Shown here one piece after another: positions 1-64,000 of a DNA stretch of 64,000 nt (its first letter is position 1; the number at the start of each line of letters is the position of its first letter). A program made the position numbers and the translations under genes. Location of the stretch: positions 46,899 through 110,898 of the forward strand of contig JAMLIT010000004.1 in the NCBI GenBank assembly GCA_023954035.1, read 5' to 3'. The notes beneath the pieces were generated by a model, which saw only the letters and a list, made by a program, of their open reading frames with translations, was not told the DNA's origin and ran no database searches. Origin of the DNA: Burkholderiaceae bacterium. GTDB taxonomy: Bacteria; Pseudomonadota; Gammaproteobacteria; Burkholderiales; Burkholderiaceae_C.

Positions 1-636
1 GGCGTCGGCGTTGTGGCGGGTCGACTCGACCGCGGCAGGGTCGATGTCAACCGCATCAATGTCGCGCGCGCCGAACTTTGCGGCGCCAATGGCCAGGATG
101 CCGGAACCACAGCCATAGTCCAGTACGCGTGCCGGCCCCATGCCGCTGGCGTGGGCAGCAATCCAGCGCAAACACATGCGCGTGGTGGGATGCGTTCCGG
201 TCCCGAAGGCCAGTCCAGGATCCAGGCGGATCAGGTGGCTGGCCTGCTCTGGCGGCTCATGCCAGGTAGGCACAATCCAGAACGTGGGCGTGATCGGCAC
301 CGGCGCAAACTGCGACTGCGTCAGCCGCACCCAGTCCTGCTCGGGCAGCGGCGCGAGGCCCAGAACCTCGCAGTGCGAAAAAAAATCTTGCGCGCGCAGC
401 ACGTGCAGGGCCTCGTCAGCGATCTCCTGGGTGGCAAAGAGCGCCAGCACCCGGGTGCGCTGCCAGCTGCTCTGCGGCGCTGGCATGCCGGGTTCGCCAA
501 ACAAGGCCTGCTCGGCGTCGGTATGGGCATCGGCGTCCTCGACGGAGACGCTGAGCGCGTCGAGCGCCTCCAGCGCATCGCTCAGCAGCTCGACCTGCTC
601 TCGCGCGCAGGCCAGGCTCAGTTCATGCATGCTCAT
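1..636 (-). CDS. prmA: Ribosomal protein L11 methyltransferase, C-terminus cut by window edge
   Basis: PrmA uses S-adenosylmethionine to methylate ribosomal protein L11. The frame stays open from the ATG at 636 to base 1, so 212 codons are visible and the C-terminus lies outside. The family hallmark LDPGLAFGTGTHPTT is present, followed by the SAM-binding motif VLDYGCGSGILAIGA and then the acidic strand DAVDIDP. A second in-frame ATG lies at 630; I chose 636 as the first. The gene starts 16 bases after the accC stop on the same strand, so it is probably the third gene of an accB-accC-prmA operon, a usual arrangement in betaproteobacteria. The N-terminal part (about residues 1-100) is the L11-recognition domain. 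Confidence 0.93.
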   Translation of the reverse strand, partial: MSMHELSLACAREQVELLSDALEALDALSVSVEDADAHTDAEQALFGEPGMPAPQSSWQRTRVLALFATQEIADEALHVLRAQDFFSHCEVLGLAPLPEQDWVRLTQSQFAPVPITPTFWIVPTWHEPPEQASHLIRLDPGLAFGTGTHPTTRMCLRWIAAHASGMGPARVLDYGCGSGILAIGAAKFGARDIDAVDIDPAAVESTRHNADA

Positions 637-652
637 CAGGGGCCGGGCCGTG

Positions 653-2002
653 TCAGCGCTTGCGCTGCGAAAGCCACTGTTCCAGGTAATGGATGTTGGT
701 GCCGCCCGTAAGAAAGTTCGCATCCACCATCAATTCCCGATGGAGCGCCACGTTGGTGTGGATGCCTTCGATCACGGTTTCGGACAGGGCCGTGCGCATG
801 CGCGCCAAGGCCTGCTCCCGCGTATCGCCGTGCACGATGATCTTGCCAATCATCGAGTCGTAGTTGGGCGGCACGTAGTAGTTGGTGTAGACGTGGGAAT
901 CAACCCGCACGCCCGGTCCGCCCGGGGCGTGCCAGGTGGTGATTCGCCCTGGCGAAGGGATGAACTTGTAGGGGTCCTCGGCGTTGATGCGGCATTCGAT
1001 CGCATGCCCGCGAATCTGGATCTGGCGCTGGGTGAACGGCAGCTTCTCGCCGGCCGCCACCATGATCTGCGTGCGAACGATGTCCACGCCGGTAATCCAT
1101 TCGGTGACCGGGTGCTCGACCTGGACCCGGGTATTCATTTCAATGAAGTAGAACTCGCCGTTTTCGTAGAGGAACTCGAAAGTGCCTGCGCCGCGGTAGC
1201 CGATCTTCTTGCAGGCGGCCACGCAGCGCTCGCCGATCTTTTCGATCAATTTGCGGGCAATGCCGGGAGCGGGCGCCTCTTCGATGACTTTCTGGTGGCG
1301 ACGCTGCATGGAGCAGTCGCGCTCGCCCAGGTAAACGGCGTTGCGGTGCTTGTCGGCAAGCACCTGAATTTCGATATGCCGCGGGTTCTGCAAGAACTTT
1401 TCCATGTAGACGGCGGGGTTGCCGAAGGCGGTTCCCGCTTCGGCCTTGGTCATCTGCACGGCGTTGACGAGCGCGGCCTCGGTATGCACCACGCGCATGC
1501 CGCGCCCGCCGCCGCCGCCGGCCGCCTTGATGATCACCGGGTAGCCGACCGACTTGGCAATGCGGCGGATCTGCACCGGGTCGTCGGGCAGTTCGCCCTC
1601 GGAGCCCGGCACGCACGGCACGCCCGCCTTGATCATGGCCTGCTTGGCAGAGACCTTGTCCCCCATGGTGCGGATCGACTCGGGGGTAGGGCCGATGAAC
1701 TGGAAGCCACTTTTCTCCACGCGCTCGGCGAAGTCGGCGTTTTCGCTCAAGAAACCATAGCCCGGGTGGATCGCTTCGGCGTCGGTCACCTCGGCGGCCG
1801 AGATGATGGCCGGCATGTTGAGATAGGACAGCGGAGAGGGTGCCGGCCCGATGCACACCGCCTCCTCGGCCAGTTTGATGTATTTGGCGTCGCGGTCGGC
1901 CTCGGAATACACCATGACCGCCTTGACGCCCAGCTCGTGGCAGGCGCGTTGAATGCGCAGCGCGATCTCTCCCCGGTTGGCGACCAGTATCTTTTTAAAC
2001 AT
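653..2002 (-). CDS. accC: Acetyl-CoA carboxylase, biotin carboxylase subunit
   Basis: AccC carboxylates the biotin on AccB using ATP and bicarbonate, the first half of the acetyl-CoA carboxylase reaction that commits carbon to fatty-acid synthesis. The protein has 449 residues, the same as the E. coli enzyme. The ATP-grasp glycine-rich loop [10 protein letters not shown] is at about 161-170, and the catalytic and metal-binding motif [11 protein letters not shown] puts E288, N290 and R292 at the expected positions. The N-terminus [12 protein letters not shown] is typical. It follows accB with a gap of 92 bases on the same strand and precedes prmA. An AAGG stretch lies a few bases before the ATG. 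Confidence 0.97.
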
Positions 2003-2094
2003 ACGCTGCCTTGGGCCGCATGTTTGCGACCGGATTTTTCTTAGTCATGCACTGCCTCCCGGCGCGCAGCCCCTGCGTTCGTGCACATGGGCGC

Positions 2095-2547
2095 CTACTC
2101 GATGACGAAGAGCGGTTGGCCATATTCAACGGCCTGGCCGTTCTCGCCAAGAATGCGGGTGACCGTGCCAGACTTGTCGGCCTCGATCTCGTTGAGAATC
2201 TTCATGGCCTCGATGATGCAGATGGTGTCGCCTTCCTTCACCACGCTGCCGATCTCGACGAAGGCCTTGGCACCTGGGCTGGAAGCGCGGTAGAAGGTGC
2301 CCACCATGGGCGATTTGACCGTATGGCCTGCGGGCTCGGCCGCCACAGGCGCTGGAGCGGGCAGCCCGGGTACGGGCGCCGCAGCCTGCGCGGCCGGCGC
2401 AGGCGCCGCAGCCGGGACCACCTGCTGAACGACGGTGCTGCCACTTTTGACGATGCGCACCTTGCCCTCGGCCTCGGTGATCTCCAGTTCGGAGACATTG
2501 GATTCGGAGACGAGGTCGATCAGGGTTTTGAGTTTTCGAAGATCCAT
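2095..2547 (-). CDS. accB: Acetyl-CoA carboxylase, biotin carboxyl carrier protein
   Basis: AccB carries the biotin that shuttles carboxylate between biotin carboxylase and the carboxyltransferase. It has 150 residues: an N-terminal helical segment ([13 protein letters not shown]), an Ala/Pro-rich flexible linker at about 41-75, and a C-terminal biotinyl domain. The biotinylation motif EAMKI places the modified lysine at residue 116, 35 residues from the C-terminus as is usual. A GGGAG ribosome-binding site lies 6 bases before the ATG. It is the first gene of the accB-accC-prmA group; the AT-richer stretch at about 2575-2650 probably contains its promoter, but I could not fix -10/-35 boxes. 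Confidence 0.97.
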
Positions 2548-2667
2548 GGAAGCTCCCGCTGGGGATTCAGAACAGGGCGCGAATTTACTCTAAATTCGAT
2601 CTTGTTCGTGCATTTGGCGTGTTTCTCGCCCAATTTCGTAAAAATCTTCTGACGGAAATCGCATGCC

Positions 2668-3231
2668 TCAGCCCGGCTTGGCGACCCAATCCCGCAAGTC
2701 CTCGGGCTTGATCTGGCCCATTTTACGATGCACGACGCGGCCATCCGCCGAAAACACAACGGTGAACGGCAGGCCGCCCGCCAGGTTGCCCAGAGAACGG
2801 GAGAGGTCCGTCCCCTTCAAGCCGGCCATGCCGATCGGAAAGTCGACGGGGCTGCGCTCGAGGAACCTGCGCACCGCCGGCGTCTGGTCCACGGCCAGTC
2901 CCAGCACCTGCCAGCCGCGCGCGCGCTGCTCGGCGAAGAAAGCGTTGAGGAGCGGCAATTCGGCAATGCATGGCGGGCACCAGGTGGCCCAGAAGTTCAG
3001 CAGCAGCGGCTGGCCCCGGAAATCTGCTGCCGCCAAGACTTCGCCTGCGGGCGTCTCGAAGGCCAGGTCAAAAAAAACGCCACCGCCTTGGTGGGCTGCC
3101 TCCGCGGCATGGGGCTGCAGGCGCCACCAGGCCCACGCAGCGCCCATGGCCGCTGCAGTGGCCGCCACACCGCCGTAGAGAACGCGGCGTCGGCTGGGCC
3201 GGGGAGCGCCCGGCAAGGAAGAAGGGGTCAC
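2668..3231 (-). CDS. TlpA/ResA-like periplasmic thioredoxin
   Basis: This is a 187-residue membrane-anchored or exported thiol-disulfide oxidoreductase. The N-terminus carries SRRRVLYGG followed by a hydrophobic stretch at about 18-36, which could be a twin-arginine (Tat) type signal or an anchor. The redox site is WATWCPPC, with the cysteines at 85 and 88, followed by the typical family text (LLNFWATWCPPCIAELP). TlpA and ResA proteins reduce periplasmic disulfides, for example in cytochrome c maturation, or act in redox control; the client here is unknown. The start overlaps the stop of the upstream 201-residue gene by 4 bases (ATGA), so the two are translationally coupled. Confidence 0.85.
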   Translation of the reverse strand: MTPSSLPGAPRPSRRRVLYGGVAATAAAMGAAWAWWRLQPHAAEAAHQGGGVFFDLAFETPAGEVLAAADFRGQPLLLNFWATWCPPCIAELPLLNAFFAEQRARGWQVLGLAVDQTPAVRRFLERSPVDFPIGMAGLKGTDLSRSLGNLAGGLPFTVVFSADGRVVHRKMGQIKPEDLRDWVAKPG

Positions 3232-3833
3232 GGCAGGGATTCCAGCAAGAGTTGGCGCACGGCTGCGATGCCGCCGCGCGGCGCACGTCCATCGCTGCCG
3301 CCGCGCAGCGCGCCGCGCAGGTCGTCAAGATCGTAAATGATCAGGTGCAGGCCCACGCGCTCGCCCCCGGCAATGCCGGGCAAAGCGATGCCCAGGGCCT
3401 CGACGGGGCGCCCGTGCAAGCCCTTCACCGTGGTCGGGGTATAGCCCACCCCCTGCTCAATGAGCGCAATTTCTGCGGACTTGGGGTCGTCGCAGAACAA
3501 TTGAAGGTAGATGTCGGAATGGCGCGTGGCCGTGCCCTGCCAGACGGCGCCGCCCAAATGCGGCCGGAACTGCGCCAGGCGCTCCATCCAGTGCAGCGCC
3601 AGCGCGCGCAGGGCGCGCAGTTCTTCGGGCTGCGTGTCGGCACAGAACAGGGCAATGTGCTCGCGGATGGCTTCGTCCAGCAAAGCCTTGTCGGGCAGCG
3701 GGGTGCGCGCGGGGGCGCCCAGCAACTCCAGCGCGCGGCGCTTGGCACGGCCCAGTTCGAGGCCATCTTCGACCACAAGACGCGCGGCGGTGCGGGCGAT
3801 CTCCAGCGCAAGAGACGATTCGGCGATTGGCAT
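3228..3833 (-). CDS. Uncharacterised 201-residue protein, coupled to the TlpA-like gene
   Basis: I do not recognise a family with confidence. The protein is soluble, with no signal peptide or membrane segment, helical in the first half (MPIAESSLALEIARTAARLV) and with a conserved-looking core GTATRHSDIYLQLFCDDPKSAE at about 102-123 and GLHGRPVEALGIALPG near 142-157. Codon use matches its neighbours and the frame is intact, so it is a real gene. It is transcribed away from mpl and overlaps the TlpA-like gene by 4 bases. Similar genes beside mpl in relatives may carry a Mur-ligase name by proximity only, since no Mur ligase or ATP-binding motif is visible. Confidence 0.7.
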   Translation of the reverse strand: MPIAESSLALEIARTAARLVVEDGLELGRAKRRALELLGAPARTPLPDKALLDEAIREHIALFCADTQPEELRALRALALHWMERLAQFRPHLGGAVWQGTATRHSDIYLQLFCDDPKSAEIALIEQGVGYTPTTVKGLHGRPVEALGIALPGIAGGERVGLHLIIYDLDDLRGALRGGSDGRAPRGGIAAVRQLLLESLP

Positions 3834-3930
3834 GGCGCCATTGTCGCCCGCTGCGCAGACCGCACGCAGGGGGCGGTCTTAGGGCTGCCGAGAAGCGCGC
3901 TCGCCATGGCTCTATGGTCGCCAAAAGACT

Positions 3931-3993
3931 ACTAAAACAATAGCTTGAAACGCTCTATGCATAAGCGCTAGGGGCCATATTTGCTCAAAATTT
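3931..3993 (-). repeat. Palindromic dispersed element, copy 1 (intergenic, upstream of mpl)
   Basis: This AT-richer insert reads, on the minus strand, CCCCTAGCGCTTATGCAT, then AGAGCGTTTCAAGCTATTG. It matches the repeat family described in the findings: a left arm around AGCGCTTAT, a degenerate right arm, and a terminal AGCTATTGTTTTAG. It sits between the start of the 201-residue gene (3833) and mpl (4033), so it occupies the likely promoter region of both. Confidence 0.7.
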
Positions 3994-4032
3994 CTGCGCC
4001 GTGCGGTGGCGCAAGCCACTAAGATGGCGCCC

Positions 4033-5457
4033 ATGCACATTCACATTCTCGGCATCTGCGGCAGCTTCATGGGGGGGCTGGCTGCGCTGGCACGCGAGGC
4101 CGGCCACCGCGTCACCGGCTGCGACGCCGGGGTGTATCCGCCCATGAGCGAGCAATTGCGCGCCCTAGGCATCGATCTGGTCGAAGGCTTTGGCACCGAC
4201 CAGATGGCGCTGGCGCCCGATGTGTTCGTTGTGGGCAATGTGGTCAGCCGCGCCCGCTTGCCCGACGGCAGCGCCAAATTTCCACTGATGGAGGCAATTC
4301 TCGACGCCGGCGCCCGCTACACCAGCGGCCCCCAGTGGCTCAGCGAGCACATTCTGGCGGGTCGCCACGTGCTGGCCGTCGCGGGGACGCACGGCAAGAC
4401 GACGACCACATCGATGCTGGCGTGGATTTTGGAGTGCAGCGGCCTGGCCCCGGGTTTTCTGGTGGGGGGCGTTCCGCTCAATTTCGGCGTTTCCGCGCGC
4501 CTGGGCGCAATCGAGCGGCCGGGGCCGCAGCCCGGCGCACCCCTGTTCGTCATCGAGGCCGACGAGTACGACACGGCCTTCTTCGACAAGCGCAGCAAGT
4601 TCTTGCATTACCGGCCGCGCACCGCCGTGCTCAACAACCTGGAGTTCGATCACGCCGACATTTTTGACGATCTGGCCTCCATCGAGCGCCAATTCCACCA
4701 CTTGTTGCGCACTGTGCCGGCGGCAGGCTGTGTGGTGGTCAATGGCCTGGAAGAGAGTTTGGCGCGGGTGCTGCACGCGGGCTGCTGGAGCCCTGTCCGC
4801 AGTTTCGGCAGTGCTGCCAGCGACTGGAGCGCAAGCGGCGAACCTGGCGCCTTCGACGTCTTGCTGCGCGGCAAGCGGGTCGCGCGGGTGGAGTGGGCGC
4901 TGACGGGCACGCACAACCAGCTCAACGCTCTGGCAGCCATTGCCGCAGCGGCGCATGTCGGCGTCGAGCCGGGGGCGGCGTCGCAGGCGCTGCGGACCTT
5001 TCAGAGCGTGCGCCGGCGCATGGAACTGCGCGGGACCGTGCGTGGCATCGCGGTCTACGACGATTTTGCCCACCACCCGACGGCCATCCGCACAACCCTG
5101 GACGGTCTGCGACGCAGCCTGGGTGACAGAGGGCGCATCCTGGCGGCCTTCGAGCCGCGCAGCAACACGATGAAGCTGGGCACCATGAAGTCGCAGTTGC
5201 CCTGGGCGCTGGAGAGCGCCGACCTGGCGTTTTGCCATACCGCCGGGCTGGACTGGGATGCCGGCGCCGCGCTCGCCGCCATGGGCACAGGCCCGCATGG
5301 GCGCGCCCACACCGCCGCGACGCTCGATCAACTGGTGCAACAAATCGCCCAGACGGCTCAGCCCGGCGACCACGTCGTATGCATGAGCAACGGGGCCTTC
5401 GGCAACGTGCATGCGCGCCTGCTGGCGGCACTGGCGCAACCAGGCACTATGAATTAA
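4033..5457 (+). CDS. mpl: UDP-N-acetylmuramate:L-Ala-gamma-D-Glu-meso-DAP ligase
   Basis: Mpl ligates recycled murein tripeptide to UDP-N-acetylmuramate and so feeds peptidoglycan recycling in the cytoplasm. From the chosen start the protein has 474 residues, close to the E. coli length. The N-terminus MHIHILGICGSFMGG is the Mpl signature, the ATP loop GTHGKTTTT is at about 118-126, and VIEADEYDTAFFDKRSKF and HHPTAIRTTLDGLR are typical of Mpl. In-frame ATGs also occur at 4006 and 4024; 4033 is chosen because it gives the family N-terminus, though no good ribosome-binding site precedes any of them. The last two residues and the stop codon lie in a copy of the dispersed palindromic element. Confidence 0.94.
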   Translation: MHIHILGICGSFMGGLAALAREAGHRVTGCDAGVYPPMSEQLRALGIDLVEGFGTDQMALAPDVFVVGNVVSRARLPDGSAKFPLMEAILDAGARYTSGPQWLSEHILAGRHVLAVAGTHGKTTTTSMLAWILECSGLAPGFLVGGVPLNFGVSARLGAIERPGPQPGAPLFVIEADEYDTAFFDKRSKFLHYRPRTAVLNNLEFDHADIFDDLASIERQFHHLLRTVPAAGCVVVNGLEESLARVLHAGCWSPVRSFGSAASDWSASGEPGAFDVLLRGKRVARVEWALTGTHNQLNALAAIAAAAHVGVEPGAASQALRTFQSVRRRMELRGTVRGIAVYDDFAHHPTAIRTTLDGLRRSLGDRGRILAAFEPRSNTMKLGTMKSQLPWALESADLAFCHTAGLDWDAGAALAAMGTGPHGRAHTAATLDQLVQQIAQTAQPGDHVVCMSNGAFGNVHARLLAALAQPGTMN

Positions 5458-5502
5458 ATAGCTGCTCGCGCTTGTTTAGCAAGCGCTGGAGGGGAAAATG
5501 GC
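5449..5502 (-). repeat. Palindromic dispersed element, copy 2 (overlaps mpl stop)
   Basis: On the minus strand the segment reads CCCTCCAGCGCTTGCTAAA, then CAAGCGCGAGCAGCTATTTAA. The two arms CAGCGCTTG and CAAGCGC face each other around a short loop. The mpl stop codon (5455-5457) is in the left end on the + strand, so the element replaced the original end of mpl. The hairpin could also serve as the transcript end. Confidence 0.75.
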
Positions 5503-5522
5503 TCGCGCAGTGTTTCCGCGCA

Positions 5523-5834
5523 CTAGTAACTGATCGACATGGACTCCAGGTCGATGCGCACCACGGGTTTGGCCAGGGCTCCGTTCGTCGCGCGGGCAAA
5601 CTTCTGAAACCAGTCCGGGTCGGCGAGCAATGCGGGGCCGGCTGCGCGCGCGACGGTCAGCACCTTGTCGGCCAGAAGCACCTTGCCGCTGGCGCGCAGA
5701 GGCTCGCATTCGAGGCGGGTGAATTCGTCGTCCAGCCAGCGGCGCGCGGCCTCCGACGGCATGGGCGCGTGACCTTCAAGGTCGAAACGGAATTCCTGGT
5801 TGCGGTCGACGGTAACCGACACTTCGCTGTGCAT
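5523..5834 (-). CDS. Conserved small hypothetical protein
   Basis: A 103-residue soluble protein beginning MHSEVSVTVDRNQEFRFDLE. I do not recognise a domain. It contains charged, mixed alpha/beta-looking text with no signal peptide, no cysteine and a Trp-rich middle (ARRWLDDEF, DPDWFQKFARA). It lies 60 bases downstream of aroG on the same strand and so may be cotranscribed with it; whether it has any role in aromatic synthesis cannot be judged. An AAAGGCTCGCC-type purine run lies just before the ATG. Confidence 0.65.
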   Translation of the reverse strand: MHSEVSVTVDRNQEFRFDLEGHAPMPSEAARRWLDDEFTRLECEPLRASGKVLLADKVLTVARAAGPALLADPDWFQKFARATNGALAKPVVRIDLESMSISY

Positions 5835-5894
5835 GGCGAGCCTTTCTTATGGAAAACGAAAGCGCCGGGCGCGGGCCCGGCCCCATGCACAAGC

Positions 5895-7022
5895 TTACAC
5901 CGCCGCCTTGCGGCGCTCAGCGACGGCCGCCGAGAGTTCTCCGAGCGTGGCGAGGGAGTCCTCCCAGCCCAGGCAGGCGTCGGTGATGCTTTGCCCGTAG
6001 GTGAGCGCGGCGGGCTGGTCCTTGCCGGGCGTGAACTTCTGGGCGCCCGCGACCAGATGGCTTTCGATCATCAGCCCGAACACGCAGCGCGAGCCGCCTG
6101 CCACCTGCGCGGCAATCTCCCGCGCCACGTCTTGCTGGCGTTCGTGCTGCTTGCTGCTGTTGGCGTGGCTGCAGTCGACCATCAGGGTGGCGGGGAGCTT
6201 GGCCGCCTGCAGGTCCTTGCACGCCGCGGCTACGCTGGCCGCGTCGTAGTTGGGCGCTTTGCCGCCGCGCAGAATCACGTGGCAGTCCTTGTTGCCCTTG
6301 GTATCGACAATCGCCACTTGGCCGTTCTTGTGCACCGACAAGAAGTGGTGGCCGCGGCTGGCCGACTGGATCGCGTCGGTGGCGATGCGGATGTTGCCGT
6401 CGGTGCCGTTCTTGAAGCCGATGGGCGCCGAGAGACCGGAGGCCAGCTCGCGGTGCACCTGGCTTTCGGTGGTGCGCGCGCCGATGGCGCCCCAGCTGAT
6501 CAGATCGCCGATGTACTGGGGCGAGATCACGTCGAGGAACTCGCTGCCCGCCGGCACGCCCAGGCGGTTGATGTCGATCAGCAGCTGGCGCGCGATGCGC
6601 AGGCCCTCGTCAATGCGGTAGCTCTCGTCCAGGTAGGGGTCGTTGATGAGTCCTTTCCAGCCCACCGTGGTGCGCGGTTTTTCAAAATACACCCGCATCA
6701 CGATTTCCAGCGTGTCCTTGTACTGCTCGCGCGCCGCCTGCAGCTTGCGGGCATAGTCCAGCGCCGCTTCCGGGTTGTGGATCGAACAGGGCCCAATGAC
6801 CACCAGCAGGCGATCGTCCTTGCCGGCCATGATGTCGTGGATGCTGCGCCGGGTGCGTTTGATCAGGCTCTCGGCCCTGGTCCCGCGAATCGGGAAAAAG
6901 CGGATCAGATGCTCTGGAGGTGGCAACACGGTGATTTCCTTGATGCGTTCGTCGTCGGTATCGCTGGTTTTCTCGACGCTTCGGTACCAGGCATCGCTGG
7001 ACGGATGTGCTGCTGCAGTCAT
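5895..7022 (-). CDS. aroG: 3-deoxy-7-phosphoheptulonate (DAHP) synthase, class I
   Basis: This enzyme condenses phosphoenolpyruvate and erythrose 4-phosphate to DAHP, the entry step of the shikimate pathway for Phe, Tyr and Trp. The 375-residue product shows the class I (AroFGH) signatures IGPCSIHNPEAALDYA, EKPRTTVGWKGLINDP, SQYIGDLISWGAIGARTTES-type text, GFKNGTDG and DCSHANSSK (metal and substrate binding). I chose the ATG at 7022 because the family N-terminus starts there; the frame stays open upstream only through the leader region. The mRNA begins with a leader peptide and terminator (7062-7191) that predict attenuation. Residues for Phe- or Tyr-type feedback were not assigned. Confidence 0.95.
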   Translation of the reverse strand: MTAAAHPSSDAWYRSVEKTSDTDDERIKEITVLPPPEHLIRFFPIRGTRAESLIKRTRRSIHDIMAGKDDRLLVVIGPCSIHNPEAALDYARKLQAAREQYKDTLEIVMRVYFEKPRTTVGWKGLINDPYLDESYRIDEGLRIARQLLIDINRLGVPAGSEFLDVISPQYIGDLISWGAIGARTTESQVHRELASGLSAPIGFKNGTDGNIRIATDAIQSASRGHHFLSVHKNGQVAIVDTKGNKDCHVILRGGKAPNYDAASVAAACKDLQAAKLPATLMVDCSHANSSKQHERQQDVAREIAAQVAGGSRCVFGLMIESHLVAGAQKFTPGKDQPAALTYGQSITDACLGWEDSLATLGELSAAVAERRKAAV

Positions 7023-7061
7023 GGATCTCTTTCGAAAGATGGAAAAAAAAGGAGGGCTGAA

Positions 7062-7098
7062 CAACAAAAAACCGCCGGGCTCTGCAGCGTCGGCGGTT
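7062..7098 (-). terminator. Attenuator terminator hairpin in the aroG leader
   Basis: In the transcript the arms AACCGCCG (7098-7091) and CGGCGGTT (7077-7070) pair perfectly over 8 bases around a 13-base loop, and a run of T follows directly (TTTTGTTG). It lies between the leader-peptide stop (7135) and the aroG start (7022). The CCGCC of the first arm (7096-7092) can instead pair with GGCGG in the last codons of the leader peptide (7143-7139), which gives a ready-made antiterminator. Confidence 0.8.
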
Positions 7099-7134
7099 GG
7101 GTGGGAAGTGTTCAGGTGCTTGCGCGCTTGCCTC

Positions 7135-7191
7135 TCATCCGCCAGGGACCGAGAACCAAAACCAAAAGTAGAAAGCGCTGCGCAATTGCAT
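7135..7191 (-). CDS. Aromatic leader peptide of aroG (attenuation)
   Basis: An 18-codon frame reads MQLRSAFYFWFWFSVPGG and then TGA. Residues 7-13 are seven consecutive aromatic amino acids (FYFWFWF), far beyond chance, so the peptide would sense charged Phe, Tyr and Trp tRNA together. It is followed by the terminator at 7062-7098. A ribosome stalled on the aromatic codons would leave the GGCGG at 7143-7139 free to pair with CCGCC and open the terminator; a ribosome reaching the stop would cover it and let the terminator form. No Shine-Dalgarno is seen; a possible -10 (GATACA, about 7204-7199) is so close that the transcript may start near the AUG. Confidence 0.85.
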   Translation of the reverse strand: MQLRSAFYFWFWFSVPGG

Positions 7192-7232
7192 GAGCGCGAA
7201 TGTATCACAGCGCGGGAGCACGACTTGCCCGC

Positions 7233-7784
7233 TCACTGTCCTCGTTTGCGCAACCAGGCCCAAGCGCGCTGCCAGGCGCTGGCCGGCGGTGGGCGCGCGG
7301 CGGGCTCGCTATGCAAGTTATCGCCCTGCTCGTACATGTCGATCAGCAGCAAGCCCTCTCCCAGGGTGCGCCAGGCCAGCAGTTCGACGCGATCGAAGGC
7401 CGGCCCCTCGCGCGGGCTGCGCTGCGCCAGCGCATGGTGCCAGGCCTCGACCGCCTGGCGCAGGCTGCGCAGCGCCAGCTGGTAGGCCCCCATCTCGTAG
7501 AGCGCGTGCCAGGCCGATCCCATGCCGGTGACGAAGAGCTGGTGTTCGCGCACGCACTGCACCAGGCTGGCCGCCTGGCGCGTGATTTCGGGGGTATCGG
7601 GCATGGCCGGCGCCGCGGGCGCGGCGCGGCGCGTGGCAATCGCCTCATCGATTTGCTGGGCCAGCGCGCCAATGCTGTCGCGCAGCTGGCGCGACTCTTC
7701 GTCGGCGACGCCCGAGCGCAAGAAGCGGCTGACGTCGCCAAACGACTGGACGGTGAGCTGCGAGCGGGAGCGCGATGCGACCAT
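7233..7784 (-). CDS. Uncharacterised 183-residue helical protein
   Basis: I do not recognise the family. The product is soluble, predicted largely alpha-helical, with an Ala/Pro linker (TRRAAPAAPAMPDTPE) at about 51-66 dividing an N-terminal segment from a helical core (about 70-150) containing MGSAWHALYEMGAYQLALRS and ending in a basic Trp-rich tail (AWQRAWAWLRKRG). It lies between tldD (41 bases upstream) and the aroG leader on the same strand, so tldD and this gene may form one transcript that ends before the aroG promoter. Confidence 0.65.
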   Translation of the reverse strand: MVASRSRSQLTVQSFGDVSRFLRSGVADEESRQLRDSIGALAQQIDEAIATRRAAPAAPAMPDTPEITRQAASLVQCVREHQLFVTGMGSAWHALYEMGAYQLALRSLRQAVEAWHHALAQRSPREGPAFDRVELLAWRTLGEGLLLIDMYEQGDNLHSEPAARPPPASAWQRAWAWLRKRGQ

Positions 7785-7825
7785 GGCCGCATTGTGCGCG
7801 AGGCGGCTGCGGCGCGGACCTTTGT

Positions 7826-9310
7826 TTACGCGGTGCCGCCCACTGTCAGCCCATCGATGCGCAGGGTAGGCTGGCCGACGCCGACGGGCACGCTCTGGCC
7901 TTCCTTGCCGCAGGTGCCGACACCGCTGTCGAGCCGCATGTCGTTGCCGATCATGCCCACGCGCTTGAGCGATTCGGGGCCGCTGCCAATGATGGTGGCG
8001 CCCTTGACCGGGTATTGGATCTTTCCGTTTTCGACCCAGAAAGCTTCGCTGGCCGAGAACACGAATTTGCCCGAGGTGATGTCCACCTGCCCCCCACCGA
8101 AGTTGGTGGCGTACAGGCCCTTCTTGATGCTGGCGACGATTTCCTTCGGGTCCTTGTCACCGCCCAGCATGTAGGTATTGGTCATGCGCGGCATGGGCAC
8201 GTGCGCGTAGCTCTCGCGGCGGCCATTGCCGGTCGGCGCCACGCCCATCAGCCGGGCGTTGAGGCTGTCCTGGATGTAGCCCCTGAGGATGCCGTCCTCG
8301 ATCAGCACGTTGCGCCCGCTGGTGTGGCCCTCGTCGTCCACGTTGAGCGAGCCGCGCCGGTCTGGCAGCGTGCCGTCGTCGAGCACCGTGACGCCCTTGG
8401 CCGCCACGCGCTGGCCAATGCGGCCGCTGAAAGCGCTGGACCCTTTGCGGTTGAAGTCGCCCTCCAGACCGTGGCCGATGGCTTCGTGCAGCAGGATGCC
8501 GGGCCATCCGGGGCCCAGCACCACCGTCATTTCGCCGGCGGGCGCCGGGCGCGACTCGAGATTGACCAGGGCGGCATTCACGGCCTCGTCCACGTACTGG
8601 GCGATTTGTTCGTCGTCGAAATACGCCAGGCCAAAGCGCCCGCCGCCGCCCGCCGAACCCATTTCGCGCCGGCCGTTCTGCTCGGCAATCACCGTGACGG
8701 ACAGGCGCACCAGGGGGCGCACGTCGGCTGCCAGCGTGCCGTCAGCGCGCGCCACCAGCACCACGTCGTACTCGCTGGCCAAGCCGGCCATGACCTGCGC
8801 CACGCGCGGGTCCTTGGCGCGGGCGCGTTGCTCGGCACGCTCCAGGAGCGCCACCTTGTCGGCGCTGCCCAGGGTGGAAATGGGATCGACGCCCGAATAC
8901 AGCGATCGGCTTTTTGCTAGTTTTTTTGAAGCTACTCGCACCCGCCCCTGTTGCGCTGCGGTCGAAATAGACCGCACAGTGCGGGCTGCGTCGAGCAGCG
9001 AGGCTTCAGAAATGTCGTCGGAATAGGCAAACGCCGTTTTCTCGCCGCTGACGGCGCGCACGCCCACGCCCTGGTCGATCGAGAAGGAGCCGGTCTTGAC
9101 GATGCCCTCCTCCAGGCTCCAGCCCTCGCTGCGGGTCGTCTGAAAGTACAGGTCGGCGTCGTCCACGCGGTGCGCGCGAATCTCGGCCAGCGCGCGTGAG
9201 AGGTGGCTCTCGTCCAGACCAAAAGGGGTCAGCAGAAGGTTCGCGGCCAGGTCGAGGCGCTCGCGCGTGGGGGCCGCGTGCGACGCTGCAGAGGGAATAC
9301 GGGTGCTCAT
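7826..9310 (-). CDS. tldD: Metalloprotease TldD
   Basis: TldD pairs with TldE/PmbA to form a zinc metalloprotease that digests unfolded peptides and in some species processes microcin or antitoxin. The 494-residue product carries the metal motif HEAIGH (residues 275-280) in the context LLHEAIGHGLEGDFNRKG, and the C-terminal text TNTYMLGGDKDPKE and GGGQVDITSGKFVFSASE typical of TldD. No tldE is in the window. Near residues 125-140 the text RVRVASKKLAKSRSLYS comes from an AT-rich stretch (about 8905-8940) that differs in composition from the rest of the gene; it might be a decayed insertion. Confidence 0.94.
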   Translation of the reverse strand: MSTRIPSAASHAAPTRERLDLAANLLLTPFGLDESHLSRALAEIRAHRVDDADLYFQTTRSEGWSLEEGIVKTGSFSIDQGVGVRAVSGEKTAFAYSDDISEASLLDAARTVRSISTAAQQGRVRVASKKLAKSRSLYSGVDPISTLGSADKVALLERAEQRARAKDPRVAQVMAGLASEYDVVLVARADGTLAADVRPLVRLSVTVIAEQNGRREMGSAGGGGRFGLAYFDDEQIAQYVDEAVNAALVNLESRPAPAGEMTVVLGPGWPGILLHEAIGHGLEGDFNRKGSSAFSGRIGQRVAAKGVTVLDDGTLPDRRGSLNVDDEGHTSGRNVLIEDGILRGYIQDSLNARLMGVAPTGNGRRESYAHVPMPRMTNTYMLGGDKDPKEIVASIKKGLYATNFGGGQVDITSGKFVFSASEAFWVENGKIQYPVKGATIIGSGPESLKRVGMIGNDMRLDSGVGTCGKEGQSVPVGVGQPTLRIDGLTVGGTA

Positions 9311-9375
9311 CGCGGCATTTTAGGGCGCGACCCCCAACGCTGCGCTCTGTGCGGCAGAGTCCCCAGGCAACGGGC

Positions 9376-9711
9376 TCAGAGCGTCTGGTCGTCCAATGGC
9401 GCGCTGGCGGCGTGGGTTTGCACGGACTCGATGCCGCCGTCGCGTGCCTTGGCGCCCGAATACATCTGGCTTTGGCCGATGACCTGGCCGTTGAGCGCCT
9501 TGAGCGTGAAGTAGGGCGAGCCGTCCTTGGCCGACAGCCGGCCGTAGCGCGCGTCGTCGGGTCCGTTTTTGCGCACGGATTCGATGCCGCCCAGCGCGCT
9601 CGCCTTGGACGCATAGGTTTCGCTGGTCAGCACGACCTGGCCGTTTGCCGCCAGGAGGTTGAACACAAATTGGTCGTTCTTGGTCTTCTTCAGCTCGAAC
9701 CTTGCGGCCAT
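9376..9711 (-). CDS. YegP-family DUF1508 protein
   Basis: A 111-residue protein with two tandem DUF1508 repeats: FELKKTKNDQFVFNLLAANG...GGIESVRKN and the second copy PYFTLKALNGQVIGQSQMY...GGIESVQTH. Such proteins are small, cytoplasmic and of unknown function (E. coli YegP). The start at 9711 gives the usual N-terminus (MAARFELKK), with GGAGAT 8 bases upstream. It sits between rodA and tldD on the same strand. Confidence 0.88.
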   Translation of the reverse strand: MAARFELKKTKNDQFVFNLLAANGQVVLTSETYASKASALGGIESVRKNGPDDARYGRLSAKDGSPYFTLKALNGQVIGQSQMYSGAKARDGGIESVQTHAASAPLDDQTL

Positions 9712-9797
9712 GCGGATCTCCTCATTGCGCCAAAACGGCTTGGCCCCTTGCTTGTACCTGCAGCCCGCCGACATTGCAAGGCACGCGCCCTTGCCGA

Positions 9798-10958
9798 TCA
9801 GCGCGCCTGGGGGGAATCGCGCTGCGAGCGCACGATGGACATCAGAATGCCCAGCGACAAACCCAGCGTCACCATGGCCGTACCGCCGTAGCTGATGAAA
9901 GGCAGGGGCACGCCCACCACCGGCAAGATGCCGCTCACCATGCCCATGTTGACGAAGGCGTAGGTGAAGAAAATCATGGAAACGGCGGCCGCCATCAGCC
10001 GCGAAAACAAGGTGCCGGCCTGCATGGCAATGGCCAGACCGCGCCAGACGAGCAGCAAAAACCCAAGGATCAGCGCCAGGTTGCCCGCCAGGCCGAATTC
10101 CTCGGAAAACGCGGCAAAGATGAAGTCGGTGGTGCGTTCGGGAATGAATTCCAGGTGGGTCTGCGTGCCAGCCATGAAGCCTTTGCCAAAGGTCCCCCCT
10201 GAACCGATGGCGATCATCCCCTGGATGATGTGAAAACCCTTGCCCAGCGGGTCGCGCGTCGGATCCAGCAGCGTGCAGATGCGCTGCTGCTGGTAGTCGT
10301 GCAGCACCGGCCAGCGCACGCCGTCGGCGCACAACTGCGGCTCGAACCCGACGATCAGCGCAATGCCGACGGCACCCAGCAACACGGGCGGCAGCACCAG
10401 CTTCCAGGACAAGCCGGCAAAAAAGATGACTGACAGGCCGGCCGCCAACACCAAAAGTGAGGTTCCCAGGTCGGGCTGCTTCATGATCAGGCCCACCGGC
10501 ATGGCCAGCAGCAGCCCTGCCACGGCAAAGTCCACCGCGCGCAGCTGTCCCTCGCGTTTCTGGAACCACCAGGCCAGCATCAAGGGCATGCCGATTTTGA
10601 GCAGCTCGCTCGGCTGGATCACCACCCCCAGGTCAATCCAGCGCTGCGCGCCCTTCTTGGTGATGCCGGCCACCGCCACGGCCACCAGCAGCAGCACGCC
10701 CGCGGCGTAGATGGGCGGGGCGAAGGCCATCAACCGCTGCGGCGGAATCTGCGCCACGACAAACAGCAGCGCCAGCGCAATGAGCATGTTGCGGCCATGG
10801 TCGGCAAAACGGGTGCCGTGGTCGTAGCCCGAGGAATACATGGCCAGCAAGCCGGCGCCAGCGAGCAGCAGCACCAGCAGCAGCAGCCAGCCGTCAAACC
10901 CACGAAACAGCGGCAGAACGCGGGCCAGCAGCGTGGGTTGATTGATCGTCGTTTCCAT
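9798..10958 (-). CDS. rodA: Rod-shape-determining peptidoglycan glycosyltransferase RodA
   Basis: RodA is the SEDS-family glycosyltransferase that polymerises lipid II during cell elongation, working with the class B transpeptidase PBP2. The 386-residue product has about ten hydrophobic segments and SEDS motifs including KKGAQRWIDLGVVIQPSELLK, MKQPDLGTSLLVL (with the catalytic-region Asp), FIPERTTDFIFAAFSEEFG and the final LPFISYGGTAM. The start at 10958 gives the normal N-terminus; in-frame codons upstream run into the divergent esterase gene. The usual partner mrdA is not beside it within this window's downstream side, where a DUF1508 gene follows instead. Confidence 0.95.
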   Translation of the reverse strand: METTINQPTLLARVLPLFRGFDGWLLLLVLLLAGAGLLAMYSSGYDHGTRFADHGRNMLIALALLFVVAQIPPQRLMAFAPPIYAAGVLLLVAVAVAGITKKGAQRWIDLGVVIQPSELLKIGMPLMLAWWFQKREGQLRAVDFAVAGLLLAMPVGLIMKQPDLGTSLLVLAAGLSVIFFAGLSWKLVLPPVLLGAVGIALIVGFEPQLCADGVRWPVLHDYQQQRICTLLDPTRDPLGKGFHIIQGMIAIGSGGTFGKGFMAGTQTHLEFIPERTTDFIFAAFSEEFGLAGNLALILGFLLLVWRGLAIAMQAGTLFSRLMAAAVSMIFFTYAFVNMGMVSGILPVVGVPLPFISYGGTAMVTLGLSLGILMSIVRSQRDSPQAR

Positions 10959-10989
10959 GAGGGCGATTATCGCGGGCGACAATCGCGCC

Positions 10990-11583
10990 ATGCCCGATGC
11001 CAACACCACCCACTTGCTCTACCTGCACGGTTTTCGCTCGTCGCCCCAGTCGACCAAAGCGCGCCTTATGGCTGCGTATCTGGCGGAAAACCATCCCAAG
11101 GTGCAGCTTTGGTGCCCGCAGCTTGCGCCTTCGCCGCGCGCCGCGATGGACACGCTGCGCCAGGGCACTGCGCACTGGCCCCACGCCCACATGGCCGTCG
11201 TCGGCTCTTCGCTGGGCGGCTACTACGCCGCTTGGATGGCGCAGCAGGCGCGCTGCCCGGCCGTCCTGCTGAACCCGGCTGTGGACCCCGGGCGCGACCT
11301 GGCGAAGCACATTGGCGACCAGACGAGCTGGCACGACCCGGCCGAGCACTTCTATTTCGCGCCGGAATTTGTCGACGAGTTGCGCGCACTGGACCTGCGT
11401 GGCCAGCTGCCGGCAGCGCGCCAGATGGCCATCATCGCCAAGGGGGACGAGGTGCTGGACTGGCGCGAAATGGCGTCGCGGTACGCGGATGCGCAGATCA
11501 CCCTGCTCGAAGGCGGCGACCATGCCTTGAGCGACTTCTCGCAGCATCTGCCGACAATTGCGCAGTTCCTGCGTCTGGCCTGA
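10990..11583 (+). CDS. YqiA/YcfP-type alpha/beta-fold esterase
   Basis: A 197-residue alpha/beta-hydrolase of the UPF0227/YqiA type. It starts THLLYLHGFRSSPQSTKA, has the nucleophile elbow GSSLGGYYA (Ser at about 74) and a C-terminal EGGDHALSDF that supplies the catalytic His; the acid is probably the Asp in KGDEVLDW. The natural substrate is unknown, although the family hydrolyses short acyl esters. It is divergent from rodA (31 bases between starts) and is followed at 22 bases by a phosphoesterase gene on the same strand. Confidence 0.88.
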   Translation: MPDANTTHLLYLHGFRSSPQSTKARLMAAYLAENHPKVQLWCPQLAPSPRAAMDTLRQGTAHWPHAHMAVVGSSLGGYYAAWMAQQARCPAVLLNPAVDPGRDLAKHIGDQTSWHDPAEHFYFAPEFVDELRALDLRGQLPAARQMAIIAKGDEVLDWREMASRYADAQITLLEGGDHALSDFSQHLPTIAQFLRLA

Positions 11584-11605
11584 CAGTTTTTTCGCTCCGA
11601 TTCCG

Positions 11606-12367
11606 ATGAAAATCGCCCTGCTTTCCGACCTGCACCTCTCCGTCCAGCCGCTGGACTTGCCACAGACCGGCGCCGACGTCGTCGTCCTGGCCGGCGACCT
11701 GCAACGCCCTGCACAGGGCATGGCCTGGGCGCGCCAGTTCACCCAACCCACGCTCTACGTCGCCGGCAACCACGAGTTCTATGGCTCGGACCTGGTGAGC
11801 ACCCTGGCGAGCCTGCGTGCAGAGGCGCAGGGCAGCCAGGTGCGCGTGCTGGAACGCGAGGAATGGCGCCATGGCGGGGTGCGCTTCCTGGCCTGCACCT
11901 TGTGGTCGGACTACCGGCTGTTCGACTCACCGGAGCAGCGGGAAGACGGCCTGCAAAAGGCGCAAGAGTTCGTGCGCGACTTCAGCCGCATTGGTCTGTC
12001 GCCGGATTTCCCGGACCGCTTTACGCCCGCCGTCTCGCAAATGCTTTTTGACCAGTCGGTCGCCTGGCTGGAAGCGCGCTTTGCCGAGCCTTTCGAGGGC
12101 TCAACGGTAGTGATTACTCACTTTGCACCATCTCCTGGCAGTATTGCACCCCAGTTTGTCGGCTCGCCGCTGAACGCCTGCTTTGTCTCCAACCTGGAAG
12201 CGCAGATCCTGCGCTGGCAGCCCCGCCTGTGGCTGCACGGCCACGTGCACCACAGCTGCGACTACCTGCTTGGCGCCACGCGCGTCGTGGCCAATCCACG
12301 CGGTTACGCCCCCAAAGGCGTGGTGGAAAACGCAGAATTTGCACCGGACCTGCTGATCGAGATCTAG
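11606..12367 (+). CDS. Calcineurin-like metallophosphoesterase
   Basis: A 253-residue cytoplasmic phosphoesterase. The metal-binding motifs appear in order: SDLHLS (D-x-H) at 8-13, VLAGDLQ, GNHEFYG, VVITHFAPS and the final LWLHGHVHH. The substrate is not evident; similar small enzymes act on phosphodiesters or are uncharacterised. The start at 11606 was chosen because the first beta strand begins immediately after it (MKIALLSDLH). It probably shares a transcript with the upstream esterase gene; the nuclease gene starts 57 bases downstream. Confidence 0.88.
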   Translation: MKIALLSDLHLSVQPLDLPQTGADVVVLAGDLQRPAQGMAWARQFTQPTLYVAGNHEFYGSDLVSTLASLRAEAQGSQVRVLEREEWRHGGVRFLACTLWSDYRLFDSPEQREDGLQKAQEFVRDFSRIGLSPDFPDRFTPAVSQMLFDQSVAWLEARFAEPFEGSTVVITHFAPSPGSIAPQFVGSPLNACFVSNLEAQILRWQPRLWLHGHVHHSCDYLLGATRVVANPRGYAPKGVVENAEFAPDLLIEI

Positions 12368-12424
12368 AAACGTCCTGGCCGAAGCGCCTTTGGCTGCCCG
12401 CGCGGCCATGGGACAATTCGTCCA

Positions 12425-14542
12425 ATGCACGCACTTTTTGAAGATTCCGGCAAGTTTTTCGCCGGCCGCATCCTGTCAGAAACCGAGGCTTCGGCCCAGG
12501 TCGAACTCGACTCGGGCAAGCGGGTCAAGGTCAAGGCCGCCAACCTGCTGCTCAAGTTCGAGAAACCTGCGCCGGCCGAACTGCTTGCGCAGGGCCAGGC
12601 GCTTGCACAGTCCATCGACCTGCAGCTGGCGTGGGAGTTTGCGCCCGAGGGCGAATTTGGCTTCGCCGATCTGGCTCGCGACTATTTTTCCGAGCAGGCC
12701 ACGCTGACCGAGCAGGCGGCCGCGCTGTTTCGCCTGTACGAGGCGCCGCACTACTTCCGCCGCGCAGGCAAGGGGCGTTTCAAGAAGGCGTCGGCAGAGA
12801 TCCTGGCTCAGGCGCTGGCGGCCATCGAGAAGAAAAAGGCCGTGCTGGCACAAATTACCGAGTGGGCCGAGCAATTGGGGCGCGGCGTTTGCCCGGCGCC
12901 GATTCGCGAGCAGCTCTACAAGATTCTCTTTCGCCCAGACAAGAACGCGCCCGAATACAAGGCCGTGGTCGAGGCCAGCCGCGCCACGCACACCGCACCA
13001 CTGGATCTGCTGCAAAAGGCCGGCGCCATCGATTCGAGCTACCAGTTTCACTGGAAGCGCTTTTTGTTTGACCATTTCCCCAAGGGCACGGCCTTCCCGC
13101 CGCTGGACGCGCCCCAGCCGCCCGCCGACCTGCCGCTGGCCCAGGTGCAGGCCTTTTCCATCGACGACTCGCAGACGACCGAGATCGACGATGCGCTCTC
13201 CGTCACCGGGCTGGGGACGGGCACGGTGACGCTGGGCATCCACATCGCCGCGCCCGGATTGGCAATTGCCCCCGGCAGCGCGCTCGACCAGCTCGGCCGC
13301 CAACGCCTGTCCACCGTCTACATGCCGGGCTACAAGATCACCATGCTGCCCGGCAGCGTGGTGCAGATCTACACGCTGGACGAAGGCCACGACAACCCCG
13401 CGGTGTCGCTGTACTGCAGCATCGACGAGGCCACGCTGGAGATCACCGCCACCGAGACACGCCTGGACCGCGTGCCCGTGGTGGCCAATCTGCGCCACGA
13501 CCAGCTCGACCACATCGTCACCGAAGACTGGCTGGGCGACGGGCAAAATTCGAACGAAAATACGCCCCAGCGCTTATCTGACCTGCGTCCGCAGCTATCG
13601 TTTTTATACCGCCTGGCCAAAGACCTCAAAGCCAAACGAGAACTGGTGCGCGGCAAGCCCGAGAACTTCAACCGGCCGGACTACAACTTCAAGCTGGTCG
13701 GAGGCAATGCAGATGGCGGCGAGCCCGACGGCAGCGAAACGGTACAGATCAGCACCCGCCAACGCGGCGCGCCGCTGGACCTGATCGTGGCGGAGGCCGC
13801 CATCGTCGCCAACAGCACCTGGGGCCAGTGGCTGCACAGCCTGGGCGTGCCCGGCATTTACCGCAGCCAGGCCAGCATGGCGCCAGGCGTGAAAGTGCGC
13901 ATGGGCACCAAGGCCCTGCCGCACGCGGGCATGGGCGTCAAAAGCTACACCTGGGCCACCAGCCCACTGCGACGCTATGTCGATCTGGTGAACCAGTGGC
14001 AGATCATTGCCTGCGCGCGCCACGGCGCCACGGCAGCGCTGGCCGCGCCCTTCAAGCCCAAGGACGCCGAGCTGTTCTCCATCATCAGCAGCTTCGACGC
14101 CACCTACAGCGCCTACAACGGCTACCAGGCCGGCATGGAGCGCTTCTGGACGCTCAAGTACCTGGAGCAGAACGGCATCACCGAGCTGGAAGCCACGGTC
14201 TTCAAGGAAGGCCCGGGCGGCAGCTTTCTGGTGCGTGCCGACACGCTGCCGCTGGTGTTCCCGGTGCTGGGCGCGCAAAACCTGCCGCGCGGCGCACGCC
14301 TGCGCGTCAAGCTCGGCGAGGTGGACGAGATCACGCTTGATCTGCACGGCAGCTTGCTCGAACGCATCGACGACCCGCTGGACCCCAGAGACGACGGCCC
14401 GGTGGACGACGAAGACAGCGACGATGGCCGCGAAGCAGTGGCCGGACCGATCGCCATTGCCGTGGACGTGAACGAACCGGAAGCGGCCCCGTCCAAAACG
14501 GCCCCAACCGAAGCGGCTGCGGCCGACGCTGCTGCGCCGTGA
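12425..14542 (+). CDS. RNase II/RNase R-family exoribonuclease
   Basis: A 705-residue RNB-domain exoribonuclease that degrades RNA 3' to 5'. The catalytic block AFSIDDSQTTEIDDALS (acidic residues binding magnesium) is at about residues 245-261 and TSPLRRYVDLVNQWQ lies near 515. Length and architecture resemble the short RNB proteins of Burkholderiales; whether it is RNase II or RNase R is not settled. Residues about 373-395 are encoded by a copy of the dispersed palindromic element, read through in frame. The C-terminus is an acidic and then Ala/Pro-rich tail. The stop overlaps the GTG start of the next gene by 4 bases. Confidence 0.9.
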   Translation: MHALFEDSGKFFAGRILSETEASAQVELDSGKRVKVKAANLLLKFEKPAPAELLAQGQALAQSIDLQLAWEFAPEGEFGFADLARDYFSEQATLTEQAAALFRLYEAPHYFRRAGKGRFKKASAEILAQALAAIEKKKAVLAQITEWAEQLGRGVCPAPIREQLYKILFRPDKNAPEYKAVVEASRATHTAPLDLLQKAGAIDSSYQFHWKRFLFDHFPKGTAFPPLDAPQPPADLPLAQVQAFSIDDSQTTEIDDALSVTGLGTGTVTLGIHIAAPGLAIAPGSALDQLGRQRLSTVYMPGYKITMLPGSVVQIYTLDEGHDNPAVSLYCSIDEATLEITATETRLDRVPVVANLRHDQLDHIVTEDWLGDGQNSNENTPQRLSDLRPQLSFLYRLAKDLKAKRELVRGKPENFNRPDYNFKLVGGNADGGEPDGSETVQISTRQRGAPLDLIVAEAAIVANSTWGQWLHSLGVPGIYRSQASMAPGVKVRMGTKALPHAGMGVKSYTWATSPLRRYVDLVNQWQIIACARHGATAALAAPFKPKDAELFSIISSFDATYSAYNGYQAGMERFWTLKYLEQNGITELEATVFKEGPGGSFLVRADTLPLVFPVLGAQNLPRGARLRVKLGEVDEITLDLHGSLLERIDDPLDPRDDGPVDDEDSDDGREAVAGPIAIAVDVNEPEAAPSKTAPTEAAAADAAAP
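13543..13608 (+). repeat. Palindromic dispersed element, copy 3 (inside the RNB nuclease gene)
   Basis: The segment contains CCCCAGCGCTTATCTGA and, after a divergent loop, GTCCGCAGCTATCGTTTTTAT, matching the left core and right end of the family. It is much more AT-rich than the surrounding gene. It adds codons for about NSNENTPQRLSDLRPQLSF without breaking the frame. The match is weaker than in the intergenic copies. Confidence 0.5.
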
Positions 14543-15402
14543 AGCTGCCCGCCGCGCTCCAGTCGTTCAGCACGCTGCAACTGACGCTGGCGTTCTCGGT
14601 GCTGGCGCATGCGCTGCTGCTGTCCGTGCGCTTTGTTGCGCCCGAGCAGTTCGACCGGGTGTTCCAGGACACGCCGCTGGAGGTCATCCTCGTCAACGCA
14701 CGCACCAACGAGCCGCCACCCGAAAAAGCCCAGGCGATTGCCCAGCACGCCTTGGCCGGCGGCGGCGAGGCGGCCAAGGGGCGCGCCACCAGTCCCCTGC
14801 CGTACTCGGCCCTGACGCGCGTGGGCAACGATTTTGAAGACGCGCAGAAAAAGGCCGACGCCCTGCTGGAGCAGCAAACCCAGCTGCTCGCCCAGTTGCG
14901 CCGCCAGGTGGCCGCCCTGCCGCCGCCCGACCCGCGCAAGCCCAGCGAAAACGCCGGTGAGCGGGCCCAGGAAGAGCGCCGTCGCCAGTTGGTGAAGATC
15001 CTGGCCGAAATCGAGCGGCGCATCAACGAAGAAAACGCGCGGCCGAAAAAGCGCTACATCAGCCCTTCCACCCGCGAAGCCGCCTACGCCGTCTACTACG
15101 ACGCGCTGCGCCGCAAGGTCGAAGACAAGGGCACCGAGAATTTCCCCGAAAAAGCCGGCAGCAAGCTCTACGGCGAACTGACCATGATCGTTACCGTCAA
15201 CCACGACGGTCGCGTGCTGGAGACCGAAGTGGTGCAGGGATCGGGCAACCCGCTGCTCGACCGGCGCGCCCAGGCGATTGCGCGTGCCGCCGGTCCGTTT
15301 GGTCACTTCACGCCGGAAATGCGCGCCAAGGCCGACCAGATTGCCGTGGTTTCGCGCTTCAAGTTCACCCGCGAGCAAACCTTGGAAACTTCGGTACGGT
15401 AG
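14539..15402 (+). CDS. TonB-like energy transducer
   Basis: A 287-residue inner-membrane protein with one N-terminal membrane segment (about 14-33, LQLTLAFSVLAHALLLSVRF), a periplasmic linker with a coiled-coil stretch (about 95-165, rich in Gln, Glu, Arg) and a C-terminal TonB-type domain (YYDALRRKVED through ELTMIVTVNHDGRVLETEVVQGSG and FKFTRE). Such proteins couple the proton gradient to outer-membrane receptors, but no exbB, exbD or receptor gene is nearby, so it may have another scaffolding role. It starts with GTG, overlapping the nuclease stop by 4 bases, so the two genes are translationally coupled. Confidence 0.82.
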   Translation: MKLPAALQSFSTLQLTLAFSVLAHALLLSVRFVAPEQFDRVFQDTPLEVILVNARTNEPPPEKAQAIAQHALAGGGEAAKGRATSPLPYSALTRVGNDFEDAQKKADALLEQQTQLLAQLRRQVAALPPPDPRKPSENAGERAQEERRRQLVKILAEIERRINEENARPKKRYISPSTREAAYAVYYDALRRKVEDKGTENFPEKAGSKLYGELTMIVTVNHDGRVLETEVVQGSGNPLLDRRAQAIARAAGPFGHFTPEMRAKADQIAVVSRFKFTREQTLETSVR

Positions 15403-15458
15403 CCCCAAGCGCCCTGGGCGCGCGCCAGCCAAGGGCGCTGCGCCAGGAAGAAAACACG

Positions 15459-16325
15459 ATGTCTTCATCTGCTCCATCCCTCGATTGGTATTGCGTCCTG
15501 GGCAACCCGATTGCCCACAGCCGCTCACCGTGGATTCACGCCCGGTTTGCCGAACTGACCGGCGAGCGCCTGCACTACGAAGCGCGCCTGGTACCGCTGG
15601 ACGGTTTTGCCGACGCCATTGCGCAACTGGCCGCGGGCGGTGCGCGCGGCTGCAATGTCACCGTGCCTTTCAAGCTGCAAGCCGTGGCCTCAGCCACCCG
15701 TTGCAGCGAACGCGTGCAGTTGGCCGGCGCGGCCAACACGCTGAGCTTTGCGGACGGCGCCATCCTGGCCGACAACACCGATGGCCTGGGCCTGGTGGCC
15801 GACATCACCCAGGGCGCCCGCTTTGACATCGCCGGGCGCGACGTGCTGCTGATCGGTGCCGGCGGCGCCGCCGCCGGGGCGCTGGCCCCGCTGCTGGCCG
15901 CCGGTCCGCGCCGCGTCGTCGTCGCCAACCGCACGCTGGCCCGCGCCGAGGCGCTGGTGCGCGCCCACGCGCCGCTGGCCATGCTGCAAAAAACAGAGCT
16001 GTTAGCGCAATCCACACAAGCGCTAGAGCATGATTTTGATCTGATTATCAACGCCACGGCCAGCAGCCTGGCGGGCGATGCAGCCCCTGTAGCGACGCAG
16101 GTCCTGCGCCCCGGCAGCCTGGCCTACGACATGATGTACGGTCCAGCCGCACAAGGCTTTCTCAACTGGGCGATGGCCGGCGGCGCCCAGGCGCGCGACG
16201 GCCTGGGCATGCTGGTGGAGCAGGCGGCCGAGGCCTTTGCCCTCTGGCGCGGAGTGCGCCCGCCGAGCGCACAGGTGCTGCAGGAGATGCGCGCTGCAGC
16301 AACAGCGGGCGCAGGGCTTCCATGA
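15459..16325 (+). CDS. aroE: Shikimate dehydrogenase
   Basis: AroE reduces 3-dehydroshikimate to shikimate with NADPH in aromatic biosynthesis. The 288-residue product shows the substrate site GNPIAHSRSPWIHARF, the catalytic region GCNVTVPFK with Lys at about 70, the NADP loop IGAGGAAAGAL and DNTDGLGLV. It is longer than the usual roughly 270 residues: residues about 177-194 (QKTELLAQSTQALEHDFD) come from an in-frame copy of the dispersed palindromic element, inserted before the strand DLIINATASSL. The stop overlaps mtgA by 4 bases (ATGA). Confidence 0.95.
   Translation: MSSSAPSLDWYCVLGNPIAHSRSPWIHARFAELTGERLHYEARLVPLDGFADAIAQLAAGGARGCNVTVPFKLQAVASATRCSERVQLAGAANTLSFADGAILADNTDGLGLVADITQGARFDIAGRDVLLIGAGGAAAGALAPLLAAGPRRVVVANRTLARAEALVRAHAPLAMLQKTELLAQSTQALEHDFDLIINATASSLAGDAAPVATQVLRPGSLAYDMMYGPAAQGFLNWAMAGGAQARDGLGMLVEQAAEAFALWRGVRPPSAQVLQEMRAAATAGAGLP
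15987..16040 (-). repeat. Palindromic dispersed element, copy 4 (inside aroE)
   Basis: On the minus strand it reads CATGCTCTAGCGCTTGTGT, then GGATTGCGCTAACAGCTCTG. Both arms, CTAGCGCTTG and GCGCTAACAGCT, match the family core. The insert is AT-rich compared with the surrounding aroE sequence and is read through in frame. Confidence 0.72.
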
Positions 16326-17065
16326 AGGCCTTGTGGCGCTGGGTGGCGCTCGTGCTCATGGCGTTTGTCGCCCTGCAGCTCTTTTTCGTCCTGCGCATTG
16401 CTGCCATGGTCGTGGTGGATCCGCAATCGACCAGCTTTCAGCGCAGCGAAATCTGGACGCAAATGCTGTCGGTGGGGCGTGACGGCGAGCTGCACTGGCG
16501 CCAGCAGTGGCTGCCGTACGCGCAGATTGCCGAGCCTCTGAAGCGCGCGGTGATTGCCTCGGAGGACGATGGTTTCGTCAACCACGACGGCGTGGACTGG
16601 AACGCCATCGAAAAAGCCTGGGAGCGCAACAACCGCGCCGAGGAGCAGGCCGCCAAAGCCAGCGCCCGCAAGAGCGACCGCCCCGTGCGCGCTCCCAAAA
16701 TTCGCGGTGGTTCCACCATCACGCAGCAGCTGGCCAAAAACTTGCTGCTCTCGGGCGAGCGCACGATGCTGCGCAAGGGACAGGAATTCGTGCTGACCCT
16801 GCTGCTGGAAAAAATGCTGACCAAACAACGCATCCTCGAGATCTACCTCAACAGCGTGGAATGGGGCGACGGCGTCTTTGGCGCCGAGGCGGCGGCGCAG
16901 CGCTACTACAAAAAAAGCGCCAGCCGCCTGAGCAACCCAGAAGCCGCGCGCCTGGCCGTCATGCTGCCGGCGCCCAAGCGCTTCGAAAAAAACCCCGGCT
17001 CGGCCTACATCGCAGGACGCACGCGCACCATCCTGGGACGCATGGCGAGCGCGGAGTTGCCCTGA
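16322..17065 (+). CDS. mtgA: Monofunctional biosynthetic peptidoglycan glycosyltransferase
   Basis: MtgA polymerises lipid II into glycan strands at the inner membrane without transpeptidase activity. The 247-residue product has an N-terminal membrane anchor (about 4-28) and the GT51 motifs in order: VIASEDDGFVNHDGVDW (catalytic Glu), RGGSTITQQLAKNLLL, GQEFVLTLLLEKMLTKQRILE and EIYLNSVEWGDGVFGAEAAA. A basic linker (ARKSDRPVRAPK) precedes the second motif. It overlaps aroE by 4 bases, so aroE-mtgA are probably coexpressed. Confidence 0.95.
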   Translation: MKALWRWVALVLMAFVALQLFFVLRIAAMVVVDPQSTSFQRSEIWTQMLSVGRDGELHWRQQWLPYAQIAEPLKRAVIASEDDGFVNHDGVDWNAIEKAWERNNRAEEQAAKASARKSDRPVRAPKIRGGSTITQQLAKNLLLSGERTMLRKGQEFVLTLLLEKMLTKQRILEIYLNSVEWGDGVFGAEAAAQRYYKKSASRLSNPEAARLAVMLPAPKRFEKNPGSAYIAGRTRTILGRMASAELP

Positions 17066-17115
17066 ATCACCGGGCACCCAAGCACGCAAAAGCGCCGCCC
17101 ATGCCAAAAAATCTG

Positions 17116-17173
17116 GTCAAATGGGCATCTTGCGCTTATCCATAAAGCGGTAGTAGCTACTAAAACAATAGCA
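17116..17173 (+). repeat. Palindromic dispersed element, copy 5 (directly upstream of ruvC)
   Basis: The segment has TCAAATGGGCATCTTGCGCT, TATCCATAAAGCGG and GTAGCTACTAAAACAATAGC, ending 2 bases before the ruvC ATG. It must therefore carry the ribosome-binding region of ruvC or leave the message without one; no purine-rich Shine-Dalgarno is visible in it. Confidence 0.75.
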
Positions 17174-17175
17174 AA

Positions 17176-17724
17176 ATGCGCATTCTTGGCATCGATCCCG
17201 GCTTGCAGACCACTGGCTTTGGCGTGGTGGATGTGCACGGGCACCAGCTGGCCTACGTGGCCAGTGGAACCATACGCACCACGGGCATGGCGCTGGGCGA
17301 CTTGCCGGGGCGGCTGAAGCTGCTGTTCGACGGCATTGGCGAGGTCGCGGCGCGCTACCAACCCGACGTGGCCACGGTGGAGATTGTTTTCGTCAACGCC
17401 AACCCGCAGTCCACCCTGCTTCTGGGCCAGGCCCGAGGAGCCGCGATCACCGCGCTGGTGGCCTGCAATCTGCCGGTGGCGGAGTACACCGCGCTGCAAA
17501 TGAAAAAGGCCGTGGTCGGCCATGGCCGCGCGGCCAAAAGCCAGGTACAGGAAATGGTGCGCCGGCTGCTGCAGCTGCCCGGCCTGCCTGGCACCGACGC
17601 GGCCGATGCCCTGGGCATGGCCATCACCCATGCCCATGCCGGCGCCGCCATGGCGCGGCTGGGCGAAGCGGCCACGCTGAACCGCCGCCAGCACGCGATG
17701 TACAAAGGCGGTCGCAGCTACTGA
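17176..17724 (+). CDS. ruvC: Crossover junction endodeoxyribonuclease RuvC
   Basis: RuvC resolves Holliday junctions together with RuvAB in homologous recombination. The 182-residue product begins [19 protein letters not shown] with the first catalytic Asp at residue 7, has [21 protein letters not shown] (second acidic residue) and [14 protein letters not shown] (last acidic cluster). Length matches the family. Neither ruvA nor ruvB is adjacent in this window. The 3' end overlaps the convergent GGDEF gene by 7 bases. Confidence 0.96.
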
Positions 17725-19148
17725 GACCCCGTGGGCAGCGGTCCCAGCCCGGAGCCTGCCTGCTTGCGCAGATACATGCTTTGATCGGCATGCTCGAGCA
17801 AGGCCGCGGCGTCGGTGCCATGCTCGGGATAGAGCGCCGTGCCAATGCTGGGGCGCATGTGCAGCAGCCGGCCCTCCAGGTCGAAAGGGTGCGAAAAGGC
17901 CGCCAGAATCTTGTCGACGACCGTCTGGGCATGGTCCTTGCGGCGCCCGCTCTCGAGCACCAGGACGAACTCGTCGCCGCCCATGCGGGCCACCGTATCC
18001 GACGCGCGCACCGAGCCCTGCAACCGGCCAGCGACCCGCTGCAGCAGCAGGTCGCCCATGGCGTGGCCCAGGGTGTCATTGACGCGCTTGAAATCGTCCA
18101 AGTCCACGAACAGCAGCGACACCAGCGTGCCGTCGCGCCGTGCCCGCTCCAGCGCAATCTGCAAGCGGTCCATCAGCACCATGCGGTTGGGCAGGCGGGT
18201 CAGGGCGTCGAACTGCGCCATCTGCCGCAGGTGCTCGTGCATTTGCTTGCGCTCGATCGCGGTGGCCACCTGCGTCGAGACAAACTGCAGCAGTTCCTGG
18301 TCCGCGGGCGTATAGACGACCTCTTCGTCGTAGCTCTGCAGCACCAGTGCACCAATCACGCCGCTTTCACAGCGCAAGGGCACACCCAGCCAGCAGCGCG
18401 CCCGGGGCAGCGCATCGGCAGTGGGCGCCTGCGCGGGGGCCTCGGGCTCCGGGGGAATCAGCAAGGCGCTGGCGCCGCGCACCACCTGGGTGCAGCGCGA
18501 ATCGCTGCACAACGGCCCGCTGGCCGCCGCCACGCGCTCGTTGGCGTGGTAGGCGTAGCGCAGGTCGGCGGTGCCGGCATCGCGCAGGACCACCGAGAAG
18601 TGGGTCGCCACCATCAAGCGCCCGATGATGGCGTGGATGTCCGCAAAAAGCGCATCCAGGTCCTGGGCCGCATGGGCCGCCTCGGAGATGGCGTACAGCG
18701 CCGCCTGCAGGCTCTCGTGCCGCTTGCGCTCAGTGATGTCGTGCGCCACGGCCAGCCGGACCTGCTGGTCGGCAAGCCAGCGCGCCGTCCAGAGGATGTG
18801 GGCAATGCGCCCGTCCTTGCGCAGATAGCGGTTCTCGAACTGCAGTTGCAAGTCTCCCGCCATGATGCTGGCGACTTGGCCTTGCGTTGCGGCCAGGTCC
18901 TCGGGGTGCAGCATGTCGAGCATGCGCCGACCCACGACCTCCTGCGGCGCATAGCCAAAAATGCGTTCGAAGGCTGCGCTGACGAAGACGATGCGGCTGT
19001 CTGCCTGCACGATGCAGACCGCGTCGAGCAGCAGGTCGACGAGCTTGAGGGATGAAATGTCTTGCATGAAGCCGTCAAAGGGTTTCATGAATCGGTCGGG
19101 AGCGAGCCCGGCGGCAGGTGATGCGTCATGGAGGACGATTGTGCCCAT
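17718..19148 (-). CDS. Diguanylate cyclase with PAS and GAF sensor domains
   Basis: A 476-residue cytoplasmic signalling protein likely to make cyclic di-GMP. The order is PAS ([19 protein letters not shown]...[17 protein letters not shown], about 40-140), GAF (about 170-310) and GGDEF. The catalytic motif is intact (ARMGGDEF), and RASD five residues upstream is the product-inhibition I-site. No EAL domain follows. I chose the ATG at 19148, preceded by a G-rich GGGGGTGGG tract; the ATG at 19088 is also possible. Cysteines in the GAF domain (CSDSRCTQ) might bind a ligand, but this is only a suggestion. It stands alone and converges on ruvC. Confidence 0.88.
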
Positions 19149-19267
19149 CTGCCCACCCCCCCGGGCCAGCAGCGTCTTGCGCATGCACCTGCGGCGCACC
19201 CATGCGGGTGCATGCGCACGTTTCAGCCACTGCCGATCGGTGCCACAGGAATGCGGTACCGATCAGA

Positions 19268-19723
19268 TCACCTGGACAGTTCGTCGACCAGGTCTTTCAT
19301 TTCCTTGATCTCACGGACCTGCGCCTCGATGATCCCGTCCGCCAGTTTGCGGACGCGCTCGTCCTCGATGTTCGCCCGCCGGCTGGTCAGAATGGCAATG
19401 GAATGATGGGGAATCATGGCGCGCATGTAGGCCACGTCGCCCACGGTGGCCTGGCTACGCACCAGCGCAAGCCCCGACACGAACAGGGCTGCGGCGACCA
19501 CGAGCACGCCCAGGTTGGCGCGGTGGTTGGGATACATCTTCCACATGAACAGCATCATCACGGCCGCCATGACACCGCCCATGATCATGGCCATGAAGAA
19601 GCGCGTCCAACTGAAAAAGACGTGGTCGAGTTCGTAAGTGTTCAGGTACATGGCGCCAAAGCCAATGACCGTAGAGGCACTGACCATGGCCCAGAAGCGC
19701 AAGTAGCTTGCTTGGTGGTTCAT
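19268..19723 (-). CDS. Membrane-anchored DUF305 protein
   Basis: A 151-residue protein with about three hydrophobic segments (roughly 8-27, 36-62 and 70-92) and a C-terminal DUF305 domain containing MRAMIPHHSIAILTSRRANIED, with the paired His typical of the family. DUF305 proteins are often found with copper or other metal resistance genes, and their histidines suggest metal binding, but the activity is not established. It lies about 295 bases downstream of the metal RND operon on the same strand; that gap (19724-20018) contains no other convincing gene. Confidence 0.82.
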   Translation of the reverse strand: MNHQASYLRFWAMVSASTVIGFGAMYLNTYELDHVFFSWTRFFMAMIMGGVMAAVMMLFMWKMYPNHRANLGVLVVAAALFVSGLALVRSQATVGDVAYMRAMIPHHSIAILTSRRANIEDERVRKLADGIIEAQVREIKEMKDLVDELSR

Positions 19724-20018
19724 GCTGTTTCCTATCCTGCTTCGGGCTGCGAACCAACCCGCGAGCTTTTAATCTACGGCATGCCTTTTCCCCGGGCTGT
19801 AGGACTCGGCCCGAGATTCGGTCTCCCGCGAAGGGAACCACGCAAAAGGCATCTTCCTCAGATTGCATGGGAGCCCCTCACATCGTGGCTTGGTCCAAGC
19901 CTTTGATACTCGGTCCTCTCAACCACACTGGCATACCAAAGCTTCGGCCGCGCCGTGCCTGTGACGCGCCGAAGTTCGTCCTGCCGGATGAGCCGTGAAT
20001 TGCTGCCCCGCCTTCAGT

Positions 20019-20474
20019 TCACTGAGTGTGCCCGCTGTGCGCCTCGCCCGCCGTACTCAACGGCGTAAACCGTGCTTGAGCTGCAGCCTGCCCCGTCGGC
20101 GTGATCGACACGATGGCTTTGAGGTCTGGCGTGGACGCGTACTTGCCCGAGCCTTTCAGGAGGTTGTCGCCATCGGGCGTGAGCGTGACGGTGGTGCGCG
20201 TTTTTCCGGACAGCAAGGTGACGCTGCCCGTGGCACCGGCTGCGGGAATCTTCTGTCCGGCGTGGTCCGTCAAGTACACGGCGACGGGTTTCTCCTTGGC
20301 GTCTGGACTCGTGCGGTCCACCACCAGCTCAAAGTGGTACACGCCTGCCATGCGCAACTGGCCCCCGTGCGGGGCCTTTTGCGTATCGAGGTAGGCGTCG
20401 TCGTGCGCCAACGCACTGCCGGCAGCCAGCACGCCGCCAAGCACCAAGGCCGGGATGGAAAAGACTTTTCTCAT
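20019..20474 (-). CDS. Exported protein of unknown function linked to the metal RND operon
   Basis: A 151-residue periplasmic protein. The signal peptide (MRKVFSIPALVLGGVLAAGS ending in ALA) is predicted to be cut before HDDAYLDTQ, leaving His as the first residue. The rest is beta-rich (VYHFELVVDR, VAVYLTDHAGQKIPA, GSVTLLSGKTRTTVTLTP) with a final GEAHSGHTQ tail. No family is recognised with certainty; it could be a small metal-binding or chaperone protein. It follows the RND pump gene at 58 bases on the same strand and is probably its last cotranscribed partner. Confidence 0.72.
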   Translation of the reverse strand: MRKVFSIPALVLGGVLAAGSALAHDDAYLDTQKAPHGGQLRMAGVYHFELVVDRTSPDAKEKPVAVYLTDHAGQKIPAAGATGSVTLLSGKTRTTVTLTPDGDNLLKGSGKYASTPDLKAIVSITPTGQAAAQARFTPLSTAGEAHSGHTQ

Positions 20475-20532
20475 GATGTCGCTCTTTCAGTCAGGATGCC
20501 CGGCGCACATTGGCGCAGGACGGTGGGTTAAA

Positions 20533-23500
20533 TCAGAAGGTTTCTGGCTGTTCTTCACCGGCCTTGCTTGCCAGCAACCGCGCCAAAGGCCTTTCGCCCC
20601 AACGCCAGAACATCAGCGGTGTCAGAACGGTGTCCAGCAAGGTCGAGCTGACCAGGCCACCAAAAATGACCACGGCGACAGGGTGCAGAATTTCCTTGCC
20701 CGGGGCATCGGCCGACACCAGCAAGGGCACGAGCGCAAAGGCTGCGACCAAGGCGGTCATCAACACGGGCGTGAGCCGCTCCAGCGAACCGCGCACGATG
20801 AGCGCGCGACCAAACTGCTCGCCCTCGAAGGCGCACAGGTTGATGTAGTGGCTGATCTTGAGAATCCCGTTGCGGGTAGCGATGCCGGTGAGCGTGATGA
20901 AGCCCACCAACGCCGCCACCGACAGGGGCTGCCCTGAGATCCCCAGCGCGATGACGCTTCCCACCAGCGCGAGGGGAATGTTCCCCATGATGATGAGGGT
21001 CAGCGCTGTAGAGCGGTAGCGGCTGTAGAGCACCAGAAAAATCATGGTGAGCGACAGCATCGCCAGCATTGCGATCAGGCGAGAGGCTTGTTCCTGCGCC
21101 TGGAACTGCCCTTCCAGCGAGACCGAATAGCCTTCGGGCAGTGCCTTGGCCGCAATTTCGGCACGAATATCCGCCACCACCTTGGCCATGTCGCTGCCAT
21201 CGGTGTTGGCCGACAGCACGATGCGACGGCGCGAGTTTTCGCGGCTGACCTGGTTGGGTCCGTCGCCGTCCTCAATCGTTGCCAGGCTGGAAAGCGGCAC
21301 GGCACCCGTGGGCGTCTCAATCATCAGGTTTTGCAGCGCATGCAGACCGCGGTCTTTCTCGGGCAGACGCACCACCAGATCAAAGCGCCGATTGCCTTCG
21401 ACAATCTGCGTGACGCGCTCGCCCTCGACCATTTGCTGAAGCGAAACAAGCAAGGCACCGGGGGCCACGCCATAGCGTCCCAATTTGTCGTAGTCCAGGT
21501 GGATCTTGATCTGCGGAATCAGCACCTGTTTTTCAATCTGCAGGTCGGTCAAGCCGTGGACCTGGGCCAAGCGGGTGCGCAGATCGGCGGCCAGCGTGCG
21601 CAATGTGTCCAGGTCGTCGCCGTAGACCTTGAGCGCAATCTGCGCCCGCACGCCCGAAAGCAGATGGTCGAGTCGGTGCGATATGGGCTGCCCCACGTTG
21701 CTGGCTGCGGGCAGTACACCCAGCCGCGTACGAATGTCCTGGATGATGGCGCTGCGGCTGCGCTCCGAGACCTTGAGGTCCACGTCCATTTCGGTGTAGT
21801 GCACCCCCTCGGCGTGCTCGTCCAACTCGGCACGCCCGGTGCGTCGCCCCACTTGGGTCACTTCCGGCACGCTGGCAACGATCTGCTCCGCAAGCACCCC
21901 AATGCGATTGGATTCGGCCAACGATGTGCCTGGGTTGAGCACGACGTTCACGGTCAGCGTGCCCTCGTTGAAATCCGGCAGAAAGGAGCGTGGAAAGAAC
22001 GGGATGGTTGCTGTTGCCATCACCACCGCCAGAACTGCCGCCAGCAACAGGCCACCGACGTGGCCAAAAGACCAGTGCAGCAGTTTGGCGTTCCAGCGTT
22101 TGAGGTGCGTCACCAGCCAGCTGTCGCCATGGCCCATCTGTTTCATGCGCGGCAGCAGGTAGTACGCCATCACCGGTGTCAGCGTGACGGACACGATCAT
22201 GCTGGCCAGAATGGACACGATGTAGGCCACCCCCAGCGGTGAGAACAGCCGCCCCTCAATGCCGGGCAACACAAACAGCGGCACAAACACCAGCACGATG
22301 ATGACGGTGGCATACACGATGGCCGAGCGCACTTCGAGCGTTGCGCTGGCGATGACCTCGGCCACCGGACGCGGGACTGCCAAGGCACTGTTGAGCTTGA
22401 GCCGCCGCAGGACGTTTTCCACGCCGACGACAGCGTCGTCCACCAGTTCGCCAATCGCGATCGCCAAGCCCCCCAGCGTCATCGTGTTGATGGACAGGCC
22501 GAAGTAGTGAAACACCAGCGCCGTCGCCAGCAGTGAGACGGGAATGGCGGTGAGCGAAATCAGCGTGGTGCGCACGTTCAACAAGAACAGGAACAGCACC
22601 ACCGCAACAAGAATGGCGCCGTCGCGCAGGGCCTCTTGCACGTTGCGCACCGAGTTTTCAATGAAATTCGCCTGCTTGAAGAGGAACTGGGGCGCTTCGA
22701 TGCCTGCAGGCAGGCTCTGTTGCAGTTCCGCTATGGCATGTTCGACTTCGCGGGTCAGCGTCACGCTGTCGGCGCTGGGCTGCTTTTGCACCGACAGAAT
22801 GACCGCCGGCTTGCTGTTGTATCCGGCATCGCCGCGTTTGAGCGCAGGGGCAATCTTCACGTCGGCCACCTGGCTGAGCAGGATGGCTTGCCCGTTCTTC
22901 ACGCTCACCACGACGTTCTGGAGATCCTGCAGGCGGCTGGTGCGACCAATCTGGCGAATCAGGTATTCACGTCCCTGGGATTCGAGAAAGCCGCCGCTGG
23001 TGTTGGCCCCGAAATCGCGCAGCGCACCTTCCAGTTTTTCGCGCTCGACACCCAAAGCCTGCAGCTGCGCCGGGCGGATCTCAACGCGGTACTGGCGCAC
23101 CTCGCCGCCGATGGGCGTGACCTGGGCGATGCCGGGAATGGTCAGCAGCCGAGGGCGCAAGACCCAGTCGGCGTACTCGCGCACCTGCATGGCGCTGACC
23201 TTGTCCGGGTCGGCCGGCAAAGCGATCAAAAGGATTTCGCCCATGATGGAAGAAATCGGCCCCATTTGGGGCACGACGCCTTCGGGCAGTTGCTCGCGCA
23301 CCAGGTTCAGACGTTCGCTGATTTGCTGGCGGTTGCGGTAGATGTCCGACCCCCACTCGAACTCCACGTAGATGATGGACAAACCAATGCCGGAGACCGA
23401 ACGCACCCGTGTGACGCCAGGCATGCCGTTCATGCCCGATTCGATGGGGAAGGTGACGAGCTGCTCGACCTCTTCGGGGGCCATGCCGCCGGCCTCCGTC

Positions 23501-23649
23501 ATCAGCGTCACCGTCGGTTTGTTCAGGTCGGGGAAAACGTCTACCGGCATCTGGCGCACCGTCAGGACGCCATACACGACGAGCAGCAGCGAGATACCCA
23601 GGACGATCAGGCGCTGCCTGAGGCTGGTGCGAATCAAATAAGCGAACAT
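20533..23649 (-). CDS. Heavy-metal RND efflux pump (CusA/CzcA family)
   Basis: The 1038-residue inner-membrane pump exports metal ions from the periplasm through a tripartite channel, driven by protons. It begins [20 protein letters not shown] (first membrane helix), has the two large periplasmic loops and about 12 membrane segments. The charged helix reads [21 protein letters not shown], containing the two Asp expected for proton relay. This motif is not the typical CzcA (DFG...DGA) or CusA (AIG.MVDAA) version, so the exported metal is uncertain. The gene begins one base after the adaptor stop. The operon order is outer-membrane factor, unknown, adaptor, pump, unknown. Confidence 0.93.
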
Positions 23650-23650
23650 C

Positions 23651-24811
23651 TCAGCGCACCTGAGCCAGCAGCCCTGCTCCGTCGGTTACCACCCGATCGC
23701 CTTGGCTCACGCCTTGCGTCACGACCAGTTCGGTGGCGCTCAGAGGCGCCGCCGTCACTTTGCGCTGTACGAACCGCTCTGCCTCGGTATGCACCCAGAC
23801 AGCGGTCTCGCCCGAGGCCATTTTGATGACCGCGGTGCGCGCAAGTGCCGCGCCTTGGACGCTGCGCGTCGTGCTGGCATGCACTGTGACAGGCTGCCCT
23901 ACTGCAACGGCCGCGCTGCCCGGACGCACACTGAACAACAGCACCAAGGCCTGCTCGCGCAGTTGCCGCCCGGTGCCAACATAGCTGAGATCCAGGGCGC
24001 CCCCGGGCACAGCAGCGCTTGCTTTGGCAGCGATACCAGCCGTGAGGGCCGGGTCGTACGCCAGTGCTTCCACCGACAGACGGGACGGATCCACCACTTC
24101 GAACAGAACTTCCTTCGCGTCGACCACCTGCCCTGCGACCACATGTGACGCGCTGATGACACCTGAAATCGGAGCACGCAGGGCTTCCGCCCCATTCAAG
24201 CCGCCGTGCAGTGCGCCGCGACGCCTGCGCAGCGCGTCGCGCTCCAGGCCTGCCGCATCGATCACCGACTGAGGCACCGCGCCTTCGAGTTCCGCGTAGC
24301 GCGCCACTTTGCGTTCGGCAATGGCGAGTTGGGCGTCGATCTCGGCAAGCTGCGATTGGCTGGCGCCGCGCTCCAGGCTGTTGATCACCGGCTGCAACCG
24401 AGCCAACACGTCGCCCTTGCGAACGACCTGACCCAGAACAGGCAATGATGAGCCCGCAGCTTCCACGCGCCCCGCTTGCCCCGCCTGCACCAAGCCGCCG
24501 GCATTGGCGTTGGCAACGACCTTGCCCGCAAGTGCCAGCGAAGCCGGTACGTCCTGCACTTTCGCGACGCGGGTGCGCAGACCCAGCTGACGCTGCACGG
24601 CTTTGGGCACAAACAGGCTGCCATCGGCCAACCGCTGCGGCGCTGCGCTTCCGGGTTGCGCCAAGGTTCCAGTGCTGCTTACCGCACCTGCTGCGGGAGC
24701 CGCAATGGCGGGTGGACTCGCACTGTGGTCTTCGTCGCCGTGGGCGAGCGCTTGGGTTGAGAGGACGAGCAGCGCGCTGCCAGCCGCGAGGACTATTTTC
24801 AGGGTTTTCAT
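23651..24811 (-). CDS. Metal efflux RND periplasmic adaptor (membrane fusion protein)
   Basis: A 386-residue HlyD/CusB-type adaptor that connects the pump to the outer-membrane channel. The signal peptide ([20 protein letters not shown], then ALA) is predicted to be cut before HGDEDHS, so the mature protein may begin with a His- and acid-rich stretch. The lipoyl-like halves are visible ([20 protein letters not shown] and [20 protein letters not shown]) around a coiled coil at about 150-200, and the C-terminus has the beta-barrel and membrane-proximal domains ([19 protein letters not shown]). It lies between the 178-residue unknown gene and the pump gene. Confidence 0.88.
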
Positions 24812-24826
24812 CGAAGAAGGCCTTGT

Positions 24827-25363
24827 TCAGGAGGGAGCGGTTCTGCGTCGACGCAGCCAGGCGATGGCGATGAAGGCGAAGACCAGCACGGCGCCCGCAA
24901 GCATCCAGAGGGAGCGGCCGGCCGGCAAGCTCGTGCCAGCCTTTTCAGCGGGAGCGGCAGCCGCAGGGATGTCCAGCGAGGCGCTAAGCAGATCTGCCGT
25001 ATCGGCGGTCTGCACCGAAATGGTCAGCGCGTGCGTGCCCGGCAGCGTCCACGCACCGCCAGCCACGCGGTAGGTGCCAGGGCCGACCTCGGTGGCAGTG
25101 GCTTGCAAATCGCCGCTTTGCACCTCCACCTGGGCCCCGGTCACCGGCTCGTTGCTCGCGAAGTTGTCCAGGAACAGCAGCAAAGAGGGGCCTTCCTGCG
25201 CGACCACCAGTTCGAAATCGCTCGTCTGGGCCTCTGCACGGGGGGTGGAAGCAGCCGTCGGCAAAGGCGCTGGCGCGTCACCGTGGTCTTCGCCCTCATG
25301 CGAGAAGCCGGTGACGGGCACGGCCAGAGCCAAAGCAAAACAAAGAATGCGCAGTAATTTCAA
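24827..25363 (-). CDS. Exported, C-terminally anchored protein of the metal efflux operon
   Basis: A 178-residue protein with a signal peptide (MKLLRILCFALALAVPVTGFS) predicted to be cut before HEGEDHGDAPAP, a beta-rich periplasmic domain (FELVVAQEGPSLLLFLDNFAS, VEVQSGDLQATATEVG, GTYRVAGGAWTLPGTHALTI) and one C-terminal membrane helix (about 150-170, LWMLAGAVLVFAFIAIAWL) followed by RRRR. The fold resembles small copper-chaperone or FixH-like beta sandwiches only by impression; I do not name a family. It overlaps the outer-membrane factor gene by 4 bases and the adaptor gene starts 15 bases further on. Confidence 0.72.
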   Translation of the reverse strand: MKLLRILCFALALAVPVTGFSHEGEDHGDAPAPLPTAASTPRAEAQTSDFELVVAQEGPSLLLFLDNFASNEPVTGAQVEVQSGDLQATATEVGPGTYRVAGGAWTLPGTHALTISVQTADTADLLSASLDIPAAAAPAEKAGTSLPAGRSLWMLAGAVLVFAFIAIAWLRRRRTAPS

Positions 25364-26556
25364 GGAAGGACTCCCAGGGATTGATTCAAACGGGACTGCC
25401 AGGCGTAGAGCGAGATTTCTTCGCGAGCAAGCGCTACCTCGGCGTCCTGAGCGGCGGCCCTCGCCCGCAGCAGGGCAGGAAGATCGGACTCACCCAGAGA
25501 AAAGCTCTTTTCTGCCAGTACCAGGGTGTCGGTGGAAAGGGCCAGGCGCTCGCGGGCAAGTTGCAGTTGCTTCTGGCCAGTCGCCAGCTCGCGCCTCGCT
25601 TTGCCGGTTTCTTGCAAAAGCTTGCGCTCCTGCAGAGCGACCTGTCCTTCGGCCTGTGCAAGTTCGGCGCGGGCTGCCGCGCTTTCTTGGCGTGCACGCG
25701 GCCCCAGTGAAAACGGGATCGTGAGCTTGAGGCCCAGCGCGCTTGCATAGGACTCCCCACGGGCACCGCGCTCGCGCACCACGCGCAGCGCCAGCTCGGG
25801 GGCTTCGCGCTGCGCGGCATCAGCTACCGCAAGGCGGTCGCGTGCAAGTTGGACCGCAGCCAGATCGGCTGCAATCTGCGGATGGTCAGCAGGCGATGCG
25901 GCGTCTAGTACAGCCACACCCTCTGGAATGAGTGTTTCAGGGGCGTCCATTGCGCTGAGTGCGCGAAACGCCTCCTCTGCCTGCAGGCGTTCAGAATGTG
26001 CCGTCGCCAGTGCTGCCTGCGCGTCCAGTCGCTCACTGCTCGCCAGATTGGCGTCCACGCGTGCCAACTCGCCCGCCTTGGAGCGGCGGATCACGTCGGC
26101 CTCCAGGCTCGCGGCGGTACGCGCACGGCGCTCTGCCAGTTGCTCGCCATTGCGCGCAGCCGCCACAGCCCACCAGGCTTCGCGCAGTTCTCCGGCCAGT
26201 TGCAGGCGCAAGGCGCGCTGACTGGCACGCACTTCTTCACGGGTGCTCGCGCCGAGCGCCTTTTGTGCGTTCTGCTGGCGCGGAAGCCACAGCGGCGCCG
26301 CAAGCTCAAGCTCCCACTCCTGGCTGCCACGGTTGGCGCCCAGTCGGTCGTTGAGCGTAGCTAGGGAAGCCGACAAAGGACGAGGCGTCAAACTTTCGGC
26401 CGCCTCAACCAGAGCGTCGGCCGCCTCAGCACGAGGCACGGCAGACATAGCGACGGGATGGCGCGCCAACGCGCTCTCCAAGGCATCGGCCAAGGTTTGT
26501 GCGCCTGCAGGCAGAACCGCACATAGCCCTAGTACGAGGGCACTCAAGGTTTTCAT
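25360..26556 (-). CDS. TolC/CzcC-family outer-membrane efflux protein
   Basis: A 398-residue outer-membrane channel subunit of the metal efflux system. The signal peptide is MKTLSALVLGLCAVLPAGA and the mature part consists of long helices with the two-fold OEP repeat (DALESALARHPVAMSAVPRA...; LAQAEGQVALQERKLLQETG...). I chose the ATG at 26556, which gives the signal peptide; upstream in-frame sequence is not signal-like. It is the first gene of the operon, divergent from the response regulator across a 171-base region with a perfect palindrome. Confidence 0.88.
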   Translation of the reverse strand: MKTLSALVLGLCAVLPAGAQTLADALESALARHPVAMSAVPRAEAADALVEAAESLTPRPLSASLATLNDRLGANRGSQEWELELAAPLWLPRQQNAQKALGASTREEVRASQRALRLQLAGELREAWWAVAAARNGEQLAERRARTAASLEADVIRRSKAGELARVDANLASSERLDAQAALATAHSERLQAEEAFRALSAMDAPETLIPEGVAVLDAASPADHPQIAADLAAVQLARDRLAVADAAQREAPELALRVVRERGARGESYASALGLKLTIPFSLGPRARQESAAARAELAQAEGQVALQERKLLQETGKARRELATGQKQLQLARERLALSTDTLVLAEKSFSLGESDLPALLRARAAAQDAEVALAREEISLYAWQSRLNQSLGVLP

Positions 26557-26669
26557 CAAAGGGTTTCCAACTTGTGGTTCGTCGCGCTGTCCATCGGTCC
26601 ACAGGCAACAGAGCTGCATTCAGAAGTGAGCGCGATGGTGCCCACACCCCGCCTACACGCAGCTTTCCG

Positions 26670-26693
26670 CCACATTACAAATTCGTAATGTGG
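26670..26693. promoter_or_regulatory. Palindromic operator between the metal efflux operon and its regulator
   Basis: CCACATTAC (26670-26678), a 6-base spacer AAATTC, then GTAATGTGG (26685-26693) form a perfect 9-base inverted repeat in the divergent intergenic region. Size, spacing and position resemble the boxes bound by CopR/CusR-type response regulators. It ends 34 bases before the regulator ATG and so could control both directions, including autoregulation. Confidence 0.75.
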
Positions 26694-26727
26694 GCGTTTC
26701 GCGGATGCTTCCCTGCACAATTGCCCC

Positions 26728-27405
26728 ATGAAAGTTCTCATCGTCGAAGACGAACTCAAGACGGGGGAATACTTGCGCCAGGGGCTGGTCGAAGCGGGTT
26801 TTGTCGCCGACTTGGCCCGCACGGGCACGGACGGACTGCACCTCACGCTGACGGGTGACTACGACCTGCTGGTGCTCGATGTCATGCTGCCGGGACTCAA
26901 CGGTTGGCAGCTCTTGCAATCCCTGCGGCGCAGCGGCAATGCGCTGCCGGTGCTGTTCCTCACCGCGCGCGATCAGGTCGAGGACCGTGTCAAAGGGCTG
27001 GAACTCGGAGCGGATGACTACCTGGTCAAGCCATTCGCGTTTTCGGAGTTTCTCGCTCGGGTGCGCACTTTGCTGCGGCGCGGCAAGGCAAGCATTGAAC
27101 CGACCGTGCTGCGGATTGCCGACCTGGAACTCGATTTGATGCGACGCCGGGCACAACGTGCTGGCCGGCGTATTGATCTCACTGCGAAGGAATTCGCGCT
27201 GCTGGAACTCCTGCTCCGGCGCCAGGGAGAAGTGCTGACGCGTTCGCTGATTGCATCGCAGGTGTGGGACATGAACTTTGACAGCGACACCAATGTGATC
27301 GAAGTGGCCATGCGCCGCCTGCGGGCCAAGATGGACGACGACTTCGAGCCCAAGCTGCTGCGCACGATACGCGGTATGGGCTACGTGCTGGAGGCATCGG
27401 ACTGA
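26728..27405 (+). CDS. Heavy-metal response regulator (CusR/CopR type)
   Basis: A 225-residue OmpR-family regulator. The receiver domain (1-120) has the phosphoacceptor in [15 protein letters not shown] (Asp at about 51), the Thr in LFLTARD and Lys in [11 protein letters not shown]. The winged helix (about 127-225) ends [18 protein letters not shown]-like text and [11 protein letters not shown], typical of CusR, CopR and SilR. It is the first gene of the two-component pair, overlapping the kinase start by one base, and is divergent from the RND operon that it most likely controls through the palindrome at 26670-26693. Confidence 0.92.
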
Positions 27406-28781
27406 TGGTCTCGCGCCTGACGCTGACGGCGCGGTTGACGCTGCTCTTCACCATCGGTTCGGCCATTGTTCTACTTGTCTTCGGATCGCTGGTCATGGCC
27501 GCCATCGCCTCGCACTTCGACGAGCTCGACCGCGACGAAATCAGCGGCAAGCTCGACTACGCCGCGCAGCTGGTCGCCAGCATGGAGCGCCCGCTCAGCA
27601 AGGAGGCAGTAGAAAAAGCGCTTGCGTCCTCTTTTGCCGGCCACCACGAACTCGCAATGCAAGTGCGCGGCCCGAGCGGCGTGGTCTGGTTCGCGTCACC
27701 CGGCGTGGACTTTCCGCTGAGCCTGGCCGCTGGCCCCGATCTTTCTCATTGGCGCTCAGGCGAGCGAGCGTTTCACGGATTGGAAAAGCGCTTGCCGGGC
27801 GGGACGGGGACTGAGGGCGCGCTTATCTTGGTGTTGGGGTTGGATACGGCACACCACCAACACTTTCTGCGCAGCTTTCGCGTGACGCTTTGGCTTTTTG
27901 TTGCGTCTGCCGTGATGCTCATGGGTTTGCTCGGCTGGATCTCGGCGCGGCGCGGGCTCGCACCGCTGCGTGCCATGCGCGAGCGCGCGGCCACCGTGAC
28001 GGCACACAGCCTGGACCGCAGGTTGCCAGTGCAGGCCGTGCCCCCGGAGCTGGCTGAACTGGCCGTCACACTGAATGAAATGCTGGAGAGGCTGGAAGAC
28101 GCATTCAAGCGCCTTTCTGATTTTTCTGCCGACCTGGCCCACGAGTTGCGCACCCCCGTCAGCAACCTGATGATGCAGACGCAAGTCGCCCTGAGCCTGC
28201 CGCGAGACGCGGACAGCTACCGCGCCATTCTTGAATCCAACTCAGAGGAATTCGAGCGCCTGGCCCGGATGATTTCCGACATGCTGTTTTTGGCAAAAGC
28301 CGAAAACGGACTCGTACTGGTGCACGAAGAGGCCATTGATGTGGCCCACGAAGTCCGTCAGCTGCTCGACTTCTACGAGCTATCGGCCGACGAGAAGCGC
28401 ATCGACCTACAGCTAAGCGGCGACGGCGCTTTGCGCGGCGACCGACTGATGCTGCGGCGGGCCTTGGGGAATCTCATCTCGAACGCACTGCGTCACACGC
28501 CGACCGGAGGAACCATCCGCGTAGACATTACCCAAGACGGGGTGCAACTGCAGATACAGGTGAGAAACACAGGCGAACCCATCGCCGAGGCCCAACTGGC
28601 ACGGTTTTTCGAGCGCTTCTACCGCGCCGACCCCGCCCGTCAGCACGATGCGGGCGAAGGGATAGGCCTGGGACTTTCCATTACGCGCGCTATTGTGCGG
28701 GCGCACGGCGGCGAAGTCTGCGCTGCATCAAGCGATGGTTTGACGAGTTTCTCGCTCAGCTTTCCGATAGCGAGCAGTTGA
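27405..28781 (+). CDS. Heavy-metal sensor histidine kinase (CusS/CopS type)
   Basis: A 458-residue inner-membrane kinase. The first membrane helix is at about 10-33, a periplasmic sensor domain runs to about 160, the second helix is near 163-185 (VTLWLFVASAVMLMGLLGW), followed by HAMP (RRGLAPLRAMRERAATV), the phosphoacceptor box SADLAHELRTPVSNLM and the ATP domain (N box NLISNALRHT, G boxes GEGIGLGLSI). It senses metal in the periplasm by analogy with CusS. The start codon overlaps the regulator stop (TGATG). A fragment resembling the dispersed palindrome lies at the stop codon (about 28772-28796). Confidence 0.92.
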   Translation: MVSRLTLTARLTLLFTIGSAIVLLVFGSLVMAAIASHFDELDRDEISGKLDYAAQLVASMERPLSKEAVEKALASSFAGHHELAMQVRGPSGVVWFASPGVDFPLSLAAGPDLSHWRSGERAFHGLEKRLPGGTGTEGALILVLGLDTAHHQHFLRSFRVTLWLFVASAVMLMGLLGWISARRGLAPLRAMRERAATVTAHSLDRRLPVQAVPPELAELAVTLNEMLERLEDAFKRLSDFSADLAHELRTPVSNLMMQTQVALSLPRDADSYRAILESNSEEFERLARMISDMLFLAKAENGLVLVHEEAIDVAHEVRQLLDFYELSADEKRIDLQLSGDGALRGDRLMLRRALGNLISNALRHTPTGGTIRVDITQDGVQLQIQVRNTGEPIAEAQLARFFERFYRADPARQHDAGEGIGLGLSITRAIVRAHGGEVCAASSDGLTSFSLSFPIASS

Positions 28782-28947
28782 AAGCGCTGGAGGAAAGCAT
28801 GCCTGCACGTGCGGTGAGCCCGGGCTGCCTAAAAAGCGAATAATGCATGCTCCACGGGCCGAGGCCTTGCGTCAAGGGCGTACGCGCCTGCCAGCCACTT
28901 TCTTTCTTCTCGCCGCATAGCTGGGCGGGACTTGGGGGCCGAGGACG

Positions 28948-31119
28948 ATGAAAAACTTCCAACGCCTGGGCTTGCTGGCCACGGCGCTTGCGCTTGTGGC
29001 CGGCTTCTTTTTCCTCGGCGGCGCGCAATGGTTGACGCTGGAGGCGCTGAAATCGGGCCTCGGCCAGTTCACCGCCTGGAAGAACGCATCGCCCGTCCTG
29101 ACGGCCCTGGTGTTTGGCGGGGTGTATGTTCTGGTCACCGCCCTGTCTCTGCCCGGCGCTGCTGTCATGACCCTGGCCGCTGGGGCGGTCTTCGGGCTGC
29201 TCTGGGGCACGGTGATCGTTTCCTTTGCTTCCACCCTGGGGGCCACTCTGGCGTTCTGGAGCGCGCGCTACGTGCTGCGCGACTGGGTGCAGGCGCGGTT
29301 TGGCGACCGGCTCCGGCCCATCAACGAGGGCATACGGCGCGACGGGGCTTTCTATCTGTTCACGCTACGGCTGGTGCCCGTGTTTCCTTTCTTCCTCATC
29401 AACCTCTTGATGGGCCTGGTGCCCATTGGCGCGCTGACTTTCTATGCGGTCAGCCAGCTCGGCATGCTGGCAGGCACACTGGTCTATGTGAATGCTGGCA
29501 CCCAATTGGCGCAGATCGACAGCCTGGCGGGCATCGTCTCGCCCCGCATTCTGCTGTCCTTCGCACTGCTGGGCGTGTTTCCTCTGGCTGCCAGGTCGTT
29601 GCTGCGCGGGCTTGAGCGCCGCAGGGTGTATGCGCAGTGGGAGCAGCCGCGGAGCTTCGACCGCAATCTCATCGTCATCGGGGCCGGCGCCGCGGGGCTG
29701 GTGACGGCCTACATCGCCGCGGCGGTCAAGGCGAGGGTCACGCTGGTGGAGACGCACAAGATGGGTGGCGACTGCCTCAACTACGGCTGCGTGCCGAGCA
29801 AAGCCCTGATCAGGAGCGCCAAGTTGGCGCATCAGATTCGGCACGCCGACCACTATGGCCTGTCGGCGACGGCGCCGCAGTTCCGCTTTCGAGAGGTCAT
29901 GGCGCGGGTGCATGCGGTGATACGCGCCATAGCGCCTCACGACAGCGCGCAGCGCTACGAGGCCCTGGGCGTGCAAGTGCTGCAGGGCTACGGCCGTGTG
30001 CTCGACCCCTGGACGGTGGAGATCAAGGCGGCCGACGGTAGCACGCAGCGACTCACCACCCGCAGCATCGTCATCGCCGCCGGCGCGCAGCCCTTCGTGC
30101 CGCCCCTGCCCGGCATCGAGGACGTGGGCTACGTCACCAGCGATACCCTGTGGGATGCGTTTTCCGAGCTCGATGCCCCCCCGGCCCGTCTGGTGGTGCT
30201 GGGCGGTGGGCCCATTGGCTGTGAATTGGCGCAAAGCTTTGCGCGCCTGGGCTCGGCAGTCACGCAAATCGAGATGGGGCCGCGCATCCTGGCGAGCGAG
30301 GATGTGGAGGTGTCCGAGCTGGCCCGCCTCGCCCTGGCGCACGACGGGGTTGACATGCTGACCGAACACAAGGCGCTGCGCTGCGAACGCGAGGACCGGG
30401 GCGGTACAGCGCACAAGTACATCGTGGTCGAGCACGGCGGCGCGCAGCGACGCATCGAATTCGACGCTCTCATCTGCGCGGTGGGTCGCGTGGCTCGGCT
30501 GCAGGGCTACGGGCTGGAAGACCTGGGCATTCCTTCCGAGCGCACGGTCGTCACCAACGAATACCTGGAAACGCTCTATCCCAACATCTACGCTGCCGGC
30601 GACGTGGCAGGCCCTTACCAGTTCACGCACACTGCATCGCACCAGGCCTGGCATGCGGCGGTCAACGCCCTGTTCGGGCAGTTCAAACGTTTCAAGGTCG
30701 ACGACTCGGTGGTCCCCAGGGCCACTTTCATCGACCCCGAGGTGGCGCGGGTCGGACTCAACGAGCAAGAGGCCAAGGAGAAAGGCATCGCCTACGAACT
30801 CACTCGATATGCTCTGGACCACCTCGACCGCGCCATCGCAGACGGCGCCGCCAACGGCTTCGTCAAGGTGCTGACCGTTCCAGGCAAGGACCGCATTCTG
30901 GGCGTGACCATTGTCGGCGAACATGCGGGCGACTTGCTGGCGGAATTTGTATTGGCGATGAAACAGGGCCTGGGATTGAACAAGATTCTCGGCACCATCC
31001 ACATCTACCCGACACTGGCCGAAGCGAACAAGTCCGCCGCCGGCGAGTGGAAGCGCGCGCATGCCCCCCAGCGTTTGCTGGCGTGGGTGCAGCGCTACCA
31101 CAGCTGGCGGCGCGGATAA
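28948..31119 (+). CDS. Fusion: TVP38/TMEM64 (DedA-like) membrane domain plus mercuric-reductase-like flavoprotein
   Basis: A 723-residue protein with two parts. Residues 1 to about 220 form a SNARE-associated TVP38/TMEM64 membrane domain with several helices and the family text GAAVMTLAAGAVFGLLWGT and RLVPVFPFFLINLLMGL. Residues about 230-715 form a pyridine-nucleotide-disulfide oxidoreductase: FAD motif NLIVIGAGAAGLVTAYIA, redox disulfide GGDCLNYGCVPSK (Cys276 and Cys281), NAD motif VVLGGGPIGCELAQSFARLG, and a dimerisation domain ending in GTIHIYPTLAEANK. No N-terminal metal-binding domain or C-terminal Cys pair of true MerA is present. The substrate is unknown. It is the first gene of a four-gene run. 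Confidence 0.88.
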   Translation: MKNFQRLGLLATALALVAGFFFLGGAQWLTLEALKSGLGQFTAWKNASPVLTALVFGGVYVLVTALSLPGAAVMTLAAGAVFGLLWGTVIVSFASTLGATLAFWSARYVLRDWVQARFGDRLRPINEGIRRDGAFYLFTLRLVPVFPFFLINLLMGLVPIGALTFYAVSQLGMLAGTLVYVNAGTQLAQIDSLAGIVSPRILLSFALLGVFPLAARSLLRGLERRRVYAQWEQPRSFDRNLIVIGAGAAGLVTAYIAAAVKARVTLVETHKMGGDCLNYGCVPSKALIRSAKLAHQIRHADHYGLSATAPQFRFREVMARVHAVIRAIAPHDSAQRYEALGVQVLQGYGRVLDPWTVEIKAADGSTQRLTTRSIVIAAGAQPFVPPLPGIEDVGYVTSDTLWDAFSELDAPPARLVVLGGGPIGCELAQSFARLGSAVTQIEMGPRILASEDVEVSELARLALAHDGVDMLTEHKALRCEREDRGGTAHKYIVVEHGGAQRRIEFDALICAVGRVARLQGYGLEDLGIPSERTVVTNEYLETLYPNIYAAGDVAGPYQFTHTASHQAWHAAVNALFGQFKRFKVDDSVVPRATFIDPEVARVGLNEQEAKEKGIAYELTRYALDHLDRAIADGAANGFVKVLTVPGKDRILGVTIVGEHAGDLLAEFVLAMKQGLGLNKILGTIHIYPTLAEANKSAAGEWKRAHAPQRLLAWVQRYHSWRRG

Positions 31120-31218
31120 GGCAGCATGGCGCGCAGCGAGCCCAAGTTGAACCGCTTCCTGAAGATGCGACCTACCGCCACCACTTCGCGACCCTGGGCC
31201 AGCGCGGCCCTCCACACG

Positions 31219-31890
31219 ATGCAGCTCTCCATCATTGTTCCCTTGTTCAACGAAGCTGCCGCTGCGACAGAACTGTGCGCGCATCTGGCAGCCTGGACGC
31301 GCCAGGGCGTGGACGTCATCCTCGTTGATGGCGGCAGCGACGACGGAACAGCCGCCCTGCTGGAAGGGTGCGGGTTCCGCCTCGTGCATTCGCCGCGCGG
31401 CCGGGCCGTGCAAATGAACGCCGGGGCCGCTGCCGCCAGCGGCGATGTGCTTTTGTTTCTGCATGCCGACACGCGCTTACCGCCCAAGGCGCTCGAAAGC
31501 CTTGAGCACCTTGATTGGCACGCGCAGGCTTGGGGGCGCTTCGACGTGCACATTGCCGGCCGCCCCAGAATGCTCAAGCTGGTGGCCCTGCTGATGAACT
31601 GGCGCTCGCGCCTGACAGGCATCGCCACCGGAGACCAGGCCATCTTCATGACCCGGGCCGCCTTTGACGCCGCGGGCGGTTTTCCGCAGCAGCCGCTGAT
31701 GGAAGATGTTGAAATGTCCCGCCGACTGCGCCAGCGTGCGCGCCCGATCTGCCTTACCGAACGAGTCGTCACCTCGGGCCGCCGCTGGGAGCAGCGCGGG
31801 ACCTGGCGCACCATCTTTCTGATGTGGCGCCTGCGCTGGGCCTATTGGCGCGGCGTGCCGGCCAGCCAGCTCGCCAAGGCCTACCGATGA
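31219..31890 (+). CDS. TIGR04283-type glycosyltransferase family 2 protein
   Basis: A 223-residue GT-A fold transferase beginning MQLSIIVPLFNEAAAATELC, with the nucleotide-sugar acidic motif DVILVDGGSDDGTAALL, DVLLFLHADTRLPPKAL (DxD-like) and GIATGDQAIFMTRAAFDAAGGFP. This is the type called rSAM/selenodomain-associated transferase 2, linked in some bacteria to arsenosugar synthesis. An in-frame ATG at 31126, 7 bases after the preceding stop, would add 31 residues of unusual text; I prefer 31219 because family members start at the first beta strand. It overlaps the next gene by 4 bases. Confidence 0.82.
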   Translation: MQLSIIVPLFNEAAAATELCAHLAAWTRQGVDVILVDGGSDDGTAALLEGCGFRLVHSPRGRAVQMNAGAAAASGDVLLFLHADTRLPPKALESLEHLDWHAQAWGRFDVHIAGRPRMLKLVALLMNWRSRLTGIATGDQAIFMTRAAFDAAGGFPQQPLMEDVEMSRRLRQRARPICLTERVVTSGRRWEQRGTWRTIFLMWRLRWAYWRGVPASQLAKAYR

Positions 31891-32528
31891 AGCGGGTGCA
31901 CATCCTCATCATGGCCAAAGCCCCGATCGAAGGGTTCTGCAAGACCCGGCTGATCCCAGCCTTGGGCGAGCGCGGCGCCACGGCCTTGGCGCGCAGCATG
32001 CTGGTACGCACGGTGGATGCGGCGCTCGCCGCCGGTTTGGGTTGCGTGGAACTGTGCGTCGCGCCCGGACTGCAAGCCTTTGACTGGGACGGCCTGCGCT
32101 TGCCCGGAGGTTTGACATGGACCGAGCAAGGCGAAGGCGACCTGGGCGCGCGCATGGCCCGTGCCGCCCAGAGAGTGATGGCCTGCGGCCAAGCCATCCT
32201 GCTCATCGGCACCGACTGCCCCGCGCTTGACAGCGGTGTGCTGCAAAGCGCTGCCGCGGCTCTGGACACGCACGACGCATCGATGGTGCCCACGGCGGAC
32301 GGCGGCTACGCCCTGCTGGGTCTGAATCGCTTTTCGCAGGCCTTGTTCGAAGGCATGGCCTGGAGCACTGCTTCCGTGGCCGCGGACACAAGACAGCGAC
32401 TGGCCGCCTTGCAGTGGACGCTGTTGCACCTGCCCACGCTGCACGACATCGATGAACCCGCCGATCTGCCCTGGCTGCCAGCGGACCTGCAGTTCGGCCT
32501 TCCGAACGCTTTGCCGTACAAGCCATGA
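31887..32528 (+). CDS. DUF2064 (TIGR04282) transferase
   Basis: A 213-residue protein of the nucleotidyltransferase-like DUF2064 family (rSAM/selenodomain-associated transferase 1). Typical text is MKRVHILIMAKAPIEGFCKTRL, GAILLIGTDCPALDSGVL-like (ILLIGTDCPALD) and MVPTADGGYALLGLNRF. It nearly always travels with the TIGR04283 glycosyltransferase. The substrate is unknown. ATGA overlaps at both ends couple it to its neighbours. Confidence 0.85.
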   Translation: MKRVHILIMAKAPIEGFCKTRLIPALGERGATALARSMLVRTVDAALAAGLGCVELCVAPGLQAFDWDGLRLPGGLTWTEQGEGDLGARMARAAQRVMACGQAILLIGTDCPALDSGVLQSAAAALDTHDASMVPTADGGYALLGLNRFSQALFEGMAWSTASVAADTRQRLAALQWTLLHLPTLHDIDEPADLPWLPADLQFGLPNALPYKP

Positions 32529-33283
32529 TCCCCCGCTTCAGAAACCGCCATGGGCCCAGCATCTTGGGCCTGCTTGTCGCGCTGGCGGCCAGCGCCATGG
32601 CTGCGCCGGTGCGCGTGGGCGACTTCACTGCGATGGGCGAGAGCCCCTGGAAAGCCGTGCAGCTGAGCGACCGGGTACCGGCGACGCGCTACAGCGCATT
32701 GCAGTGGGACGGGCACGCCGCCGTCGAAGCACGCGCCGACGCCAGCATGGCGCTTCTGGCGCGGCCCTTGACGATCGATCTGCAGTCCACCCCCGTCCTG
32801 TGCTGGTTGTGGCGCGTGGACGGAGTGGTGCAACGAGCGGACATGCGCCGCAAGGATGGCGACGACTATGCCGCCCGGGTCTACGTCGCGTTCAGCTTGC
32901 CGCCGGAGGCGCTCGGTATCGCCCTGCGCCTGCAGCTTGCCCTGGGGCGCAGCCTGTACGGGGAGCTGCTCCCCGACGCCGCCGTCAACTACGTCTGGGA
33001 CAACCGGCACCCGGTAGGCACCCGCGCTTTCAACGCCTACACCGAGCGCGCCGCCATGGTGGTGCAGCGCTCGGGCACGGCGCAGGTGGGCCGCTGGGTG
33101 GCGGAGCGCGCCAATGTGCTGGCCGACGCCAAGCAGGCGTTTGGCGATCTGCCCTTCAAGGCAAGCCTGCTGGCAGTGGCCTCCGACACCGACAACACCG
33201 GTGAACAGGCGCGCGCGGGCTTCGCAGAGCTGCATTTTGTAGGTGCCGATGAGGCTTGCCAGTTCGCCGGCCCCAAGCCCTGA
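32525..33283 (+). CDS. DUF3047 exported protein
   Basis: A 252-residue protein with a signal peptide (about 1-27, ILGLLVALAASAMA, cut near APVRVGDF) and a DUF3047 domain: PVLCWLWRVDGVVQRADMRRKDGDDYAARVYVAF and AVNYVWDNRHPVGT are characteristic. The family is periplasmic with no known activity. It is the last gene of the run that begins with the flavoprotein fusion and overlaps the previous gene by 4 bases. Downstream lies a cluster of palindromic repeats and the convergent glmS gene. Confidence 0.82.
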   Translation: MIPRFRNRHGPSILGLLVALAASAMAAPVRVGDFTAMGESPWKAVQLSDRVPATRYSALQWDGHAAVEARADASMALLARPLTIDLQSTPVLCWLWRVDGVVQRADMRRKDGDDYAARVYVAFSLPPEALGIALRLQLALGRSLYGELLPDAAVNYVWDNRHPVGTRAFNAYTERAAMVVQRSGTAQVGRWVAERANVLADAKQAFGDLPFKASLLAVASDTDNTGEQARAGFAELHFVGADEACQFAGPKP

Positions 33284-33314
33284 GCCTGTGGAAAGGGCGC
33301 AGCAACTTAGGTAG

Positions 33315-33379
33315 CGCCTACGGCGCCGGCGCTGAGCGCCGCAAGAGCGCCACCGTCATTCGACGGTGACGCTCTTGGC
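33315..33379 (-). repeat. Duplicated copy of the glmS 3'-end hairpin
   Basis: This 65-base segment repeats 33453-33517 with a single difference (33320 A versus 33458 G). It contains the whole strong hairpin of the glmS 3' end (33343-33376) plus the adjacent GC-rich GGCGCC...GCGCC palindrome. It lies beyond the glmS stop and so is a non-coding duplicate. Confidence 0.9.
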
Positions 33380-33400
33380 AAGTCGAAGTCGGTTGTGCCA

Positions 33401-33429
33401 TCACAAACTTTGCTGCGCAAAGTAAGTGA
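33401..33429. repeat. Small perfect hairpin between the two glmS-end copies
   Basis: TCAC, then ACTTTGC, a TGC loop, GCAAAGT and GTGA form a stem with one symmetrical AA/AA internal loop (33401-33404 with 33426-33429; 33407-33413 with 33417-33423). It occupies the spacer between the duplicated hairpins. Confidence 0.75.
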
Positions 33430-33433
33430 TGTC

Positions 33434-33533
33434 CAAGCCCAGAAACCTGGCACGCCTGCGGCGCCGGCGCTGAGCGCCGCAAGAGCGCCACCGTCATTCG
33501 ACGGTGACGCTCTTGGCCAGGTTTCTGGGCTTG
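33434..33533. repeat. Inverted copy of the glmS 3' coding end around its terminator hairpin
   Basis: CAAGCCCAGAAACCTGGC at 33434-33451 is the exact reverse complement of 33516-33533, which encodes the end of GlmS (KPRNLA). Between the arms lies the hairpin 33481-33514, whose 15-base arms pair with one G-T, overlapping the glmS stop. The glmS message can therefore fold its own last codons into a long extended structure. The hairpin lacks a clear T-run, so termination strength is uncertain. Confidence 0.85.
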
Positions 33534-35404
33534 TCCACATCCGTTCCCAGTGCGCAGGCGGTGTGGTAGGCCAGCAGCTGCAGCGGCACTACGTGCAGGA
33601 TAGGACTGAGCGCGCCGTAGTGCTCGGGCATGCGGATGACGTGCACGCCGTCGCCATTGGCAATGCGCGTGTCGGCGTCGGCCAGCACATACAGCACGCC
33701 ACCGCGCGCGCGCACTTCCTGCATGTTGCTTTTGAGTTTTTCAAGCAGCGCGTCGTTGGGCGCCACGGTGACCACCGGCATGCTACTGGTGACCAGCGCC
33801 AGCGGGCCGTGCTTGAGCTCACCGGCCGGGTAGGCCTCGGCGTGGATGTAGCTGATTTCCTTGAGCTTGAGCGCGCCTTCCAGCGCGATCGGGTAATGCA
33901 TGCCGCGACCCAGAAACAATGCATTGGGCATGCGGGTGAATTCCTCGGCCCACGCGATGATCTGCGGCTCCAAGGCCAGCACCGCCTGCAAGGCGACAGG
34001 CAGGTGGCGCATCGCCTTTAAATATTCTGCCTCTTGCTCTGGCGCGAGGCGCCCCTTGGCTTGCGCCAGCGCCAGGGTCAGCAGGAACAGGCCGGCCAGT
34101 TGCGTCGTGAAGGCCTTGGTGCTGGCCACGCCAATCTCGACGCCAGCGCGCGTCACATAGGCCAGTTTGCATTCACGCACCATGGCGCTGGTGGCGACGT
34201 TGCAGATGGTCAGCGTGTGCTCCATGCCCAGGCTTTGCGCGTGGCGCAGGGCTGCGAGCGTGTCGGCGGTTTCGCCCGACTGACTGATGGTGACTACCAG
34301 GGTGCGAGGGTCGGGCACGCTGGTGCGGTAGCGGTATTCGCTGGCCACTTCCACCTGGGTGGGGATGCCGGCGATGTCTTCCAGCCAGTAGCGCGCCGTG
34401 CAACCGCTGTAGTAGCTGGTGCCGCAGGCGAGGATCAGCACGCGGTCGATCTGCTCGAACACGCGCCAGGCCGCCGCACCCGGCATGCCGTTGTGCTCGG
34501 GGCCGTCGAACAGCTCGGGGACGATGCCAGCCACGCCGTCCAGCGTGTCAGCGATGGCGCGTGGCTGCTCAAAAATCTCCTTTTGCATGTAGTGCCGGTA
34601 CGGCCCGAGATCCACCGCGCCGCTGTGGGCGCGCACGGTGCGCACCGGGCGATCGTCCGAGGTGAGCGGTTTGCCTCTGCTGCCCACAATCCAGTAGCGC
34701 CCGCGCTGCAGGTCGACAATGTCGCCTTCTTCGAGGTACACGATCTGGTCCGTGACGCCGGCAAGCGCCATGGCATCGCTGGCCAGAAAATGCGCCTCGC
34801 CACCCTCCCCCACGCCCAGCACCAACGGCGAACCGGCACGGGCCCCCACCACGCGGTGGGGTTCGTCCTTGTGCATCGCCGCAATGGCGTAAGCCCCGCG
34901 CAGTTCGGCCGTACTGGCCTGCACAGCGGCAAACAGGTCGCCGCTGTAGTGGTGCTCAATAAGGTGGGCAATGACTTCCGTGTCGGTCTGGCTGGCGAAC
35001 ACATAGCCGCGTGCCTGCAAGCGCTCGCGCAAGTCCTCATAGTTTTCAATGATGCCGTTGTGCACCACGGCGACGCGGCCCGGCTGCTCGGCAGCGGCGG
35101 GCGCGCTGCCGTGGCTGAAATGCGGGTGGGCGTTGTGTACCGCAGGCGCGCCGTGCGTGGCCCAGCGGGTGTGGGCAATGCCGGTGCCGCCGCTCAGGTG
35201 TTCGGTGCGAACCTGTTCCAGCAGCTCGGCCACGCGCTGGGTGCTGCGGGCGCGCACCAAGCCACCCGCCGCCGTGGGGTCCAGACTGGCAGCGTGAATG
35301 GCCACGCCGCAGGAGTCGTAGCCACGGTATTCAAGCCGCTGCAAGCCCTGGACCAGCGTGGGAACGATGTTGTGAAGCGCAACCGCGCCGACGATGCCGC
35401 ACAT
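33494..35404 (-). CDS. glmS: Glutamine-fructose-6-phosphate aminotransferase (isomerizing)
   Basis: GlmS makes glucosamine 6-phosphate from fructose 6-phosphate and glutamine, the first step toward UDP-GlcNAc for peptidoglycan and LPS. The 636-residue product begins MCGIVGAVA, where Cys2 is the glutaminase nucleophile, and has the two SIS sugar-isomerase domains ([16 protein letters not shown] and [16 protein letters not shown]), ending [13 protein letters not shown]. It is slightly longer than the E. coli enzyme (609). No glmS ribozyme is expected or seen. The downstream palindrome cluster (33315-33533) includes its last codons. It is divergent from the Lrp regulator gene. Confidence 0.96.
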
Positions 35405-35513
35405 GAAAAGCCTTTGCTATGGAAGAAACAACAGGCATGCTAGGTACAGCAACAAGAAATGTGTGAGCCATTTTTCTAACAAATATTTCCATAAACTTCA
35501 TTGATTGAGTAAT

Positions 35514-36014
35514 ATGAAATATATGGAAAATCTTAAGCTTGACGGTGTCGATCTAGATCTTCTCTCTGCCCTGCAGCAAGACGCCACACCCACCAACCAG
35601 CAACTCGCTGCACAACTGGGTATTTCGCCGCCCACCTGCCTGCGTCGGGTGCGCCGGCTGCGGGAGTCCGGGCTGATTGCGCGCCAGGTCGCCATCCTGG
35701 ATTCCGAGGTGCTGGCAGCCGCCCTGGGCCACGGCCTGCAGGCGATTGGCGAGGTGTTGCTGGACCGCCAGACCGCCGAGGCACAAGACGCCTTCGAGGC
35801 CCGCGCTGTGGCCGAGCCCTGCGTGGCGCAGTGCTGGCGCATGGCCTCGGGGGCAGATTTCGTGCTGGTGCTGCAGGTGCACGATATGCCGCATTACCTG
35901 GAGCTTGCCGCGCGCCTGTTCACGCAGGACGCCAACGTGCGCAACGTCAAGCTGCACTTCGCAACGCGCCGGGCCAAATTTGACACCGCGCTGCCGATGG
36001 CGCCCGCGCCGTAG
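35514..36014 (+). CDS. Lrp/AsnC-family transcriptional regulator
   Basis: A 166-residue regulator with an N-terminal winged helix-turn-helix (LDGVDLDLLSALQQDATPTNQQLAAQLGISPPTCLRRVRRLRESGLI) and a C-terminal RAM ligand domain (VLLDRQTAEAQDAFEARA...DFVLVLQVHDMPHYLELAARLF). The amino-acid effector is not known. Starts at 35505 (TTG), 35514 and 35523 are in frame; 35514 is chosen as the first ATG. The 109 bases to the glmS start are AT-rich and contain the two divergent promoters. Confidence 0.88.
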   Translation: MKYMENLKLDGVDLDLLSALQQDATPTNQQLAAQLGISPPTCLRRVRRLRESGLIARQVAILDSEVLAAALGHGLQAIGEVLLDRQTAEAQDAFEARAVAEPCVAQCWRMASGADFVLVLQVHDMPHYLELAARLFTQDANVRNVKLHFATRRAKFDTALPMAPAP

Positions 36015-36129
36015 CGCGGCCGCAGTGCAAGTTTTCTCAGTCTGAGACACTGTCCGACGCCAGGCACGAATGGCTTGGCGTAGAGTGCACGCTGTTGCCC
36101 GACCCCACCCCAACCCGGAGTCCTTCCGC

Positions 36130-37104
36130 ATGGAATTCAAGGATTACTACCAGACACTGGGCGTAGAAAAAAGCGCCACCCAGGAGGAGATCAAGAAGGC
36201 CTACCGCAAGCTGGCGCGCAAGTACCACCCGGACGTCAGCAAGGAGGCCGATGCCGCCGCCCAGATGGCGCAGGTGAACGAGGCCAACACCGTGCTCTCG
36301 GACCCGGAAAAGCGCGCCGCCTACGACGCCGTCAGCGCGCAGGCGGCCGCCCAGGGCGCGCGCGGCGGCGGCGAGTTCCGCCCGCCCCCTGGATGGGACA
36401 CGGGTTTCGAGTTCTCGGGCAGCCCGTTCGAGGGCGGCGCCGGCGACTACAGCGACTTCTTCGAGCAGCTTTTTGGCCAGGCGGCGCGCCAGCGCGGTCC
36501 GGGGGGATTTGGCCACGGCGGTGCCCACGGGCCGCGGCGCGGGGGCGACCACCACGCAAAAATCGAACTGGACCTGCTTGACGCCTACCAAGGCGGCACA
36601 CGCACGCTCTCGCTGCGCGCTGCGCGCCCCGGCCCGGACGGGCGCGTGGTCAGCGAGGAACGCAACCTGGAGGTAAAGATTCCCAAGGGCGTACGCGAAG
36701 GGCAGCTCATTCGCCTGGCCGGCCAGGGCGCGCCCGGCGCCGGCGACGCGCCCGCGGGCGACTTGTTCCTGGAGGTGCACTTCCGGCCCGACCCGCGCTG
36801 GCGTGCAATGGACCGCGACGTCTACCAGCCGCTTGCGCTCGCCCCCTGGGAAGCGGCGCTGGGCGCCAGCGTGGAAGTCCACACGCCCAGCGGCACGGTG
36901 GAGGTGACCGTTCCGGCCCGCTCGCGCGCCGGGCGCAAGCTCCGGCTCAAAGGCCGCGGCATTCCGGCGGCCACACCGGGCGATCTGTACCTGGAGGTGG
37001 AAATCGCCTTGCCCCCGGCCGACAGCGACGCCGCGCGTGCCGCCTGGACGGCTTTGGGCAAGGCCTTCCCCACGTTCAACCCGCGCGAGACGAAAGGAGC
37101 CTGA
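36130..37104 (+). CDS. cbpA: DnaJ-type co-chaperone CbpA
   Basis: A 324-residue J-domain protein that stimulates DnaK and, in E. coli, also binds curved DNA. The J domain (about 1-70) has KAYRKLARKYHPDVS with the essential HPD. A Gly/Phe-rich linker follows (GGGEFRPPPGWDTGFEFSGS, with SDFFEQLFGQAA), then the two C-terminal substrate domains (IELDLLDAYQGGTRTLSL and YLEVEIALPP). The zinc finger of DnaJ is absent, as expected for CbpA. The start at 36130 gives MEFKDYYQTLGVEK. It is followed 3 bases later by its modulator. Confidence 0.94.
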   Translation: MEFKDYYQTLGVEKSATQEEIKKAYRKLARKYHPDVSKEADAAAQMAQVNEANTVLSDPEKRAAYDAVSAQAAAQGARGGGEFRPPPGWDTGFEFSGSPFEGGAGDYSDFFEQLFGQAARQRGPGGFGHGGAHGPRRGGDHHAKIELDLLDAYQGGTRTLSLRAARPGPDGRVVSEERNLEVKIPKGVREGQLIRLAGQGAPGAGDAPAGDLFLEVHFRPDPRWRAMDRDVYQPLALAPWEAALGASVEVHTPSGTVEVTVPARSRAGRKLRLKGRGIPAATPGDLYLEVEIALPPADSDAARAAWTALGKAFPTFNPRETKGA

Positions 37105-37107
37105 ACC

Positions 37108-37455
37108 ATGTCCCCCCATGCCTTTCACCTGCCAGCGCAAATGGCCGAGCTGCTGGGCGACGACAGCCTGAGCCTGGAGGAACTGGCGCGCGCCTGCCGC
37201 CGCGCACCCGAATGGGTGAGCGAACATGTCGAGGCCGGCGTCATTGCCCCGCAGCCGACCGAAGCGGCCAGCAGCGGCTTCGTCACCTGGCGGTTTGCCA
37301 GCGCCACGTTGGTGCGCGCCAAGCGCGTGGCCGACCTGGAAGCCTGTTTCGACGCCGACCCCCACCTGGCGGCGCTCACCGTGGACCTGATGGAGGAGGT
37401 CGGCGAGCTGCGCCGCCAGTTGCGCCAACTGCGTCCTCCGGCCGCCGACACATGA
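37108..37455 (+). CDS. cbpM: Chaperone modulator CbpM (MerR-like)
   Basis: A 115-residue protein of the CbpM type, which binds the J domain of CbpA and inhibits its co-chaperone and DNA-binding activities. The text LSLEELARACRRAPEWVSEHVEAGVIAPQ is the MerR-like helix-turn-helix region, and the C-terminal helix LTVDLMEEVGELRRQLRQL is the usual coiled segment. It directly follows cbpA and overlaps the following diguanylate cyclase gene by 4 bases (ATGA). Confidence 0.9.
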   Translation: MSPHAFHLPAQMAELLGDDSLSLEELARACRRAPEWVSEHVEAGVIAPQPTEAASSGFVTWRFASATLVRAKRVADLEACFDADPHLAALTVDLMEEVGELRRQLRQLRPPAADT

Positions 37456-38555
37456 CGGCTGCGCCAGCGCCGGAGCGTAGCAACGGCACGCCGCGCGAGC
37501 AAACCTACCGCAGCATCTACCCTCTGCGCATCCTGGGCATGGGCCTGGGGCTGTGGGTGACCTGCAGCGTGCTGATCCAGACCGGTGACTTGGCCCGCTA
37601 TGGCTGGCTTTCCGTGCTGACCATGCTGATCTGGCCGCACTTGGCCTATGTGCATGCGCGCTTCAGCCGCGACCCCTACCGCGCCGAGATCCGCAACCTG
37701 CTGATCGACTCGGCGATCACGGGCCTGTGGATTCCGCTGATGCATTTCAACCTGCTGCCCAGCGTGGTGCTGGCCGTGATCACCACGCACGACAAATTCA
37801 GCACAGGAATCAAACGCCTGTGGCTGGTTTCGCTGCCAGGCATGGTCGGCATGGCGCTGCTGGGCACGCTGATTTTGCGCCCCGAGCCCGTCTGGGCCAG
37901 TTCGCTGCCCGTCATCATCGCCACGCTTCCGGTCATTGCGCTGCACAGCCTGGCGGTGGGATTTGCCAGCTACCGATTGATTCGCACCGTGGCGCGGCAG
38001 AACCGGCAGCTGAAGGATTTGCGCGAGCGCGATGCGCAGACCGGGCTGTATGCTCGCGCGCACTGGCAGGAGCAGGCGCAGGCCGTCCTCGAGGGCGCGC
38101 GCAGGAACGACCGGCCGGCCTGGCTATTGATGATCGACATCGACCATTTCAAACCCATCAACGACGTGCACGGCCACACGGTGGGCGACGAGGCCATTCG
38201 CGTGGTTGGCGAGGCGATCCGCGAAGCCGTACGCGACTCCGACTGCGCCGGCCGCTACGGCGGCGACGAGTTTGCCGTCGTCTGCGCCGATACCGAGCAA
38301 GCCGATGCGCTGGCGATTGCGCAGCGCATTCGCGAGCGCATCGCCGCGCTGCGCCTGCCCGAGCTGCCCGAAATGCGCTTGACGAGCAGCATCGGCATGG
38401 CGCAGGCGCGCAGCAGCCACCACAGCCTGCGCGAGTGGCTGAGCAGCGCCGACATGGCCATGTACCGCGCCAAGCACGGCGGGCGCAACCGGGTGGCGGT
38501 GGAGCCACGGGGCAGCCAGGCGCACCCAGCAGACGGCGCGACCGACCAGGATTGA
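37452..38555 (+). CDS. MASE2-type diguanylate cyclase (AdrA/DgcC-like)
   Basis: A 367-residue membrane diguanylate cyclase. Residues about 28-185 form a membrane sensor region resembling MASE2: WPHLAYVHARFSRDPYRAE and FNLLPSVVLAVITTHDK align by eye with AdrA/DgcC. The GGDEF domain (about 200-350) is intact (GRYGGDEFAVVCAD), and RDSD five residues upstream is the inhibitory I-site. In enteric bacteria AdrA activates cellulose synthesis, but no bcs genes are in the window. Translational coupling to cbpM is unusual and links chaperone control to cyclic di-GMP. Confidence 0.9.
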   Translation: MTAAPAPERSNGTPREQTYRSIYPLRILGMGLGLWVTCSVLIQTGDLARYGWLSVLTMLIWPHLAYVHARFSRDPYRAEIRNLLIDSAITGLWIPLMHFNLLPSVVLAVITTHDKFSTGIKRLWLVSLPGMVGMALLGTLILRPEPVWASSLPVIIATLPVIALHSLAVGFASYRLIRTVARQNRQLKDLRERDAQTGLYARAHWQEQAQAVLEGARRNDRPAWLLMIDIDHFKPINDVHGHTVGDEAIRVVGEAIREAVRDSDCAGRYGGDEFAVVCADTEQADALAIAQRIRERIAALRLPELPEMRLTSSIGMAQARSSHHSLREWLSSADMAMYRAKHGGRNRVAVEPRGSQAHPADGATDQD

Positions 38556-38596
38556 TGCGCGGGGCGCGCACCCCATCTGCAGATGATGGCCCTGAA

Positions 38597-38661
38597 ATTG
38601 AAATGAAATTAGCCTCTAGCGCTTATCCCATAAACGATTGAAGCTATTTATATGATAGCAG
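38597..38661 (+). repeat. Palindromic dispersed element, copy 6 (intergenic, after the MASE2 cyclase gene)
   Basis: The segment reads AGCCTCTAGCGCTTATCCC, then ATAAACGATTGAAGCTATT and TATATGATAGC. It shows the family left core perfectly, but the right arm is degenerate. It lies between two convergent genes and could act as their shared transcript end. Confidence 0.8.
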
Positions 38662-38675
38662 CTGCCCGGACGACA

Positions 38676-39446
38676 TCACGCCGGCCACACCACTTCCACC
38701 GTGCACCCCGCACCCGGCGCGGCCTGCGCGCTGACTCCGCCGCCATGGCGCTGCGCGATGGCCTGCACGATGGCCAGGCCCGCACCCACGCCTTCGAATT
38801 CGCGCTCCGGGTGCAGTCGCTGAAACAGGCCAAACAGGCCCTGCGCCTGCGCCGCGTCGAACCCCGCGCCGTTGTCCTGCACCTGCAGCGCCCAGGCGCC
38901 CGTCGCCTCGCCGTCCGCACTGCGCACTGTGCGCACCGCAATGCACGGCGCAGCTGTGTTGCGGGTGAACTTGATGGCGTTGGCCAGCAGCTCCTTGATC
39001 AACTGGCGCAGCAGCGCCTCGTCGGCCTGCACCACGCCCAGCCCAGGGCCCAGGCGCCAATCCATCGAGCGGCCGGCTGCAGAGGGCGTCAGCTCATCGA
39101 CCACCTGCGGCAGCAGGCGATCGAGGTCCACCGCCTCGACGCGCAGCGCCGCCGCCTGGATGCGCGAGAGCGCGAGCAAAGCGTCGATCATGCGGCCCAT
39201 GCGCTGGCCAGCCTGCTCGATGGTCGCCAGGAACTCGAGCGCCTCGGCGCGCTCGGCTGCGAGCAGGGCGGACGGCTCGACAATTTCGCGCAGCAGGGGC
39301 GTAAACGCGGTGATGTGGCGCACTGGCGCGCGCAAATCGTGCGAAATGGCGCGCAACAAGTCCTGGTGCGCAGCGCGCAGGCGGCCCAGCTCCTGGGCGT
39401 CCGCCGTGGGGACAGAGGAAGACCCTGGGGGTGCGGTGCTGGCCAT
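38676..39446 (-). CDS. Soluble orphan sensor histidine kinase
   Basis: A 256-residue kinase without membrane helices or a recognisable input domain: only a short N-terminal segment (about 1-25) precedes the phosphoacceptor box AISHDLRAPVRHITAF. The ATP domain has the N box ELLANAIKFTRN, the G1 box DNGAGFD and the G2 box GVGAGLAIVQAIAQRHGG. Such truncated-looking kinases of the phytochrome-type HWE-unrelated class often work with partner sensors; no response regulator gene is adjacent. It converges on the MASE2 cyclase and lies 26 bases downstream of glmU on the same strand. Confidence 0.85.
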   Translation of the reverse strand: MASTAPPGSSSVPTADAQELGRLRAAHQDLLRAISHDLRAPVRHITAFTPLLREIVEPSALLAAERAEALEFLATIEQAGQRMGRMIDALLALSRIQAAALRVEAVDLDRLLPQVVDELTPSAAGRSMDWRLGPGLGVVQADEALLRQLIKELLANAIKFTRNTAAPCIAVRTVRSADGEATGAWALQVQDNGAGFDAAQAQGLFGLFQRLHPEREFEGVGAGLAIVQAIAQRHGGGVSAQAAPGAGCTVEVVWPA

Positions 39447-39472
39447 GCGCTCGCTCCTTCGGCGCGCCGCTC

Positions 39473-40903
39473 TCAGGGCGCGGTGTGCTTGCTCGGCCGC
39501 TTCCAGCCGGCGATGGTGGTCTGCCGCCCGCGCGCCACGCCCAGCGTGCGGGCAGGAACGTCCTTGCTAATGGTCGAGCCCCCGCCCACCGTGGCGCCCG
39601 CACCAATCGTGACCGGCGCCACCAGCACGCAATTGCTGCCGATGTGCACATCGGCTTCGATCACCGTGCGGTGCTTGTTGGCCCCATCGTAGTTGGCGGT
39701 GATGCTGCCGGCGCCATAGTTCACGCGCTCGCCCACCGTGGCGTCGCCCAGGTAGGCCAGGTGGTTGGCCTTGGCACCATCGGCCAGCTGGCTGTTCTTG
39801 ACTTCGACGAAGTTGCCGATATGCACCGCGCGCCCGAGCTGCGCGCCGGGGCGCAAGCGGGCAAACGGCCCCACCAGCGCGCCCTCGCCCACCTCGGCGC
39901 CTGCGGCTTCGCCGTCAATGTGCGTAAAGGGGTGAATCACGGCGCCCGCTGCAATGCGCGCGTTGGCAATGCAGCAGTAGGCCCCGATGCGTGCGCCCTC
40001 GCCCAGCTCGACCCGGCCGGTGAAGATGCAGCCGACGTCGATTTCCACGTCTTGCGCGCAGACGAGTTCGGCGCGCGCCCCGCTGCGCTCGTCGTCGCGC
40101 AGGTCAAAGCGTGCCGGGTCGGCCAGGCGCACGCCCTGCTCCATCAGTTGGACGGCGGCGCGGCTCTGGTGGGCGCGCTCCAGCTCGGCCAGTTGCGCCG
40201 GGCTGTTGACGCCTGCCACCTGCACCGCGTCGTCAATGGTGTGCGTGGTGACCGGAACGCCCTGCGCCACGGCCATCGCCACCACGTCGGTCAGGTAGTA
40301 CTCGCCCTGGGCGTTCTGATTGGACAGGCGCGGCAGCCACTGCAGCAGCAGGCGCGCGGGCACGGCGAGGATGCCGCTGTAGACCTCGGTGATGGCGCGC
40401 TGGTCCTCGCTGGCGTCTTTTTCTTCGACGATGCCGCGCACCGAACCGTCCGCGCCGCGCACGATGCGGCCGTAGCCTCTGGGCTCCCGCAAGCGCACGG
40501 TCAGCAGCGCCAGCGCCTGGTCGGCACTGGCCTGCACCAGGGCGCGCACGGTGCCCGGCTGCGTCAGCGGCACGTCGCCCGAGAGCACGAGCACGGTGCC
40601 GTCATCCTGCAGCAGCGGCGCCGCCTGCTGCACGGCGTGGCCGGTTCCCAGTTGCGGCTCCTGGCGCACGAATTTCAGGTCAAATGGGCCTCCAGCGCTT
40701 ACTGCACTTGCGCTAGCAGCTTCTACTTCGATAGCGCCGTGGCCAGTGATGACGATGGCGCTGCGCGCGCCCAACGCGCTCGCCTGGCCCAGCACATGCT
40801 GCAGCAGCGGGCGCCCTGCCAGGCGCTGCAGTACCTTGGGAATGCGGCTCTTCATGCGCGTGCCCTTGCCGGCAGCCATGATCACGATGTCAATGGGGTT
40901 CAT
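39473..40903 (-). CDS. glmU: Bifunctional N-acetylglucosamine-1-phosphate uridyltransferase / glucosamine-1-phosphate acetyltransferase
   Basis: GlmU makes UDP-GlcNAc, the precursor of peptidoglycan and lipid A, in two steps. The 476-residue product has the uridyltransferase motif MAAGKGTRMKSRIPKVL at about 10-26 and a C-terminal left-handed beta helix with hexapeptide repeats (GVARGRQ near the end). It is about 20 residues longer than the E. coli enzyme (456). Residues about 57-75 (AASASAVSAGGPFDLKF) are coded by a copy of the dispersed palindromic element, between TGHGA and VRQEPQLGTGHAV. The enzyme is expected to be essential, so the insertion must be tolerated. Confidence 0.95.
   Translation of the reverse strand: MNPIDIVIMAAGKGTRMKSRIPKVLQRLAGRPLLQHVLGQASALGARSAIVITGHGAIEVEAASASAVSAGGPFDLKFVRQEPQLGTGHAVQQAAPLLQDDGTVLVLSGDVPLTQPGTVRALVQASADQALALLTVRLREPRGYGRIVRGADGSVRGIVEEKDASEDQRAITEVYSGILAVPARLLLQWLPRLSNQNAQGEYYLTDVVAMAVAQGVPVTTHTIDDAVQVAGVNSPAQLAELERAHQSRAAVQLMEQGVRLADPARFDLRDDERSGARAELVCAQDVEIDVGCIFTGRVELGEGARIGAYCCIANARIAAGAVIHPFTHIDGEAAGAEVGEGALVGPFARLRPGAQLGRAVHIGNFVEVKNSQLADGAKANHLAYLGDATVGERVNYGAGSITANYDGANKHRTVIEADVHIGSNCVLVAPVTIGAGATVGGGSTISKDVPARTLGVARGRQTTIAGWKRPSKHTAP
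40679..40734 (+). repeat. Palindromic dispersed element, copy 7 (inside glmU)
   Basis: The + strand reads GTCAAATGGGCCTCCAGCGC, TTACTGCACTTGCGCTAGC and AGCTTCTACTTCGATAGC. Both arms are well kept (CCAGCGCTTAC and GCGCTAGCAGCT). It is antisense to glmU and read through in frame. Confidence 0.8.
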
Positions 40904-40975
40904 GCAAATCGCGCTATTGCGCCGGGCGGCGCCCGGCCTCTCGCCACATTATCGGCGCGCGCTGCAGCCAATGGC

Positions 40976-41728
40976 TTACAGCAATGGCAACAGACGCGGC
41001 GGTTGGTCGTAATACTCGGCGATGCGGGCCAGTGCGCGCGGGTTCAGGATGGACAAGCGCCCGTCTTCAATGGTGTGCAGCCCCAAATGCACCAGCCGGC
41101 GCAGCGTCTTGTTGGTATGCACCAACGACAGACCCAGCGCATCGGCAATGTGCTGCTGGGTCAGCGGAAACTCAATGCTGCCCCCTTCGGCCAAACCCAG
41201 TCGGTCCAGGCGCCGGTACAGCTGCAGAAGCAGCATGGCGACGCGCTCCAGCGCGTTGCGCCGGCCGGCCGTCAGCAGGTTGTCGTCCACATGGCCTTCT
41301 TCGTGCGCAGCCAGCCAGGTGATGTCGTAGCCCAGGCGCGGATGCTCGCGGTACAGCTCCCACAGGCTGTCTCCCTTGAACACGCACAGCGCGCAGTCGG
41401 TCAGCAGCTCCACCCCATGCGCAGCGTCGTCGCCAAATTCTTGCTGCAGACCCATCAGATCGCCCGGCAGCAGGAAGTTGAGGATTTGCCGCCGCCCATC
41501 CTTCAGAGTCGAATAGCGGAAGGCCCAGCCGGAGTACAGGGTGTAGAGCTGGCTGTTGGCCTGGTTTTCGCGAATCAAGGTGCTGCCCGCGCGCCCCACC
41601 GTGGTGTGGCTGCGGGCGCGGTTGATGGCGTCCAGCGCCCCGGCCGGCAGTTCGGTAAACGCGGCGAAGTCGCGCAAGCCGCATGCGTGGCAGTTAGGTG
41701 GGCACCGGGGTTGGGGAGGCTGGGGCAT
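40976..41728 (-). CDS. Crp/Fnr-family transcriptional regulator
   Basis: A 250-residue regulator with a cyclic-nucleotide-type sensor domain (about 25-150, RAGSTLIRENQANSQLYTLYSGWAFRYS...LLPGDLMGLQQEF) and a C-terminal Crp-type helix-turn-helix (PLTQQHIADALGLSLVHTNKTLRRL). The N-terminus has CPPNCHACG and the sensor has DCALC, so a metal or redox cluster is possible, but the spacing is not that of classic FNR. The effector is unknown. It is divergent from the BLUF photoreceptor gene (105 bases apart), so the two may be linked in regulation. Confidence 0.88.
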   Translation of the reverse strand: MPQPPQPRCPPNCHACGLRDFAAFTELPAGALDAINRARSHTTVGRAGSTLIRENQANSQLYTLYSGWAFRYSTLKDGRRQILNFLLPGDLMGLQQEFGDDAAHGVELLTDCALCVFKGDSLWELYREHPRLGYDITWLAAHEEGHVDDNLLTAGRRNALERVAMLLLQLYRRLDRLGLAEGGSIEFPLTQQHIADALGLSLVHTNKTLRRLVHLGLHTIEDGRLSILNPRALARIAEYYDQPPRLLPLL

Positions 41729-41832
41729 GGTCCGCGAATTTTAGGGAGGGTCTTGCACGGACGTCCTAGGCTCTGTCGCTATGTCTTTTCACATTGTGCG
41801 ATGCGCTCCGCCGCCCTAGAGTCTCGCTCCCT

Positions 41833-42228
41833 ATGCCCCCGTCTCTCCTCTACCAGGTGCTCTACGTCAGCACCCTCAGCCCCGAGCAACCGCTGAGCGT
41901 CGTCGCCGAAATTGCCCACCGCGCCCGGGTGCGCAATGCCGAGCTGGGCATCGGCGCACTGCTGGTCTTTGACGGCCAGCGCTTTTGCCAGATGCTTGAG
42001 GGAGATCGCCGGCCCGTGCTCTCCTTGATCGAACGCATCCGCAGCGACACCCGCCATACCGATGTCGAAGTGCTGTACCACGGGCCGCTGCCAGCGCGGC
42101 GCTTCAGCGATTTGCAGCTCGCCTTCACCAGCGGCGAAATGGACACCTCGTTCGAGCAGTTCGCTGCGCTGGACGACCGCGCAGCCCTGGCGGCCTTCGA
42201 GCGTCTGCGCCTGGCGCTGGCGCATTAG
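41833..42228 (+). CDS. BLUF-domain blue-light photoreceptor, stand-alone
   Basis: A 131-residue protein that consists of one BLUF domain, which binds FAD and senses blue light. Text LLYQVLYVSTLSPEQPLSVV begins the fold. By comparison with AppA, the key Tyr is Y11, the flavin-binding Asn is N35 (RNAELGIGALLVFDG) and the switch Gln is Q53 (FCQMLEG). The position of the conserved Trp (W104 in AppA) is Leu94 and that of the Met (M106) is Leu96 (FSDLQLAF). No output domain is fused, so it would act through a partner protein. It is divergent from the Crp/Fnr gene. Confidence 0.85.
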   Translation: MPPSLLYQVLYVSTLSPEQPLSVVAEIAHRARVRNAELGIGALLVFDGQRFCQMLEGDRRPVLSLIERIRSDTRHTDVEVLYHGPLPARRFSDLQLAFTSGEMDTSFEQFAALDDRAALAAFERLRLALAH

Positions 42229-42284
42229 CCCACCGAATCCGCAGAGCGCCATGGATGCCGGTTCGCATCCCTAGAATGCGGGCC

Positions 42285-43289
42285 ATGGCCCCTGCCGAAC
42301 CGCCTCGCACAAGCCGCGCGCCCCTTCGCACCCGGCCGGTGGGCCTGGGGCATTGGCGCGCGTTTCTGGCCGTCGCCGAGCAGCTCAACTTTCGTGCCGC
42401 TGCCGAGTCGCTCTCGCTGACCCAATCGGCCGTCAGCCGGCAGATTCAGGCGCTGGAGGACGAGGTGGGCGTGCCGCTGTTTCTGCGCCATACCCGCGCG
42501 GTGGAGCTGACTGGCGCGGGAGCGCAGTTGCTGAGAAGCTGCGCGAGCGCCATCGAGCGCATCGACGGCGCCGTGCGCCTGGTACGCCAAGGCGCCGGGC
42601 GACAAAGCGTGGCGATCACGACCTGGGCCAGCTTTGCGTCGATGTGGCTGATTCCGCGCATGGAGGATTTCCAGCGCGAGCACCCGGACATCGACATCCG
42701 CATCGACGCCAGCGACCTCACCGTGGACCTCGACACGTCGGACGTGGACCTGGCGCTGCGCTACGGCCGGCCCGGCCACCGCATGCAGGGCGGCCAGCGC
42801 TTGTTCGGCGAGCAGCTGGCCGTGGTGGCCAGCCCCTGGCTGCTCAAGGCCAGCGGGACGCCGCAGACCACCGGCGATCTGGCGCACTTCACGCTGATCG
42901 AGGCCGGGGACGCACACCGCAGCGCCAACCTCGAATGGCTTTCGTGGCGGCGCTGGTTTGATGCGCAAGCTGGCGGCCAGCTTCAGCCCAAGCGCTGGCT
43001 GTATTTCAACTACGCACACCAGATCGTGCAGGCCGCGCTGGCCGGCCAGGGCCTGGCGCTGGCGCGCATGCCGCTGATTGCCGACGCACTGGCGTCGGGC
43101 GATCTGGTGGAGGTGATGCCGGGACACCGACTCGATTCGCCCTTGGCGTATTGGCTGCTCACCGGCCCGCGCAGCGGCCAGCGGCCTGAAGTTCAGGCCT
43201 TTTGCGCCTGGCTGGCCCTGGAAGCCGAAAGTACCCGCCGCGCCATTGGCGATGGGCCTGACCCAGACACCCTGGCCACGCCCGATTGA
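42285..43289 (+). CDS. LysR-family transcriptional regulator (GcvA-like)
   Basis: A 334-residue regulator with an N-terminal helix-turn-helix (HWRAFLAVAEQLNFRAAAESLSLTQSAVSRQIQALEDEVG) and a C-terminal periplasmic-binding-type effector domain (SVAITTWASFASMWLIPRMEDFQ, VDLALRYGRPGHRMQGG), typical of the GcvA subgroup. The target and ligand are not known; neighbouring genes are not obviously its regulon. The start at 42285 was preferred over 42255 and 42276, as the family's first helix follows. It ends just before a dispersed palindromic element and the convergent tyrS. Confidence 0.88.
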   Translation: MAPAEPPRTSRAPLRTRPVGLGHWRAFLAVAEQLNFRAAAESLSLTQSAVSRQIQALEDEVGVPLFLRHTRAVELTGAGAQLLRSCASAIERIDGAVRLVRQGAGRQSVAITTWASFASMWLIPRMEDFQREHPDIDIRIDASDLTVDLDTSDVDLALRYGRPGHRMQGGQRLFGEQLAVVASPWLLKASGTPQTTGDLAHFTLIEAGDAHRSANLEWLSWRRWFDAQAGGQLQPKRWLYFNYAHQIVQAALAGQGLALARMPLIADALASGDLVEVMPGHRLDSPLAYWLLTGPRSGQRPEVQAFCAWLALEAESTRRAIGDGPDPDTLATPD

Positions 43290-43290
43290 C

Positions 43291-43356
43291 GCTATATATT
43301 CAATAGCTGTCAGCGCTTACTGAATAAGCGCTAGAGGCTATTTTTTATTGAAATTC
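43291..43356 (-). repeat. Palindromic dispersed element, copy 8 (intergenic, between lysR and tyrS)
   Basis: This is the cleanest copy. On the minus strand it reads TAGCCTCTAGCGCTTATT, CAGTAAGCGCTGACAGCTA, then TTGAATATATAGC. The arms AGCGCTTATT and AGTAAGCGCT pair around a very short loop. It fills the whole space between the two convergent stops. Confidence 0.85.
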
Positions 43357-44587
43357 AGGCCAATGTCACGCGGGCGAACTTGCGCTTGCCCACCTGCACC
43401 ACGTAGCTACCCGCTGCGAGCTTGAGGCCCCGGTCGCTCACCGCGCTGCCGTCCACGCGCACGCCGCCACCGTCGATGAGGCGATTGGCCTCGCTCGACG
43501 AGGGCGCAAGGTTCGCCTGCTTGAGCAAAGCGCCAATGCCCAGCGGCGCGCCCGCGAGCTGCACTTCGGGGATGTCGTCGGGCACGCCGCCCTTGCTGCG
43601 GTTGGTGAAATCCTGCTCGGCCGCGTTGGCCGCCGCCGCGCTGTGAAAGCGCGTGGTGATCTCCTTGGCGAGCAGCACCTTGGCGTCCTTGGGGTTGCGC
43701 CCGCCGTCCACCTCGGCCTTGAGCTGGGCGATCTCGGCCAGCGAGCGGAACGACAGCAGCGTGAACCAGCGCCACATCAGCGTGTCGGAAATCGACAGCA
43801 CCTTGGCGAACATGGTGTTCGCAGGCTCGCTGATGCCGATGTAGTTGTTCTTGCTCTTGCTCATCTTCTCGACGCCGTCGAGCCCTTCAAGCAAGGGCAT
43901 GGTCAGGATGCACTGCGGCTCCTGGCCGTATTCCTGCTGCAAATGGCGGCCCATCAGCAGGTTGAACTTCTGGTCGGTGCCGCCCAGTTCCAGGTCGCTC
44001 TTCAAGGCCACCGAGTCGTAGCCCTGCATCAGCGGGTACAGAAACTCGTGCACGCTGATCGACTGGCCGGTGGTAAAGCGCTTGTGGAAGTCGTCGCGCT
44101 CCATCATCCGCGCCACGGTGTACTTGGCGGCCAGGGCAATCATGCCGCTGGCGCCCAGGGGCTCGCTCCACTCGCTGTTGTAGCGGATCTCGGTGCGCGC
44201 AGGGTCGAGCACCAGGCTGGCCTGGCGGTAGTAGGTTTCGGCGTTTTCCTTGATTTGCTCGGGGGTGAGCGGCGGGCGCGTGCTGTTGCGGCCCGAGGGG
44301 TCGCCAATCAGGCTGGTGAAATCGCCAATGAGGAAGATGACCTGGTGGCCCAGATCCTGCAGCTGGCGCATTTTGTTCAGCACCACCGTGTGGCCGATGT
44401 GGATGTCCGGCGCCGTGGGGTCCAGCCCCAGCTTGATGCGCAGCGGCTGGCCGGTGGCTTCGGAGCGCGCGAGCTTGTGCACCCACTCGTTCTGCGGCAG
44501 CAATTCGTCGGCGCCGCGCAGCGACACTTCCAGCGCTTGTCCTACAGCATCGGTGACCGGAAAAGCAGTAACAACAGACGGTTTCAT
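43355..44587 (-). CDS. tyrS: Tyrosyl-tRNA synthetase
   Basis: TyrS charges tRNA-Tyr with tyrosine. The 410-residue product has the class I signatures HIGH (in [17 protein letters not shown]) and KMSKS ([12 protein letters not shown]) and a C-terminal S4 RNA-binding domain ([20 protein letters not shown]). Text and length fit the TyrZ-type bacterial enzyme. Its last codon lies at the edge of an intergenic palindromic element. No tRNA-responsive T-box-like leader is apparent in the 198 bases to the divergent M23 peptidase gene. Confidence 0.95.
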
Positions 44588-44785
44588 AGGGTTTTCTTGG
44601 GTGTCCAGGCGAGCAGGTTCGCTATACTTCGGCGCACTTTGCAGTCGCGGATTCTAGTAGGCCCGGTTTTTCCATCACTCCGCCTCGCTCCCCGGCTGCC
44701 ATCCTGACAGTTTGTGCGCCTCGGCAAGCCCTCGACCGCCCGGTCGCCCGCCGTGCCAGACCCACGCCACCCTGGGGACAGAATT

Positions 44786-46144
44786 TTGACCAATGGCTTG
44801 ACCGATGCCAGCCGCGCCCTGCTGGGAACCGCCACCCGCAGCCTGCGCAACCACCCCAAACGCCTCACGACTGCTCTTGCTGCTCTTTTGCTGACTGCCG
44901 GCGGCGGCGCTTTCGCCGTGGCCTCACTCGGCCCCGACGCCGCCGACCTGCCGCAGCAGCGCATCGCCATGCCGGTTCAGTCTCTGGCCAGCGACGCCAC
45001 CTTGGCACAGCTGACCGAGCAACCGGCATTCACGCTCTACCGCAGCGAGCAGCTGCGCAGCAGCGACACCGCCGAATCCTTGCTGCAGCGCCTGGGCGTC
45101 GCCGACCCCGCGGCCGCGGCCTGGCTGCGCAAAGACAGCAAGGTGCACCAAAACCTTCTGGGCCGCAGCGGACGGGCCATCACGGCCGAAACCACCGACG
45201 ACCACCGCCTGGTGCGCCTGACCGCGCGCTGGGCCCCGGACGACAGCGGCCAGTTCAAGCGCCTGGTGGTCGAACGCGTGGGCGACGCGTTCAGCTCCCG
45301 CCTGGAATCGGCTCCGCTCACCGCGTCCAGCCGCCTCTCCGGCGGCGTGATTCGCAGCTCGCTGTTTGCCGCGACGGACGACTCCAACATCCCCGATGCG
45401 GTGGCCGTGCAAATCGCCGAGCTGTTTTCGGGCGAGATCGATTTCCGCCGTGCCTTGCGCAAGGGCGATCGCTTTTCCGTGGTGTACGAAACCCTGGAAG
45501 CCGATGGCGAGCCCCTGCGCACTGGCCGCGTGCTGAGCGCCGAGTTTGTCAACAACGGCAAGAGCCACGAGGCCGTGTGGTTTGTCGAGCCCGGCAGCAA
45601 GGGCGCCTACTACAGCCTGGCGGGCGAGAGCCTGCGCCGCGCCTACTTGAGCGCGCCACTGGAGTTCTCGCGTGTCTCCAGCGGTTTTGCGATGCGTTTT
45701 CACCCCATTCAGAAAAAGTGGAAAGCCCATTTGGGCACCGACTTTGCCGCCCCCACCGGCACCGCAGTGCGGACTGTGGGCGACGGCGTGGTCGAGTTTG
45801 CCGGGGTGCAGAACGGCTTTGGCAACGTTATCTTCGTCAAACACCGCAAAGAGCATGTCACGGTGTACGCGCACCTCAGCCGCATCGACGTGAAAAAGGG
45901 CGAGTCGGTCACGCAGGGCGAAACCATTGGCGCCGTGGGCTCCACCGGCTGGGCCACCGGCCCGCATCTGCATTTTGAGTTCCGCGTGGACGGCAAGCAG
46001 CAAGACCCGATGACCATTGCCAAGTCCAGCGAAGCAGCAGCCCCCATCTCTACGGCTTCGCGCCCGGCCTTCGAGCGCATGGCCGCACTGATGCGCACCC
46101 AGCTCAGCGCTGCCCAGCTGATTCAGCAGGCCAGCGCCGAATAG
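44786..46144 (+). CDS. M23-family peptidase with LytM domain
   Basis: A 452-residue periplasmic murein peptidase or divisome activator. It has an N-terminal membrane segment (RLTTALAALLLTAGGGAFAVASL), a helical region, an OapA/LysM-like domain around LLQRLGVADPAAAAWL, and a C-terminal LytM domain with both zinc motifs (HLGTDFAAPTG and GPHLHFEF), so it is probably catalytic. I chose TTG at 44786 because GGGGACAG precedes it; a GTG at 44714 would add 24 residues of poor quality. It follows the tyrS promoter region and precedes anmK by 52 bases, so both may relate to wall turnover. Confidence 0.85.
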   Translation: MTNGLTDASRALLGTATRSLRNHPKRLTTALAALLLTAGGGAFAVASLGPDAADLPQQRIAMPVQSLASDATLAQLTEQPAFTLYRSEQLRSSDTAESLLQRLGVADPAAAAWLRKDSKVHQNLLGRSGRAITAETTDDHRLVRLTARWAPDDSGQFKRLVVERVGDAFSSRLESAPLTASSRLSGGVIRSSLFAATDDSNIPDAVAVQIAELFSGEIDFRRALRKGDRFSVVYETLEADGEPLRTGRVLSAEFVNNGKSHEAVWFVEPGSKGAYYSLAGESLRRAYLSAPLEFSRVSSGFAMRFHPIQKKWKAHLGTDFAAPTGTAVRTVGDGVVEFAGVQNGFGNVIFVKHRKEHVTVYAHLSRIDVKKGESVTQGETIGAVGSTGWATGPHLHFEFRVDGKQQDPMTIAKSSEAAAPISTASRPAFERMAALMRTQLSAAQLIQQASAE

Positions 46145-46196
46145 GGCTGGGGCGGCGGCGCCCCAGCCTGTTCGCCCGCGCATCCTGAACTCCTTC

Positions 46197-47312
46197 GTGC
46201 CCTCACCCGAGTTCTACATAGGCCTCATGTCGGGCACCTCGCTCGACGGGGTGGATGGCGTTCTGGCCGACTTTTCTGAATCAAAATGCCGGGTAGCGCA
46301 CTACGAGTCTGCGTCGCTAGCTCCTGAAATAAGAGCGGAATTGTTGGCACTGAACACTCCGGGTGCCAACGAACTGCATCGCGCCGCGCTGGCCGCCAAT
46401 GCCCTGGCAGGCGTGTACGCCGAAGTCGTCCACGCCCTGCTGGCCCACAGCGGCTTGAGCGCATCGGCGGTGCGTGCCATTGGTGCCCACGGCCAGACCG
46501 TGCGCCACCAGCCCCAGGTCTTTGATGGCACCGGCTACACCTTGCAGCTCAACAACCCGGCGCTACTGGCCGAGCGCACCGGAATCACCGTGGTGGCCGA
46601 TTTCCGCAGCCGCGATGTCGCTGCCGGCGGCCAGGGTGCGCCGCTGGTGCCGGCTTTTCACCGGCAGGTGTTTGCACAGCCGGGGCAGTCCTCCTGTGTG
46701 CTCAATGTCGGCGGCATGGCCAACCTGAGCGTGCTCGGCGAGAATGGCACGGTGCTGGGCTTTGACTGCGGTCCGGGCAACGCGCTGATGGATCTCTGGT
46801 GCCAGCGCCACACCGGCGAAGCGTTTGACAAGGATGGTGCGTGGGCCGCGTCCGGCAAGGTGCTGCAACCGCTGCTGAACGTGTTGTACGCCGAGGCATT
46901 TTTCGCAGTGCCACCACCCAAAAGTACCGGACGGGATCTTTTTCATTCCCGGTGGCTGGAAGAAAGACTGGCCTGCGTTCCCGGCGCGCGAGCGCAAGAC
47001 GTGCAGGCGACACTCACCGAATTGACCGCACTGGCCTGCGCGGAATGCGTCAAACGCTACGGTGATGGCAGTCGGCGGCTGGCCGTATGCGGAGGCGGCG
47101 CACGCAACGCCACGCTGATGCGGCGACTGCAGGTTTTTCTGCCGGACGTGGAGGTCATCGCCACCGATACCCTGGGGCTGCCGGCTCAGCAGGTCGAGGC
47201 GGCTGCCTTCGCCTGGCTGGCCCGCCAAGCACTCGCTGGACTCCCCGGCAATCTGCCCAATGCAACGGGCGCCCGAGGCGCCCGTGTGCTCGGGGCGATC
47301 TACCCCGCTTGA
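46197..47312 (+). CDS. anmK: Anhydro-N-acetylmuramic acid kinase
   Basis: AnmK phosphorylates and opens anhydroMurNAc in peptidoglycan recycling. It starts with GTG and has 371 residues. The family start FYIGLMSGTSLDGVDGVLADF contains the ATP and substrate loop; GAHGQTVRHQP, VADFRSRDVAAGGQGAPLVPAFH and FDCGPGNALMDLW are AnmK motifs. Residues about 28-46 (SESKCRVAHYESASLAPEI) come from a segment that resembles the dispersed palindromic element. It is downstream of the M23 peptidase gene and is followed by a GC-rich hairpin shared with erpA (47315-47337). Confidence 0.94.
   Translation: MPSPEFYIGLMSGTSLDGVDGVLADFSESKCRVAHYESASLAPEIRAELLALNTPGANELHRAALAANALAGVYAEVVHALLAHSGLSASAVRAIGAHGQTVRHQPQVFDGTGYTLQLNNPALLAERTGITVVADFRSRDVAAGGQGAPLVPAFHRQVFAQPGQSSCVLNVGGMANLSVLGENGTVLGFDCGPGNALMDLWCQRHTGEAFDKDGAWAASGKVLQPLLNVLYAEAFFAVPPPKSTGRDLFHSRWLEERLACVPGARAQDVQATLTELTALACAECVKRYGDGSRRLAVCGGGARNATLMRRLQVFLPDVEVIATDTLGLPAQQVEAAAFAWLARQALAGLPGNLPNATGARGARVLGAIYPA
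46279..46333 (+). repeat. Palindromic dispersed element, copy 9 (inside anmK, diverged)
   Basis: The segment has TCAAAATGCCGGGTAGCGC, ACTACGAGTCTGCGTCGCTA and GCTCCTGAAATAAG. It follows the order of the family (TCAAA, AGCGC, TAC, TGCG, CGCTAGC) best when laid against the glmU copy, but the centre has drifted. The AT-richness relative to anmK supports an insertion. Confidence 0.55.
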
Positions 47313-47320
47313 AAGGCGCC

Positions 47321-47337
47321 CGCAGGGGGCGGTCTTT
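47321..47337. terminator. GC-rich hairpin shared by the ends of anmK and erpA
   Basis: Just after the anmK stop, GGCGCCCGCAGGGGGCG forms a small hairpin, followed by GTCTTT. It also touches the erpA stop in the other orientation. The 16-base piece CGCAGGGGGCGGTCTT is repeated exactly at 3865-3880, suggesting a recurring motif. Termination is an inference. Confidence 0.4.
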
Positions 47338-47698
47338 AAGAAAAACTGGAACCGCAGCCGCAGGTGGACGTGGCCCCCGGGTTCTTGATGACGAACTGCG
47401 CGCCCTGCAAGTCTTCCTTGTAGTCGATCTCCGCGCCCACCAGGTACTGGAAGCTCATGGCGTCGATCAGCAGCGAGACACCATTCTTGGTCATCACGGT
47501 GTCGTCGTCGTTGGTGATTTCGTCAAACGTAAAGCCATACTGGAAGCCCGAGCAGCCCCCGCCTTGTACGAAGACGCGCAGCTTCAGATCCGGATTGCCT
47601 TCCTCAGCAATGAGATCGGCCACCTTGGCCGCCGCGCTCTCGGTAAAGATGATCGGATCGGGCATTTCGGTCGGCAAGGTCTCGGCAACGGCATTCAT
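47336..47698 (-). CDS. erpA: Iron-sulfur cluster insertion protein ErpA
   Basis: ErpA is an A-type carrier that delivers Fe-S clusters to apoproteins such as isoprenoid-synthesis enzymes. The 120-residue product has the three conserved cysteines, one in [19 protein letters not shown] and two in the C-terminal [11 protein letters not shown] chose the ATG at 47698 because GGAG lies 7 bases upstream; another ATG at 47710 lacks one. The next gene upstream on the same strand is a bactofilin, a common order in this group. Confidence 0.95.
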
Positions 47699-47726
47699 GG
47701 TGCACTCCAAATCGCATGTTTGGGGG

Positions 47727-47784
47727 AAATACTACTGCAGTCCCCGTGGGATTTCCTGTTACTTCGCACTAGACGCTAGCTTGA
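47727..47784 (-). repeat. Palindromic dispersed element, copy 10 (bactofilin C-terminus, diverged)
   Basis: On the minus strand TCAAGCTAGCGTCTAGTGCG, then AAGTAACAGG and, after a drifted loop, ACTGCAGTAGTATTTCC. The coding part gives the last residues LKLASSAK, similar to the translated KLASSAYP and KFASSAYP found in other copies. The right half is uncertain. Confidence 0.5.
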
Positions 47785-48157
47785 GTGGGGGCTTTTCCTC
47801 CAGCACGGCGTCTGTGGGCGTCATGCTTCCACAGATGGTGGCGCCCTGGTGCATTTCCAGGGCCTTGTAATGCACGTCCCCGGTAATACGCGCCTTGGGC
47901 TGCAATTCAAGCAATTCGGTGGCGTGCACCGGCCCGACCACTTCGCCGTTGACGATGACGTGCGCGGCATGCACGGCTCCCTCCACGCGGGCCAGCGCCG
48001 AAATGACGAGCAGCCCGGATTGCCCTCCCTGCACGCGCACATCACCGTGCACCTCGCCGTCGATGCGCAGACCATCGGCAAAATGCACGTCGCCTTCGAT
48101 GCGGGTGCCTTGCGCGATCAAACTCTTGATGGCAGGCTGCTTGTTGCGTGAAAACAT
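47759..48157 (-). CDS. Bactofilin (polymer-forming cytoskeletal protein)
   Basis: A 132-residue bactofilin that self-assembles into filaments helping organise envelope growth. The central beta-helix repeats are clear: TRIEGDVHFADGLRIDGEVHGDVRV, LVISALARVEGAVHAAHVIVNGEVVG, ARITGDVHYKALEMHQGATICG. The N-terminal tail FSRNKQPAIKSLI is short. The last eight residues LKLASSAK lie in a diverged copy of the palindromic element that also supplies the stop. An M23 peptidase gene, a frequent partner of bactofilins, is 1.6 kb away. Confidence 0.9.
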   Translation of the reverse strand: MFSRNKQPAIKSLIAQGTRIEGDVHFADGLRIDGEVHGDVRVQGGQSGLLVISALARVEGAVHAAHVIVNGEVVGPVHATELLELQPKARITGDVHYKALEMHQGATICGSMTPTDAVLEEKPPLKLASSAK

Positions 48158-48198
48158 GGCGATGCTCCTGTGCTGCGAAAAACTGGCAAAAAGGACTG

Positions 48199-48915
48199 CT
48201 ACGAGCCAACGTCCGTGGTCTGCGAAGCGCGTACCCGACCATCATGCAGGATACGGGCCGTCAGCGACTTGACCAGCACGTGCGGCGGCAGGCGGGCAAT
48301 GCCTTCGAGCCGCTGGTACTGGCGCAGTTTGAAGGCCTGCGCTTCCCCCGCAAAGCGCTGACTCCAGGGCTTGCCCTCGCGCACACCCGAGGCGACCAGC
48401 TCGAGCTGTCCGGAGAATTCCGCCGCGTTTTTCACCGGCCGCATCAGGAGCACCTGCCAGCGCAGCGTAGCGTCAGCCTGCTGCTCGGCCTGCAGGCCGC
48501 GGATGGCCAAATCGTCGCCGGAGCTGCTGCTCGGGATGAGTTTTTCAAAAAACCCCAGGTCTTCGCGCAGCGAGCGATTTTCGCTCTCGAGCTGCTTGAG
48601 CTGCAGCTTCAGTTGATCGAGCGCCGAGCGTTCGGCCAGCAGCAGACTGCCCGAGGTGTTGGCAATGGTCTGGTTCTGCTGGGCCTCGGTGCGCAGGCGC
48701 GCCAGTTCGCTGCGCAGGTGCACCAGTTCTTCGCGGCTGCCCGCGTCCAGCCCCGCCAGGGAGCGCCCGAATTCGAACGCCCAAAGCGCCACGGCCGCAC
48801 TCAGACCGAGCACCACCGCAAATACCAGCCACCGCAGCGGCCAAGGCAGCGCGCTGCGCACTGCTACCCGCGGTGCGCTGATAGTGAGGCGGCGACGCAG
48901 CAATCGAAAACGCAT
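48199..48915 (-). CDS. DUF6776-type membrane protein with coiled coil
   Basis: A 238-residue inner-membrane protein. After a basic N-terminus (MRFRLLRRRL) there is one membrane helix (about 28-48, WLVFAVVLGLSAAVALWAFEF), a coiled coil (about 60-120, REELVHLRSELARLRTEAQQNQ and LDQLKLQLKQLESENRSLREDL) and a beta-rich C-terminal domain (LRWQVLLMRPVKNAAEFSGQLELV). The function is not known; it is commonly found next to bactofilin genes in betaproteobacteria. I chose 48915 because the basic stretch begins there. The bactofilin gene is 41 bases downstream. Confidence 0.78.
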   Translation of the reverse strand: MRFRLLRRRLTISAPRVAVRSALPWPLRWLVFAVVLGLSAAVALWAFEFGRSLAGLDAGSREELVHLRSELARLRTEAQQNQTIANTSGSLLLAERSALDQLKLQLKQLESENRSLREDLGFFEKLIPSSSSGDDLAIRGLQAEQQADATLRWQVLLMRPVKNAAEFSGQLELVASGVREGKPWSQRFAGEAQAFKLRQYQRLEGIARLPPHVLVKSLTARILHDGRVRASQTTDVGS

Positions 48916-49052
48916 TCTTCTCCTTGGTCGGCCCGGCAAGGCGCCGCCCTACGCAAAAGGGGCGATTGTGGCCCACAAGTGCTCAACTGCAAATGAAAAA
49001 GCCGCACGCGGCGAACCGGTGCGGCTGGTATCGGCAGAACAGGAAGCGCGGA

Positions 49053-49445
49053 TTAACGCTTCGAGAACTGCTTGGCGCGGCGTGCGGAGCGCAGGCCGAC
49101 CTTCTTGCGTTCGACTTCGCGCGCATCGCGCGTGACGAAGCCGGCCTGGCTGAGCGCCGGCTTGAGGCTTTCGTCGTAGTCGATCAGCGCGCGGGTAATG
49201 CCGTGGCGGGCTGCGCCTGCCTGGCCGGACTCGCCGCCGCCGTGCACGTTGATCTCGATGTCGAAGGTTTCGACATGGTTGGTCAGCGCGAGCGGCTGCT
49301 TGGCAATCATGATCGACGTCTCGCGGCCGAAGAACGACTGAATGTCCTTGCCGTTGATCGTGATCTTGCCGCTGCCTTTTTTCAGAAACACACGGGCGAC
49401 GCTGGACTTGCGACGGCCGGTGCCATTGTTCCATTCACCAATCAT
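49053..49445 (-). CDS. rpsI: 30S ribosomal protein S9
   Basis: The 130-residue ribosomal protein S9 has the typical N-terminus [15 protein letters not shown], the loop [22 protein letters not shown] and the conserved C-terminal [11 protein letters not shown] that reaches the decoding site. It is cotranscribed with rplM, 11 bases downstream. Confidence 0.98.
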
Positions 49446-49456
49446 CTCAAGGCTCC

Positions 49457-49885
49457 TTAAATTTCCAGCACTTTGGGCTGCTGGGCGGTGTGGGGGTGCT
49501 CGGCACCGCCATACACCTTGAGTTTCTTGATCATGGCGTAACCGAGCGGGCCCTTGGGCAGCATGCCCTTGACGGCCTTTTCCAGCGCGCGGCCGGGGTG
49601 CTTGGCTTGCATGTCGCGGAAGTTCGTCGCCGAGATACCGCCGGGATAGCCCGAATGACGGTAGTAGATCTTGTCGGTCGACTTGGCGCCGGTCACTCGA
49701 AGCTGAGCGGCGTTGATGATGACGATGAAGTCACCGGTATCGATGTGAGGCGTATAAATGGCTTTGTGTTTGCCGCGCAGGCGGTGGGCAACTTCGCTGG
49801 CTACCCGGCCGAGCACCTTGTCGGTGGCGTCAATCACAAACCACTCGTGCGTCACATCAGCGGGTTTGGCGCTGTAGGTTTTCAT
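49457..49885 (-). CDS. rplM: 50S ribosomal protein L13
   Basis: The 142-residue ribosomal protein L13 shows [49 protein letters not shown] and [20 protein letters not shown], all canonical. It is the first gene of the rplM-rpsI operon; the mRNA leader of about 155 bases has a hairpin close to the start codon. Confidence 0.98.
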
Positions 49886-49902
49886 GAGTTTCTCTGGTTT
49901 GA

Positions 49903-49922
49903 CCGGCCTTGAAAGGGGCCGG
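49903..49922 (-). promoter_or_regulatory. Hairpin in the rplM leader, near the start codon
   Basis: In the mRNA GGCCGG... reads as CCGGCC (49922-49917), a short CCTTTCAA loop and GGCCGG (49908-49903), about 17 bases before the rplM ATG. It could be part of an L13 autoregulatory leader, as known in other bacteria, but this particular structure is only a candidate. Confidence 0.4.
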
Positions 49923-50047
49923 CGTCCTTGGGCTCTTTTCCGCGGTCGGCGTTTCTCTAGAACGGAAACCTCTTAGGCGGTACTTGCGCGCCCAGCATGC
50001 CGGGAACGCACTTCGTCGCGGAGCACACAAGCGCTGCGAAGCCCGCC

Positions 50048-50075
50048 ATTATACGAAGTTCGTGGCATCTGCGAA
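50048..50075 (-). promoter_or_regulatory. Sigma-70 promoter of rplM-rpsI
   Basis: A perfect -10 TATAAT (50053-50048) is preceded, at 16 bases, by TTCGCA (50075-50070), which matches TTGACA at four of six places. The predicted start of transcription is near 50041. This is the strongest promoter I could see in the window and fits a ribosomal protein operon. The -35 lies between the end of the racemase-like gene (50106) and the leader. Confidence 0.7.
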
Positions 50076-50105
50076 CCATTTATCCACCCTCCAGCCGATT
50101 GCGCC

Positions 50106-50747
50106 TCAGGCTGCGAGGCGTTGGCGCAACGCCCGAACGGCGCTCGTCGGTGTCGTCAGCACCGGCAAACCGAGAGCGTCTCGCACTGCAGGAGCGGCGC
50201 GCGCCATGCTGAACTGGGCCAAGGCAATCACGCTGCACGAGGCGGCTGCAAGCTCCCGCGCTGCCGCGACCACCAAGGCGTCGTGCGCTGCGACATCGCC
50301 CCGGTGGAGCGCCTGCAGGGCGCCTCCGGCGAGTACCGAGCGCAAGTCGACCTGCGACGGGAACTCCGCCGGCATGCTGGCGAGCGTGGGCGCAAACGAT
50401 GCAATCAGCCCGACGCGCCCGCCGCAGGCCGCCGCCTCCCGCACCATGGCCTCGTTGGGCTTGAGTACGGGAATGCCGGGATGCTGCTGCGCGACCGCAT
50501 CGATGCAGGGTCCGAAGGCCGAGCAGGTGAACAAGATCGCCTGCGCCCCGGTGCCCACCGCATAGGCTGCAAGCGCCTCGAAACGCCCGTGCATGACTGC
50601 GTCCAGCCCCTGACCAGACTCCTGGAGGTCTGCGGACAGGCTGTCGTCGAGCAAATTCATGCGCTGTGCCTCCGGCCAGGCCCGCGACATTTCCTCGTTG
50701 ATGGGAGCCACCGATTGCGCCAGCGCATGGATCAGTGCGATGCGCAT
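50106..50747 (-). CDS. Asp/Glu/hydantoin racemase-superfamily protein
   Basis: A 213-residue enzyme of the two-cysteine racemase fold. It starts MRIALIHALAQSVAPINEEM, and has the first cysteine in ILFTCSAFGPCIDA (about residue 74). At the place of the second catalytic Cys the text is VIALAQFSMARAA, without cysteine. It may thus be a decarboxylase- or isomerase-like enzyme rather than a true racemase. The start codon overlaps the stop of the TRAP permease gene by one base (TGATG), so it is the last gene of the aminotransferase-TAXI-permease operon and probably handles the imported compound. Confidence 0.8.
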   Translation of the reverse strand: MRIALIHALAQSVAPINEEMSRAWPEAQRMNLLDDSLSADLQESGQGLDAVMHGRFEALAAYAVGTGAQAILFTCSAFGPCIDAVAQQHPGIPVLKPNEAMVREAAACGGRVGLIASFAPTLASMPAEFPSQVDLRSVLAGGALQALHRGDVAAHDALVVAAARELAAASCSVIALAQFSMARAAPAVRDALGLPVLTTPTSAVRALRQRLAA

Positions 50748-53350
50748 CAAGCCGCCGCTCCAGTGACGTTCGGGGCGCCGGTCTTGAACCGGCGTCGCTG
50801 CAGCGCCGCAACGAACAGCAGCAGGGCCAGCGCCGGAACGAACATCCACTCCTTGTCTGGCCGGTCAGCGAGAACCTCGGCCGAGACGATCCGATAACCC
50901 TGCTCGAGCCCCAACTTTTCGCTGACGCTGCCAAATTTCACTTGGGTGATAAGCAGTTCGTTGCCTTGGGCCATTGCGTTCAGACCGGCATGGGCCAGGC
51001 GCTCACGCACCGTGCCTGGCTCGCCCAACGGCAACAACACCCCTTTGCGAACGTCCTTGCCGTCCAGGCTGATGCCTTCGACCCAGATGCGCTTGCTGGT
51101 GTTGGCGGGCGCTTCTTCGATCAGCTGGCCCATCTGCGCGGCAGGTACCTCGCGGAACTCCGGGTACGCCATATCCCACCAAAACCCCGGCCGGAACAGC
51201 GTGAAGGTGACGAGCAGCAGCGCGACACTTTCCCACCATCGGCTGCGCACCAGGAAATAGCCCTGCGTCGCAGCGGCAAACACCAGCATGGCGACGATGG
51301 CGCTTGCCACCGTCAGAACGAAATGGAAGGGCCCGGTAATGCCGATCATGAGCAGCTGTGTGTTGAAGATGAACAAGAACGGCAAAATCGCCGTGCGCAT
51401 GCTGTAGAAAAATGCGGTAACGCCCGTCTTGATGGGATCGGTGCGCGCAATCGCCGCCGCGGCGAACGACGCCAGGCCCACGGGCGGCGTCACGTCGGCC
51501 ATCAATCCGAAATAAAACACGAACAGGTGCACGGCAATGAGCGGCACGATGAGGCCGTTTTGCGCACCCAGTTCCACGACCACCGGGGCCATCAGTGTGG
51601 AGACGACGATGTAGTTGGCCGTCGTCGGCAGGCCCATGCCCAAAATCAAGCTGATCACCGCCACAAGGCAGAGCATCAGCATGAGATTGCCGCCGGAGAG
51701 CAGTTCGACGATTTCCGTCATCACCAGGCCAATACCGGTGAGCGACACCGTGCCCACGATGATGCCGGCGGCAGCCGTTGCCACGCCGATGCCGATCATG
51801 TTGCGCGCACCTGCCGCCATGCCGTCGATGAGGTCGAGCGCACCCTGTTTGCTCGCGGCCCCGAGTCCGCCAGCCCCCCGGAAGAAAGCCTGGATGGGCT
51901 TTTGCGTCAGCATCACAAAAATGATGAACATGGTGGCCCAGAACGCCGAAAGCCCAGGCGACATCTGCTCGACCATCAGGCACCAGATGAGCACTACCAC
52001 CGCCAGAAGGTAATGCAGGCCGGATTTGACCGTGGGCGCCGTCTCTGGCAGCTCGAAGACCGGCGCCTCCGGATCGTCCAGCGGCAGTTCGGGTTGCTGC
52101 GAGCCGAACCAGAGCAGCGCCACATAGGCCGCCAGCAGCCCGGCACCGATGATCCAGATGGCCGCGTCGCCGGCGACGTCCTTGATCCAGCCCACGCCCC
52201 AGTACACGGCGCCGCACAGCACGAAGAAACCCGAGATGGTCAAGCCGTAGGAGATCAGGCGCGAGCCGCCCGAAGCCGTGCCTCGGCGCGGGAGGCCCAC
52301 CATATTGGCCTTGAGCGCCTCCAGGTGCACGATATAGAGCAGCGCCATATACGAAATGATGGCCGGCAGAAAGGCATGCTTCATCACTTCGATGTACGGT
52401 ATGCCCACGTACTCGACCATGAGGAAAGCCGCCGCGCCCATCACGGGCGGCATCAGCTGGCCGTTGACAGAGCTGGAAACTTCCACCGCCCCCGCCTGGT
52501 CGGGCCGATAGCCCACGCGCTTCATGAGGGGAATGGTGAACGTGCCGGTGGTGACTACGTTGGCAATCGACGAACCGGAGATGATGCCGGTCGCCGCCGA
52601 CGACAGCACGGCCGCTTTGGCCGGACCGCCGCGCATATGACCCAGCAAGGCAAAGGCGGACTTGATGAAATAGTTGCCGGCCCCGGCCTTGTCGAGCAGC
52701 GAGCCAAACAGGACGAACAGGAAAATGAAACTGCTGGACACGCCCAGCGCCACGCCAAAAACGCCTTCCGTCGTGAGCCACTGGTGACTCATGGTGCGGT
52801 TGAGAGAGAGGCCGCGGTGGGCAATCATGTCGGGCATGTAGCGCCCGCCAAAGGTGTAGGTGAGAAAGACGACGGCCACGATGACCATGGGCAGCCCAAG
52901 CACGCGGCGGGTCGCTTCCAGGAGCAGCACCATGCCGACGACAGCGGTGGCGATGTCGAAGTCCGTCGGGTTGCCGGGGCGCGTCGCGATCTCGCGATAG
53001 AACAGGAACAGGTACGCAGCGCAGAAGGCTCCAACCAGCGCCATGATCCAATCGGTCACCGGAACATGTTCCCGCGGCGAGCGTTTGAATGCTGGATACG
53101 ACAGATAGGCAAGGAACACCGCAAATGCCAGGTGAATGGAGCGGCTCTCCGTGTCGTTGAACACGAAGACACCGAACGTGAACGGCAGGGGCGACGCGAT
53201 CCACAACTGGAAAAGCGACCACGCCAGCGCGACGCAGAGAAGAAAAAGCCCCACCGTGGGGCCGGGCGAGCGCCCGCCCAGATCGTTGTCGGCGACCAGT
53301 TGCTTGACGTCGACAGCCGGGGCAGCAGTGGATTCGTTGGCGGGGGTCAT
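50747..53350 (-). CDS. TRAP transporter permease, fused DctM/DctQ type (TAXI)
   Basis: An 867-residue inner-membrane permease with about 18-20 hydrophobic segments: a small (DctQ-like) N-terminal part, then the large DctM-like part with LLDKAGAGNYFIKSAFALLGH, SGSSIANVVTTGTFTIPLMKR and VSLTGIGLVMTEIVELLSGG, and GMGLPTTANYIVVSTLMAP. TAXI-type TRAP systems take up organic acids or amino acids with a sodium gradient. The C-terminal extension (about 780-867) includes a PDZ-like soluble region before LLLFVAALQRRR. I chose the ATG at 53350, preceded by GAGGACAC. Confidence 0.92.
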   Translation of the reverse strand: MTPANESTAAPAVDVKQLVADNDLGGRSPGPTVGLFLLCVALAWSLFQLWIASPLPFTFGVFVFNDTESRSIHLAFAVFLAYLSYPAFKRSPREHVPVTDWIMALVGAFCAAYLFLFYREIATRPGNPTDFDIATAVVGMVLLLEATRRVLGLPMVIVAVVFLTYTFGGRYMPDMIAHRGLSLNRTMSHQWLTTEGVFGVALGVSSSFIFLFVLFGSLLDKAGAGNYFIKSAFALLGHMRGGPAKAAVLSSAATGIISGSSIANVVTTGTFTIPLMKRVGYRPDQAGAVEVSSSVNGQLMPPVMGAAAFLMVEYVGIPYIEVMKHAFLPAIISYMALLYIVHLEALKANMVGLPRRGTASGGSRLISYGLTISGFFVLCGAVYWGVGWIKDVAGDAAIWIIGAGLLAAYVALLWFGSQQPELPLDDPEAPVFELPETAPTVKSGLHYLLAVVVLIWCLMVEQMSPGLSAFWATMFIIFVMLTQKPIQAFFRGAGGLGAASKQGALDLIDGMAAGARNMIGIGVATAAAGIIVGTVSLTGIGLVMTEIVELLSGGNLMLMLCLVAVISLILGMGLPTTANYIVVSTLMAPVVVELGAQNGLIVPLIAVHLFVFYFGLMADVTPPVGLASFAAAAIARTDPIKTGVTAFFYSMRTAILPFLFIFNTQLLMIGITGPFHFVLTVASAIVAMLVFAAATQGYFLVRSRWWESVALLLVTFTLFRPGFWWDMAYPEFREVPAAQMGQLIEEAPANTSKRIWVEGISLDGKDVRKGVLLPLGEPGTVRERLAHAGLNAMAQGNELLITQVKFGSVSEKLGLEQGYRIVSAEVLADRPDKEWMFVPALALLLFVAALQRRRFKTGAPNVTGAAA

Positions 53351-53379
53351 GCGTGTCCTCGCAATACCTGGGGTGAAAC

Positions 53380-53409
53380 AAAAAAGCCCTGACAAATCAG
53401 AGCTTTTTT
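53380..53409 (-). terminator. Hairpin between TAXI receptor and TRAP permease genes
   Basis: In the message AAAAAAGCTCTGA (53409-53397) pairs with TCAGGGCTTTTTT (53392-53380) with one mismatch or G-T, followed by a T-rich run, so it looks like an intrinsic terminator. It stands between the receptor stop (53444) and permease start (53350). Partial read-through would give more receptor than permease. Confidence 0.7.
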
Positions 53410-53443
53410 GCGGCAAATTCCGGCCTATCGAAAGCCGGCTCGT

Positions 53444-54418
53444 TTACATCCAGCCTTTTTCCTTGTAGTACTTGACCGCACCAGGGTGCAGCGGGGCGCT
53501 GAGACCGTCCTTGACCATGTGCTTGGGATCGAGGTGAGCCAGCGCCGGGTGCAGCTTCTTGAAGTCCTCGAAGTTCTCGAACACAACCTTGACCAGTTCG
53601 TACACCGCGCTGTCGGACGTCTTGGTCGACGTGACCAGCGTTGCCAGCACACCGTAGGTCGGGGTGGGATCCGGGTTGCCGGCGTACAGACCGCCGGGGA
53701 TATCGACCTTGGCGTAATACGGCGCCGTGGAAACGAGCTTGTCGACCGCCGGGCCGGTGATGGGGACCAGTTTCGCGCCGCAGGTCGTGGTCGGGTCCTG
53801 GATGTTGGCCGACGGATGTCCAACGCCATAGATGAAGGCGTCGATCTTGTTGTCGCACAGCGCGGCGCCGTGTTCGTCGGCCTTGAGTTCGGAGACCAGT
53901 CCGAAGTCGGAGAGTTTCCAGCCCAGGGCTGCAATCAACTCGTCTGCAGCGGCGCGGGTGCCCGAACCCGGGTTGCCGATATTGAAGCGCTTGCCCTTCA
54001 AGTCTTCGATCGACTTGATGCCGGCCTCCTTGCGCGAGAGGATGGTAAAGGGCTCGGGGTGCAGCGAGAACACCGCGCGCAGTTCCTTGTACGCACCGTC
54101 CTTCTCAAACTGCTTGAGGCCTTTGGTGGCGTTGTACTGGACATCGGACTGCGCGACGCCGAAGTCCAGCTCGCCCGCACGAATGGTGTTGACGTTGAAC
54201 ACCGAGCCACCGGTCGACTCGACCGAGCAGCGCATGCCGTGCTTGGCCCGGTCCTTGTTCATCAGGCGGCAGATGGCGCCGCCTGCCGCGTAGTACACGC
54301 CGGTGACCCCGCCGGTACCAATGGTGATGAACTTTTGCTGCGCGACCGCGGCCGGAGCCATCATCGAAGCCGCCAGGCCCACGGATGCGGCCAACATGCT
54401 CAGGGGAATTTTCTTCAT
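53444..54418 (-). CDS. TAXI-family TRAP transporter solute receptor
   Basis: A 324-residue periplasmic binding protein. Its signal peptide is [20 protein letters not shown] with a cut near AVA before [21 protein letters not shown], the family start. Further TAXI text: [31 protein letters not shown] and [20 protein letters not shown]. The ligand cannot be read from sequence. GGAGAG lies before the ATG at 54418. It follows the aminotransferase gene by 37 bases and precedes the permease across a hairpin. Confidence 0.92.
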
Positions 54419-54455
54419 CTTTCGTCTCTCCTTCAAAAAATTAGGGTGGGCGTCC

Positions 54456-55805
54456 TCAAGGCAGGGCCGCCTCCAGGGACTCTGCAAGCAGATGCACGAC
54501 CTGCGCCAGCTCCTCGTCGCTTGCCACAAACGGTGGCGCCAGCAAGATGTGGTCACCATCGCATCCATTGACGGTTCCGCCCATGGGGTAAACCATCAAT
54601 CCGCGCGACATTGCCTGTTTCTTCACCTGCGCGTGCAGCCGCAGGCCGGGGTCGAAAGGCGCTTTCGAGTCCCGATCGCGCACCAGTTCGACGCCCCAGA
54701 AGAAGCCGCGCCCCCGAATGTCACCGACATGCGGATGCGACCCAAGGCGCCGATGCAGGCGCTCGCCAAACTGCGCTCCCGCACTTGCCACGCGTTCGAC
54801 CAGGCCGTCGCGCTCGATAACCTGCTGCACCGCCAGCGCGGCCGCACAGGCGACCGGATGGCCGAGATACGTGTGTCCATGCTGGAAAAATCCGCTGCCC
54901 TGCCCGATGGCTTCGACGATGCGCGCTTGCGCAAGCACGGCGCCAATGGGCTGGTAACCGCCGCCCAGGCCTTTGGCAATGGCCTGAATGTCCGGCACCA
55001 CGCCTTCCTGCGAGCAGGCATGCAGGCTGCCTGTGCGGCCCATGCCGCACATCACTTCGTCCAGGATGAGCAAGACCCCGTGCCGGTCGCATACGTCGCG
55101 CACGGCGCGCAAATACCCCGGCACGGGCACCAGCACACCCGCAGTGGCGCCGCCCACAGTTTCCGCGACAAAAGCAATCACACTTTTCGGGCCGAGGCGC
55201 TCGATGGTCTCGTCCAGCTCACGCGCCAGCCGCTGCCCATATTGCTCCGGGGTTTCCTCCTCGCGCCGCTCGCGGTAGGGATAGCACGGCGAGACATGGG
55301 TGGCCTCAATCAGCAGCGGGGCAAACGGCGCCCTGCGCCAGGCATTTCCCCCCACCGCCAGCGCCCCCAGCGTGTTCCCGTGGTAGCTCTGCCGTCGCGC
55401 AATGAAATGGCGGCGTTCGGGCTCGCCGATTTCCACGAAAAACTGGCGCGCCAGCTTCATCGCCGCTTCCACCGCCTCTGATCCGCCGCTGACGAAATAA
55501 ACGTGGCTGATGCCGGACGGCGCCGTACGCACCAGCTGGTCGGCCAGGGTTTCGGCTGCTTCGGTCGTGAAAAAACTGGTGTGGGCGTAGGCCAGCTGGT
55601 CGATCTGCCGATGCATGGCGTCCAGCACCTCGGGGTGCCCATGGCCGAGGCAGGAAACCGCGGCGCCACCACAGGCGTCCAGGTAGCGCCGGCCCTGCGC
55701 GTCCGTCAGGTAGACGCCTGCGCCGGCGACGGCGCGCGGCGGCGTTACCAGCAGATGGCGGTGAAAAACATGGGTGGGCTGAGCGACCAGCGGCGGGGAC
55801 TGCAT
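54456..55805 (-). CDS. Class III (omega-type) pyridoxal-phosphate aminotransferase
   Basis: A 449-residue aminotransferase with PLP-binding Lys278 ([16 protein letters not shown]), Asp249 in [14 protein letters not shown] and the early [16 protein letters not shown]. Such enzymes use omega-amino acids or amines such as beta-alanine, taurine or diaminoacids. It is first in the operon with the TAXI receptor, permease and racemase-like enzyme, which suggests that the imported compound is an amine or amino acid. I chose the ATG at 55805; upstream in-frame sequence reaches into the divergent regulatory region. Confidence 0.9.
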
Positions 55806-55840
55806 GCAAATGAGTGTATGACTGGACGCGGCGCGGCCAT

Positions 55841-55906
55841 ATGCCAATTCCTAGCAAGCCCATGCCAAATGCTCATGGCCCTGCCGGACATGAGTTTTTG
55901 GCATGG
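55841..55906. promoter_or_regulatory. ATGCCAA/TTGGCAT operator candidate between the divergent catabolic genes
   Basis: ATGCCAA occurs at 55841-55847, CCATGCCAAA at 55860-55869 and its exact reverse complement TTTGGCATGG at 55897-55906. The first two half-sites are 21 bases (two helical turns) apart. They lie between the start of the aminotransferase operon (55805) and of the DadA-like gene (55961), an ideal place for a shared regulator, perhaps the LysR protein encoded at 57196-58125. Confidence 0.6.
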
Positions 55907-55960
55907 CCTCGCCCTGCATCGGCATGCGACGGCGCATCCCGACGGCTCTAGGATTGAGAG

Positions 55961-57199
55961 ATGAACCGAAGTGAAAATGCAAAGTCTGTCGTCGTTCTCG
56001 GCGCCGGCATCGTGGGCCTGGCCAGTGCCTGGGAGCTGGCGCAACAGGGGCATCGGGTCACGGTCGTGGACCGTGCTGCCAGCGGCGCAGGCGCCAGCCG
56101 GGCCAACGGGGCGCAGTTGAGCTACTCCTACGTCCAGCCGCTGGCGGATGCCTCCATCTGGCGGCAGTTGCCCAAGCTGCTGCTGGCCAGCGATTCCCCG
56201 CTCAAGCTGCGCATCCAGGCTGATCCGGCCCAGTGGGCTTGGGGGTTGCGCTTTCTTGCGGCGTGCCGGGACCAGCGGTCGCGGGCCACGACCGAGACGC
56301 TGCTCGCGCTCGCAGCGCAAAGCCGTGCCGGGCTGGAAGCCATGCTGGCGCAAACGCAAATCGCCTGCGATTTTTCGGCCACCGGCAAACTGGTCTTGTA
56401 CGAAGACGCAGCATCGTTTGCTGCGGCACAGCGGCAAATGCTGCTGCAGCGCGCACTGGGCAGCGTGCAGGAAGCGGTGGACGCACGCCAATGTGTGGCC
56501 ATCGAGCCCGCACTCGAGCACTGGGCCGCGCACATTGCGGGCGCGATCTACACGCCCAGCGAGTGCGCCGCAGACTGCTTCAAGGTCTGCGTCGGGCTGG
56601 AGGCGGCGCTGCGCGCGCGGGGCGTGCGCTTTATGCTGGAAACCGAAGTCACCGCCCTCGCCCTGGACGGCAAGCGGGTGCGCGCGGCGCGCACTGCTTC
56701 GGGCGACATCGAAGGCGAAATGTTCGTCTTGGCCATGGCGACCGGCTCGGTCCATCTGGCCCGCAGCATCGGCAAGCGCCTGCCGGTCTACCCCCTCAAA
56801 GGCTACAGCGCAACGGTTCACGCTGCCACCGACCATTTCGCCGCGCCCCACGTGAGCGTGACCGATGCAGCGCGCAAGATCGTCTTTGCGCGTCTGGGCG
56901 AGCGTCTGCGCATTGCCGGCATGGCGGAACTCGTGGGCCACAACGAGAGCGTGCCACAGGCCCGCATCGATACCCTGCTGGCCGCGGGCCGCACCGTCTT
57001 TCCCCATGCCAGCGACTACGTTCCTCTGGACCGCTGGGCAGGCTTGCGGCCTGCCACTCCCACCGGCTTGCCCATCGTTGGGCCGCTGTCCGGCGCTCCC
57101 GACAACTTGCTGTTCCATACGGGCCACGGCGCCCTGGGCTTCACCCTGGCATTTGGGACCGCCAAGGCCTTGCTCCAATCGCTACGGGAGCACCGCTAG
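55961..57199 (+). CDS. DadA-like FAD-dependent D-amino-acid dehydrogenase/oxidase
   Basis: A 412-residue flavoprotein of the DAO family. The FAD motif is VLGAGIVGLASAWELAQQGHRVTVVD at residues 11-36, followed by GASRANGAQLSYS, and near the C-terminus RWAGLRPATPTGLPIVGPL, all typical of the small subunit of D-amino-acid dehydrogenase. It would deaminate a D-amino or amino acid and pass electrons to the respiratory chain. It is divergent from the aminotransferase operon and converges on a LysR gene with a 4-base overlap. Confidence 0.88.
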   Translation: MNRSENAKSVVVLGAGIVGLASAWELAQQGHRVTVVDRAASGAGASRANGAQLSYSYVQPLADASIWRQLPKLLLASDSPLKLRIQADPAQWAWGLRFLAACRDQRSRATTETLLALAAQSRAGLEAMLAQTQIACDFSATGKLVLYEDAASFAAAQRQMLLQRALGSVQEAVDARQCVAIEPALEHWAAHIAGAIYTPSECAADCFKVCVGLEAALRARGVRFMLETEVTALALDGKRVRAARTASGDIEGEMFVLAMATGSVHLARSIGKRLPVYPLKGYSATVHAATDHFAAPHVSVTDAARKIVFARLGERLRIAGMAELVGHNESVPQARIDTLLAAGRTVFPHASDYVPLDRWAGLRPATPTGLPIVGPLSGAPDNLLFHTGHGALGFTLAFGTAKALLQSLREHR

Positions 57200-58125
57200 G
57201 GCGATGCGCCGAAGGTGGCGCTTGCTGCTTGCATCTGGGCGAGCGCCTGGCGCATGCAGTCGGTAAACGCGCGCACCGGCTGCGAATTGGGCTTGGCGGT
57301 TGGCCGGACAGCATGAACGAGCGTGTGCACTTCGGGTTCGAAATCGACCACATCCACACGCGCCTGGTCGGCGGACAACGCCGTGCACCCCTCGACAATG
57401 GCTACGCCGACGCCGTGGTGCGCCAGCGCGAGGGCCACATGGTAAGTCTGCACCACCATCACGGGCTGCAGCGCGGGCACGCTCTGGCTCAACGCTGCAG
57501 CCAGCATGCGCCCTACCGGGTCGCGTGCATCCAGCCCAATCAAGGGCAGAGCCACCAGATCGTCCACCCCCAGGGCACGGTGCGCCCGCTGCGGCGGCGT
57601 CAGCAAACCCTTGGGGACAACGCAGACCAGCCGCTGGCTGGCCAGGCACTCCGAGCCCAGGGCGGGGTGGGAGGGGGAGCCAAAGACGAAGCCCACGTCT
57701 GCTTCCTGAAGCACCAGGGCGTCGATGATCTGCGGCGAGTGCAAGGCCTCGTGATGAATCACCACCGTGGGATGCAACGCACGAAAGCGCTGCACCGCCG
57801 TCGGAAAGACGGCGTAGCTCATGGCGAGAACGGTGAGTACCCGCAGCGTCTCTGCGCTCTCGCCACGGCGCAGCACCTGGGCCAGGCGACGCACTTCGTC
57901 GAGGTCGGTGAACACCTTGTCCACCAAGGGAAACAGCGCACGCGCCTCCGTGGTCGCCACGAGTTTGCCGGCTGTGCGCTCAAACAAGGGAAAACCGAGC
58001 TGCAACTCGGCATGCTGCAGTGTGCGGCTGACGGCCGGCTGGGTGACGCTGAGCAGGCGCGCCGCGCCGCTGACGCTTCCCGTCACCATGACGGCGTTGA
58101 AAATCTCGATATGGCGCAGCCGCAT
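57196..58125 (-). CDS. LysR-family transcriptional regulator
   Basis: A 309-residue regulator with the N-terminal HTH (MRLRHIEIFNAVMVTGSVSGAARLLSVTQPAVSRTLQHAELQLG) and a substrate domain starting LRVLTVLAMSYAVFPTAVQRF. Its position beside the DadA-like and aminotransferase genes makes it the likely regulator of the catabolic unit; the ligand is unknown. The stop overlaps the convergent dehydrogenase gene. Confidence 0.88.
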   Translation of the reverse strand: MRLRHIEIFNAVMVTGSVSGAARLLSVTQPAVSRTLQHAELQLGFPLFERTAGKLVATTEARALFPLVDKVFTDLDEVRRLAQVLRRGESAETLRVLTVLAMSYAVFPTAVQRFRALHPTVVIHHEALHSPQIIDALVLQEADVGFVFGSPSHPALGSECLASQRLVCVVPKGLLTPPQRAHRALGVDDLVALPLIGLDARDPVGRMLAAALSQSVPALQPVMVVQTYHVALALAHHGVGVAIVEGCTALSADQARVDVVDFEPEVHTLVHAVRPTAKPNSQPVRAFTDCMRQALAQMQAASATFGASP

Positions 58126-58159
58126 GCTCGGACGACTTCAGCTTCGCGCCTGCAAGCGC

Positions 58160-60028
58160 TCAGTTGGCAAAATTGTTGCGCTCCAGCGGTTCGATGGCGC
58201 GGCGAAACTCCACGCACTCGGAACGATTCGCGTTGCCCGCCTTGCTGCATTCGTCCCGCAGGCACATGCTGCGCGTCAGCACGTTGGTCCCCGCACAAAG
58301 CGGCGTGGCGGCCTTGCGTTGCACCGGAGCAGGCGGCGCGGGCGCGGGCGGAGGAGCCACCACCACCGGCGCTGCAGGCAGGGCCTGTGCCTCGGCTGCA
58401 GGCTGCTCCTTGGTCCGCGGGCTGCGGGACAGCCTGGGTGCTGCGCGGGGATCGGTGGCCGGAACAAATGCCGGCGGCGGGCCGGCGTCCAGCGCGGCGT
58501 CGCTGGCCGCGGCAGCGGGCTGCGCGAGCGCCTGCGCATCGCTGGCCGCGGGGCTCGGCGCTGGCGCGGCGGGCACGGGTTTGAGTTCCGTGATGATGGC
58601 GTCGGGCACGGGTGCGGGCTGGGGGACCGCCTTACCGCGCAAACCCACCATGGCGATGGCGCCCAGAACGGCCACCGAGAATGCGGCGACGACCCACAGC
58701 CAGCGCGGCCGAGACCCCTTCGCCTGTACGCGGCCTTTGGCCCATTCTGATTCCAGCGCCGCCGGCTCGGGCGGCCCAGGCGGGGCAGCGCGCCGGGGGG
58801 GCGCTTCGTCCGAGAGCGTGCTGTCGCGGTCCAGAAACACGGTATCGTGCATCTCGGAATCGGGCGCGGCCGAAGGAGCGGCCGCCGGCAACGCCGATAC
58901 AACGGCCTCGCTCGCCGGTGGCGCCGAATGCACTGGGGCGGGCTTTTCGCGCGCCGGCGGGCGTTCCCCCGTGAGGTCGACAGTCGTGGCCGTCAAGACG
59001 GCGTCGGGTTGGTCCGTGGGCTCCACCCAAATGTCGCCCAGTTCGGCACGAAAATCGAAATGCTCCAGCGCCGCAGGCGGGCTGGTCATGGCCATGGCGG
59101 CAAGAAAGGCGTCGATGTTTTGCGGGCGCTCCTCGGGCTGCAGCTTGAGCGACTGGGAAATCGCCTCGACAAATTCGGCCGAATACGCCAAGCCAAACTG
59201 CTTGCGCACGGTTCTGACAACACGCGAAAACGGCACCATGCGGTCGCGCATGGCGCGCAGCGTGGCCGGCAGCGGTGCATCGTTGCACAGGCAGCCATGA
59301 ACGACCGCGCCTAGGGAATACAGGTCGCTCCAGGGCCCTTGTTCGAGCTCGACGGAGCCCTCCCCCTCGCCGTCGGAATACTGTTCTATGGGTGCGTAAT
59401 TCACCTTCAGCACGGCGGTGTGCTTGTGGTCGCGGTCATTGATGGCGTGCCGCGACGCGCCCAGGTCCAGCAGCACCGGCGGGCCCACGTCCTGGAGAAA
59501 AATATTGTCGGGCGAAATGTCCCGGTGCAGCGTGTGGGCGTCGTGCAGCACGCGCAGCGCGCCCAGGACCGACCACAGCACCTGACGCAGCCAGGCTTCC
59601 GGTGGCGGCGTACGCATCTGGGCGCGCGCCTGCTTGAAGGTCATGCCGCGGTACAGCGGCATGACCATGTAGGCCGTGTTGTGCGACTCCCAGAACCGGA
59701 ACACCTTGACCAGCGACGGGTGGTCGAACTGCGCCAGCATGCGCGCTTCGTCGACAAATGAATGCAGACCAGCCTGAAAGGCGGGTTCGTCGGTGGAGGA
59801 GCGCGCCCAGAGCGAGCCATCGCTGGCGCGCGCGACCAGACTGGCGGGCAGGTACTCCTTGATGGCCACGGCGCGGTGCAGCGAATGATCGAAGGCCTTG
59901 TAGACCATGCCAAAGCCGCCCACGCCGAGCAGCGAGAGAATCTCGAATTCCGCCAGGCGCGTGCCGACCGGCAGCGCGTCCAGGTGGCGCACCGGGGTTC
60001 GGGGCTCGGAAACGGAACTTTCGGTCAT
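58160..60028 (-). CDS. Membrane Ser/Thr protein kinase with exported Cys tail
   Basis: A 622-residue Hanks-type kinase (PpkA-like). The kinase domain (about 25-290) has LLGVGGFGMVYKA (ATP loop), VAIKEYLP (Lys), a catalytic loop HRDISPDNIFL and metal motif DLG in place of DFG. The middle part is Pro/Ala rich, the single membrane helix is about 444-463, and the exported part ends in a Cys-rich segment (CAG...MCLRDEC...SEC, four cysteines) that may fold by disulfides. No phosphatase or type VI secretion gene is in the window. I chose the ATG at 60028. Confidence 0.87.
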   Translation of the reverse strand: MTESSVSEPRTPVRHLDALPVGTRLAEFEILSLLGVGGFGMVYKAFDHSLHRAVAIKEYLPASLVARASDGSLWARSSTDEPAFQAGLHSFVDEARMLAQFDHPSLVKVFRFWESHNTAYMVMPLYRGMTFKQARAQMRTPPPEAWLRQVLWSVLGALRVLHDAHTLHRDISPDNIFLQDVGPPVLLDLGASRHAINDRDHKHTAVLKVNYAPIEQYSDGEGEGSVELEQGPWSDLYSLGAVVHGCLCNDAPLPATLRAMRDRMVPFSRVVRTVRKQFGLAYSAEFVEAISQSLKLQPEERPQNIDAFLAAMAMTSPPAALEHFDFRAELGDIWVEPTDQPDAVLTATTVDLTGERPPAREKPAPVHSAPPASEAVVSALPAAAPSAAPDSEMHDTVFLDRDSTLSDEAPPRRAAPPGPPEPAALESEWAKGRVQAKGSRPRWLWVVAAFSVAVLGAIAMVGLRGKAVPQPAPVPDAIITELKPVPAAPAPSPAASDAQALAQPAAAASDAALDAGPPPAFVPATDPRAAPRLSRSPRTKEQPAAEAQALPAAPVVVAPPPAPAPPAPVQRKAATPLCAGTNVLTRSMCLRDECSKAGNANRSECVEFRRAIEPLERNNFAN

Positions 60029-60133
60029 GCGTAGGGGCGGTCTGCTGCTGCGCAGCGGCTTGGGCTCAGCGAGCATCATCATAGGGTTTGAGAGCGTGCG
60101 GGCGCAAAATTGACCGTAGCGGACAAAAATCGC

Positions 60134-60194
60134 ACGGTTTTTGCTGGGCAACGGAACCGGCGGAGGCTTTCCCAGCAGGGAAAGCAAAAACCGT
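60134..60194. repeat. Nested inverted repeats between the kinase and rlmJ genes
   Basis: ACGGTTTTTGC (60134-60144) is the exact reverse complement of GCAAAAACCGT (60184-60194). Inside lies a second, overlapping pair TGCTGGG (60142-60148) and CCCAGCA (60171-60177). The two pairings compete at their edge and the region separates divergent genes, so it could be a two-sided operator or structured leader. Confidence 0.6.
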
Positions 60195-60242
60195 ACCGTA
60201 GGGTGGCACCTGCCGCAGCCCGCGGCTGGTTACCATCGCTGC

Positions 60243-61136
60243 ATGTTCAGTTACCGCCACGCCTTTCATGCCGGCAACCATGCCGACGTGCTCAAACACA
60301 CGGTGCTGATTGCGACCGTGCGCTACCTGATCGAAAAGGACGCCGCGCTGACCGTGGTGGACACGCATGCCGGCGCCGGGCTGTACCGGCTCGATGGCGA
60401 CTACGCACGCACCAGCGGCGAGGCCAGCGGCGGCGTGCAGCGCCTGGCGGCATCTGCCCCAGACGCAGCGCCCCTGGCACCCGCCCTGCAGACCTACCTG
60501 GATCTGGTGCGCTCGTTCAACCGGGGGGCCGCACTCAAGGTGTATCCCGGCTCGCCGTTCATCATCGAGCAATTGCTGCGAGCGCACGACCGGCTCAAGC
60601 TGTTCGAGCTGCATCCCAGCGACGCCCGCGCCCTCGCCGGCAACGTGGCGCAACTCGACGCGGGCCGAAAGCTTGCGGTTCTGGCCGAGGACGGCTTTGA
60701 AGGCTGGCGCAAATTTTTGCCTCCGCCGGCCCGCCGCGCTTTATTGCTGTGCGATCCCAGCTATGAAATCAAGAGCGACTACGGCAAGGTGCTGGCGCTT
60801 GCGACCGAGGCGATGAAGCGTTTTCCGACGGGCACCTACGCCTTTTGGCATCCCTTGATCGCGCGGCCCGAGGCGCACGATCTGCCACGGCGCCTGAAGA
60901 CGCTGGCAACAAAAAACGGCAAAAACTGGCTGCATGCGACGCTGACCGTGAAGGCCGCCAAGCTCAAGGAACTGGCCGACGGTACCGTGGTACGCCCCGG
61001 TCTACCGGCCAGCGGCATGTTTCTCATCAACCCGCCGCACACACTCAAGGCTGCGCTGGCGCCCGCCCTGCCGCAACTCGTGGAGCGCCTGGGCCAGGAC
61101 CGCCACGCCGCCTTCACGCTCGAATCAGGTGGCTGA
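60243..61136 (+). CDS. rlmJ: 23S rRNA adenine-2030 N6-methyltransferase RlmJ
   Basis: RlmJ methylates A2030 of 23S rRNA. The 297-residue product begins MFSYRHAFHAGNHADVLKH, with VVDTHAGAGLYRLDG (SAM site), LFELHPSD and the catalytic LLLCDPSYEIKSDY (DPPY-like). The start at 60243 matches the family; upstream in-frame codons are from the inverted-repeat region. Its 3' end overlaps the convergent metF gene by 12 bases. Confidence 0.93.
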   Translation: MFSYRHAFHAGNHADVLKHTVLIATVRYLIEKDAALTVVDTHAGAGLYRLDGDYARTSGEASGGVQRLAASAPDAAPLAPALQTYLDLVRSFNRGAALKVYPGSPFIIEQLLRAHDRLKLFELHPSDARALAGNVAQLDAGRKLAVLAEDGFEGWRKFLPPPARRALLLCDPSYEIKSDYGKVLALATEAMKRFPTGTYAFWHPLIARPEAHDLPRRLKTLATKNGKNWLHATLTVKAAKLKELADGTVVRPGLPASGMFLINPPHTLKAALAPALPQLVERLGQDRHAAFTLESGG

Positions 61137-62003
61137 AGCAGGGGGCCGTCCCAGCCGCCGGCACAGCTCCAGCACCGCCGCGCCCTGGTTCATGGTGTAG
61201 AAGTGCAGCCCGGGCGCGCCGCCAGCGAGCAGTTGCTCGCACAAGCGCGCGACCACGTCGAGGCCGAAGGCCTTGATGCTGGCCCCATCGTCGCCATACG
61301 CCTGCAGGCGCAGGCGGATCCAGCGGGGCACCTCGGCGCCGCAAGCATCCGAGAACCGCAGCAATTGCGTGGAACTGCCGATCGGCATGATGCCGGGCAC
61401 CACCGGCACCTGCGCGCCCTGGCGTGCAGCGTCGTCGACGAAGCGGAAATAGGCGTCGGCGTTGTAGAAGTACTGGGTGATGGCGGAACTCGCCCCCGCC
61501 TGCACCTTGGTCACGTAGGCGCGCAGGTCGGCCTCGGGCGAGCGCGCCTGGGGATGTACCTCGGGGTAGGCCGCCACTTCAATGTGGAACGCGTTACCGG
61601 TTTCAGAGCGGATGAAAGAGACCAGGTCGCTCGCGTACTGGAACTCGCCGCCCAAGCCATAGCCGCTGGGCAGGTCGCCGCGCAACGCCACCAGGCGCTT
61701 GACGCCCATGGCGCCCAGCATGGCCAGCTGCTCGCGCACCGACTGGCGCGTGGCGCCGATGCAGGAGAAGTGCGAAGCCGCCGCCACGCCTTCCTGCAAG
61801 ATTTCGCGCACCGTGTCGAACGTGCCCTGCTGCGTGGAGCCGCCGGCTCCGTAGGTCACCGAGCAGAACTCAGGTTCCAGCGCCTGCAACTGGCGTCGCA
61901 CGGCGCGCAGCTTCTCGGCGCCTTCGGGTGTTTTGGGGGGAAAGTACTCCAAGCTCACCGCAGCCGCGGCGTTTCGGGTATCGGGATGTCTGGCAGCGTT
62001 CAC
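61125..62003 (-). CDS. metF: Methylenetetrahydrofolate reductase
   Basis: MetF reduces 5,10-methylene-THF to 5-methyl-THF with FAD, supplying methyl groups for methionine synthase. The 292-residue product has the start SLEYFPPKTPEG, FCSVTYGAGGSTQQGTF and the C-terminal PGLHFYTMNQ. It overlaps tlyA by 4 bases. With ahcY and tlyA it makes a methyl-cycle operon: AhcY clears S-adenosylhomocysteine and MetF makes the methyl donor. Confidence 0.96.
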   Translation of the reverse strand: MNAARHPDTRNAAAAVSLEYFPPKTPEGAEKLRAVRRQLQALEPEFCSVTYGAGGSTQQGTFDTVREILQEGVAAASHFSCIGATRQSVREQLAMLGAMGVKRLVALRGDLPSGYGLGGEFQYASDLVSFIRSETGNAFHIEVAAYPEVHPQARSPEADLRAYVTKVQAGASSAITQYFYNADAYFRFVDDAARQGAQVPVVPGIMPIGSSTQLLRFSDACGAEVPRWIRLRLQAYGDDGASIKAFGLDVVARLCEQLLAGGAPGLHFYTMNQGAAVLELCRRLGRPPASAT

Positions 62004-62785
62004 GCGGCCCTCCTGGCAAAAATGAAAAATTCACGGTTTCCGTCGCCGCCTGAAATCGGGCTGTCCAGCCAGGCTTGCACCGCCAGTCCCAGCTCGGCGC
62101 AGCACGCGCGCAGGCGTTGTTCGACCGCTTCGTACAGCGCCGGGTCGCGCACAATGCCGCCCTTGCCCACCTGACCTGGCTGCAGCTCGAACTGGGGTTT
62201 GACCAGCATCAGAAGCGCCCCGTTATCAGCGAGCAGCGGCACCAGCGCAGGCAGCACCAGCGTCAAGGAGATGAACGACAGGTCGCCAACGATAAGGTCG
62301 AATTTGGCGTCAAATTCGCCTCCAGCGCTTATCCCATCAACGCAAGCAGCTATAAGATCAGTAGCGTCCAGCGCACGCGCGTTGCACTGCTCGATGCAGG
62401 TGACGCGCGCATCGCCCCGCAGCCGCGGGTGCAACTGCCCCTGGCCCACGTCCACGCCCACCACGTGGGCAGCGCCTTGCTGCAACAGGCAGTCGGTGAA
62501 GCCGCCGGTGGACTGGCCCACGTCCAGACACAGGCGTCCTGAAACCTCGATCTGCGTCGCCCCCAGCGCCGATTTGAGCTTGAGGCCGCCGCGCGAGACG
62601 TAGCGCGCCTCGGCGTCGTCGTGCAGTTGCACTTCGGCCTCCAGCGGCACGTCGTCGCCGTTTTTGGCAATGCGGCGCCAGTCGCCCTGCCCCACCCGCC
62701 ACTGCGCACCGCCCGCCAACAGGCGCTGCGCCTGCGCACGCGAGGCGGCAACGCCGCGTTCGACAAGAAGTTGGTCAATTCGCAT
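62000..62785 (-). CDS. tlyA: TlyA-family rRNA 2'-O-methyltransferase (S4 plus FtsJ)
   Basis: The 261-residue product has an N-terminal S4 RNA-binding domain (MRIDQLLVERGVAASRAQAQRLLAGG) and an FtsJ-like methyltransferase domain (YVSRGGLKLKSAL, LDVGQSTGGFTDCLLQQGA, LIVGDLSFISLTLVL, VKPQFE). TlyA in mycobacteria methylates 16S and 23S rRNA; the target here is not proven. Residues about 141-159 (DLIAACVDGISAGGEFDAKF) come from an in-frame copy of the dispersed palindromic element. I chose the ATG at 62785. It lies between ahcY and metF in the operon. Confidence 0.92.
   Translation of the reverse strand: MRIDQLLVERGVAASRAQAQRLLAGGAQWRVGQGDWRRIAKNGDDVPLEAEVQLHDDAEARYVSRGGLKLKSALGATQIEVSGRLCLDVGQSTGGFTDCLLQQGAAHVVGVDVGQGQLHPRLRGDARVTCIEQCNARALDATDLIAACVDGISAGGEFDAKFDLIVGDLSFISLTLVLPALVPLLADNGALLMLVKPQFELQPGQVGKGGIVRDPALYEAVEQRLRACCAELGLAVQAWLDSPISGGDGNREFFIFARRAA
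62310..62364 (+). repeat. Palindromic dispersed element, copy 11 (inside tlyA)
   Basis: The + strand reads TCAAATTCGCCTCCAGCGCT, TATCCCATCAACGCAAGCAG and CTATAAGATCAGTAGCG. The left core CCAGCGCTTATCCCAT is almost identical to copy 6. Antisense to tlyA and read through in frame as SAGGEFDAKF, the same reading as the glmU copy (SAGGPFDLKF). Confidence 0.82.
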
Positions 62786-62850
62786 GCAGTTCCAATGATT
62801 TTTGTTTCTCTGTCCTGTCAGCGCGTAGCGAGCGGCCCGCAGGCTAGGCG

Positions 62851-62909
62851 CGGGAGGACCCGTGAACCGGAACGTAGCAGCGCTACGTGAGGATTCACGG
62901 GAGGACCCG
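62851..62909 (-). ncRNA. Structured hairpin flanked by direct repeats, between ahcY and tlyA
   Basis: CCCGTGAA (62859-62866) pairs with TTCACGGG (62894-62901), and within it ACGTAGC (62872-62878) pairs with GCTACGT (62882-62888) around an AGC loop, separated by a 5/5 internal loop. The whole is flanked by the exact 12-base direct repeat CGGGAGGACCCG (62851-62862 and 62898-62909). It lies in the 163-base gap after ahcY, upstream of tlyA-metF, and could be a processing or attenuation site, or an independent RNA. Confidence 0.5.
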
Positions 62910-62948
62910 CAACGACGCATCCGGGCCGCGCAGTAGCGCCGCCGCCAG

Positions 62949-64000
62949 TTAATAGCGGTAGGTGTCGGGCTTGTAGGGGCCCTGCTTCGGCACCCCGATG
63001 TACGCCGCCTGCTCGTCGGTCAGTTCGCTCAGCATCGCGCCCACCTTCTTCAAGTGCAGGCGGGCCACTTTCTCGTCCAGGTGCTTGGGCAGCACGTAGA
63101 CCTTGCCGTTCTCATAGTAGTCGCTGTGCGTGAACAGTTCGATCTGGGCGATGGTCTGGTTGGCGAAGCTCGAGGACATGACGAAGCTCGGGTGACCCGT
63201 GCCGCAACCCAGGTTCACCAGACGCCCCTTGGCCAGCAGGATGATGCGCTTGCCGTCAGGGAAGATGACGTGGTCGACCTGCGGTTTGACTTCCTCCCAC
63301 TGGCAGGACTGCTCCAGCCGGGACACCTGGATCTCATTGTCGAAGTGGCCGATGTTGCAGACGATCGCCTGGTCCTTCATGGCCTGCATATGCTCGAAGG
63401 TGATGACGTCGCGGTTGCCCGTAGTGGTAACGAAAATGTCGCCCTTGTCGGCAGCGTACTCCATGGTCACCACACGGTAGCCTTCCATGGCAGCCTGCAG
63501 GGCGTTGATGGGGTCGATCTCGGTTACCCACACCTGGGCCGAGAGTGCGCGCAGCGCCTGGGCGCTGCCTTTGCCCACGTCGCCGTAGCCGCAGACCACC
63601 GCCACCTTGCCGGCAATCATCACGTCGGTGGCGCGCTTGATGCCGTCCACCAGCGACTCGCGGCAGCCGTACAGGTTGTCGAACTTGCTCTTGGTGACCG
63701 AATCGTTCACGTTGATGGCACGGAACATCAGGCTGCCCTTGGCGGACATTTCCTTCAGGCGGTGCACGCCGGTGGTGGTTTCCTCGGTGACGCCGATGAT
63801 CTCCGCACTCTTGCGGCTGTACCAGGTGGGGTCCACAGCGAGCTTGGCCTTGATGGCGGCAAACAGGCAGGTTTCTTCTTCGCTGGTCGGGTTGGCAATG
63901 AGGGAGGCGTCCTTTTCAGCACGCTTGCCCAGGTGCATGAGCAGCGTGGCGTCGCCGCCGTCGTCCAGGATCAGGTTCGGGCCTTCGCCGGGCGTGCCTG
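62949..64000 (-). CDS. ahcY: S-adenosylhomocysteine hydrolase, N-terminus cut by window edge
   Basis: AhcY splits S-adenosylhomocysteine to adenosine and homocysteine, relieving product inhibition of methyltransferases. The visible 350 codons are open to the right edge; the start is beyond it. Motifs: [51 protein letters not shown]-binding [23 protein letters not shown]-type text ([13 protein letters not shown]), [11 protein letters not shown] and the C-terminal KPDTYRY that closes the active site. The gene leads the ahcY-tlyA-metF operon. Confidence 0.97.

Follow-up and report, generated by a model that had tools for sequence, protein, structure and literature searches.

A conserved aromatic leader ORF and terminator upstream of aroG in Burkholderiales, very probably a feedback switch of a familiar type not reported before

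The region upstream of aroG

Within the window (the whole 64,000-nucleotide stretch of Burkholderiaceae DNA that was analysed), a DAHP synthase gene, aroG, is preceded by a short leader ORF that sits between an extended -10 promoter element and an 8-bp terminator (Table 1). Seven nucleotides lie between the promoter element, TGTGATACATT, and the ATG of the leader, and the distance from the end of the leader to the aroG ATG at position 7022 is 112 nt. The original prediction described seven consecutive aromatic residues in the leader, MQLRSAFYFWFWFSVPGG, which is confirmed to the base, and an 8-base perfect terminator stem with a T-run, which also holds: AACCGCCG and CGGCGGTT form eight perfect pairs around a 13-nt loop, and the T-run follows. 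A terminator scan that allows loops of no more than 8 nt gives, as a result, only a shorter, 5-pair version of this terminator, and a strict sigma-70 rule returns no promoter within 6500–7600. Between tldD and the leader, an ORF at 7233–7784 on the minus strand has no NCBIfam match.

Table 1. Features of the aroG upstream region and their positions in the window.
Feature	Position	Strand	Remarks
Extended -10 promoter element TGTGATACATT, hexamer TACATT at 7204–7199	7199..7209	-	Conserved in close loci
Leader ORF MQLRSAFYFWFWFSVPGG	7135..7191	-	ATG at 7191, TGA stop at 7137–7135; direct reading
Seven aromatic control codons, F Y F W F W F	7153..7173	-	Direct reading
Region 1: 5' arm of predicted protector hairpin, starting within the last aromatic codons	7146..7158	-	Predicted fold of 7158–7125
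Region 2: GGCGG core (7143–7139) and GAGAG; predicted 3' arm of protector hairpin and antiterminator strand	7129..7143	-	
Region 3: 5' arm of terminator, AACCGCCG, with CCGCC core at 7096–7092	7091..7098	-	
Region 4: 3' arm of terminator, CGGCGGTT (7077–7070), and T-run to 7066	7066..7077	-	
aroG, class I DAHP synthase, putative regulated gene	5895..7022	-	TIGR00034 aroFGH, 533 bits (cut-off 173.2)

A density of at least six aromatic residues in nine was found in none of 7,744 background ORFs (8–45 aa, ATG or GTG start) taken from both strands of 80 related loci outside the 400 nt before aroG. In the 64-kb window, only the leader ORF reaches this density, together with the two longer versions of it that use other in-frame starts. 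Folding of the full 130-nt region is no better than that of shuffled sequences (z = 0.23), and the case presented here therefore rests on conservation and not on folding energy. Rfam gives no matches in the window, its Trp and Phe leader families included, and a search of 6980–7260 at a relaxed threshold gives only two sub-threshold matches, both to unrelated families; the leader peptides of eight relatives match no NCBIfam or Pfam model. The leader and terminator, without a model in Rfam, Pfam or NCBIfam, are likely an annotation gap.

The same genome encodes a second DAHP synthase that is 56% identical to the aroG product. No aromatic leader is present in the 560 nt upstream of this second gene or in the 700 nt upstream of pheA. 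Upstream of trpE lies a candidate near-leaderless leader, MFTHRAFIAGRSDRGAWPWRSCCA, which contains W-P-W, and TTTGCTACACT ends seven nt before the ATG of this candidate; it is a weak one, and no clear T-run terminator was found with it.

Distribution and conservation of the leader

The close set of loci consists of the window and 80 loci of Comamonadaceae and kin (81 in total), with AroG identities of 80–95%. An aromatic leader ORF lies no more than 400 nt before aroG in 79 of the 81, each with at least six aromatics in nine residues, and a terminator follows the leader in 78 of the 79. The two loci in which a leader was not found are L009, which offers only 31 nt of upstream sequence, and L075, which has a group II intron (RF00029, 47.3 bits) within the 178 nt available. 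The end of this intron (L075:70–141) sits just upstream of aroG, at the place that the leader and terminator occupy in the relatives. In L078 (1965–2010), the leader is intact, and the 3' arm of the terminator, the T-run and the start of aroG are all absent together, a joint loss that is perhaps an assembly collapse. The original prediction placed an attenuator before the DAHP synthase gene, and the comparison of related aroG genes supports this, in that the leader, the GGCGG element discussed below, the terminator and the extended -10 are all conserved in the close loci.

The near-leaderless start of the peptide, raised in the same prediction as a possible oddity, is real as sequence, with the extended -10 seven nt before the ATG, and it is conserved as well. 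All 79 close loci with a leader have the extended -10, six of whose 11 positions are invariant in 79/79, and in 76 of the 79 it lies six to eight nt before the ATG; the remaining three have an in-frame ATG further up. Together with the usual distance from a -10 element to the transcription start, which was used to place the 5' end of the RNA, this conserved element predicts a transcription start at ~7192 in the window. The leader ORF would thus begin 0–2 nt from the RNA 5' end, leaving no room for a Shine-Dalgarno site. Among 47 scored loci of the further and distant sets, the best -10-like match is found 6–8 nt before the ATG in 21, and in many others it is found ~30–47 nt from the ATG, where it may be a chance match. 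Judged by these matches, leaderlessness is not universal outside the close loci.

Across the order, 195 of 250 genomes yield an AroG match that reaches E 1e-50 or better. The leader is present in 24 of 29 further Burkholderiales loci (22/25, plus two of four others, L085 and L086 with a leader and L098 and L106 without) and in 25 of 80 distant ones, the other 55 having no recognisable leader. The distant set represents 80 of at least 120 further places, and one of its members, L135, extends over only 300 nt. Four of 29 ORF candidates from this set were dropped as spurious for lack of a terminator, and 25 were kept. In distant Burkholderiales, leader presence is patchy as read from the sequences. 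A tree built from 113 AroG proteins (a quick IQ-TREE run with SH-aLRT as the sole measure of support) shows six changes between presence and absence of the leader, with 18 leaderless loci among 109 scored rows, a sample that includes only part of the leaderless loci. This tree includes the window, all 29 further loci and, of the 76 other close loci that were scored, 41; the distant set contributes the 25 loci with a leader and 15 of the 55 without, and L203 and L204 complete the rows.

A search of 399 genomes of the order for the exact codon pattern of FYFWFWF matched only the genome of the window itself, which shows that this particular run is not conserved and says nothing against conservation of the leader. 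The covariance model R1 gives a single full-length match in the same genome, at aroG with 89 bits, the next match being partial with 24.7 bits. A search of 274 genomes of the class with this model gave matches at E 0.01 or better in 38 of them, but scores above 60 bits were reached by only five matches, including two from outside the order (G562 and G410). Of 15 model R1 loci examined from 20 retrieved, four (L201–L204) show an aromatic leader upstream of aroG. The remaining 11, weak matches without a leader, were set aside as probable chance matches to terminators. In L203 and L204, which come from two genomes of another order of the class, a full-length relative precedes aroG (75 and 66 bits), and the switch may have arrived there by vertical descent or by transfer.

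The GGCGG element, predicted folds and proposed mechanism

The GGCGG core, which matches the CCGCC of the terminator arm by complementarity, is present in 124 of 125 loci with a leader and terminator, L045 being the exception; it is exact in 119 of the 124 and has one-base variants in five. In 112/124, the distance between the start of the core and the first base of the final aromatic codon is 11–15 nt. The position of the core relative to the reading frame is far more variable, with frames 0, 1 and 2 found in 83, 5 and 36 loci, respectively, such that it is translated as GG in frame 0, as RR in frame 1, and as LAE, QAV and the like in frame 2. At least 10 frame changes are required on the tree of 113 AroG proteins, of which 89 rows have a scored leader. 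Alignment of L037, L044 and L056 with their neighbours reveals one base fewer directly before GGCGG; the end of the peptide is wholly altered, and GGCGGT and GAGAG are kept. The same one-base loss is seen on another branch in L084, and L085 and L086 also have GGCGG in frame 2. Since GGCGG is kept in all three frames, a function of the C-terminal peptide cannot explain its retention, and base pairing can. In these alignments, it is the RNA rather than the peptide that is conserved at GGCGG.

Both stems were scored across the alignment. In the terminator, 96.2% of 1,089 cells are paired, and pair 135/152, which is G-C in 89, A-U in 28 and other in 4 of 121 rows, is altered on both sides in 28 of them. 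In the antiterminator (columns 39–46 with 129–136), 84.6% of 968 cells are paired, compared with 17.6–60.9% when the strands are slid. Pair 40/135 of this stem is C-G in 68 rows, U-A in 19, U-G in 11 and unpaired in 23, and the outer pair 46/129 is unpaired in 85/121, which indicates that the antiterminator is short. The GGCGG/CCGCC core is nearly invariant and thus yields no covariation signal. None of 500 shuffles reaches the observed number of antiterminator cells changed on both sides (21; shuffle mean 9.6) or the observed covariation score; the numbers of covarying pairs and of pair types show no excess, with 445 and 484 of 500 shuffles as high. Covariation between the leader and the terminator arm, scored on 94 unique rows, exceeds 2,000 of 2,000 shuffles at inner position -1 and is weak at -3 (p = 0.0185), and inner positions -2 and -4 and outer positions +1 to +3 are without clear excess in the same rows. 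The independent tree pairs are too few for covariation to be significant (3 pairs on well-supported branches; on average 2.4 change in the same direction and 0 in the opposite one), and for this reason the case for an attenuator is not rested on it.

A mutually exclusive pairing of GGCGG with CCGCC was part of the original prediction. The complementarity is confirmed, and the predicted folds agree in 122 of 124 loci. To represent a ribosome stalled one codon before the aromatic run ends, the RNA was treated as free beginning 10 nt downstream of the first base of the final aromatic codon, and region 4 was left absent. Under these settings, the predicted pairing of regions 2 and 3 exceeds 0.5 in those 122 loci (median 1.00); without a ribosome its median is 0.03, yet it is still above 0.5 in 40/124. 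Given the size of the ribosome footprint, the 11–15-nt spacing can be read as freeing the antiterminator strand. Once region 4 is present, the terminator beats the antiterminator at equilibrium even with a stalled ribosome (median 0.99–1.00), and the decision of the switch must therefore be kinetic. The predicted folds of the protector hairpin have at least two core bases paired upstream in 122/124 and at least three in 83/124, and the stability of this hairpin exceeds that of shuffles by a small margin only (mean z = -0.71). In the window, 6 nt separate the start of GGCGG from the stop codon. In 96 of the 124 loci, GGCGG is more than 13 nt before the stop, too far for a ribosome halted at the stop to mask it, and in these loci the protector would have to form again.

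The region thus combines a leader ORF rich in codons for the products of the pathway, a terminator before a biosynthetic gene, an antiterminator strand that is complementary to the terminator arm and exclusive by predicted pairing, and a spacing compatible with a stall. On sequence and folding models, we consider it highly probable that this is a trp/phe-type ribosome-mediated transcription attenuator, in which the supply of charged aromatic tRNA would set aroG expression. From the observed conserved parts, their spacing and their complementarity, we infer a transcription start, stalling, antitermination and an amino acid signal that would operate as follows. Transcription would begin at the leader ATG or within about two bases of it. 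When the aromatic run is read freely, the ribosome would reach the stop codon and cover GGCGG, which adjoins the stop in the window; in relatives whose stop lies further on, GGCGG would instead fold back on region 1 behind the ribosome. With GGCGG occupied, CCGCC would pair with the 3' arm of the terminator and transcription would end before aroG. A stall on the last few Phe, Tyr or Trp codons would place the ribosome over region 1 and leave GGCGG free to capture CCGCC before region 4 is made, in which case no terminator would form and aroG would be transcribed. By this geometry, only stalls on approximately the last three or four aromatic codons should open the switch, as earlier stalls would leave region 1 free.

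Other explanations of the same region were weighed. The hairpin could merely terminate the gene upstream, with the aromatic ORF being a chance frame, as a same-strand ORF does end shortly upstream, at 7233, and the absence of excess folding in the region as a whole would fit such a reading. The promoter element, leader and terminator are, however, kept in a fixed order in nearly all close loci, and the background for ORFs of this kind is 0/7,744; the reading is extremely improbable. Nascent-chain arrest, with the leader peptide sensing free aromatic amino acid in the ribosome in a TnaC-like manner, is also very unlikely: an aromatic run could act in the exit tunnel, but the order of residues in the run varies, the C-terminal residues are in three frames among the relatives, and stalling at high amino acid levels would have the wrong sign for a biosynthetic gene.

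Many terminator-bearing leaders are still without an assigned signal, and the terminator could in principle answer to a protein or small molecule bound to the leader RNA, with translation of the leader incidental. Against this stand the spacing between the last aromatic codon and GGCGG, whose narrow range looks like a ribosome ruler, and the lack of an Rfam family match; we find the proposal hardly credible. An additional role in trans for the terminated leader RNA or peptide, comparable to S. meliloti rnTrpL and peTrpL, would come on top of the cis role. The layout is as in the leaderless trpL of that organism, for which the cited part of the description gives both RNA and peptide as trans-acting (PMC7298713), but the C-terminus of the peptide is not conserved across families, which argues against a conserved peptide function, and a role in trans seems improbable on balance. 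Beyond the ribosome-mediated attenuator itself, we suggest, tentatively and as a possibility that falls somewhat short of even, that the switch is old and widespread: a single leaderless ORF would read all three aromatic amino acids and, in Burkholderiales, would be a main control, at the level of transcription, of the entry to the shikimate pathway. Ribosomes would load at the RNA 5' end as it leaves the polymerase, such that reading of the leader is coupled to transcription without a Shine-Dalgarno site.

Known attenuators and the amino acids sensed

The trp and pheA attenuators of E. coli (trpL and pheL) respond to one amino acid each and control terminal-branch genes. The aroG leader resembles them in its control codons, its predicted protector/antiterminator/terminator logic and its biosynthetic target, and differs from them in having a mixed run and in standing before the common first step. 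A precedent for a mixed aromatic leader before a DAHP synthase gene is provided by aroR-aroF of C. glutamicum, where, according to the cited portions, a Phe-Tyr-Phe leader precedes the gene, transcription rises under Phe limitation (PMC11802643, PMC4046766), and Tyr availability is without effect (PMC11802643); the likeness is one of function only and is drawn from these descriptions. C. glutamicum is an actinobacterium, and no Trp codons are named in those portions, whereas Trp codons are present in nearly all of the close Burkholderiales leaders. In the alphaproteobacterium S. meliloti, the leader RNA of trpLE(G) is described, in the part cited, as beginning at the ATG of the leader ORF, with trp-type attenuation that operates without repression (PMC7298713). 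Its leaderless leader ORF is shared with the aroG leader, whose 5' end is here only predicted; in contrast to the aroG leader, trpL responds to Trp and controls trpE(G).

Attenuation before DAHP synthase genes has also been predicted elsewhere, and the comparisons that follow are by description, as given in the cited portions. The uORFC-13-1 motif before aroF in Acholeplasma (PMC8632094) is similar to the aroG leader in that a terminator and a predicted uORF, one containing Phe codon(s), stand before such a gene. It is unlike the aroG leader in that its consensus has a ribosome binding site, only Phe is noted, and its occurrence is given as Acholeplasma and environmental sequences only. Among Proteobacteria, aroF and aroF-tyrA attenuators are predicted in Shewanella and Vibrio (PMC2659441, PMC1173090), which is again attenuation before DAHP synthase genes; these predictions differ in concerning Gammaproteobacteria and, for Shewanella aroF, in listing Tyr-tRNA as what is sensed, and those portions contain no sequence of a leader peptide. 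Our literature search brought up no published attenuator upstream of a Burkholderiales aroG, and the main text of a premature-terminator survey is without aroG or DAHP (PMC2965389). The aroG leader very probably belongs to a familiar type of feedback switch and has not been reported before; it is distinctive in its mixed three-amino-acid run, its wide spread and its conserved near-leaderless start.

The cited part of a large regulon study describes TrpR and TyrR regulons from lineages of Gammaproteobacteria (PMC5343134). The aroG leader is a candidate answer to the question of how many Burkholderiales control their first shikimate enzyme, and adds a putative mixed Phe/Tyr/Trp sensor at the common step of the pathway. 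The retention of the antiterminator strand through so many changes of reading frame constitutes a natural data set, and the conserved near-leaderless start is a good model for translation that starts fast enough to control a terminator ~100 nt away.

According to the original prediction, all three aromatic amino acids would be read at once. This suits the family more than it suits the window. In 59 of 77 close loci, the last four codons of the run include all of Phe, Tyr and Trp (YFWF in 51); in the window they are WFWF, and the sole Tyr codon lies five codons before the end of the run. A stall at that codon should leave the protector hairpin free and hence have little effect; judged by geometry, the position of this single Tyr codon probably makes it irrelevant to the switch, and Tyr limitation should act weakly. 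A nine-residue aromatic segment with all of F, Y and W is found in 76/77 close, 12/22 further and 8/25 distant loci. As for codon usage, the Phe codons of leaders within L003–L082 are mostly TTT (215/335), and aroG of the same loci prefers TTC (550/664).
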